Both the position numbers and the translations under genes were made by a program. A stretch of DNA of 34,507 nucleotides from Candidatus Peregrinibacteria bacterium CG10_big_fil_rev_8_21_14_0_10_36_19 (GTDB lineage Bacteria > Patescibacteriota > Gracilibacteria > UBA1369 > LOWO2-01-FULL-3). The DNA is taken from NCBI GenBank assembly GCA_002772535.1, contig PFDP01000012.1, forward strand, positions 11,793-46,299. Reading direction: 5' to 3'. The notes below the pieces were generated by a model that had not been told where the DNA came from, did not search any database, and saw nothing but the letters and a program-made list of their open reading frames with translations. Positions 1 through 34,507 of the stretch are shown here, in pieces (position 1 is the first letter of the stretch; every line of letters starts with the position of its first letter).

Positions 1-683
1 GAGCTTGGATCGTATTCCCAAATTGAACTTGGCACACAATCTTCATAGAAAGAATAATCATTATTAGCATTTTTTGGCGCTAAGGTGATTTGCCATCCTT
101 TATGTAAGTTTTCACATTTAAAGTTCTTGGCTGGGGTTTCACCTTGGTTGAAACCATAAACCGTTAAATCTTTTGTTGAACTAATAAGTCCTCCACCTGG
201 TAGGGTATATGAACTTAGTTGATTAATATCAATACTCTTTGTACCAATATATACTTTTTCCGGACTAGTTACCCATTGTCCTTCTGTTTGTAAATTTGAG
301 TCATATGTTAGGTATACTAATTTGGTTTCATCAAATTTAACATCTGCACGCTCCATAGCGTCATTGAGGTTCTTTGCATTTTCAAAGTGTCCCCAGTGGA
401 ATCCTCCGGCTTTAAGGACTTTTTCTCCTTCAGATTTGTGATTTTTTTCTCCTTTATTATCTTCTTTTGATTTTTTAAGGATTCCCATATTGTCTTTATC
501 CAATTTACCTTGAAATTGTGATGCAACTTCAGGAGGTGCTGGCGGTAATCCATTTGAATTTTCAAACGAAAGGTAAGAGAATACTCCAACTGCAATAAAT
601 GCAGTTATAGCTACTATACCGGCTATCAAACCTCTTTTTGAGGCTGTTGGAGTTTGCGGTGTTAAGAAATTTGTGTTTTTCAT
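1..683 (-). CDS. Membrane-anchored surface protein, partial (tandem paralog of the 692-3067 product)
   Basis: The frame is open without a stop from an ATG at 683 down to base 1, giving 227 residues; the C-terminal part lies outside the window. A short polar N-terminus is followed by one hydrophobic segment (about residues 19-37), then an extracytoplasmic region. It is clearly homologous to the N-terminal 240 residues of the gene immediately upstream: both carry FQGKLD, GILKKSK, a FEN(S/A)KN segment, FNQGETP, KGWQ..LAPKN and NNDYSFYE followed by SSIWEY. The start is 8 bases after the upstream stop, with an A-rich leader and no Shine-Dalgarno. Function is unknown; a surface protein made by recent tandem duplication is the best reading. 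Identity as a real gene is well supported by the paralogy. Confidence 0.85.
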   Translation of the reverse strand, partial: MKNTNFLTPQTPTASKRGLIAGIVAITAFIAVGVFSYLSFENSNGLPPAPPEVASQFQGKLDKDNMGILKKSKEDNKGEKNHKSEGEKVLKAGGFHWGHFENAKNLNDAMERADVKFDETKLVYLTYDSNLQTEGQWVTSPEKVYIGTKSIDINQLSSYTLPGGGLISSTKDLTVYGFNQGETPAKNFKCENLHKGWQITLAPKNANNDYSFYEDCVPSSIWEYDPS

Positions 684-691
684 TTTTGTTT

Positions 692-3067
692 TTATTTATT
701 TATTACTTTCATCTCAGAATAATCCTGAGGAATGTTAAATTTATTGATCCATATAGAAATGAATTGTGCTGGGCTTATAACAATGGTGGAATCATCCTTA
801 TTGTAAAACTCTACTTTACTTAACTGGCGTGTAAGTACTGGAGACATTGTCCCCTTTTCATTTGGCCAAACTAAAGAATAGTTTAGATCGGCAGAATAGT
901 TCTCGAAAGCATACTCCTTGAGTTGACATCTATTATCTTTAGCCGCAAAGCTGAATCTTAAATTACATGAATATAAGCTGTTACATGATGTAACAAAGTC
1001 ATCTGGACATGCGTATGTGCTAATTTTTGCTGAGTTGTATTGAGCAAAATTAACTCTGTTTATATAAAGAGATATTTCCCTATTTTCTATCCAGTAATAA
1101 TATTCTCCTGCAAATGTAGGTCCCTCATTTTTTAGAACCATTTGAGCTGTAGATAGTTGTGGAAATTCTTCTTTAGTAACTTGAGTAGTTTGCACTGGTT
1201 CCGTTACCTTTACAGCAATGTCATTACTCTTTATTGGAGATGCTGATAGATCAACTGTATACTCTTTACCTTTGCTGTCTTTATATTTTGCATTTACAGC
1301 ATAAATATTAAAGTTTAATCCTTCTATAATTGTGTCTTTAATGTCTGCAATGAAAGAAACTGGATAATCTATGTCTGTTGGGATTGTATTATTTGTTTTA
1401 AATGTAATTGTAGAATTGGCTTTTTCAGATTTATCCAGTGTTTGAAAAAGTGCCATATTTAATTTTGGGTTTTCAACTTGGTCTATCAATTCGATTTTTG
1501 GACCTCCAAAGAAACCACTGTTATAAACTTGAACACTAAACTCTGTTAAAGTAATTTCTTGATCAGTGTTGATTTGGAATGTTGATAATAGTTTATTTTT
1601 GTCTCCAGCGCTTACGGTTAAGTTTTTTACCGATACATTTGAAAGTTTTAGAGAAACTTTAGGTCCAGGTGCAACTTTCACACTCATAGCTTCACCTTTA
1701 ACTTGTAATGGTGCTGTTTCTTCCGTGCTACCATTCATGTAAGCAATTGCTCCAATGTGCAATGCAAAGTCTCCTTCTGGGGCAGATTCTCTTATGTCTG
1801 CAATAATACTCAATGTAGTATTGCTTTTTGCCTTAACTGTTTTATTTACATCAACAGTTATAAGTTTTGAATTTTTTTCATCAAATTTAAATGGTTTGCT
1901 AATATCTGCAGTACCATCTGTGATTCTTATATTTTCAAGAGTTGATAGTGTACTGCCAATGTTAATAGCTTGTAGTCCATTTAATACTACATGTATTTTT
2001 TTGAGTTGAATGTCTTTATCAGTATTGTTTGTTAGAACTGTGTCTAAAAATTTTATATCTTTTGTACCAACTTGAACATTCATTGCTTTTGCTGTTGATG
2101 TTCCAATTGATAACGCTGGGCCATTATCTACTACAGGATCTTTTGTTTTATCTGGATTAAGAGTTCCAGTAATTACTTCTGTAATAGTAGCTTTAATACT
2201 AAGTCCACTATTAGTTTGGATTGTTTTGTCTTTTTCTGGATCAGCTGGTTGAGCTGGATCAGCTATTGGTTTTGTATTTATTGGATCGACTTTTTGCTGT
2301 GCTTGAACTACTACTGGTTTCGCATCAAATTTTACCCAGTGAATGTAGTTGTTAATTTTTGTATCTAATTTTGCTGTTGGTACTTGAATAAACTTTTTAG
2401 GTGCACTTTCAGAGTATTCCCAAATGCTTGAAGGTTGTGGATCTAAATTTTCATAAAAACTATAATCGTTGTTCTCATTTTTTGGAGCAAGCATTAATTG
2501 CCATCCTTTTTCAAGGTCCATTGTTTTAAATTCTTTATTTGGAGTTTCTCCTTGATTGAAATTATTAACTACAGCTTTGTAACTTGTAGAAAGTAACCCG
2601 GCGTTTTTAAGAGGTTCCGTTGATAGTTGAGCTTCTGTAAGTTTTTTTGTTCCTACATAAATGTTTTGCGGAGTAGTTATCCATCTGTCTTCAGTTGGGT
2701 AATATGTCATAAAAACAATACTTGTATCGTCTTGTGATACATTTATATTATCAATAAGATCTCTATAATTTTTTGAATTTTCAAAAAAGCCATACACATA
2801 GCCTACTGAATCAACTGTTTTACCTCCAGAAAAAATTTTATTATCGCTTTTGCTCTTCTTTAGAATACCTCTTGAATCTAGTTTACCTTGGAAAGATCCA
2901 GTAAATTCTGGCAATTTTGGAGGTGTATCGCTAGGCCCTAAAGGACTAAAGAAATATACCGCTGTTACAAATAGTGCGGATACTATTGCCAAAACTGCAG
3001 CTAAGTAGGTTTTCTTTTTGCTGCTAACTGCAGGCTGAAACTGATTTTCCGGATATGATGTATTCAT
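692..3067 (-). CDS. Large membrane-anchored surface protein, unknown function
   Basis: 791 residues. N-terminal cytoplasmic tail, one membrane helix (about 20-40) and a long extracytoplasmic part fit a type II anchored surface protein. Residues 50-240 form a domain shared with the following gene. A Pro/Ala/Asp-rich spacer near 260-290 separates it from beta-rich, Ig-like or adhesin-like sequence (about 290-640). The C-terminal 150 residues contain a cysteine cluster (YACPDDF, TSCNSLYSCN, NRCQLK) that could form disulfides outside the cell. I do not recognise a named family. It is the sixth gene of the minus-strand operon that begins at 12008 and follows the 34-aa membrane peptide gene at 3121-3225. 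No enzymatic motif is visible; adhesion or a structural role is an inference from architecture. Confidence 0.85.
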   Translation of the reverse strand: MNTSYPENQFQPAVSSKKKTYLAAVLAIVSALFVTAVYFFSPLGPSDTPPKLPEFTGSFQGKLDSRGILKKSKSDNKIFSGGKTVDSVGYVYGFFENSKNYRDLIDNINVSQDDTSIVFMTYYPTEDRWITTPQNIYVGTKKLTEAQLSTEPLKNAGLLSTSYKAVVNNFNQGETPNKEFKTMDLEKGWQLMLAPKNENNDYSFYENLDPQPSSIWEYSESAPKKFIQVPTAKLDTKINNYIHWVKFDAKPVVVQAQQKVDPINTKPIADPAQPADPEKDKTIQTNSGLSIKATITEVITGTLNPDKTKDPVVDNGPALSIGTSTAKAMNVQVGTKDIKFLDTVLTNNTDKDIQLKKIHVVLNGLQAINIGSTLSTLENIRITDGTADISKPFKFDEKNSKLITVDVNKTVKAKSNTTLSIIADIRESAPEGDFALHIGAIAYMNGSTEETAPLQVKGEAMSVKVAPGPKVSLKLSNVSVKNLTVSAGDKNKLLSTFQINTDQEITLTEFSVQVYNSGFFGGPKIELIDQVENPKLNMALFQTLDKSEKANSTITFKTNNTIPTDIDYPVSFIADIKDTIIEGLNFNIYAVNAKYKDSKGKEYTVDLSASPIKSNDIAVKVTEPVQTTQVTKEEFPQLSTAQMVLKNEGPTFAGEYYYWIENREISLYINRVNFAQYNSAKISTYACPDDFVTSCNSLYSCNLRFSFAAKDNRCQLKEYAFENYSADLNYSLVWPNEKGTMSPVLTRQLSKVEFYNKDDSTIVISPAQFISIWINKFNIPQDYSEMKVINK

Positions 3068-3120
3068 GTTTATTTTTAAATATCATAACATTATACCAGA
3101 TTTTCTATTTTTTTCCAATA

Positions 3121-3225
3121 CTAGTTTGTAATGGCAACAGCTAGTGGCAATATAATACCTGCTAAAAGAGCAACTATAGATACTACAGCCACTATTGTGA
3201 TTAGATTTTTATTGTATTTTGCCAT
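3121..3225 (-). CDS. 34-aa single-helix membrane microprotein
   Basis: An ATG at 3225 opens a 35-codon frame ending in TAG. The product has a short basic start (MAKYNKNL) and then one almost continuous hydrophobic helix rich in Ile, Val, Leu and Ala, ending in AITN. It begins only 4 bases after the stop of the PKD gene at 3230-5389 and runs in the same direction, so it sits inside the operon and may be translationally coupled. Its composition is that of a membrane peptide rather than random AT-rich sequence. It could be a small subunit of the surface apparatus, or the remnant of a pilin-like module. No family is recognised. Confidence 0.6.
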   Translation of the reverse strand: MAKYNKNLITIVAVVSIVALLAGIILPLAVAITN

Positions 3226-3229
3226 ATTT

Positions 3230-5389
3230 TTATGGAGTTACTTTTATAGTGATATCTTTTGTACTGACAGTATTTTCTGAGTCAGTGATTTCAAGCCTTA
3301 CATTGTACTCGCCTGTGCTTTGGAATGTATGGCTAGGCTTAATTTGGTCTGAACTAGAACCGTCACCAAAATCCCAGAAATAAGATTTTACCGATCCTGT
3401 GGAACAGCTTGGGTCAAAGGTGGTAGTAAGTGGAACTTGCCCCTCTGTAAATACAGAAGTGAAGCAAGCGGCTAAAGGAACTTCTCGGACTGTAATTAAT
3501 ATTTCATCTGTATCTTTAGAGTTGTTACTACCAATTGCTGTTACTTTTACTGTATATGTTCCAATTTCAGTATATTTGTGTCCTATCTGTGCACTTCCAA
3601 GTTTTGGGGCTGTGCCATCACCAAAATCCCATTGATAACTTGTGATTGTGCCACCCTGAAAACTAGAACCACTAGCATCAAAATTTACTGTTAATGGAAC
3701 TGTACCCTGTATAATATTAGCCTTTATTTTTGCGGTTATTCCCTGTGCGGCAACATTAACGGTGATAGATTCTCTAGAAGAAAGGTTGTCTGCATCTACC
3801 ACAGTAAGTGTTGTTGTATAGATGCCAGATGCTGAAAAGGTGTGGGTTGTTTTTGGTCCAAACGCATCATCTTTTCCGTCTGAATCAAAATCCCATTTGT
3901 AATCTACAATATTTCCATCAGAATCTGTGCTTCCTGTTGCGTCGAAGCTAACTTTAAATGGAGCCTCACCATTTAGTGTAACTGCATTTTTTTCTATTGT
4001 AGGAGATGTCTTGATAACCGCTTTTGGAGTACCTTTTACGCTGCCAACTTTTATTACTTTCTTAACTTCTCCTTCTTTTCCTTCTTCATCAACTATTTTT
4101 AGAGTTATTTCATATGTACCTGGTTTATTGTAGCTGTGGGATATAGTTTTACTTCTTTTTACCCCGCTGTTGTCCCCCATACTCCAATCGTAGGAGGTTA
4201 TTTTTCCATTTGGTGAAACAGAATCATCTGATTTAAATGTATAATTTTGTCCTACAGTCAGTGCTTCTGGTTCGTCTAAAATACTAATTACCGCAACTGG
4301 GCCCTCTGATTCTTTTACTATAATTTCCTTTTCTGCAGTTGCAGTTTCTCCGTTTGAATTTGTTACCCTTAGAGTTGCTGTAAATTTACCATCTTTCTCA
4401 AATATGTGAGTGGCTTTTTTACCATCCTCTTCAAATTTGCCGTCGCCATCAAAATCCCATTCATAAAGTTCAATTTTATCATCAGGGTCGATAGATTCTG
4501 AGGCATCAAAATTAACTTTTAAAGGCGCTTCTCCTGACTGCTGATCAACGGAAAATATAGCTGAAAGAAGTTGTTTATCCACAATAACAGTTACAGAATG
4601 TGCATCTTGCAATTCTTCTCCAGTTTTTTTGTGTCTTCTAGTAATTGTGAGGACAACATCATATCTACCCTTCTTTTCAAAAGTGTGAGTTATTACTTGG
4701 CTTGTATCTGTACTTCTATCACCGAAATCCCAGTCGTAGGCTATTACTCTATAATTAGGGTCAATTAGTATTTTTGAGGCATCGAACTTAACTTTTACAG
4801 GAGCTTCGAGTGCAATTGTATCTTCAGGATCCGTAATAATTCTATTAGTTGACTCAAGCTTTAGTGTTACATGTTTTGAATCCATGTATAAATATGTAGC
4901 ACCCCATGAAATAAAAAGCACAAAAAGTGCTATAGCTGTGATAATTGTTGATTTGATGTTTTTTCTGCGTAACAGCAAATCCTCCTTTGGGGTTTTAAGT
5001 GCTCTAACAAGTTTTGCCATTGTAAGGATAAAGAATCCTATTGAAAAATAAAGGAAAGCAATGTGGACTATAATTGTGAGTATATTAACAAAGCTGATTT
5101 GGCTTATTCCAAAAAGACTTGCAATAGCGCTTTCTTTGGTTGGGCTAGTTTGTGAGGCTAATACAACTGAAGTAATTGCTAATACAATAAGTATAATGCT
5201 CGTGATAATAACTATTTTTTTAATTTTCTGTTTGCGTAAATTTGGATCAACTTGCTGCTGATTTACATTGTTGGTTTTAATCTGGCCAATAGTTTTTTTT
5301 GTAGGATCAACAACAGGTTGAAATGAAGGTTTTGGCTCTTCATTTGGTTGGTTATAGTTGTTTATTTCTGGTTTGTTTTCTTGTTCCAT
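3230..5389 (-). CDS. Three-helix membrane protein with six PKD domains
   Basis: 719 residues. A proline- and glutamine-rich cytoplasmic N-terminus (1-55) leads to three membrane helices (about 58-78, 99-124 and 147-168). Six PKD domains follow, each recognisable by a W-D-F or W-S-M core and a THTF/HSY turn: near 215 (YDWDFGD), 305 (YEWDFDGDG), 395 (YDWSMGD), 490 (YKWDFDSDG), 585 (YQWDFGDG) and 675 (YFWDFGDG). Two of these have DxDGDG or DxDSDG loops that could bind calcium. PKD domains are extracellular beta-sandwiches used in surface adhesion and scaffolding. The gene lies 5 bases after the stop of the 1545-aa PKD/pilin-like gene, in the same operon. The protein probably projects from the membrane as a stalk; partners and role are inference. 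Confidence 0.9.
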   Translation of the reverse strand: MEQENKPEINNYNQPNEEPKPSFQPVVDPTKKTIGQIKTNNVNQQQVDPNLRKQKIKKIVIITSIILIVLAITSVVLASQTSPTKESAIASLFGISQISFVNILTIIVHIAFLYFSIGFFILTMAKLVRALKTPKEDLLLRRKNIKSTIITAIALFVLFISWGATYLYMDSKHVTLKLESTNRIITDPEDTIALEAPVKVKFDASKILIDPNYRVIAYDWDFGDRSTDTSQVITHTFEKKGRYDVVLTITRRHKKTGEELQDAHSVTVIVDKQLLSAIFSVDQQSGEAPLKVNFDASESIDPDDKIELYEWDFDGDGKFEEDGKKATHIFEKDGKFTATLRVTNSNGETATAEKEIIVKESEGPVAVISILDEPEALTVGQNYTFKSDDSVSPNGKITSYDWSMGDNSGVKRSKTISHSYNKPGTYEITLKIVDEEGKEGEVKKVIKVGSVKGTPKAVIKTSPTIEKNAVTLNGEAPFKVSFDATGSTDSDGNIVDYKWDFDSDGKDDAFGPKTTHTFSASGIYTTTLTVVDADNLSSRESITVNVAAQGITAKIKANIIQGTVPLTVNFDASGSSFQGGTITSYQWDFGDGTAPKLGSAQIGHKYTEIGTYTVKVTAIGSNNSKDTDEILITVREVPLAACFTSVFTEGQVPLTTTFDPSCSTGSVKSYFWDFGDGSSSDQIKPSHTFQSTGEYNVRLEITDSENTVSTKDITIKVTP

Positions 5390-5394
5390 AGTTT

Positions 5395-8300
5395 TTAATT
5401 TAGTGTATCTTTGAATTTAATTTCTTTCAGCACCGAAGCCTTATTACCATAAATATCTTTAATGGTAAGTTTTACTACGGTCTTCCCCCATGACTTTTGG
5501 AAATTAGTTTTCCAAGTTCCTGGAAGGATAGTTTTAAAGTCTTGTTCGTCATCATTGATGCCGTTTTGATTAGTATCAAAATAAATATTCTTATCGATAA
5601 TAAATTCTGCAATTGAACCTTGAGAATCTTTAAAATCAAATGTTACTGCGCCCTCTGTTCCTGTGAGATATACAATTCCATCTGATGATGCCGGTGGGTT
5701 TGTTTTTAAAATTGCTAATAATTGATTTTTTGAACTTGATGTAGTTTGACCTGGTGCTGCACCCAAATCTTTAACCACACCACCTGTAGAAGTGTTTGTA
5801 CCAGGGATAAACTTAACTTCTTGAGTAACACTATCCTCTACTCCATGTGTGTCTATTACTGTTAGTTTAACAAAATAATTTCCTGGCTCTTTATACGAAT
5901 GGATAGGATCTTTTTCTGTTGAATCTGTGTCATTTTTTGGGTCACCATCTCCATCGGAATCCGCTTCAGCAAAAGCCGCATCTGTATCAAAGTCCCAAAT
6001 GTTTTGTTGTATTTCAGAACCACCCACAGTATCTGCTGTTGAATTATTTTTGAAAACAACTTGATTGTTTATAATTGAAAATGTGAAAGCTGCATTTGGA
6101 GGTTCTGTTTTTGAATCGATATAAAGTGTTAGTGGAGTTGAAACAGCCTCACCCCCCTTATCATCAATCACTTTTAATCTTACCTGCACACCTTCTAAAT
6201 TTTTAGCATTATATTTATATTCAATTGTTGATTTAGTGGTTGGAGAATTATTGAAGAAACCATCTCCTTCAAAATCCCAAATATATTTCACAATTTTACC
6301 ATCTGGATCTTTTGAAGAACTTGAGAAAGTAACCTTATCACCTATGAAAGCTTTTGTTGTATCCACCTTGAAAGATGCTGTAGGCATAGCATTTTCCCCA
6401 TTGATTACTTCAAGAGTTGGGAGTTGGCCTTTTTCTAAGAAATCCTTGCTTGATACTTTTTGATTATCAGAATCCTGTATTTCAAGTCCAAATCCATAGG
6501 TTTTCTTATCCCCTTTCTTTCCATTTGTACCAATAGTCATTTTAGCACTTGGAGATTGAGTTATTTGAATTCCGCGAGGATCATCTGGACTCTTAAGATC
6601 GTAATACCACCATCTGTACTGTACTACTTCTCCATCATCGTCTTCTACTCCAAAGGCTTTCAAATTTACTGTAACCGGAGTAACCAAACTACTACTTGAA
6701 GGGTCTGGTACGGCTTGTAGAGAAGAGAATCTTGGTGGCTTTGAAACAACCTTTATCTTAATAATGTCATCGTCGGATAAGCTAGGATTGTCTTGATCAA
6801 AGACCAATAATTTAGCTGTAAAATATCCTGGATTCTTTGGGCTTAATTCTTTGTATGTGTGAGTGGCAATTTTGTTTGAGCTTTTATCTGTGTCACCAAA
6901 ATCCCAACTATATTTAAGGTCACGGCCAGTACCATCTGTATTTTTTGACGTGCTGCCGTCAAAAGTTAGCACATCACTTTTGTTAACTATGATTTCTTGA
7001 GTAAAATCTGTTACTTCGGCACCATTAACGAAAAGTGCTATTTGTGCGATTGGATTCTCATCCCCCCCAATAAATATTCTTCTTTTTATTGATGTTCCGT
7101 TGTCTTGCTCATCATATATTGTAAACACAACATTGTACTCTCCACCTTTTGTGTATGTATGAGTGATTAATTGAGAGCCAGAAATATTTCCTGTGTTTGT
7201 GTCGTTATCACCGAAGTCTATTTTATAACTAGCGTCTGACTTTTCTGAGTATTCGCTATACACTCTGAAATCAACATCAACTTTGCCATTTTTATCTAAA
7301 TTGGCAGTAGCTTCTTGACCATCTTCCCAAGCAATATCGAGAGTGTTTTCTACTGTAATGGTTTTTGTTATTTCATCAAATTCTTCTGTAATACCCGCAC
7401 CTTGAGTGTCTGGATCCGAAACCCTAAGAGTTACATCGTAATCTCCTGGTTCTTTGAATTTAATTAGAGGAGTTCTGTCTGTTAATGAACTATCATTGAC
7501 TAATTCCCATTTATTACCACCTTCAGACTCAGGAGATATAGACCAAAGATAATTTAAACTTGTTTTTTCACCATCTGGATCGTAGCTTTTTTTAGCATCA
7601 AATTTAAAGGTACCTGGCTGATTTTTTAATGGCACTGTTTGCTCAAACAAAGCAATTGGTGGTTTTGAAGCAACAACAATTTCCTCCACAGATGTTGCGC
7701 TCTTGAGATCACCAACAATTGTGAGGGTTGCAATGTATTTACCAGGCTCAGAGAACTGGTGAGGGAAAGAACTTTTACTAGAATTTTCACCAAGATCTAT
7801 TGATTTAGTTGAGCCATCTGGTTGAACTTTTGCAAGTGTCCAATTGTATGATTTTATTTTTCCAGCGGAAGCCGAAGAAGATGTTCCATCAATAATAACC
7901 GGAACTCCTATTGAGATTTGACCATTCGGTTTTAATCTAATACGTGCAGCAACATTACTCACGTCGAGCGTGAAGATTTTCCTATCGATCTCACCTAACT
8001 CATTCATAACCTCCAATGTAATCTTATACTGCCCCTCATTTTTGAAAGATACTTTCTGCTTTGTAAACTCACTACCACTACCAACTACCTCATCGCTATT
8101 ACCAAAATCCCACTTATAACTTGTGGCATTTAATGTTGAAGAAGCATCAAATGTTACTCCTGATTTAGCTTCATCAAGGGTAATTGGAACAAAGTCCTTA
8201 TCTAATTTTAATAAGCCATTATCATAGTATGAAATAACTGGAATTTTTTGAGTTCCTGTATTGATATCAAGATTAATTTTTGTAGTTGGAGGATTTACTT

Positions 8301-10032
8301 TTACAACCAAGCTGCTCAACCCTTCAACATATTTTGCAGGATCATTTGATTTAATTTTTACAGTCGCGATGTAAGTACCTGGATACTTGAATGTACATTG
8401 TCTAAATGCTGGACCATAATCTGCCTTATCACTATTTGAATTTAGAGGAGCATCAATTGGCGTGCTACAACTAACGGCATTTCCAATGTCTACAAACTTG
8501 CCGTCGAAAGTGGCATTACCACCAATTTTAGACCAGTCTATATTTTTATCTATAATACTTCCACCAGCCGGATCTTCCGTATCTAGCACATCAAAAGTAA
8601 CAACTAATGGTGCATTTCCTGCTGTAACATTAGCTCTTAGTCTTGCTATAACCGGTTGCAATTTTCCAACGGCTTCTGAAAATTTTATTTGATTATCTAA
8701 TGCCGCAAAGAGAGCATTTCCCACTATGCTCGCATTATCTGTATCAAGATCTATCTTCCAACCTTCTACAAGAGATATTAGAGAATCGCTTGATTTTAGA
8801 GAAGAAGTTTTATGACCAAATCCTCTCATAGCATCCTCATATATCTTACCTAGATCTCCTTTTTGAACCGCTTCAAGAGTACTTAATGATTGTTTTAATT
8901 GAATAAAGCCTTCGAGCTCATCATTAACTTTATCAATAAAATCTGCCTTCATAGGCTCGAATATCTTTGCAATGCTGCGAGTTTTAGAACCACTTAAATC
9001 AGAAATCTCTGACTGGATAGAAATCCATTTTTCGAACATTTGCTTTGGATAGCGATCACAAGAAGTTATTATGTCGACGTAAAAATTACAGTCAGCTATC
9101 TTACCACTTGTAACATCAAGCATGTCTTGGTTTGGAGAAGTTTTAGAACCCGGATCACTAAAATTAATATCTGTTTCATATTGAACGAGTACTCGTGGAT
9201 AACCTTTTATTTCATCTATATCTCTTTCAAAGACCCTTATTAGCTCGTTGATAGCAGAGTATGTTTTTGAGAATTGTGGAACCTCTGATCGCAAGTTACT
9301 AAGTTGTGTTTTTGCTGAATTTAAATACGACAGCACGTCTGAGCGGTCTACATTTTTTACAGCCTTAATAGAACTAACCACCCCAAGATCTTTAGGATTT
9401 CCATACATTAATGACGCTTTTTGAGATTCACTAATAATGTTTTTTATTGCTTCCTCAGCATTTGCCAAATCTACAAACCCCTTATAAATATTTTCTGCAA
9501 TATTTCTAACTTGAATTGAAGATGCATTAAAGCTTGGCCCTAATGAATCTCCTACTGTGTAGCGGCGATTTTGAGAATCGGTTCCCCCACCAGCTCCACC
9601 AATAATTGTATTAACAAAAGCATACGAACCAAGAATAATAAGTATACCTATAGTTGCGTATGTAATGGATTTTTTACCAGTTTGCGTTTTTTCGTCCTCC
9701 CCACCTGCTGTTACATATAAAAACCCTCCATATATAACAACTATCACGGCTATCATTCCTAAAAATCCAAGAGCAAAATTAACAATTTTTATAATAAAAT
9801 CTTTAAGATCTGTTGAACTTGTTAACGCCGCATTATAACCCTCTGCACTCAATTCGAGCGTGTCTGAATTAGCAAAATCTTCAAAAGTTAATCCTTTGTT
9901 TTGAGAAGAAGTTTGAAATAGACCTCCGATTTTGTCGAAGACATCTGCACTAGCTACTTCCACCCCTATAACAAATGTAAAAAGGGAGGAAACTAGTAAA
10001 GCGGTGATAAGGAATGAGAGTATCTTTTTCAC
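5395..10032 (-). CDS. Giant secreted protein: pilin-like membrane module plus PKD/Ig-like array
   Basis: 1545 residues. The start is GTG at 10032, because an in-frame TAG lies directly upstream. A signal peptide (1-29, ending VASA) precedes a T4SS-pilin-like module (about 75-147) made of two hydrophobic helices joined by a GGFLYVTAGGEDE loop, the same module repeated in the two upstream genes. Residues 165-470 are helical and charged; from about 470 to the end come roughly nine to ten PKD or Ig-like domains (cores such as YKWDFGN, YSWDFGD, YIWDFEGDG, NIWDFDTD). Acidic loops (DSDGDGDPKND near 1380; DTNQNGINDDEQ near 1500) look like calcium sites. It is probably displayed on the surface and anchored by the pilin-like helices. 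Function is unknown. Confidence 0.9.
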   Translation of the reverse strand: MKKILSFLITALLVSSLFTFVIGVEVASADVFDKIGGLFQTSSQNKGLTFEDFANSDTLELSAEGYNAALTSSTDLKDFIIKIVNFALGFLGMIAVIVVIYGGFLYVTAGGEDEKTQTGKKSITYATIGILIILGSYAFVNTIIGGAGGGTDSQNRRYTVGDSLGPSFNASSIQVRNIAENIYKGFVDLANAEEAIKNIISESQKASLMYGNPKDLGVVSSIKAVKNVDRSDVLSYLNSAKTQLSNLRSEVPQFSKTYSAINELIRVFERDIDEIKGYPRVLVQYETDINFSDPGSKTSPNQDMLDVTSGKIADCNFYVDIITSCDRYPKQMFEKWISIQSEISDLSGSKTRSIAKIFEPMKADFIDKVNDELEGFIQLKQSLSTLEAVQKGDLGKIYEDAMRGFGHKTSSLKSSDSLISLVEGWKIDLDTDNASIVGNALFAALDNQIKFSEAVGKLQPVIARLRANVTAGNAPLVVTFDVLDTEDPAGGSIIDKNIDWSKIGGNATFDGKFVDIGNAVSCSTPIDAPLNSNSDKADYGPAFRQCTFKYPGTYIATVKIKSNDPAKYVEGLSSLVVKVNPPTTKINLDINTGTQKIPVISYYDNGLLKLDKDFVPITLDEAKSGVTFDASSTLNATSYKWDFGNSDEVVGSGSEFTKQKVSFKNEGQYKITLEVMNELGEIDRKIFTLDVSNVAARIRLKPNGQISIGVPVIIDGTSSSASAGKIKSYNWTLAKVQPDGSTKSIDLGENSSKSSFPHQFSEPGKYIATLTIVGDLKSATSVEEIVVASKPPIALFEQTVPLKNQPGTFKFDAKKSYDPDGEKTSLNYLWSISPESEGGNKWELVNDSSLTDRTPLIKFKEPGDYDVTLRVSDPDTQGAGITEEFDEITKTITVENTLDIAWEDGQEATANLDKNGKVDVDFRVYSEYSEKSDASYKIDFGDNDTNTGNISGSQLITHTYTKGGEYNVVFTIYDEQDNGTSIKRRIFIGGDENPIAQIALFVNGAEVTDFTQEIIVNKSDVLTFDGSTSKNTDGTGRDLKYSWDFGDTDKSSNKIATHTYKELSPKNPGYFTAKLLVFDQDNPSLSDDDIIKIKVVSKPPRFSSLQAVPDPSSSSLVTPVTVNLKAFGVEDDDGEVVQYRWWYYDLKSPDDPRGIQITQSPSAKMTIGTNGKKGDKKTYGFGLEIQDSDNQKVSSKDFLEKGQLPTLEVINGENAMPTASFKVDTTKAFIGDKVTFSSSSKDPDGKIVKYIWDFEGDGFFNNSPTTKSTIEYKYNAKNLEGVQVRLKVIDDKGGEAVSTPLTLYIDSKTEPPNAAFTFSIINNQVVFKNNSTADTVGGSEIQQNIWDFDTDAAFAEADSDGDGDPKNDTDSTEKDPIHSYKEPGNYFVKLTVIDTHGVEDSVTQEVKFIPGTNTSTGGVVKDLGAAPGQTTSSSKNQLLAILKTNPPASSDGIVYLTGTEGAVTFDFKDSQGSIAEFIIDKNIYFDTNQNGINDDEQDFKTILPGTWKTNFQKSWGKTVVKLTIKDIYGNKASVLKEIKFKDTLN

Positions 10033-10069
10033 CTAGTGATTATATTTATTTAATGACAGAATAGCAAAT

Positions 10070-11044
10070 TTACTTACTATCATTTATTACCTGTACCCCA
10101 CCACTCAACTCCTCTTGAGGTGTTGGCTTAAATTGAATTAGCGTATTTACTACAGCAAATGCACCTAAAGATATCACTAAAGCTAATGTTGCTGATATAA
10201 AAATCTTTTTAACTTTTGCAGTCTGTTCTTCGTTGCCAGCAGCTGTAACATATAGGTATCCACCGTAAAATAAGGTTGCAAAAGATAACGTAGCAACAAA
10301 GCCTGCAATGTAATTTGTTAGAGTCACTATTACAAAGTTTGCCTTTTCAGTATCTGGGAGAACCGCTCCAGCCTCTGGAAATATAACCCCTCTAATTACA
10401 ACCTCAGATAATGCCACAACCCCTAACCCAATAAGGGCATATAAAACTTGATCTTTTGCCTTTGTCAAACCTTCTTCATCACCACCACCGGCAATAAGAG
10501 CGAACCCTCTCACAACCAAAACAAGAACAGCTACAGCTCCCAAAAGAGCCTCAAGGAAGCCTATAATACCTCTAAATTGTTTTACACTTTCTTGGGCATA
10601 AATTTGCACCGTTGCAACATCTTGGAAGGCTTCACCTTGGTCGCCGAAAAACATTTTTCTCACTGCAACATCTGCAAACTGAACCAACAGAAGACCAACA
10701 ACAGCAACAATAAGTGTAGTTTTAGATTTTTCCGCTTCCTCATCACTAGTTATTGTTGTGAGTTTAATTGCATTAATAACAATCATAAGTACTGCAACCG
10801 TGCTTATAACATACCTAAAAAGATCTATAATAAAGAATATCGGACTTGTTAATGTACCTACTCCAGACTGGGCATAATCTGGCAAGGCATCCGGATGTTG
10901 ACCTGTCTCATAAAAACTTGGGAGGCCTGTGTCCTTACCTATATTGGTTAAGTCGTCAATTGGGGCAGCAAAGGCACTATTGATCGTGAGTGCCAAATTC
11001 ACAAACAGAAACGCTACAGCTAATTGTTTGATTATTTTTTTCAT
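10070..11044 (-). CDS. Secreted protein of three T4SS-pilin-like modules
   Basis: 324 residues. A signal peptide (1-27, ending INSAFA) is followed by three tandem copies of a module with two hydrophobic helices joined by a short Gly/Asp/Glu-rich loop: about 60-130 (loop TSDEEAEK), 150-228 (loop GGGDEEG) and 235-312 (loop AAGNEEQ). The last copy, with YGGYLYVTAAGNEE, is closest to the family of type IV secretion pilins (TrbC/VirB2-like) common in Patescibacteria. Normal family members carry one module, so a triple fusion is unusual. It is the second gene of the operon, 1 base after the first gene's stop, and the two products are paralogous. It probably forms a polytopic membrane component. No transport ATPase is nearby, so calling it a secretion system would be speculative. 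Confidence 0.85.
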   Translation of the reverse strand: MKKIIKQLAVAFLFVNLALTINSAFAAPIDDLTNIGKDTGLPSFYETGQHPDALPDYAQSGVGTLTSPIFFIIDLFRYVISTVAVLMIVINAIKLTTITSDEEAEKSKTTLIVAVVGLLLVQFADVAVRKMFFGDQGEAFQDVATVQIYAQESVKQFRGIIGFLEALLGAVAVLVLVVRGFALIAGGGDEEGLTKAKDQVLYALIGLGVVALSEVVIRGVIFPEAGAVLPDTEKANFVIVTLTNYIAGFVATLSFATLFYGGYLYVTAAGNEEQTAKVKKIFISATLALVISLGAFAVVNTLIQFKPTPQEELSGGVQVINDSK

Positions 11045-11045
11045 T

Positions 11046-12008
11046 TTATTCTATTAGTGCGCCAAGATCTGTTAACTTGCTAGCTAAAACAGTACTAACA
11101 ACCGCAAATGCTCCATAAATAATAACAATACCGATAACGGCTGAGAGCAACAATCTTTTAGCCTGCTCCATCCTCTCCTCTTCACCAGCAGCTGTTGCAT
11201 ACATAATACCGCCAATGATAAAAATAAGCACAGCCACAGGACCAACAAAACTAACAATTAAATTGGTAATACCAGCTATCTGATCCACACCAGCCTTCGC
11301 ATCAATACTTGGGTGTACTCCAGTGATACCAGAGTAAACATTTTTATCAATTTTATAGAACACTTTCTCAACGAATATTTGACCAACATAAAGAAGAAAA
11401 AGACCTGAAGCACTATACATAAGCGATTTCTTGTACTTACCCCTCTCTTCTTCATTTGTACCAGATGTTACAAGACCAATTCCAGACCTTACCGCAAACA
11501 AAGTAGCATATGCACCAATTACATACTTAACAAAAGTTACAAAAACCTGCACTTGCCTATCAAAAAGACGATAACGATTTAAAATCTCTTGGGGACTAGA
11601 AATAATTGTCCCATCTTTCATGTCAAACACCCTAGCAAACTCTTGGGACATACTAATTATAACGAACCCAATTATAGTGTAAATTATCGCCCTTCTACTT
11701 TTTGAAATACTTTCTTCATCACCATTTGCCATTATTAACTGCATACCAGTAATGGTTATAAAGAGAATCCCAATCGCAACCATAAGGGCTTTCACATAGC
11801 CAAGAACTCCAAAAACAAGCTGTTCAGCAATCGTTAAACCCTCCGCATCTGGAGGAACAATAATATCACCTTTTTTAAACTCCTCCTTGGCACCATCCAA
11901 AATTGGCAAATTTGCCGCATTTACAATATCAAAATGGTTCACGAAGTGAATGATCACGAGAACCATTACTAACTGCAAACTAGTTTTAAGAAATTTCTTT
12001 ATATTCAT
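11046..12008 (-). CDS. Secreted protein of three T4SS-pilin-like modules, first gene of surface operon
   Basis: 320 residues. An N-terminal hydrophobic signal (about 1-31) is followed by three two-helix modules: about 60-130 (loop MANGDEES), 150-215 (loop TSGTNEEER) and 245-315 (GGIMYATAAGEEER). The acidic loop after a Gly-Tyr-rich helix end matches the T4SS-pilin-like family, and the overall plan copies the next gene. It is the first gene after the TTGAAA/TATAAT promoter; the predicted leader is only about 10 bases (AATGAGAAAAAATAAAT before ATG, counting from the -10), with no Shine-Dalgarno. Likely an oligomeric inner-membrane component; the physiological role is not established. Confidence 0.85.
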   Translation of the reverse strand: MNIKKFLKTSLQLVMVLVIIHFVNHFDIVNAANLPILDGAKEEFKKGDIIVPPDAEGLTIAEQLVFGVLGYVKALMVAIGILFITITGMQLIMANGDEESISKSRRAIIYTIIGFVIISMSQEFARVFDMKDGTIISSPQEILNRYRLFDRQVQVFVTFVKYVIGAYATLFAVRSGIGLVTSGTNEEERGKYKKSLMYSASGLFLLYVGQIFVEKVFYKIDKNVYSGITGVHPSIDAKAGVDQIAGITNLIVSFVGPVAVLIFIIGGIMYATAAGEEERMEQAKRLLLSAVIGIVIIYGAFAVVSTVLASKLTDLGALIE

Positions 12009-12025
12009 ATTTATTTTTTCTCATT

Positions 12026-12054
12026 ATTATAACAAAATTTTAGCTTTTTTTCAA
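12026..12054 (-). promoter_or_regulatory. Promoter of the surface-protein operon
   Basis: On the minus strand TTGAAA (12054-12049) is separated by exactly 17 bases from TATAAT (12031-12026), a near-consensus sigma-70 promoter. Transcription would start about 10 bases before the ATG at 12008, giving a very short leader. It lies in the 99-base divergent gap shared with secE. Confidence 0.75.
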
Positions 12055-12107
12055 TACAGAAGTGTGATAATATGCATTCGAGCCCAAAAAAGGCTTTTTA
12101 GATATAT

Positions 12108-12308
12108 ATGAACAATATGAAAGAAAACACATTCACAAATTACGTTAAGACGAGCTTGGAAGAGCTCACTAAAGTTACTTGGCCAACAAAAAACCAAGCT
12201 GTTAAGCTTACGGTTATAACATTGGCTTTTTGCGCTTTCTTCGGTGTATTTCTTGGTCTTATAGACCTTGCTTACAACGAATTATTTAAACTTGTAATCA
12301 ACTTATAA
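12108..12308 (+). CDS. secE: Preprotein translocase subunit SecE
   Basis: 66 residues, the usual size for single-helix bacterial SecE. The amphipathic segment FVKTSLEEL-like (here YVKTSLEELTKVTWPTK) with the hallmark EL.KV.WP, followed by one membrane helix (about 30-55), identifies it. SecE clamps the SecY channel in the membrane. It precedes nusG with a one-base stop/start overlap (TAATG), the conserved bacterial order secE-nusG-rplK-rplA. A second in-frame ATG at codon 4 is also possible as the start. A -10-like TAATAT lies around 12067-12072 in the divergent gap, but no good -35 is seen. Confidence 0.95.
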   Translation: MNNMKENTFTNYVKTSLEELTKVTWPTKNQAVKLTVITLAFCAFFGVFLGLIDLAYNELFKLVINL

Positions 12309-12853
12309 TGGCAAGACAAGCTCATGATACCGGTAGACACTGGTATGTAATCCATACTTACTCAGGATACGAAGATGCTGTACGTGAAGCATTAATGCAA
12401 CGTATTGAATCTTTGGGAATGCAAGATTTAATTTATGATGTAGCAGTACCAAAAGAAACTCAAATCATAATCAAGAAAGGTGAACCTGTAACTGAAGAAA
12501 AACGCATATTCCCTGGTTATGTACTGGTTGATATGATTGTTACAGATGACAGTTGGTATGTAGTGAGAAATACCCCAAACGTTACTGGTTTCGTAGGTTC
12601 TGGAACTATTCCAGTACCTGTTTCGCCAGAAGAATGGAAAGTTATTAAAAAACATATGGGTCAAGCTGAGCCTAAATTCAAAATTGAATTTGCTGAGGGA
12701 GATAATGTTACGGTTTTGGATGGTCCTTTTGCAAACTATGATGGTGTTATTAGTAATATTGATGAAGAAAAAGGAAGAGTTAAAGTTCTTATTACGATTT
12801 TCGGACGTGAAACGCCTGTGGAACTTGAATTCACTCAAGTTAAAAAGAAATAG
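12308..12853 (+). CDS. nusG: Transcription termination/antitermination factor NusG
   Basis: 181 residues. The N-terminal NGN domain begins WYVIHTYSGYED and contains FPGYVLVDM and VRNTPNVTGFVG, all characteristic. The C-terminal KOW domain (about 125-178) has the GDNVTVLDGPFANYDG signature. NusG binds RNA polymerase and links it with Rho or the ribosome. The start codon overlaps the secE stop by one base, implying coupled translation. An unknown anchored protein is inserted between nusG and rplK, where most bacteria have none. Confidence 0.97.
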   Translation: MARQAHDTGRHWYVIHTYSGYEDAVREALMQRIESLGMQDLIYDVAVPKETQIIIKKGEPVTEEKRIFPGYVLVDMIVTDDSWYVVRNTPNVTGFVGSGTIPVPVSPEEWKVIKKHMGQAEPKFKIEFAEGDNVTVLDGPFANYDGVISNIDEEKGRVKVLITIFGRETPVELEFTQVKKK

Positions 12854-12878
12854 TTGAGTTTTAATTAGGCTTGATTTA

Positions 12879-12909
12879 ATATTAAGGGTGATAACCTCAT
12901 TCTTAATAT
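12879..12909 (+). promoter_or_regulatory. Inverted repeat covering the start of the 12908 gene
   Basis: ATATTAAG (12879-12886) pairs perfectly with CTTAATAT (12902-12909); inside it GGT (12887-12889) can pair with ACC (12894-12896). The right arm includes the first two bases of the ATG start codon, so the RNA fold would partly hide the start. It may regulate translation; an AT-rich chance match is possible. Confidence 0.4.
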
Positions 12910-13693
12910 GCGCAAGTTTACGATATTTACTGTTATTTTAACGGTTGTGATAACCGTTGTGGTAGCTCAGCTATTAACTGAAAACTACCTTCCAAATTCA
13001 AAATCTAACAATTCTGATGAGGTTAAAGGTGGAGATTTTAATTTACCTACAACATTAGATTTAAGTAAAACGGTTCAAACAAATTTACTTGGAGCTGGGG
13101 AGCAGCAGGTACCAACCCCTGACGCAGCTGTTGGAGAATCTTTTAGTTCTGGTATTCAATATGAAAATGTGAGCTTGGGCACTCCGAACACAACCCCACC
13201 AACGATTGAAACAAATGGTATATCTGATTTTGAAGATGAAACCTTCACTAGCCTGAGTGCAAATGTTTATTTAAGAGATGAACAAGTACAGAGTGCTGGA
13301 TTTATTGATGCAATAGTAGAAAAAGAGGATGATAATGGATTTTTATTTAAAACAGTATATGTAGATGACTTGTATGATGTTGAAATGGTAAAAAATTCCA
13401 TAAAAGGACCTTCTAGTGTACTTGCCAAGGCTTATGTATTTAAAATTGGACCTATGAGTTCTGCTAACGATGTTTATGAAATACTAAAAGTGAGAGGTTC
13501 TGAGGGGCTTGAAGTTGAGATAAACGAAACTAATAGCTTTGGTGAAAAATCTTTCTATATTAATGACTCTAGGAGGCAAAATGTAGCATTTTTAACTGTA
13601 AAGATTAGCAATTTGATTTACGCCTTTTCATACCCTAAAGAATACCATGTTCAAATAGGCAATTTGGTTAAGCTTTTGGACATGGAATTTTAG
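12908..13693 (+). CDS. Membrane-anchored protein of unknown function in the nusG-rplK interval
   Basis: 261 residues. One N-terminal membrane helix (about 5-22) is followed by a low-complexity Thr/Ser/Asn linker (25-105) and a compact C-terminal domain (about 110-261) with alternating beta and helical segments, including VLAKAYVFKIGPMSS and a closing YPKEYHVQIGNLVKLLDMEF-like end. I do not recognise a family. The position between nusG and rplK is unusual, although the rplK promoter downstream means it need not share regulation with the ribosomal genes. An extracytoplasmic role is inferred from the anchor. Confidence 0.8.
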   Translation: MRKFTIFTVILTVVITVVVAQLLTENYLPNSKSNNSDEVKGGDFNLPTTLDLSKTVQTNLLGAGEQQVPTPDAAVGESFSSGIQYENVSLGTPNTTPPTIETNGISDFEDETFTSLSANVYLRDEQVQSAGFIDAIVEKEDDNGFLFKTVYVDDLYDVEMVKNSIKGPSSVLAKAYVFKIGPMSSANDVYEILKVRGSEGLEVEINETNSFGEKSFYINDSRRQNVAFLTVKISNLIYAFSYPKEYHVQIGNLVKLLDMEF

Positions 13694-13703
13694 TTACATT
13701 TTA

Positions 13704-13731
13704 TTGACTTTTAGCCTTATTTACGTAGAAT
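13704..13731 (+). promoter_or_regulatory. Promoter of rplK-rplA
   Basis: TTGACT (13704-13709) and TAGAAT (13726-13731) are separated by 16 bases and lie 45 bases before the rplK start. The same hexamer pair with a 17-base spacer precedes rpsT, which strengthens both calls. Confidence 0.7.
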
Positions 13732-13776
13732 GCATGTGTTACGCACTCATGTTTTTAACATTTAACCAATAAAAAC

Positions 13777-14202
13777 ATGGCGAAAGAAATTAAAACAGTC
13801 ATTAAACTGCAAGTTCCAGCCGGAAAAGCTAATCCAGCACCTCCAGTTGGTACTGCACTAGGTCCGCATGGATTGAACATTCAGGATTTCTGTACTCAGT
13901 TCAATAATGCAACAAAAGATCTAGGTGACACAATTATTCCATGTGAGATTACTGTTTATGATGACAGAACATTTACGTTCATCATGAAGAGTCCTCCTGC
14001 AGCGGTTTTAATCAAGAAAGCTATTAATTTAGCCAAAGGTTCTGGTACTCCACATAAAGATAAAGTTGGAACAATCACGAGAGCTCAACTTGAAGAAATT
14101 GCTAAAGTAAAAATGGAAGACTTGAGCGCCAATGATATAGATGCAGCGGTAAAAGTTATTGCCGGTACAGCTAGAAGCATGGGTGTAAAAGTAGAAGGAT
14201 AA
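13777..14202 (+). CDS. rplK: 50S ribosomal protein L11
   Basis: 141 residues, the normal length. The N-terminal domain contains [20 protein letters not shown] and [13 protein letters not shown], the classic L11 start; the C-terminal rRNA-binding domain has [11 protein letters not shown] and a closing [13 protein letters not shown]11 binds 23S rRNA in the GTPase-associated centre. It is followed by rplA in the standard order. Confidence 0.98.
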
Positions 14203-14221
14203 AAAATAATTATTTGTGGGA

Positions 14222-14239
14222 GCCCGCCTTCAGGCGGGC
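14222..14239 (+). repeat. GC-rich perfect hairpin between rplK and rplA
   Basis: GCCCGCC (14222-14228), a TTCA loop, and GGCGGGC (14233-14239) form a 7-bp perfect stem in otherwise AT-rich sequence. No T-run follows, so it is not a standard terminator. Its CCCGCC/GGCGGG core recurs in the rpsT terminator (25038-25052), suggesting a dispersed palindromic repeat or an L1-related control hairpin. Confidence 0.6.
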
Positions 14240-14265
14240 GCATGAACCACTTAACCCCTTACATT

Positions 14266-14961
14266 ATGTCAGGAAAAAAATATACTGAAGCTAAGGCTTT
14301 GATCACTAAAGAAGCTTACATAATCGATGAAGCGATTGAGCTCCTAAAAAAAACATCTACAACTAAATTTGATTCTAGTTGTGAAGTACATTTCAGATTA
14401 GGTGTTGATCCAAAACAAGCGGATCAAAATATCCGTACTACTGCTGCTCTTCCACACGGAACTGGTAAGGACGTTACTGTTGTTGCCTTCGTTGGTGAAG
14501 AAAATGTTAAAGAAGCTTTGGAGGCTGGTGCTGCTGTTGCAGGAACGGCTGAATTAGTGAAAAAAATTGAAGGTGGTTGGTTAGATTTTGATGTTGCTAT
14601 TGCCTCACCTGATCAAATGAAGGATTTAGCAAAAGTTGCTAAAACTCTTGGTCAAAAAAGACTGATGCCGAGTCCTAAGGCTGGTACAGTTACTCCTGAG
14701 TTTGTAAAAGTAATTGGAGAACTTAAAAAAGGTAAGATTGAGCTACGTGTTGATAAATTCGGAAATCTACACAACTTGTTTGGAAAAGTTTCTTTTGATG
14801 AATCTAAACTAAAAGAAAATCTTAAATCTATCATTAAGACAGTACTAGAAGTTAAACCTTCAAGTTCTAAAGGTACTTATGTTAGAAGTTTAACACTTAC
14901 AACAACTATGGGTCCTGGGATCCCGTTGGATGCAAACGCAGCTATCGCAGAATGTAAATAA
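14266..14961 (+). CDS. rplA: 50S ribosomal protein L1
   Basis: 231 residues from the ATG at 14266 (MSGKKYTEAKALI), preferred over an in-frame ATG at 14242 that would add eight atypical residues directly after the hairpin. Core L1 features are present: FRLGVDPKQADQNIR, the GTGKDVTVVAF segment, RLMPSPKAGTVTPE, and the closing TTTMGPGIPLD. L1 forms the mobile stalk on 23S rRNA and in many bacteria represses its own operon by binding the mRNA. The gene ends 10 bases before the convergent yqhQ-like gene, with no obvious terminator. Confidence 0.97.
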   Translation: MSGKKYTEAKALITKEAYIIDEAIELLKKTSTTKFDSSCEVHFRLGVDPKQADQNIRTTAALPHGTGKDVTVVAFVGEENVKEALEAGAAVAGTAELVKKIEGGWLDFDVAIASPDQMKDLAKVAKTLGQKRLMPSPKAGTVTPEFVKVIGELKKGKIELRVDKFGNLHNLFGKVSFDESKLKENLKSIIKTVLEVKPSSSKGTYVRSLTLTTTMGPGIPLDANAAIAECK

Positions 14962-14971
14962 TTTTAGATTC

Positions 14972-15955
14972 TTAGTTCTCCATAGCGAGAGCAGCTTCTA
15001 AAGACTTGAGTCCGACTTCCAATTGTGGAGCGTCGGGCTCTTTTGTTGTTAGTCGTTGGAAGGCTAAACCTGGCGCAATTAAGAATTTAACAAACTTCTT
15101 TTCTGTGTGCTTTGCGCTAAGCTTTAGAAGCTCATAAGAGATGCCTGCAACTAATGGTAATACTGTGATTCTTAGGGCAAGGTTGTGAATAAAATCCGGT
15201 TGTTTTGGCACTAAAGTGTAAACAAAAACGCTAATAATAAAAACTATGATAATAAAACTTGTTCCGCAGCGAGGATGAAAGCGACTTTGTATTTTGGCAT
15301 TCTCTACTGTTAAATCTAATTTATTTTCATATGTAAAAATAGCTTTATGCTCTGAGCCGTGGTATTCAAAAATACGTCTAAAACTAGGTATTAGGGAAAG
15401 TAAGAAGATGTATGTCAAAAAAATACTGGCTTTGATTGCACCATCTACTAAATTGAATAGTGCAAAGTTGTTGTGAATTATTTCAAATTTTGAATCGAGG
15501 TATGTTGTAAGGAATAATGGTAAGGCTTTGAACAAAGATAGACTCACCGCTAGTGCAATTATTAGTGAAAAAACAAACATAATTCCCTCAAAAAACTTTC
15601 TTATTCCGGACTTATTAATTTCTTCTTCTGATGGTGGCGCTTCATCTAATGACTCATTTGCTGAAAAATTAATAGCCTTAGTTCCTATAACCATCATCTC
15701 AAAAAGATTAATTACTCCCCTAACTATAGGAATGTTTAAAAATTTGAGGCGTTGAATTACTGTTTTATATTTCTCTCTTTTAATTTTTATATGCCCGTTT
15801 GGTTTTCTAACAGCAATCGTAATTGCGCTTGGTGAACGCATCATTACACCTTCTATTACGGCTTGCCCTCCTACGGCAAAATCAATTTTTTCATCTTGTG
15901 AAGCGAGGCTTAACATCCAATTTAGAACTATGAAGTTTATTTTTTTAATAAGCAT
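14972..15955 (-). CDS. yqhQ: DUF1385 (YqhQ-like) membrane protein
   Basis: 327 residues. The signature GGQAVIEGVMMRSP near residue 29 and PIVRGVINL near 75 mark DUF1385, as do EYHGSEHKAIFTYE and FHPRCGTSF in the second half. Four to five hydrophobic segments (about 125-150, 170-205, 230-255, 265-285) indicate an integral membrane protein. Function is not established in the family. The first ATG (15955) is used here; an internal ATG 13 codons later would give a start closer to family members. It is divergent from dut with a 43-base gap. Confidence 0.9.
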   Translation of the reverse strand: MLIKKINFIVLNWMLSLASQDEKIDFAVGGQAVIEGVMMRSPSAITIAVRKPNGHIKIKREKYKTVIQRLKFLNIPIVRGVINLFEMMVIGTKAINFSANESLDEAPPSEEEINKSGIRKFFEGIMFVFSLIIALAVSLSLFKALPLFLTTYLDSKFEIIHNNFALFNLVDGAIKASIFLTYIFLLSLIPSFRRIFEYHGSEHKAIFTYENKLDLTVENAKIQSRFHPRCGTSFIIIVFIISVFVYTLVPKQPDFIHNLALRITVLPLVAGISYELLKLSAKHTEKKFVKFLIAPGLAFQRLTTKEPDAPQLEVGLKSLEAALAMEN

Positions 15956-15961
15956 TTTTTG

Positions 15962-15995
15962 TTGTTAGAAGGCGTTTAATAATCTATCTTATAAT
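15962..15995 (+). promoter_or_regulatory. Putative promoter of dut-tmk
   Basis: TTGTTA (15962-15967) is 17 bases from TATCTT (15985-15990), which overlaps a perfect TATAAT (15990-15995). With either -10 hexamer, transcription would start within a few bases of the dut ATG at 15999, so the transcript may be leaderless. Confidence 0.45.
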
Positions 15996-15998
15996 GCG

Positions 15999-16436
15999 AT
16001 GAAAGTAAAAATAAAACGTATAGATAAGGACTTACCGTTGCCTGTTTATGAAAGCTCTGGAGCGGTAGGATTTGATATATTGGCTAGAGAAAGTAGTGTA
16101 ATACCCCCAAAAGAAATTGGTATGGTGCCGTCTAACCTAGTGGTTGAAGTGCCTGAAAAATATATGCTTGTAGTAGCTTCTAGAAGTAGTACACCAAAAA
16201 AGAAGGGGCTTACTCCCCCACATGGTTTTGGAATTATTGATCACGACTATTGTGGCCCGGAAGATGAAATTAAAGTTATGGTTTACAATTTTACGGACAA
16301 TGAAGTAATAATTGAAAGAGGAGAAAAAATTGCACAGGGAGTGTTTGTGAGAATAGATAAGTTTGAGTGGAGTGAAGTTGAAGAAGTTGAGGGAAAAAAT
16401 AGAGGCGGGTTTGGATCAACCGGTGGATATAACTAA
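15999..16436 (+). CDS. dut: dUTP diphosphatase
   Basis: 145 residues, typical of trimeric dUTPase, which hydrolyses dUTP to dUMP and PPi. Motif 1 is GAVGFDILAR, motif 2 is ASRSSTPKK, motif 3 is GIIDHDYCGPEDEI with the catalytic aspartate, motif 4 is ERGEKIAQ, and the flexible C-terminal arm RGGFGSTGG is intact. It is followed after 5 bases by a dTMP kinase gene, a natural pair for dTTP supply and uracil exclusion. Confidence 0.95.
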   Translation: MKVKIKRIDKDLPLPVYESSGAVGFDILARESSVIPPKEIGMVPSNLVVEVPEKYMLVVASRSSTPKKKGLTPPHGFGIIDHDYCGPEDEIKVMVYNFTDNEVIIERGEKIAQGVFVRIDKFEWSEVEEVEGKNRGGFGSTGGYN

Positions 16437-16441
16437 TAAAA

Positions 16442-17029
16442 ATGGGAAAATTAATTACAATTTACGGAATAAATAATATTGGGAAATCTACTCATGCAAA
16501 GCTTATTGTAGAGAGACTTAAGCAAAATGGTTATAAGGCTTTTTATGTTAAGTATCCTGTTTATAATATGGAACCTACTGGTGTTTTTTTGAATGAAGTT
16601 TTGAGAGGTGAAGGCGGACAAAAAATCTCTGAGGATGAGCTTCAAATGTGGTTTGTAATGAATAGATACCAATGGCAGCCGGAATTAAAGAGATTATTGA
16701 GTGAGGGGTATATTGTTGTTGCTGAGGATTATATTGGGACTGGGATTGCTTGGGGTATGTCAAAAGGTCTTGAAAGAGAGTGGCTTGAGGAAATGAACAA
16801 GTATTTGGTGAAAGAAGATTTTGCAATTATGATGCAAGGAAGAAGAACTTTAAGTGCGCGAGAAAATGTACATGTACATGAGAGGAACGATGAATTGGTT
16901 GAAAAATGTATTAAAACTCACAATGAACTTGCGGATAGTTATGGCTGGAGAAGAGTAGATTTGCAAAGGGAAAAAACTGATACGGCAAAATTAATGTGGG
17001 CTGAGGTAGAAAAGTTTTTAAATCGTTGA
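16442..17029 (+). CDS. tmk: dTMP kinase, divergent Patescibacteria-type
   Basis: 195 residues. The P-loop is GINNIGKST (residues about 9-17) in place of the usual GxDGxGKST, and YPVYNMEPTG fits the phosphate-donor/TMP region. The usual catalytic DRY motif is replaced by EDYIGTGIAWG, so the Arg is missing, a change I associate with thymidylate kinase homologs of this bacterial group. A C-terminal region with HVHERND probably serves as the lid. The enzyme would phosphorylate dTMP to dTDP. Co-transcription with dut (5-base gap) supports the assignment. The stop codon overlaps the -35 of the folD promoter. Confidence 0.85.
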   Translation: MGKLITIYGINNIGKSTHAKLIVERLKQNGYKAFYVKYPVYNMEPTGVFLNEVLRGEGGQKISEDELQMWFVMNRYQWQPELKRLLSEGYIVVAEDYIGTGIAWGMSKGLEREWLEEMNKYLVKEDFAIMMQGRRTLSARENVHVHERNDELVEKCIKTHNELADSYGWRRVDLQREKTDTAKLMWAEVEKFLNR

Positions 17030-17054
17030 CGGTTTGTGCGTAACTGTGTAGTAT
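17026..17054 (+). promoter_or_regulatory. Promoter of folD-purF-purD
   Basis: TTGACG (17026-17031) and TAGTAT (17049-17054) are separated by exactly 17 bases. The predicted start is close to 17061, immediately before the palindrome at 17062-17079. The -35 overlaps the tmk stop codon. Confidence 0.7.
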
Positions 17055-17061
17055 TTAAGTG

Positions 17062-17079
17062 CCCTTCGATATCGAAGGG
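17062..17079 (+). promoter_or_regulatory. Perfect 18-bp palindrome at the transcript start of folD-purF-purD
   Basis: CCCTTCGATATCGAAGGG is a perfect palindrome beginning about one base after the predicted start site. In RNA it can form a 7-bp stem with an ATAT loop, followed by a T-rich run (ATATTTATTTTTTC), like an attenuator. As DNA it could be a repressor operator over +1. A GTG frame begins inside it (17059), but the FolD family start lies downstream at 17104. Confidence 0.6.
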
Positions 17080-17103
17080 ATATTTATTTTTTCTCTATTG
17101 CCC

Positions 17104-17961
17104 ATGGAAATTCTCGATGGTCGTAAGGTCTCAAAGGAAATTTTGCTAGAACTTGCGGGTGAAGTGGATTTGCTTGTTCAAAATGGAATAGAACCTAAAT
17201 TGGCAGTAATATTGGTTGGAAATAATCCAGCTTCTTTGTCTTACATTAGGCAAAAACAGAAATCTTGTAATGCAATTGGGGTACAGTGGGAGCAGTTTGA
17301 TTATGGTGAAGATGTTACTACAGAAGAACTAATTAAGAGAGTAGAACAATTAAATGATGATGATTCAGTACATGGAATTTTGGTTCAGTTGCCTCTTCCT
17401 GCTCATGTTTATACACCTGATGTGATTAGAGCAATTGATCCTAAAAAAGATGTGGACGGTTTTACCGCCTATAATCTTGGGAAAATGTTTTTAAGTAAAG
17501 ATTTTGAAGACTTGGCTTCTTGTACACCGCTTGGGGTAATTAGACTTCTTGAAAGATATAATATTGATGTGAAAGGAAAAGAGGTTGTGGTGGTTGGTCA
17601 TAGTAATATTGTTGGTAAGCCGCTTGCTGCCATGCTTTTGAATCGTGATGCTACGGTTACGGTTTGTCATGTTCATACTAAAGATTTGGCTAGTCATACA
17701 AAGAGAGCTGATATTTTGTGTGTGGCGGTTGGAAAAGTGAATTTAATTACCGAAGATATGGTGAAAGATGGTGTGGTTGTGGTGGATATTGGAATAAACA
17801 GACTTGAGAATGGTAATTTGGTTGGAGATACAGACTTTGAAGGTGTTTCAAAAAAGGCTTCGTATATAACTCCTGTTCCTGGAGGTGCTGGTCCTATGAC
17901 AGTAACTTGTTTAATGGAGAATACTGTACGAGCGGCTAAACGTTTAAATAACATTACTTAA
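17104..17961 (+). CDS. folD: Bifunctional methylenetetrahydrofolate dehydrogenase/cyclohydrolase
   Basis: 285 residues from ATG 17104 (MEILDGRKVSKEI); the longer GTG frame from 17059 would run through the leader palindrome and is rejected. Family signatures: VGNNPASLSYIRQKQK with the catalytic lysine, GILVQLPLP, PKKDVDGF, and the NADP-binding VVVGHSNIVGKPLA, then PVPGGAGPMTV. FolD interconverts 5,10-methylene-THF and 10-formyl-THF, the one-carbon donor of purine synthesis. It is followed after 11 bases by purF and then purD, which explains its place in this operon. Confidence 0.96.
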   Translation: MEILDGRKVSKEILLELAGEVDLLVQNGIEPKLAVILVGNNPASLSYIRQKQKSCNAIGVQWEQFDYGEDVTTEELIKRVEQLNDDDSVHGILVQLPLPAHVYTPDVIRAIDPKKDVDGFTAYNLGKMFLSKDFEDLASCTPLGVIRLLERYNIDVKGKEVVVVGHSNIVGKPLAAMLLNRDATVTVCHVHTKDLASHTKRADILCVAVGKVNLITEDMVKDGVVVVDIGINRLENGNLVGDTDFEGVSKKASYITPVPGGAGPMTVTCLMENTVRAAKRLNNIT

Positions 17962-17972
17962 TCCTTAAAAAT

Positions 17973-19484
17973 ATGTGCGGTCTTGTTGGTATTTTCGGAC
18001 ATAATTATGTAGCTCAGGACGTCTATGATGGACTAGTTACTTTGCAGCACAGAGGTCAGGATGCTGCTGGTATTGCGACTTATGATAATAAATTTCATGT
18101 AAGAAAGGATTTTGGATTGGTAAAAGATGTTTTTCATACTAGACACATGAGAATGCTTACTGGATATGTGGGTATTGGTCATACTAGATATGCAACTATT
18201 GGAACTGGCGATGTTTCCGAAGTACAACCATTTTTAGGGCCTGCGCCATTTGGTGTAATTTTGGCTCATAATGGGAATTTGTTTAATTCGCATGAACTGA
18301 AAAAAGAAATTTTTGAGAAAGATCACCGGTTAGTTAATTCTGAAAGTGATGGTGAAGTGCTACTCAATATGTTTACGAAAGCTCTAACAAAGCAAAATGC
18401 TGATAAACTAAAGGCTGAGCACATTTGGAAAGCTGTTAGTAGTGTTTATGATAGATCTAAGGGTGCATATAGCGTTGTTGCATACATTGCTCAGCAAGGT
18501 ATGGTTGGTTTTAGGGATCCACATGGTATTCGTCCATTACTTTTTGGTAAGCGCACAAATGGCACAAAAACGGATTATATTTTCGCATCAGAATCTGTGA
18601 CTTTAGACATTTTGGGATTTGAGTTTGTAGATGATGTACAAGCTGGTGAAGCGATTTTTATTGATGAAAAAACTCGAGAAGTGCATAGAAAGAAAATTGT
18701 GAAAAAGACTCATACACCTTGTTTGTTTGAATATGTCTACTTTGCTAGACCTGATTCTATTTTAAATGGCATATCAGTATACAAATCAAGAATGCGCATG
18801 GGGAAGAAACTGGCACAAAAAATTAAGAGAGAAATGCCAGACTTAGATATAGATGTGGTGATGCCTGTGCCAGATAGTGCCAGAACTGCAGCATTTGCTG
18901 TAGCGGATGAACTTGGTATTACATATAGAGAGGGACTTGTAAAAAATAGATATATTGGAAGAACATTTATTATGCCTGGTCAAAATGTTCGCAAAAAATC
19001 TATTAGGTATAAATTAAATCCTATGCCTCTTGAAATTAAGGACAAAAAGATTTTGCTTATAGATGACAGTATTGTGCGTGGTAATACATCAAGAAAGATT
19101 GTAGAGATGGTTAGAGATGCTGGAGCTAAAAAGATTTATTTTGCCTCTTATGCTCCACCAATTATTAGTCCAAATTTGTATGGTATTGATATTCCTACTA
19201 TGGAAGAGTTAATTGCTGTTGGTAATACCGAAGATCAGATTTGTAAATTGATTAAGGCTGATCATTTGTTTTACGGTGATATAAAAGATACCTTCGAAGC
19301 CTGTGTGGAGGGAAATCCTAAGGTTAAAGATATGGATATGTCTTGTTTTGATGGCGTTTATAAAACTGGAGATATAGATAAAAAGGTGTTAGCAGCTCAC
19401 TCAGCTTCTCGTACTTCGGAGAAAGGTTGTGAAGAGGCTGAATGTGATATGGGAGAGGATGATAACTTAACAATGGTTGGATGA
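17973..19484 (+). CDS. purF: Amidophosphoribosyltransferase
   Basis: 503 residues. The protein begins MCGLVGIFG, with Cys2 as the N-terminal glutaminase nucleophile and no propeptide. LQHRGQDAAGI and HNGNLFN belong to the glutaminase domain, and ILLIDDSIVRGNTSRK (about 362-376) is the PRPP-binding loop. The C-terminal SCFDGVYKTGDID resembles the Escherichia coli-type ending and lacks the paired CxxC of the iron-sulfur form. It catalyses the first committed step of purine synthesis. A short acidic, Cys-containing tail (GCEEAECDMGEDDN) is unusual. The stop overlaps the purD start (ATGA). Confidence 0.97.
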   Translation: MCGLVGIFGHNYVAQDVYDGLVTLQHRGQDAAGIATYDNKFHVRKDFGLVKDVFHTRHMRMLTGYVGIGHTRYATIGTGDVSEVQPFLGPAPFGVILAHNGNLFNSHELKKEIFEKDHRLVNSESDGEVLLNMFTKALTKQNADKLKAEHIWKAVSSVYDRSKGAYSVVAYIAQQGMVGFRDPHGIRPLLFGKRTNGTKTDYIFASESVTLDILGFEFVDDVQAGEAIFIDEKTREVHRKKIVKKTHTPCLFEYVYFARPDSILNGISVYKSRMRMGKKLAQKIKREMPDLDIDVVMPVPDSARTAAFAVADELGITYREGLVKNRYIGRTFIMPGQNVRKKSIRYKLNPMPLEIKDKKILLIDDSIVRGNTSRKIVEMVRDAGAKKIYFASYAPPIISPNLYGIDIPTMEELIAVGNTEDQICKLIKADHLFYGDIKDTFEACVEGNPKVKDMDMSCFDGVYKTGDIDKKVLAAHSASRTSEKGCEEAECDMGEDDNLTMVG

Positions 19485-20794
19485 AGAAAGTACTTTTAGT
19501 TGGTAATGGGGCAAGAGAACATGCAATTACTGAGGCTTTAATGAGAAGCAAGCATGAAGTGGAATTGTTTGTGGTTGGAAGTGCTAAAAATCCCGCAATA
19601 TCAAAAATGGCAAGTGGGTATTTGATAGGAAATGTGTGTGATAAGCTAGCTATTAGAAATTTTGCATTAGAAATTGAGCCTGATTTTGCAATTGTTGGCC
19701 CTGAGGCTCCAATTGAAGCTGGAGTGGTGGATATGCTTTTGGGAATAGATGTGCACTGCGCTTCCCCACTGCAGACTGTTGGAAGACTTGAGTCTTCTAA
19801 AGGTTTTACTAGAAATTTGTTAGCTAAATTTGGTATTAAAGGAAATCCTGATTTTAGGGTTTTTCATAATTCTGAAGGTTTGAGAGAGTTTTTTGAGCAT
19901 TTGGGGGAAGATTATGTTGTGAAGGCTGATGGTTTAAAAGGTGGTAAAGGAGTTATGGTGAGTGGTGATCACTTGAATGGTATTGAGGAAGGTATGGCTT
20001 ATGCTTTGGAGTGTTTGGAAGATTGTGGAAGAGTTGTTGTTGAAGAGAAATTGGTTGGTCAGGAATTTAGTTTGATGAGTTTTTGTGATGGAAAGCATAC
20101 GGTTGAAATGCCAGCTGTGCAGGATCATAAGCGTGCATATGACGGCGATAAAGGTCCAAATACTGGTGGTATGGGAACATATTCTGATGCAGGTCATAGT
20201 TTGCCGTTTTTGAAAGATAGCGATATTGAGGAGGCCAGTAGAATTACTGCTGAGGTTGCGAAGGCTTTGTTTGAAGAGACTGGGACTTACTTTAAAGGAG
20301 TTATGTATGGAGGTTTTATTGCAACTTCGAAGGGAGTGCGTTTGATTGAGTACAATGCGAGGTTTGGTGATCCTGAAGCAATGAATGTATTGCCACTTTT
20401 GAAAACCGATTTTGTAGATTTATGTGAGGCTATTATTTCTGGCGAGCTTGATAAATTAAGTGTTGAATTTGAGAAAAAGTCTACTGTTTGTAAGTATGTT
20501 GTGCCTGAAGGGTATCCAGACTCCCCTATTAAAGGTGAAAAAATTGAGCTTGGAGATGTACCTGAGGGGGTAAGAGTTTATTTTGCTTCTGTTGATGAGC
20601 GAGAAGATGGTCTTTATCTTGGTGGTTCGAGGGCTGTGGCTTTTGTGGGCATTGCCGACAGTTTAGTAGAAGCCGAAAGGTTGGCGTCGGCTGGAGTTGA
20701 ATGTGTAAGTGGTCCTGTTTTTTATAGAACAGATATTGGAAAATTAGAGCTTATTGAGAAGCGTATCAAAATGATGAAAGGTCTTAGAGGCTAA
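19481..20794 (+). CDS. purD: Phosphoribosylamine-glycine ligase
   Basis: 437 residues, normal length. It starts MKKVLLVGNGAREHAI, the PurD N-terminal signature; the ATP-grasp domain contains VKADGLKGGKGV and the late IEYNARFGDPE metal/ATP-binding motif. PurD makes glycinamide ribonucleotide, the second purine step, directly using the PurF product. The 4-base overlap with purF implies translational coupling. Its stop overlaps the convergent tyrA-like stop by two bases (20792-20793). No other de novo purine genes are in the window. Confidence 0.97.
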   Translation: MKKVLLVGNGAREHAITEALMRSKHEVELFVVGSAKNPAISKMASGYLIGNVCDKLAIRNFALEIEPDFAIVGPEAPIEAGVVDMLLGIDVHCASPLQTVGRLESSKGFTRNLLAKFGIKGNPDFRVFHNSEGLREFFEHLGEDYVVKADGLKGGKGVMVSGDHLNGIEEGMAYALECLEDCGRVVVEEKLVGQEFSLMSFCDGKHTVEMPAVQDHKRAYDGDKGPNTGGMGTYSDAGHSLPFLKDSDIEEASRITAEVAKALFEETGTYFKGVMYGGFIATSKGVRLIEYNARFGDPEAMNVLPLLKTDFVDLCEAIISGELDKLSVEFEKKSTVCKYVVPEGYPDSPIKGEKIELGDVPEGVRVYFASVDEREDGLYLGGSRAVAFVGIADSLVEAERLASAGVECVSGPVFYRTDIGKLELIEKRIKMMKGLRG

Positions 20795-21561
20795 CTGAAG
20801 TGTTTTTTATTTTTGTTGAAATATTTCTCGAAGGCTTTTTTATCTTTGTTTTCAACAATTTTTAGTAGTTCGTTTACGGATTTTTGGTGTGCTTTTAGTG
20901 CACTCAAGGCATTGGGATTTTCTATAATCATGTTGGCGTAAAGATTTGGATCTTTGGTAATTAGGGTAAGTGCTGAGTTGATTTTTTGTTGTGATGAATT
21001 GCTAGCACACTCCATAACCTGCTTTAATGGCATTTTCTGCTGACGAAGGGAATCTGCAAAAACTATTTCTGAGAAGTGAACTAGGTTTTGAGCGATACTC
21101 ATAAATTTATCGTGCTGCTTTGGTGTCATTTTGATTATTTTTACTCCGTTTTTTTCAAATAGCTTTTCTATCCATTTACTGTGGGTGCTAGATTTCTTTG
21201 TTGGGCAAAGGATAATTGTTTGGCCAGATATTGGGTTTGAATTACCAAACATAGGGTGCATTCCTAACACTTCGCATTTTGCCTTAAGCATGGCTTTAAT
21301 TGGGGCAGACTTGATTGAAGTTAAATCCATTAGAGCCGAAGTAGGACGAATATGGGGTTTGATTTCTGTGATTATTTGCTCGGTTTTATCTATTGGGACA
21401 CTGAGAATTATAATATCTGATCTTTGGGCTAATTCTGTGTTTGTGAGTTTTGTATCCCTATCGGAAATAAGAATTTTAATTCCGTTCTTTTTGAAAAAAT
21501 GGGCAAATAGTTTACCCATCTTTCCGTTCCCACCTATAATTCCAATTACTGGTGTGGACAT
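20791..21561 (-). CDS. tyrA: Prephenate dehydrogenase-like protein
   Basis: 256 residues. An N-terminal Rossmann domain begins IGIIGGNGKMG, followed by ISDRD at the end of the second strand. LGMHPMFGNSNPISGQ is the conserved substrate-binding His segment and QNLVHFSEI carries the second conserved His. The C-terminal half is all-helical, as in prephenate/arogenate dehydrogenases, which oxidatively decarboxylate prephenate on the path to tyrosine. No other aromatic amino acid genes are nearby, so the physiological substrate is inferred. The start overlaps the YtxH-like stop by one base (TAATG), so the two are co-translated. Confidence 0.85.
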   Translation of the reverse strand: MSTPVIGIIGGNGKMGKLFAHFFKKNGIKILISDRDTKLTNTELAQRSDIIILSVPIDKTEQIITEIKPHIRPTSALMDLTSIKSAPIKAMLKAKCEVLGMHPMFGNSNPISGQTIILCPTKKSSTHSKWIEKLFEKNGVKIIKMTPKQHDKFMSIAQNLVHFSEIVFADSLRQQKMPLKQVMECASNSSQQKINSALTLITKDPNLYANMIIENPNALSALKAHQKSVNELLKIVENKDKKAFEKYFNKNKKHFS

Positions 21562-21962
21562 TATTTAAGTTTTTTCACTGCTTTTTTTACAGTTTTCTTA
21601 ACTGATTTTTTAGCATTTTTAACTGCTTTTTTAACTTTTGCTTTAGTTTTTGGAGTAACATTTTTCTTATAAGCTGCTTTAAGTTCTGCTTTGGCTTTTA
21701 TTGCTGATTTTTTTAGCTTTTTCTTTCCTTCTTGAAATTCTTCTGATGCTGTAACTTCGTCGTAACACTCTTTTGCAGTATCACCAATTTCTTTACCCAT
21801 TGTTGATAAAGTTTCTTTTAAAGTATCAAGGCCTGTGCCGCCACTATCAACTTCTGATTTTAGTTTTTTACGAAGATCTTTTCCGCTCTTTGGCGAAAAC
21901 AAAATTCCTACTGCTGTTCCAGCAAGAATACCTGTAAGGAGGGATTTTAATCCTTTGAACAT
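21561..21962 (-). CDS. YtxH-like small protein with lysine-rich histone-like tail
   Basis: 133 residues. The first 35 residues form a hydrophobic Gly-rich helix (GILAGTAVGILFSPKSGKDLRKKL), the YtxH/gas-vesicle-like signature. The last 50 residues are dominated by Lys, Ala and Val repeats (KKAVKNAKKSVKKTVKKAVK), much like histone H1-type or nucleoid-binding tails. It could be a membrane-tethered stress protein or bind nucleic acid near the membrane; both are inference. It lies upstream of the tyrA-like gene with a one-base overlap. Confidence 0.75.
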   Translation of the reverse strand: MFKGLKSLLTGILAGTAVGILFSPKSGKDLRKKLKSEVDSGGTGLDTLKETLSTMGKEIGDTAKECYDEVTASEEFQEGKKKLKKSAIKAKAELKAAYKKNVTPKTKAKVKKAVKNAKKSVKKTVKKAVKKLK

Positions 21963-21986
21963 ATATGAATGAGGTTATTGAATCTG

Positions 21987-22021
21987 ATTATAATAGTATA
22001 GATATAAGGCTTTTGTGGCAA
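21987..22021 (-). promoter_or_regulatory. Putative promoter of the YtxH-tyrA pair
   Basis: On the minus strand TTGCCA (22021-22016) precedes TACTAT (21998-21993) by 17 bases; a perfect TATAAT (21992-21987) is adjacent but at a 23-base spacing. It lies just after the terminator of the SLH gene. Confidence 0.4.
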
Positions 22022-22046
22022 GAAAAAAGCCCTGCAATAGGGCTTT
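22021..22046 (-). terminator. Intrinsic terminator of the SLH-protein gene
   Basis: AAAGCCCT (22026-22033) and AGGGCTTT (22039-22046) form an 8-bp stem with a GCAAT loop. Read on the minus strand, the stem is followed by a T-run (22028-22023), placing it about 30 bases after the SLH gene stop. Confidence 0.8.
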
Positions 22047-22077
22047 CTTCCTTCTCCAAGTATTCCATTTAGGATGG

Positions 22078-24018
22078 TTACCTTTCTAAACCGGCCTTAT
22101 AATATCTGTAAAGCATGTCGGCCATTTCAGCACGAGTAATGCTTTGACCGGGATAGAAATAGTTTTGATTGTCTGTTAACTCGTATGTTTTTGCAAGCCA
22201 AGCATAATTTAGATACCATTTAGAATCTGAGTTGCCTGGTACATCGTAGTAAGGGTAAGAGTTGGCGTTTGAAGGAACAATTAGTCCTTTAGTTTTTCCA
22301 GTGTTTAAGATCATAACTAGGGCTTCGATGCGGTTTACTGAATTTGCTGGACGGAATGTTCCGTCTGAATAACCATTTACGATTCCTAGGTTTACTGCTG
22401 TTTTTAGATATGGCGCGTACCATTGGTAACCATCTGTGTCTTTGAAGTAGTTGCTACCGTATGTGTCTGATGATTTGATGTTGAAAGTTTCAAGGATTAC
22501 TTTTAGGGCTTCAACTCTTTGGATTGACTGATTTGGCTTGAATGAACCATCTGAGTACCCTGAGAAAATATTGGCAGATTTTGCCCATTTGATTGCGTCA
22601 CAGTATTTATTTGATTTATCTACATCTGTGAATGTGCTGCATGAACCATAAATGTTTTGAGCTTTTGTAGAGTCTGCAATGTAGAATTTACCTTCTTCAA
22701 CATCTTTACCTTTGCTGTTTTCGGCAGTTATTTTGTAGCCGTAAACTCCGTCTGTAGAATATTCACCGTATCTGTTTACTCCGTTCCAAGAGAAGCTGTG
22801 AGTTCCCTCTTGTACTGAATAGTCTTCAAGAACTGTGGCTTCAGTGTAACTTCCGTCTTTAATTTCTAGGGTTACTTTTGAATCACGATCTACTGTGAAT
22901 GTAAAATCTAGACTTCCGTTTTTTGGATAGAAAGGAATTTTACTTACAGAGTCTTTAAAGACATTTGGTCTTTTGTTGGCTGCGTCATCTTGTTTTACAT
23001 AGATTTTTCCAGATTCTGTAGATTCGCCTTTTGAGTTTGAGGCATGAACTTTGTAAGTATAGTAAGATTCGCTCATATCTGTGCCATAACCATCCCAAGC
23101 AACTGAGTATGTGCCTTCATTTAAATCATTTTCGTTGAAGATTTCATCAAACTTTGTACCGTTTTTCTTGTAGATTGTTACAGTTACATCTGCATCTGCT
23201 GTTAGATTGAATGTGATGTAAGTTTTTTCTTTTCTACCCGGATCAAAAGTTTCTTTGCTGGCAAATACATATTTTAAGCGAGGATCTTCTGTAGAAGTAT
23301 CTGCTGAAAGATCGTCTTTTACATAGATTTTGCCTGATTTGTAAGCATTACCGTTTGAGTTTGAGGCAGAAATTTCATAAGTGTATTCCCCTTCTTCTAC
23401 AATGTTCCCATATTGATTTTTACCATCCCAGTAAACTGTGTGGTCACCAGATTGATATGTGTATGCACTTTTTAGAGTAACTTGTCTTTTATTGTTTTGA
23501 TTGTAAATTTCAACAGTAACGTCTGACTTTTGGCTTGTATTAAAGTTAATTTTAGCTTTTTCTTCGTCCCATGGTGAAAAAGTTGCGTTATCAACATAGG
23601 CATCCCAAATTTTTAGCGTATTTGCAGTTTCTGATGCCATTAGCCATTCTGATACATAAGGAGTACCTGTGTACCAAAATGTTGTAGCTTCTGCTGAAAT
23701 ACCATAAAAATAGTTAGATTGTGCTGTTCCTAGCCATTTTTCCTTATAACAACCTTTAGGATAAACCTTGTTATTTGCAAGCATTTCAAGAGTATCTGAT
23801 TTTGTAGCCGTAGTTGCCTTGTAAACACCAAGAGTTACTTTGGCATCACCATTTAGACAAAAATTAATCCATCCGTCTTTATAACTGTTTTCAGTAATTT
23901 CCAGAGGTTTACTTTGTAGACCTTCAACGATTGTAAATGCGTTTGCCGTAAGAACATTAGGTAGCAAGGCGCTTACTATTGTAGCTACAGAAAGCCATTT
24001 TTTTAGCAATTTATGCAT
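22078..24018 (-). CDS. Secreted S-layer-type protein: Ig-like repeats plus three SLH domains
   Basis: 646 residues. A signal peptide (1-27, ending LTANA) is followed by an N-terminal domain (28-140), then three FlgD-like Ig repeats (about 145-235, 240-345, 350-450), each ending in a YTYEISASNSNG-like or YKITAENSKG strand and G.IYVK or GKFYIA. The C-terminus carries three SLH domains: about 455-510 (FTDVD, FSGYSDGSFKPNQSI.R.EA), 520-575 (VNGYSDGTFRPANSVNRIEAL) and 585-640 (YFYPGQSITRAEMADML). SLH domains bind cell-wall polymers, so this is probably a surface-layer or envelope protein. It lies 49 bases after maf and is followed by a terminator. Confidence 0.92.
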   Translation of the reverse strand: MHKLLKKWLSVATIVSALLPNVLTANAFTIVEGLQSKPLEITENSYKDGWINFCLNGDAKVTLGVYKATTATKSDTLEMLANNKVYPKGCYKEKWLGTAQSNYFYGISAEATTFWYTGTPYVSEWLMASETANTLKIWDAYVDNATFSPWDEEKAKINFNTSQKSDVTVEIYNQNNKRQVTLKSAYTYQSGDHTVYWDGKNQYGNIVEEGEYTYEISASNSNGNAYKSGKIYVKDDLSADTSTEDPRLKYVFASKETFDPGRKEKTYITFNLTADADVTVTIYKKNGTKFDEIFNENDLNEGTYSVAWDGYGTDMSESYYTYKVHASNSKGESTESGKIYVKQDDAANKRPNVFKDSVSKIPFYPKNGSLDFTFTVDRDSKVTLEIKDGSYTEATVLEDYSVQEGTHSFSWNGVNRYGEYSTDGVYGYKITAENSKGKDVEEGKFYIADSTKAQNIYGSCSTFTDVDKSNKYCDAIKWAKSANIFSGYSDGSFKPNQSIQRVEALKVILETFNIKSSDTYGSNYFKDTDGYQWYAPYLKTAVNLGIVNGYSDGTFRPANSVNRIEALVMILNTGKTKGLIVPSNANSYPYYDVPGNSDSKWYLNYAWLAKTYELTDNQNYFYPGQSITRAEMADMLYRYYKAGLER

Positions 24019-24067
24019 GAGTATTTGTTGTTATAAATGCTTAGAGCTACAAACCATAACACTCTTT

Positions 24068-24655
24068 TCACATTATGTCAATACCTACTTTTTGGAGAAG
24101 CTTTCTGAGGCGGTAAATCGGTAGGCCAACAACATTAAAGTAATCTCCCTCAATTTTTTTGATAAATAGTGAGCCAAGCCCCTGTATTGCGTAGCCTGCT
24201 GCCTTATCCCAACCTTCGCCAGAGTTTATGTATGCTTCTATAGTTGCTTCATCCAGACGATCTATTGTTACCAGTGTTGTTTCCACTGCTGACAAGTTGA
24301 TATTTTTTGAGGTATCAAACACGCAAATTGCTGTAATAACTTTGTGAGTTGTGTTGCTTAGGAGTCTTAAAATGCGTTTTGCGTCTTCTATATCTTTTGG
24401 TTTTCCTAGATAATGCTGCCCCACTGCAACCACCGTATCGGCACTGATTATGAGCGCGTCACGGTAGTGACGCGCGACTTCCTGGGCCTTGCCTATTGCG
24501 TTATGCAAAGCCAATTCCTCTGGTGTGAGGTGGGTGTCTATTTCTTCAAAATCACTTGGATGAGTAGTAAAGGCAAGGCCCATCTGAGTGAGCAGTTCTT
24601 GCCGCCTTGGGCTCTGAGATGCGAGAACTATTTGTTTATCTGTTGACTTAGCCAT
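24068..24655 (-). CDS. maf: Maf-family nucleotide pyrophosphatase
   Basis: 195 residues. The start VLASQSPRRQELLTQMG is the Maf signature with the conserved SPRR; ISADTVVAV, LGKP and the late AGYAIQGLGSLFI complete the active site. Maf proteins hydrolyse non-canonical or pyrimidine nucleoside triphosphates (dTTP/UTP-type) and act as house-cleaning enzymes. An unusual GC-rich perfect hairpin is embedded in codons for VARHYRDAL (24454-24475). The gene is divergent from rpsT, whose promoter overlaps its first codons. Confidence 0.93.
   Translation of the reverse strand: MAKSTDKQIVLASQSPRRQELLTQMGLAFTTHPSDFEEIDTHLTPEELALHNAIGKAQEVARHYRDALIISADTVVAVGQHYLGKPKDIEDAKRILRLLSNTTHKVITAICVFDTSKNINLSAVETTLVTIDRLDEATIEAYINSGEGWDKAAGYAIQGLGSLFIKKIEGDYFNVVGLPIYRLRKLLQKVGIDIM
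24454..24475 (-). repeat. Perfect GC-rich palindrome inside maf
   Basis: GCGCGTCAC (24454-24462), a GGTA loop and GTGACGCGC (24467-24475) make a 9-bp perfect stem, strikingly GC-rich for this genome. It stays in frame and lies just before the conserved ADTVV region, at a position where Maf proteins tolerate length change. Confidence 0.65.
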
Positions 24656-24671
24656 ATTTATACCTTAGAAT
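24643..24671 (+). promoter_or_regulatory. Promoter of rpsT
   Basis: TTGACT (24643-24648), a 17-base spacer and TAGAAT (24666-24671), the same hexamers as the rplK promoter. It is 32 bases before the rpsT ATG and its -35 overlaps the start of maf on the other strand. Confidence 0.75.
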
Positions 24672-24703
24672 CTGCATCGCTTATATCATAAAACTGTAAT
24701 GAA

Positions 24704-25009
24704 ATGCCAGTAATCAAGTCTGCAAAAAAGCAAATGAAACAAAATGCCGTTAGAAGGGCAAGAAATTTTCCTGTAAGAAATGAATTAAAATCTGTTCTTA
24801 AAAACGAACTACAACTAATTAAAGATGGTTCACTTGAGGAGGCTAAAAAATTCCTTCCAAAAGTATTCTCTATCATCGACATGGCTGCAAAAAAGAAAAT
24901 CATTGAAAAAAACAACGCTTCAAGAAAGAAATCTAGAATTTCTAAGGCTATAAACGCTTTGGAAATGGCTGGAAAGAAAACAGAAAAGAAAGCTGAAGCA
25001 GCTGAGTAA
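24704..25009 (+). CDS. rpsT: 30S ribosomal protein S20
   Basis: 101 residues. Basic helical protein beginning MPVIKSAKKQMKQNAVRRARN, followed by KKFLPKVFSIIDMAAKKKIIEKNNASRKKSRI in pieces that match S20, and a Lys/Ala/Glu-rich tail. S20 binds 16S rRNA early in 30S assembly. It has its own promoter and a strong terminator, so it is a single-gene unit, as in many bacteria. Confidence 0.96.
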   Translation: MPVIKSAKKQMKQNAVRRARNFPVRNELKSVLKNELQLIKDGSLEEAKKFLPKVFSIIDMAAKKKIIEKNNASRKKSRISKAINALEMAGKKTEKKAEAAE

Positions 25010-25026
25010 TTAAAAGAACTTTTAAG

Positions 25027-25066
25027 AAAAGCCCTCCCCCGCCCAAGGCGGGTTGAGGGCTTTTTT
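25027..25066 (+). terminator. Intrinsic terminator of rpsT
   Basis: GCCCTC (25031-25036) pairs with GAGGGC (25055-25060), and the inner CCCGCC (25038-25043) pairs with GGCGGG (25047-25052) around a short CAA loop. A T6 run follows and an A4 run precedes, so it may act in both directions. Confidence 0.9.
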
Positions 25067-25109
25067 GTTACCTTAAGAACTTATACTTCCATTGTGGCTA
25101 ATTTTATAT

Positions 25110-25115
25110 TAGAAT
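25110..25115 (+). promoter_or_regulatory. -10 element of the tRNA gene
   Basis: TAGAAT lies 21 bases before the tRNA start, the third use of this -10 hexamer for translation-machinery genes in the window. No convincing -35 is seen 16-18 bases upstream. Confidence 0.4.
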
Positions 25116-25136
25116 CCTTGCAGTTCTTTGAAAAAT

Positions 25137-25212
25137 GGGCCTGTAGCTCAGTGGTTAGAGCAGTCGGCTCATAACCGATTGGTCGAAGGTTCAAGTCCTT
25201 CCAGGCCCACCA
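25137..25212 (+). tRNA. tRNA with CAU anticodon, tRNA-Ile2-like (or elongator Met)
   Basis: A complete cloverleaf can be drawn: acceptor GGGCCTG/CAGGCCC, D-arm GCTC/GAGC, anticodon stem GTCGG/CCGAT around CTCATAA (anticodon CAU), T-arm GAAGG-TTCAAGT-CCTTC, discriminator A and encoded CCA (25210-25212). G1-C72 and the lack of a three-GC anticodon stem exclude initiator tRNA. C4-G69 and C5-G68 and the overall likeness to Escherichia coli ileX favour tRNA-Ile2, whose C34 is modified by TilS to read AUA; elongator Met cannot be excluded. Its 3' end is the probable integration site of the adjacent element. Confidence 0.93.
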
Positions 25213-26729
25213 GAAGATAGAAAAGTGGAATTTAAGAGCTCATCAAAGGGCTCTTTTGCTTTTATAGATGCCACTTTTCCAGCTTCAACATAGATGTTCA
25301 AGAATATCAATTTTGCGATTTTGTCCTTTTTGGAGGCATCACCGAATTCAAAGCTTTCTCTAGCCTTTTTTAGAGTGTTCAAGGTTCTCTCCAAATCCAC
25401 TTTTGTGTCTTCAAGGTTATTTTGCTGCTTTTTAAGTTGAGTTTTTAAAGTTTTAATACGATTTAATAGAAGTTCCTTTTTGTTTTTATAGTGCTGTTTT
25501 TCTTGTTTATCATACTCTGAGCCATAACTAAGAAAGCTATCTGTTAGCTCGAAAAGCTCCCTGTTTTTAAATTTAAGCTGCTCTGATAATGATTTATACT
25601 GAAACTTTGCTTGTACCCATGATTCCTCTAATGCCTTCTTAAGGCCAATCTCAATTTTCTCTTTATTAGCTCCATTTAAAGAAAAACCCTCATCTAGAAT
25701 TGATGTAATGGCATTGATAATTTCCTTTGCTCTTATGCTTTTACCTTTTTCCTCACAATCTTCATTGTCACACCGATAATATAAAAAGGTGTTATTCTTA
25801 CCTTTTGAAGCACCTGCAACCCTTGGATGATCACATTTATTGCAAATCACTAAGCCTCTAAATGGGAAGTCGTGCTTCACCGCCTCTTTAAGATAGTTTT
25901 TACGCCTTTTTTGTATTGATATGAATTCCTCTTCGGTAACAATAGATTTGAAGTCATAGATGGTAAATAAATCGATTTCTAGATCTTTCTGTTTTAATAA
26001 ACCATAGTAAAAGCTGTCGCCAAACATTTTGCTAATTTTTGATTCGCTCATATATTGCTCCTTGTTAGTTCGTGGAGTTTTTTTCTTTAGGACTCTTTTA
26101 TATCCTGAATTATTCAGCATTTCGACTATTTTACTGTCGGTTTCTTTATCAAGCTTCATTTTCCAAGCTCTCTGAATGAGTTTAAAGTTTTTATTATCTG
26201 GGAAGTAAAGACCAGTATCATCGTCCCTTCTATATCCTGGCTTATACTGACCTGAAGATTTACCTTCTGCTAAGCTTTCTACCATTCCCCTTTTTACGTC
26301 CTGAGATAGTTTGTCGCTATAATGCTTCGAAAGAGCAAATGTTATTCCCAATAGCATTTTTCCACTAGCATCATTGATAAATGTATAAGAACAAAATTGC
26401 ATGTCTAGCAATTTTCCATCATCTACCATATGGATAACACGCCCCCCATCAATCATATTTCTTGAAAGCCTATCGGGATGCCAAGAGATAATTCCATTTA
26501 TCTCACATTTATCAATCATCTTCATCATTCTTTCAAATTCAGGCCTTGCGCCTGGCTTTTGAGCTGAAAGTTTTTCTACTATGGGAGCACCAATCACCTT
26601 TAGTTTTAGCCTTTGAGCAAGCTTTTTACATTCAGAAATTTGATCGCCTAATGATCTCTGTTGCTTTTCATCAGCATCAGTTGAGCGTCGAGCATAGATT
26701 ACATATTTGGTGGCGAGTGGTTTGGTCAT
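25191..26729 (-). CDS. Large serine recombinase (integrase)
   Basis: 512 residues. The N-terminal resolvase domain contains YVIYARRSTDADEKQQ with Ser16 as the predicted nucleophile, and WHPDRLSRN near 83-91. A recombinase domain (about 160-290) is followed by a zinc ribbon (CNKC near 302, RCDNEDC near 328) and a coiled coil (about 370-470), the standard large serine integrase order. Such enzymes join attP and attB by double-strand cleavage around a 2-bp core. The last seven codons and the stop (25193-25191) lie in the 3' part of the tRNA gene, so the ending of the protein is supplied by the attachment site. It is divergent from the TOPRIM gene. Confidence 0.95.
   Translation of the reverse strand: MTKPLATKYVIYARRSTDADEKQQRSLGDQISECKKLAQRLKLKVIGAPIVEKLSAQKPGARPEFERMMKMIDKCEINGIISWHPDRLSRNMIDGGRVIHMVDDGKLLDMQFCSYTFINDASGKMLLGITFALSKHYSDKLSQDVKRGMVESLAEGKSSGQYKPGYRRDDDTGLYFPDNKNFKLIQRAWKMKLDKETDSKIVEMLNNSGYKRVLKKKTPRTNKEQYMSESKISKMFGDSFYYGLLKQKDLEIDLFTIYDFKSIVTEEEFISIQKRRKNYLKEAVKHDFPFRGLVICNKCDHPRVAGASKGKNNTFLYYRCDNEDCEEKGKSIRAKEIINAITSILDEGFSLNGANKEKIEIGLKKALEESWVQAKFQYKSLSEQLKFKNRELFELTDSFLSYGSEYDKQEKQHYKNKKELLLNRIKTLKTQLKKQQNNLEDTKVDLERTLNTLKKARESFEFGDASKKDKIAKLIFLNIYVEAGKVASIKAKEPFDELLNSTFLSSGGPGRT
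25203..25212 (+). other. Candidate left attachment site (attL core)
   Basis: AGGCCCACCA covers most of the tRNA acceptor 3' strand, the discriminator and CCA. The recombinase gene crosses it. The same 10 bases recur at 34006-34015. Confidence 0.6.
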
Positions 26730-26812
26730 TTTTTTTGACTACTTAATATGATAACGGTAATGTTTCTTGTGTTTATTAGTTTTTCATCATTTTTTTTTAA
26801 AATCAAACTTTA

Positions 26813-28006
26813 ATGCACTTAAAGATAAAGTTACATCGTCCTATCTCTGGATTTGCCGTTAGTAATGCTAAGGCTGGTGAGAAAGTTAGTGTACAAACAA
26901 AATTAGCTATTACATCACAGAATCCAAAATTTGAACACTATGCTAGACAAATTTATGATTTGATCATTTCAAAAACTGAAATAAATTCTTCTAATATTTC
27001 AAAGTATCTAGTGCTTATTCATAATGACTCTAATGCAGAAATATATATCAATGATTTTGAGGTAACTGTAAAATTAACAGTTAAAAATGATAAAGAAAAA
27101 GGTGATGCGCTTGATACGGATGATATATTGAAAATAAATGAGGTATCCTTTCCTGGTATTGATATTTTAGATACTGATACCATCATTTATTTTGAAAGAA
27201 TCAATCTTCAATTTCTTTTATTTTTTGACGCAAGTGCTCAACAACAAGGTCATCATGATAATTCTTATAAAGAAACCATTGCATCGCTTGTAGAACAGCT
27301 ACATATGAGAACCTTGGCTTCTGCAGTACAAGAAAAGTTAAATAAAAGTAGTAAAGGGAATACACTTATTATAACAGAAGGAAAAACTGACATTGACCAT
27401 TTAAAAGCTGCTCAAGATAATTTAGGCATACATGATCTAAATCTAGAATTTATTGAAGCTAATTACGATGATGGTGATGAGTCTATATTTCAATTATGTA
27501 GGGCACTTGCTGCTGTGGAGCAAGCGCAAACGTTTATTTTTATATTTGACAGTGACAATCCCAGTATATTAAAAAAACTAGAAATACGAACTGAGGTTGG
27601 AAAACAATATCAAATTTGGGGAAACAATGTATACTCCTTGGTTATACCTTTACCAGATCATCGCACAGATTATGATAAAATTTCTATCGAACACTATTAT
27701 ACAGATGAAGATCTAATGACTACAGATGAAAATGGGAAAAGACTACATTTTCATAATGAGTTAAGAAAAGAAATTTTGCCAGATAATACAACAAAATATC
27801 GTACAATAAAGCCTTTTGTTAGTCTCGATAAAAATAAGAAAGTTTATTCTGAAAGTGCAGAATTAGTTATTGATGATGAAGGTAATTCAGTGTGCATATC
27901 AAAGGCAAGGTTTGCTGAAAATGTTAAAAATAAAATACATCCATTTGATAATTTGGATTTTAAACAGTTTCAAAAAATATTTGATGTTATACGTGAAATT
28001 CTTTAA
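26813..28006 (+). CDS. TOPRIM-domain protein, possible defence nuclease
   Basis: 397 residues. No ATPase is present. An N-terminal beta-rich domain (1-140) and a helical linker (150-180) are followed by a TOPRIM-like fold: LIITEGKTD (Glu189, Asp193) is the first acidic motif and FIFIFDSDN (Asp246, Asp248) is the DxD motif. PDHRTDYDKISIEHYY (about 281-296) looks like a family-specific conserved segment. TOPRIM domains bind metal ions to cut or join nucleic acids and occur in OLD, Gabija GajA and AriB-type defence nucleases, as well as topoisomerases and primases. Being stand-alone beside a recombinase in an island, it is probably a defence or element-conflict nuclease. That role is inference. 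Confidence 0.75.
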   Translation: MHLKIKLHRPISGFAVSNAKAGEKVSVQTKLAITSQNPKFEHYARQIYDLIISKTEINSSNISKYLVLIHNDSNAEIYINDFEVTVKLTVKNDKEKGDALDTDDILKINEVSFPGIDILDTDTIIYFERINLQFLLFFDASAQQQGHHDNSYKETIASLVEQLHMRTLASAVQEKLNKSSKGNTLIITEGKTDIDHLKAAQDNLGIHDLNLEFIEANYDDGDESIFQLCRALAAVEQAQTFIFIFDSDNPSILKKLEIRTEVGKQYQIWGNNVYSLVIPLPDHRTDYDKISIEHYYTDEDLMTTDENGKRLHFHNELRKEILPDNTTKYRTIKPFVSLDKNKKVYSESAELVIDDEGNSVCISKARFAENVKNKIHPFDNLDFKQFQKIFDVIREIL

Positions 28007-28016
28007 ATTTCAAACT

Positions 28017-28418
28017 CTATAAGTTTTCGCAAGCCAATCCATCACCATCCCTATCTAAATCATGGATGTCTGTTCCGACTTCGGCTTTGCAATATTCAAA
28101 AACAGATTGAGCTTCATTGTGAGTGCTAAAATCATCGCAGTTGTAAACATTGCTACTACAAACCAAAGGTGTTGAAATGATTTCGACAGTTACTTGCCTT
28201 GATTCTCTTTTTGCTGTTTTCTTAGCCTCTGTTTTTGCCTTAGGAGCTGTCTTAGCCTTTTCGCCATGTATGTGATACTCACCTAGTTCTAGACCCCATT
28301 TTGCACAATTGGTTTTGCAGGTGTGGCCACCGTTGGAATCTGTTTTGCCAGGATGAGCAAATGCCGTTCCTGGAAAAATCATCATAGAGAGCATTGCAAT
28401 AGAGAGAAGCCTTTTCAT
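28017..28418 (-). CDS. Secreted protein with YHYH-like and Excalibur domains
   Basis: 133 residues. A signal peptide (1-21, ending GTAFA) is followed by a short Cys/His domain (HPGKTDSNGGHTCKTNC, ending GEYHIHG), a Lys/Ala linker (54-72), and a C-terminal Excalibur domain (about 85-133) with YNCDDFSTH and the calcium-type loop DLDRDGDGLACE. Excalibur domains often accompany secreted nucleases, but no nuclease core is present here. The start overlaps the DUF350-like stop by one base (TAATG). It likely acts outside the membrane. Confidence 0.85.
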   Translation of the reverse strand: MKRLLSIAMLSMMIFPGTAFAHPGKTDSNGGHTCKTNCAKWGLELGEYHIHGEKAKTAPKAKTEAKKTAKRESRQVTVEIISTPLVCSSNVYNCDDFSTHNEAQSVFEYCKAEVGTDIHDLDRDGDGLACENL

Positions 28419-28633
28419 TAGTTTATTGTTAATCCAATTACAAATCCAAAAGACAGAACCACTGATGCAACAATTATTGCTACTCCGATGTTACCTTTTT
28501 TAATTTCTTCCCACTCATTTATTGGTGTAAGCCAATTATACAGTTTCAAACCAATTCCTAAGGCAACTGCCATAGAGATAGCACCAGTAAATGCCCAACC
28601 AAAAGTAATTAAATATTCGTTTAAGATTTGCAT
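28418..28633 (-). CDS. DUF350-like small membrane protein
   Basis: 71 residues with two membrane helices (about 10-34 and 49-70) joined by a charged loop, NEWEEIKKGNIGVA. The loop followed by a Gly-Asn-Ile-Gly-containing helix resembles the DUF350 module, which in full-length members occurs in duplicate, so this would be a single half. Function is unknown. Overlaps the Excalibur gene by one base, so both are one transcription unit. Confidence 0.7.
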   Translation of the reverse strand: MQILNEYLITFGWAFTGAISMAVALGIGLKLYNWLTPINEWEEIKKGNIGVAIIVASVVLSFGFVIGLTIN

Positions 28634-28693
28634 ATATTGTTTTTAAGTTATGTTTAATTATTGATGTTTTGGCGGGCATTGTCAACTTATGCC

Positions 28694-29191
28694 CTATTCA
28701 CATTTATCTACACGCCCCTTACTACCATTACATGTAAGGATTGTTGAACCGTTTAGAGTAGCAAAAATGGTAACGTGGCTCGTTCCAGTGTTTTTAATCT
28801 TGAAGTTTGAAAAAATTGCAGTGTTGCTACGAATCACTAATTCCAGATCAGGAATTAGCGTATTAAAATTAAAATACACTACTGAATCACACCTATCATC
28901 AAAGCATGTAATGCTATCTAAAGACCCATCAGTAAATGCAGCGGCAACCGTATCAAACCTCTCTCTAGCAAGTGCTGAAAAGTCTTTCTTTACCTCTACT
29001 ACTTCTTTAGGTTCTGGCTGTTTCTCAAGAGCCTCTTGCTGCTTTTTTAGCTCTATATTTTTCTTTGCTTCGTTCATTTGATCCTCACTCAGAAGCATAG
29101 AAGGTAAATTGATGATAAAAAATAACACTACAAATGTAGTAATAATTGGGTGCTTCTTTATGAATGCCTTTATTTTTGCCGTTTTTGTCAT
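28694..29191 (-). CDS. Membrane-anchored protein of unknown function
   Basis: 165 residues. A basic N-terminus and one membrane helix (about 15-34) are followed by a charged Glu/Lys/Gln coiled segment (36-68) and a compact domain (70-165). That domain has a CFDDRC pair near 110 and Cys residues near the C-terminus (LTCNGSKGRVDKCE), consistent with two disulfides on the outer side. I recognise no family. It may belong with the downstream DUF350-like and Excalibur genes (60-base gap, same direction). Confidence 0.7.
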   Translation of the reverse strand: MTKTAKIKAFIKKHPIITTFVVLFFIINLPSMLLSEDQMNEAKKNIELKKQQEALEKQPEPKEVVEVKKDFSALARERFDTVAAAFTDGSLDSITCFDDRCDSVVYFNFNTLIPDLELVIRSNTAIFSNFKIKNTGTSHVTIFATLNGSTILTCNGSKGRVDKCE

Positions 29192-29217
29192 ATTTTGCGG
29201 GGTTATTTATTACAAAA

Positions 29218-29325
29218 ATGGGACAACCTAATACTTGGTCGCCCTTACATCATGGCTCACGTAGAGACAATTCAGAAGGCAAGCATAAGTTGCCCCATAA
29301 ATGCCTGAATTGCAAAATGACGTGA
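29218..29325 (+). CDS. Possible 35-aa polar microprotein
   Basis: ATG 29218 opens 35 codons ending in TGA. The product is His/Lys/Ser-rich with one CxxC (KCLNCKMT end) and contains SEGKHK, the same residues that end the product of the convergent small gene (FEGKHK). The shared residues come from a 13-bp inverted repeat (29275-29287 and 29405-29417). It lies inside a large palindrome, so the frame may be accidental. Confidence 0.25.
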   Translation: MGQPNTWSPLHHGSRRDNSEGKHKLPHKCLNCKMT

Positions 29326-29347
29326 GTGTTCTAAATGTAAGAGCGAC
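29238..29347 (+). repeat. 110-nt imperfect palindrome (possible structured RNA or element terminus)
   Basis: Three nested stems line up: 29238-29250 with 29335-29347 (12 of 13 pairs), CTCACGT 29256-29262 with 29320-29326 (7 of 7) and CAATTCAG 29268-29275 with 29305-29312 (8 of 8). Inside, GGCAA (29278-29282) pairs with TTGCC (29290-29294). Spacing between stems is similar on both sides, as in a long bulged hairpin. Confidence 0.6.
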
Positions 29348-29399
29348 ATGGCGATATTACACCAAAGATGTTTATTTTCAAATTAAAACTACCTAAAGA

Positions 29400-29609
29400 T
29401 TATTTATGCTTGCCTTCAAAATCGTAGGTAATAACATTACCATTTCCATCGGTCATATGAGTTGCGTTTGAAGGGTGGTTATTGTCTGAGTTTTCAACTT
29501 CTTGCTCAAGGCTAGCTAAATCAGAATATCCATCCTTTTTTCTCCCGTATTTTTTACTGATTTTTTCGAAAGCTTGGTCTACTGATTTTGTAAGTTTATC
29601 TATATTCAT
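29400..29609 (-). CDS. Small hypothetical protein of the island
   Basis: 69 residues, no membrane helix. A basic, helical first half (MNIDKLTKSVDQAFEKISKK) and a polar second half rich in Asn, Asp and Gly. No family recognised. It is preceded by the 10-bp-phased repeat tract at 29631-29690, which could control it. Its last codons form one arm of the 13-bp inverted repeat shared with 29275-29287. Confidence 0.5.
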   Translation of the reverse strand: MNIDKLTKSVDQAFEKISKKYGRKKDGYSDLASLEQEVENSDNNHPSNATHMTDGNGNVITYDFEGKHK

Positions 29610-29630
29610 TTTTACTTATTAGGGTGTGTA

Positions 29631-29690
29631 CTTTTTTGTTCTTTTTTGTGCCTAAGGACTGTGCGGTTTTGTGCGGTTTTGTGCGGTTTT
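29631..29690. repeat. 10-bp-phased repeat tract (iteron-like or curved DNA)
   Basis: CTTTTTTGTT and CTTTTTTGTG (29631-29650), one unrelated 10-mer, then three perfect copies of GTGCGGTTTT (29661-29690). A degenerate fourth copy, GTGTTCGGTTTT, follows at 29701-29712. T-tracts recur every 10 bases, close to one helical turn, which favours intrinsic bending. It lies in the 114-base gap between two minus-strand genes. Confidence 0.8.
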
Positions 29691-29723
29691 GGACCTAAAC
29701 GTGTTCGGTTTTGATAGAAACTT

Positions 29724-30584
29724 TTAAATCTTTTGTGCAACTATTCCTGCCCTTTTCCATATGTCATCTATCATAAAATCAACAAACACTTGATCAAATT
29801 GAGGTGTGAAAATTTTAGATAGCTCATGCCCCATATATGTTAATATTACTTGGCCTGTATTTAACATATTTTCGTCCTTTGGAAAAACTAAGCTATACAT
29901 ACTGTTTTGGTACCAAATTTTACAATTCTTATTTACATTTTTAATAGTATAGTGAGCTAAAGGATTTTCCTGAAAATGAATCAACCCTATTTTATCTAAG
30001 TGCTGTAATTCACTAAACGTAAGGTTCCTCTTTGAGTAAATCTCATTTAGATGATTATGAATAAAAGGCCTATACTCTTTTGTATCCTTATCTATCATCC
30101 AATTATATGTGCATAAATCTCTAAACAGCTCTGCTTCATGTTTCTCTAATGCTCCAAGAAAATCAATAGTCCTTTTAGAGAAACTACCTGGTTGATTAGA
30201 TTCACCTGCTAGAATTTTTGACCAAAGCATCTGCATATCTGTATCTGAAACGTGTTTTGCTCTGTTAAAAAAGCTAGCTATCCAATCATCTTCAATCTGT
30301 TCTGGCCGTCCATTTGGTTTTAGTTCTGGTATTGAGTTGGTTACTATATTATCTATGTTGCTTTGTTGAGTGACGGATTCCTTCAAAACCCTACTTAGAG
30401 ATCTTTGCTCGATCCCAGATAATTCAGCATTAAGTATTATTTGTGAATATTCTGCCTCTGCATGAGCCTTTCTTTTTAGCAAGGACGGCTGAACATAATC
30501 ATTTACCAACCTTAAAAGCTGTTGTGCTACCTTTGCACATTCACCTGTGCAGTTTGCTATAGCTGTTATGGGGTCATCGCTCAT
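29724..30584 (-). CDS. DUF2806-like protein
   Basis: 286 residues from ATG 30584; a TTG 24 bases upstream (30608) would add eight residues. The centre resembles DUF2806: RPEQIEDDWIASFFNRAKHVSD, followed by MQMLWSKILAGE and PGSFSKRTIDFL. The first half is helical and the C-terminal part alpha/beta. The protein is soluble. The family has no established biochemical role; members occur in variable genomic regions. It is separated from the upstream coiled-coil gene by a terminator, so it probably has its own promoter (minus-strand TTGAAC 30637-30632, spacer 16, TATTTT). Confidence 0.75.
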   Translation of the reverse strand: MSDDPITAIANCTGECAKVAQQLLRLVNDYVQPSLLKRKAHAEAEYSQIILNAELSGIEQRSLSRVLKESVTQQSNIDNIVTNSIPELKPNGRPEQIEDDWIASFFNRAKHVSDTDMQMLWSKILAGESNQPGSFSKRTIDFLGALEKHEAELFRDLCTYNWMIDKDTKEYRPFIHNHLNEIYSKRNLTFSELQHLDKIGLIHFQENPLAHYTIKNVNKNCKIWYQNSMYSLVFPKDENMLNTGQVILTYMGHELSKIFTPQFDQVFVDFMIDDIWKRAGIVAQKI

Positions 30585-30649
30585 ACTGATTGAATTATAT
30601 TCTGCCAAAGTAAAATACTCTTTTCCTCTGCCAGTTCAACGTAAAATTA

Positions 30650-30677
30650 GATAAAAATCTTCTGAAAAATTTCAGAA
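30650..30677 (-). terminator. Terminator after the coiled-coil membrane gene
   Basis: TTCTGAAAAATTTCAGAA (30660-30677) is a perfect inverted repeat with 8-base arms. On the minus strand it is followed by GATTTTTATC, a short T-run, 30 bases after the stop of the 30707-32041 gene. Confidence 0.6.
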
Positions 30678-30706
30678 TGTGCGCTTTTGGATAAAATGAT
30701 GCAATG

Positions 30707-32041
30707 TTATTTTATTTTTTCAAAAACATTTAAAACTTTTTCAAACAATGACTCATCTGGAATAATTGATTTTAGATCTTTTATTATTTTTACAATATCA
30801 TGAGTGCTCAAATTGCCTTTCGTTTTTTTTGATTTTTTTTGATTTTTGAAAGATTTTTCGATATTTTCAACTCTTTTATCCAAGGACCCGTCAGATGAGT
30901 ATGGTTCCTTATATATTGTTGAAAATGTATTTTTAGAAAACTCTATAATTTTCTCGTTAGAAACTGAGAATGTTCTAGTTAGAAATTCAATATGGCTTCT
31001 TATTGCCGCAGCCGATGAAGCTTTAAACGCATATTTCTCTATCAAACTTCTATCGTTTGTATACTGAAGTCCAGAAAAAATAACAAAACCAACCAAGGGA
31101 GATGTAAGTAAAAGTCTCTGCAAAAAAGCCGTAATTACATTACTCTTATCAATGTCTACTAAAGTTGTTTGAAGAATAATTACCACAACAGCAAGTGCGA
31201 TAGTGCTACCTATGAACCAATTACGCCAAAACTTTATATCGCCAAGGATCTGCAACCTTCTTCTTTCAAATGTTTCAGAAAATGAAGTATCAATAATCAA
31301 ACCAGTGGCTTCAATGATTTCTGCCTTCCTTTCGTTTGTGTATGCTAGATTTTCAGAAATTTTATTTTTCAATTCATCAGACTCCTTTTTTGCAGTTTTA
31401 ATTTCCTTCATTAAGTCTTGGGAATCATCTCTAAATGACTGAATTTCAGCATGAAGAGTTTTAGATTTCTCATATATTCCGCTTACTAGCTTAAATACAG
31501 CAGCTAAACCTGTTTTTTCATCATCAAGTTTCGCTTTAATTTCCAGGAAGGCTATATGAGAAGTCTGCATTTCCTCAATTTTTTCTTGTACACTGATCAG
31601 TGAATCCTTAATTTGTTGAAGTGTAGTCTGTGCATCGTTTTTTATTGTTATAATGTCATCATTCAACCCTCTTATACTAACCATTACACCTTCTACTTCT
31701 TCACCTTTTGCAAATACATTGCCTTTAATCTCAGAAAACTTACTAAACGCAGCATCCATGTTTTCAATATGATCCTTTATCCTTATCAAATCATTTTCAA
31801 GGGATTCTAATTGTGTTTGCGCTTGTGCTTTGTATGTGTCTATTTCAGACTTTGTAACTCTTGATGATTCAATATTCTTTTCTGATTCAATAATTTCAGT
31901 ATCAAGAGTTCTTTTTAGCATTTTAAACTCCTCTTCATAGCTATTGATTGATTCCAAAATAACCTTAGCCCTTTCATACTCACTTTTTAGATTTTCAAAA
32001 TCATCTTTTATTTCCTCTAAAATAGCATCTTCATTTTCCAT
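30707..32041 (-). CDS. Long coiled-coil protein with two membrane helices
   Basis: 444 residues. Residues 1-250 are almost entirely charged heptad-like coiled coil with short breaks. Two membrane helices (about 276-294 and 307-325) form a hairpin, followed by YTNDRSLIEKYAFKASSAAAIRSHIEFL (given here in its first and last parts: YTNDRSLIEKYAFK, SHIEFL) and a helical, basic C-terminus (330-444). Both long arms would be cytoplasmic. I recognise no named family. Coiled-coil sensors fused to membrane hairpins occur in several phage-defence effectors, so this is a candidate, but only by architecture. It has its own promoter. Confidence 0.8.
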   Translation of the reverse strand: MENEDAILEEIKDDFENLKSEYERAKVILESINSYEEEFKMLKRTLDTEIIESEKNIESSRVTKSEIDTYKAQAQTQLESLENDLIRIKDHIENMDAAFSKFSEIKGNVFAKGEEVEGVMVSIRGLNDDIITIKNDAQTTLQQIKDSLISVQEKIEEMQTSHIAFLEIKAKLDDEKTGLAAVFKLVSGIYEKSKTLHAEIQSFRDDSQDLMKEIKTAKKESDELKNKISENLAYTNERKAEIIEATGLIIDTSFSETFERRRLQILGDIKFWRNWFIGSTIALAVVVIILQTTLVDIDKSNVITAFLQRLLLTSPLVGFVIFSGLQYTNDRSLIEKYAFKASSAAAIRSHIEFLTRTFSVSNEKIIEFSKNTFSTIYKEPYSSDGSLDKRVENIEKSFKNQKKSKKTKGNLSTHDIVKIIKDLKSIIPDESLFEKVLNVFEKIK

Positions 32042-32057
32042 GACAGTTTTTTAATTG

Positions 32058-32086
32058 TTTAAAACAATGCTATCATTTCATGTCAA
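32058..32086 (-). promoter_or_regulatory. Promoter of the coiled-coil membrane gene
   Basis: On the minus strand TTGACA (32086-32081), a consensus -35, is 17 bases from TTTAAA (32063-32058). The ATG at 32041 follows 16 bases later, again giving a very short leader. Confidence 0.6.
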
Positions 32087-32242
32087 ATATACAAGTGATA
32101 CTTTTACTGAATTCTTGTCTGGTTATACAGGAATTATAAGTTTACAAGATGAAACAGTGCTAAAGTTAGTATTTAACCCCTTCGGAAAACTCCTCGGGTA
32201 CTTGCCTACAACTTGTGCTTAAATTCACAAAATCGGCTAGTT

Positions 32243-32270
32243 TTGTGTAGAGGTTCTGGTATTCTATAAA
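32243..32270 (+). promoter_or_regulatory. Putative promoter of the metallopeptidase gene
   Basis: TTGTGT (32243-32248) and TATAAA (32265-32270) have a 16-base spacer, about 60 bases before the chosen ATG at 32330. The stretch 32087-32242 shows no other feature that I can support. Confidence 0.4.
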
Positions 32271-32329
32271 TGAGGCAGCGAGGTGTTCAAGATTTAGTCG
32301 TCTTGCCCCACCACTATAACCATGTTATA

Positions 32330-33910
32330 ATGTTTAAATTCAGGATTGTTTTTGTGGCAGGATTGTTGGCGTTTTTGGTTGTGGTAGGATATTTTATGAA
32401 TTCAAGTGGTGACCTTTTTAAAGGGATGAGTTATAGATTTCGTACTGAGCCTACGCTAGAACAACGATCTATCCCACGTTCACAGGACAGAGTGATATCA
32501 GAAAAACCAATTATTGAACTGGATGGTCAAAAATTTGATTTAAGAGCTTTCCCAGATGCGTTTAGTGAGGCTTTTTTGCCTAAAAATGGAACTGATTTTT
32601 TACCAAGTAATGCTAACAGTTTTTTTCCATCAAACTTTTACATTAAGCCCTATGAGGAAACTTTAGTTGATGATGGAAACTGTGCAACTTATCACGAAGC
32701 TGGAACGTATCAACTTAGGCCATGTGATAAGGCAATTTGGAATCAAAATCAGTATGTTATGGAGGTTACCAGTGTTGGAACAAACTACATGTGTTACTAT
32801 TTGACGATGAATTTTAAAGGTGGAACGAAGAATAGGTATTTTTTGTGTAGCGGCAAAAAAAAGAAATTTTGGGAGATTACAGATAGTGCGCAGTTACCTC
32901 ATGGAAGCAAAAATAATGAGCTGGGCCCATACAGTACCAGATATGGAAGCAACTTTTTGGTAAAGGATTATAGTAATGAATATGCAACAGTAAGTTTTTA
33001 TAATGACTGTGATGAAATTTATAAATATTGCCAGGATAATGGTGGATATAATTGTGAATATTCTTGCTTCTACAGGGATATTCCAAAACTTAACACTCAT
33101 GTTGAGGTTATAGAAAAACCACATATTGCGTTGGTCATCGATGGTTCACACTCGACCTGGGGTAAGGTTATGGCGCAAAACGCTGAGAATTGTTATGAGA
33201 AGGAGTCCAGTGAAACTGGGATGGAAGTGCCAACAAAAATTCCAATCTACTACTATGAACTAATATTGTATAATCCTAAGTACGGAAATATTAATGATGC
33301 TTTTTGCACGTATGGGGATTATGATGGGAAAGTTGTTTGCCGAATTTTTGCCGGTGGATATGATAATAAGGACATTTATAAAAATGAGAAATACAATAAC
33401 CTAAAATCAAAAGTAGATGCTGGTGAATGCGTAGATGAAGATCCTATGGGAGTTCAATCTCATGAGATTGGACACCAATATAGCATACTAACTTTTGATC
33501 AATTGCTTGGATTTTTGTCTGAGCCTATTGCACAGTACCTAGGCGATATAGCTAATTACGGAACTTTACAGCATGTATGTTTTGAGGATGTTTTCTATTG
33601 GAATAATTATCCAGGGGAATTTATTAAACACTACCCTTTTGGGCCAGCTTCATATACTGGTGGTTCATGTTTATTGAGGGATTTGAAGGATATTTATGGA
33701 GCACAAAAATTTAAAGAGTTTTTTAATTTCGCCAGTAAATTACAAATACCATCAAATAAATTGAGCAGTGATGAAATGGATACTTGGCTGTTTAAAGATG
33801 TTATTAATCCTGTTTTTGGCGATGATGTATTGACAAAGTTTCAGGGCAAATATGGAATTAAAGAAGATATTTCAGATGTTATAAACTCGGATCACCCACT
33901 CTCTAACTAA
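32330..33910 (+). CDS. Membrane-anchored HEIGH metallopeptidase, gluzincin-like
   Basis: 526 residues from ATG 32330, chosen because a basic stub and membrane helix (about 4-22) begin there; the frame opens further upstream at 32270. The middle (about 100-260) is Cys-rich and could be disulfide-bonded outside the cell. SHEIGHQY carries the zinc motif (His378, Glu379, His382), and Glu398 in LSEPIAQYL is a likely third ligand (HExxH-x15-E), as in gluzincins. A downstream LLRDLKDIYGAQKFKEFF segment resembles the C-terminal helices of peptidase-MA-like proteins. It would cleave extracellular or periplasmic-side proteins; the substrate is unknown. It is the last gene before the candidate right attachment site. 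Confidence 0.75.
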   Translation: MFKFRIVFVAGLLAFLVVVGYFMNSSGDLFKGMSYRFRTEPTLEQRSIPRSQDRVISEKPIIELDGQKFDLRAFPDAFSEAFLPKNGTDFLPSNANSFFPSNFYIKPYEETLVDDGNCATYHEAGTYQLRPCDKAIWNQNQYVMEVTSVGTNYMCYYLTMNFKGGTKNRYFLCSGKKKKFWEITDSAQLPHGSKNNELGPYSTRYGSNFLVKDYSNEYATVSFYNDCDEIYKYCQDNGGYNCEYSCFYRDIPKLNTHVEVIEKPHIALVIDGSHSTWGKVMAQNAENCYEKESSETGMEVPTKIPIYYYELILYNPKYGNINDAFCTYGDYDGKVVCRIFAGGYDNKDIYKNEKYNNLKSKVDAGECVDEDPMGVQSHEIGHQYSILTFDQLLGFLSEPIAQYLGDIANYGTLQHVCFEDVFYWNNYPGEFIKHYPFGPASYTGGSCLLRDLKDIYGAQKFKEFFNFASKLQIPSNKLSSDEMDTWLFKDVINPVFGDDVLTKFQGKYGIKEDISDVINSDHPLSN

Positions 33911-33926
33911 GAGGCTTCCTCCTCTT
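33909..33926 (+). terminator. Possible terminator of the metallopeptidase gene
   Basis: AAGAGG (33909-33914) pairs with CCTCTT (33921-33926) around CTTCCT, starting within the stop codon. The following TGCTTTG is only weakly T-rich. A second small hairpin TTGCT/AGCAA follows. Confidence 0.45.
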
Positions 33927-34005
33927 TGCTTTGAGCAATGTATTCCCTCTCTGGCGCTTATAAAAGTGATAAAAATTAGTTTCGACTGTTCGAGCCTAAG
34001 GCAAA

Positions 34006-34015
34006 AGGCCCACCA
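34006..34015 (+). other. Candidate right attachment site (attR core)
   Basis: AGGCCCACCA repeats the tRNA 3' end exactly, in the same orientation, 8.8 kb from the first copy. The sequence just before it (TTCGAGCC 33989-33996) is tRNA T-loop-like but no cloverleaf can be drawn. Confidence 0.5.
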
Positions 34016-34072
34016 AAGACTTTCAAAAATACTAAATCTATTATATGGTAAGCTCCATTAATTTTTTTTGGT

Positions 34073-34507
34073 ATGAATGAAATTGTGCAGCATGATGTGA
34101 GTAGAGAGGGGCTTTCGATGGCAAAGGTGCGTCAGTTGGGGCGGCTGTTTGTGCCGAGTCTGAATCATGCGATTGTAAAGGTCAATGTGTTTAGGAATAT
34201 TAATGTCGCAAAGATTAATGAGCTTTTGGGGACTAATTTTAGAGGGATTATTTTAGATATTGATGAGTGTGTGGCGCCGCATCATGGTGAGATTTTGCCT
34301 GAAAATGTAGACGCTATTATGGCGATGATTGCCGATGGTGTTAAGTTGGTGATTTTTTCTAATATGAAAGCCAGTGACAGATACAATGCCGTGATTGAGA
34401 GAGCAAGTAGAGAGTTTGGTTATGACATCAAAGTTATTATGACGCCGCATGGGAAGCCGGATGAGCGTGGATTTGAGGCTAGCTTGAAGGAGCTTAAACT
34501 TGCTGCT
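34073..34507 (+). CDS. YqeG-like HAD-superfamily phosphatase, partial
   Basis: 145 residues, open at the window end. RGIILDIDECVAP (nucleophile Asp and +2 Asp of HAD motif I), VIFSNM (motif II Ser) and PHGKPDERGF (motif III Lys) appear in order with the short spacing of HAD subfamily IIIA, to which YqeG belongs. Motif I has Glu where a Thr or Asn is more usual after DxD. The first 50 residues match the YqeG N-terminal extension in style. Substrate unknown. It probably represents the chromosome resuming beyond the element. Confidence 0.8.
   Translation, partial: MNEIVQHDVSREGLSMAKVRQLGRLFVPSLNHAIVKVNVFRNINVAKINELLGTNFRGIILDIDECVAPHHGEILPENVDAIMAMIADGVKLVIFSNMKASDRYNAVIERASREFGYDIKVIMTPHGKPDERGFEASLKELKLAA

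Follow-up and report, generated by a model that had tools for sequence, protein, structure and literature searches.

The stretch of DNA analysed here (the window; 34,507 nt, C13:11793-46299) comes from a genome of 1.07 Mb and 99% completeness; the relatives that carry a name are almost without exception Candidatus Peregrinibacteria, Peribacteria or Gracilibacteria. Four nearly contiguous genes, P1 to P4, are separated by gaps of 1 nt (P1/P2), 37 nt (P2/P3) and 5 nt (P3/P4) (Table 1), and the coordinates that an earlier note on this DNA had given for the three consecutive pilin-like genes proved exact. Promoter-like sites such as the one listed are, as a class, no commoner than in shuffled sequence.

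Table 1. Features of the four-gene block, in window coordinates
Feature	Position	Strand	Description
Promoter-like site	12026-12054	minus	TTGAAA-17-TATAAT, extended -10, upstream of P1; a consensus match only
P1	11046-12008	minus	320 aa, signal-like N-terminus and three hairpin modules; PF18895 x3
P1 module a	11610-11849	minus	residues 54-133, divergent; E 1e-21; own clade
P1 module b	11346-11582	minus	residues 143-221, divergent; E 2e-25; own clade but for one spurious short fragment
P1 module c	11076-11309	minus	residues 234-311, canonical; E 1e-26; near single pilins in tree
P2	10070-11044	minus	324 aa, triple pilin fusion; PF18895 x3
P2 module a	10637-10873	minus	residues 58-136; E 5e-23
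P2 module b	10370-10609	minus	residues 146-225; E 2e-23
P2 module c	10124-10363	minus	residues 228-307, canonical; E 9e-24
P3	5395-10032	minus	1545 aa, GTG start, pilin-PKD giant; PF18895 x1 and PKD families
P3 pilin module	9589-9828	minus	residues 69-148, most conserved part of the locus; E 2e-26
P3 helical region	8653-9540	minus	residues 165-460, fast evolving; helix bundle, pLDDT up to 95; 18% identity
P3 PKD array	5809-8652	minus	about nine domains, residues 461-1408; one more, weak, at 1456-1540
P4	3230-5389	minus	719 aa; lysine-rich N-terminus, TM1, degenerate pilin-like hairpin, six PKD domains
P4 degenerate pilin-like hairpin	4880-5107	minus	residues about 95-170; profile-profile match

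P1, P2 and P3 are built of the T4SS_pilin domain (PF18895) but are not ordinary pilins, with three units each in P1 and P2 and a total length of 1545 aa in P3. The Pfam model scored 88.6 bits on P1 (three stretches), 64.0 on P2 (three) and 32.2 on P3 (one), at a curated cut-off of 26.6 bits above which P4 gave no match. A profile made from relatives only, without any window sequence, recovered each of the seven modules (E = 1e-21 to 2e-26) but matched no other gene in the window, and the best value among 600 block-shuffled control sequences was 6e-6. The whole-genome search places the seven P1-P3 modules at C13:21396-23599, and their loops carry D/E-E...K-K. The earlier proposal of seven two-helix pilin-like modules, distributed 3+3+1 over three consecutive genes, is thus borne out by both the family model and the relatives-only profile. 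P1 also scored 52.7 bits (cut-off 40) with NF045849, the Mbov_0395 family pilin-like conjugal transfer protein of mycoplasma ICEs. That model spans 80 positions, a single module, and takes its name from a conjugative element, whereas each fusion protein here has three modules; a plasmid origin of P1 was discarded after tblastn gave no match among 72,556 plasmids. Prepilin N-terminal methylation families, sought as a sign of type IV pilus proteins, did not match P1-P4 in Pfam or NCBIfam at E up to 1.

AlphaFold2 run on the P1 alignment predicted a signal-like helix followed by three helical hairpins (helices 57-93/98-127, 139-181/186-217 and 237-272/277-319) with a mean pLDDT of 70 and a pTM of 0.41; at this moderate confidence the P1 modules are predicted to have the hairpin shape expected of them rather than an unrelated fold. 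The model of the P3 N-terminus contains a signal helix, a hairpin and a helical bundle with good local confidence. Comparison of the P1 and P3 N-terminal models with the PDB by Foldseek and VIA-align gave generic helical bundles, none with E below 0.001; structures of VirB2, VirB5 and VirB6 do not appear among the matches listed, which proves nothing either way. When the P3 helical region was compared with solved structures as a possible VirB5/TraC-type tip protein, the matches listed were likewise generic helix bundles, the best being vinculin (Z 12.6 over 176 residues at 8.9 Å). Searching PDB sequences with a profile of the P1 alignment gave no match at E up to 10. As the PDB matches are generic, membership in the pilin family rests on sequence.

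The stalks of the two larger proteins comprise nine PKD-like stretches plus one weak one in P3 after iteration, and six in P4, so that the "about ten" PKD/Ig domains previously ascribed to P3 was a fair count. Matches of P3 and P4 to PamR (NCBIfam) were rejected as lying far below the model cut-off and within the PKD domains. In profile-profile alignment the P4 hairpin matched the pilin profile over 43 columns, which cover helix 1 and the beginning of the loop, with a probability of 74% and an E-value of 2.8e-5, and 20 column shuffles reached at most 1.2%. Four P4 orthologues gave weak single-sequence module hits (9e-4 to 0.1), and one P4 counterpart elsewhere in the class had a pilin-module score of 4e-4. 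By this comparison all four genes probably carry the pilin hairpin, that of P4 being an eighth, degenerate one.

The block is conserved throughout one order, the Peregrinibacteria, which are tiny bacteria dependent on a host. P1 had a match in 59 of 60 relatives, including all 16 sampled families, and P1, P2 and P3 are consecutive on one strand in all 20 relatives compared (regions from seven families), with P4 after P3 in 19/19 whose contig extends far enough. Conservation of the gene order, on which the earlier note had let its proposal depend, is therefore found in every relative compared. On the opposite strand beside the block, most of the 20 have a NusG-size ORF and a small SecE-size ORF, as secE-nusG lie in the window. 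Module counts are exactly 3-3-1 in 48 of the 53 named Peregrinibacteria-type loci; the remaining five show 3-1, 3, 2-3-1 and 1-2-3-1 patterns, several of them on short contigs. Outside the order but within the class the block is kept with changes: in G405 an additional single-module gene stands between P2 and P3 (2038 aa) and P4 follows P3, another genome has the block divided between two loci (G103), a third has two four-module fusions (G380), four have triple fusions (G396, G292, G219 and G317), and G283 combines two triple fusions with a 459-aa protein in which five modules are fused. In this last protein (L149:6998-8377) the five modules stand back to back with almost no linker. Pilin modules can evidently be covalently concatenated, three to five per protein. 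Among the matches listed for 35 sampled genomes outside the class, pilin ORFs were single-module except for at least one two-module ORF (G075, 219 aa). The premise that single-module pilins are the usual form thus holds outside this class, but fusion of a pilin to a giant protein is not unusual in the phylum, as described below.

A tree of 156 modules, with low support between groups, places P1a, P1c, P2b, P2c and P3a each in one clade holding all 21 members, does the same for P1b but for one spurious short fragment, and splits P2a in two (19+2). Separate clades for nearly every module position imply that the fusions are older than the order. The C-terminal modules and P3a lie near the single-module pilins of the same genome, P3a being grouped with the one at C8:90k (0.908), and the a and b modules are more diverged. 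Derivation of P2 as a simple duplicate of P1 would predict a-a, b-b and c-c pairs; at the low support between groups, these are absent from the tree. Within the order, pairwise identity averages 59% in the P3 hairpin, 51% in P1c, 46% in P2c and 35-43% in the other modules; the corresponding values are 40-45% in the PKD regions and 18% in the helical region of P3.

Single-family searches, together with the reading of selected stretches, located other parts of a patescibacterial (MPF-FATA-like) T4SS elsewhere in the genome. The VirB4 ATPase is a 752-aa protein with P-loop_TraG (C3:208.2-210.5 kb), PrgI (VirB3/PrgI; PF12666) lies at C3:162.3 kb (E 4e-14) and is followed by an ORF that by eye only looks like TrsD, and two VirD4-like frames of 829 aa each lie at C3:54 and 136 kb. 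The block is on contig C13, and VirB4 and PrgI are on C3 without adjoining pilins; other pilin modules include single ones at C3:99 kb and C8:90 kb. TrbL/VirB6 had no match in the genome at E 0.1, nor did P1 and P2 match TrbL at E up to 1. For class Gracilibacteria, PMC12102498 reports VirB6 homologues as absent or undetectable and T4SS components as scattered. At C3:334.8-338.7 kb (L010:12844-16740), four pilin genes lie directly behind the gene of a PilT-family ATPase; one of the four holds two VirB2-type modules, which makes five modules in all (C3:336-339 kb). GspF/PilC-like and prepilin-like genes come just after these, placing T4SS-type pilins in a type IV pilus neighbourhood. A 410-aa protein with one PKD domain is encoded a few genes from the isolated VirB4 (L046:13773-15005; C3:213.8-215.0 kb).

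The closest described systems are the VirB2-like pilins of patescibacterial T4SSs, which share with the block the Pfam family (PF18895), the phylum, the presence of several divergent pilins together and a genome with VirB4 and PrgI. Arrays of 2-11 separate VirB2 genes are reported phylum-wide (PMC12102498), and in Ca. Southlakia epibionticum a T4SS with a pilin array is reported as essential for epibiotic growth (PMC10633639 and PMC12102498); a 2025 T4SS review describes this array as one of six pilins (PMC12857230). In contrast to these arrays, the modules here are fused by threes, the block lies away from virB4 and one pilin bears a giant PKD extension. The accessible text of PMC12102498 describes no multi-module or giant-fused pilins, and the literature covered by the search yielded only arrays of separate pilin genes and no paper on pilin fusions. 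Giant surface proteins, some with PKD domains, have been proposed to serve host attachment in Vampirococcus lugosii, a CPR bacterium, but unlike P3 they have no pilin module reported in the accessible part of that study (PMC8080830).

The combined results suggest that the four-gene block encodes a pilus-derived surface attachment machine of undescribed build. We give a probability of about 50% to the reading in which P1 and P2, as pre-linked pilin trimers, join P3, P4 and single pilins in a VirB4-served pilus or ring, with P3 and P4 displaying PKD stalks for contact. From the observed architecture and its conservation we infer a topology, a mode of assembly, an energy source and a substrate as follows. 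The block would encode one envelope complex of VirB2/T4SS-type pilin hairpins, with all modules in the cytoplasmic membrane, the charged loop inside and both ends outside, an orientation that charge counts alone do not settle; in this arrangement the linkers and PKD arrays would lie outside. P1 and P2 would be covalently pre-assembled trimers packed side by side with each other and with the P3 hairpin, probably joined by single-module pilins from elsewhere in the genome. Fusion may fix the stoichiometry and order of unlike modules, given that divergence has affected modules a and b but has left the C-terminal ones canonical. Packed in this way, the hairpins could make up a basal ring or a short pilus that VirB4 would work, with the hairpins of P3 and P4 as the assembly or anchor part from which long PKD stalks would reach outward to a host cell or neighbouring surface. 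Such co-assembly has several points against it, namely the ATPase-free block, the VirB4 and PrgI genes that do not adjoin it, the moderate confidence of the P1 model and the lack of a meaningful PDB match. As for the functions proposed in the earlier note, a surface machine in a small-celled patescibacterium fits the T4SS-pilin ancestry, and of its possible tasks attachment is the one that the PKD stalks favour. For DNA uptake and secretion there is no local support, as the block holds no ATPase, relaxase or competence gene and VirB4, PrgI and the VirD4-like frames are encoded elsewhere.

A simpler alternative is that the proteins are adhesins only, their hairpins now serving as plain membrane anchors and oligomerisation modules, with nothing polymerised or extruded and VirB4 uninvolved. 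The missing ATPase, the drift of the a and b modules of P1 and P2, and the degenerate P4 hairpin with an extra TM in front of it all agree with this. An anchor, however, need not be the best-conserved part of a protein, and the P3 hairpin keeps 59% identity against 18-40% elsewhere in P3 and remains in a clade of single pilins; its constraint and its grouping with the pilin at C8:90k fit packing against other pilins better than passive anchoring. We regard the adhesin explanation as somewhat improbable. It is also conceivable, but in our estimate decidedly unlikely, that P1 and P2 are pilin-derived six-TM channel-base proteins standing in for the missing VirB6 (and VirB8), with P3 and P4 as contact proteins. 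Such a role would account for a genome that has VirB4 and PrgI but no TrbL/VirB6 match, would agree with the VirB6-less state reported for Gracilibacteria, and would suit triple fusions that are, among the matches listed in the surveys made, restricted to this class. Yet a true VirB6 may exist that is too diverged for detection, the genes are distant from those of VirB4 and PrgI, and neither P1 nor P2 has a sequence or fold match to VirB6.

The fusion could, finally, be a way to express an array, P1 and P2 being polyproteins cut after export into six separate pilins. The arrays of separate pilin genes reported in other patescibacterial classes invite this comparison, and the six pilins of the S. 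epibionticum array equal 3+3. Nevertheless, the A-X-A signal-peptidase motif occurs in 0, 6, 6 and 3 of 21 sequences in the four P1/P2 linkers, giving no consistent site in any of them, the linkers keep sequence motifs within the order, and the module number varies from three to five within the class; we consider processing of this kind very improbable.

Pilin modules with long stalks also occur in another class, that of G305, in which two pilin-fused proteins are encoded side by side; matches to the smaller of them are present in 141 of 144 genomes, and pilin matches are also found at the N-termini of ORFs of up to 5761 aa. Ten loci (L075-L084) encode paired proteins of about 550-880 and 1900-3550 aa, which mostly adjoin ORFs readable by eye as rpsU, yqeY and hisS; the two that were scanned have Big_5 and TIG domains, not PKD. 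Like P4 and P3, the pair joins an N-terminal pilin module to a long Ig-like stalk, with about 600-1000 aa beside about 2000-5700 aa, but it differs in its Big_5/TIG-type domains, in its neighbours and in having no triple pilin fusion alongside. No description of this near-universal pair was found in the literature searched. Anchoring an Ig-like giant through a pilin thus seems to be a device that recurs in Patescibacteria, with stalk domains that can be exchanged. A more far-reaching proposal, which we hold to be unlikely, is that the linked 3+3 pilin trimers form a fixed-order basal ring or short pilus that replaces the missing VirB6-like base and carries the pilin-anchored PKD giants. A contact machine derived in this way from a T4SS would represent a new architectural class, serving episymbiosis, and the other patescibacterial class would have its own parallel version with Ig-like stalks. 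On the question of how uncultured Patescibacteria hold on to their hosts and exploit them, the one genetic study has identified a pilin-bearing T4SS as essential; a conserved operon of threefold-fused conjugation-type pilins and giant Ig-like stalks offers testable candidates for the host-contact machine.

Several further features were also observed. Two tandem minus-strand genes directly after P4 (window 3-683 and 692-3067) have a related N-terminal region in common (FQGKLD...GILKKSK...SSIWEY) and no Pfam match above cut-off; the first of them continues past the window edge into masked bases (N). A 512-aa serine-recombinase-like gene (25137-26729) ends inside a tRNA-Met gene (25137-25212), which suggests an integrated element at about 25.2 to 34 kb of the window. 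On C13 (L009:8273-9924), the C-termini of two surface-type proteins resemble a sortase or CTERM sorting signal, each having (D/E)(T/S)GP, then a hydrophobic stretch and finally a basic tail.
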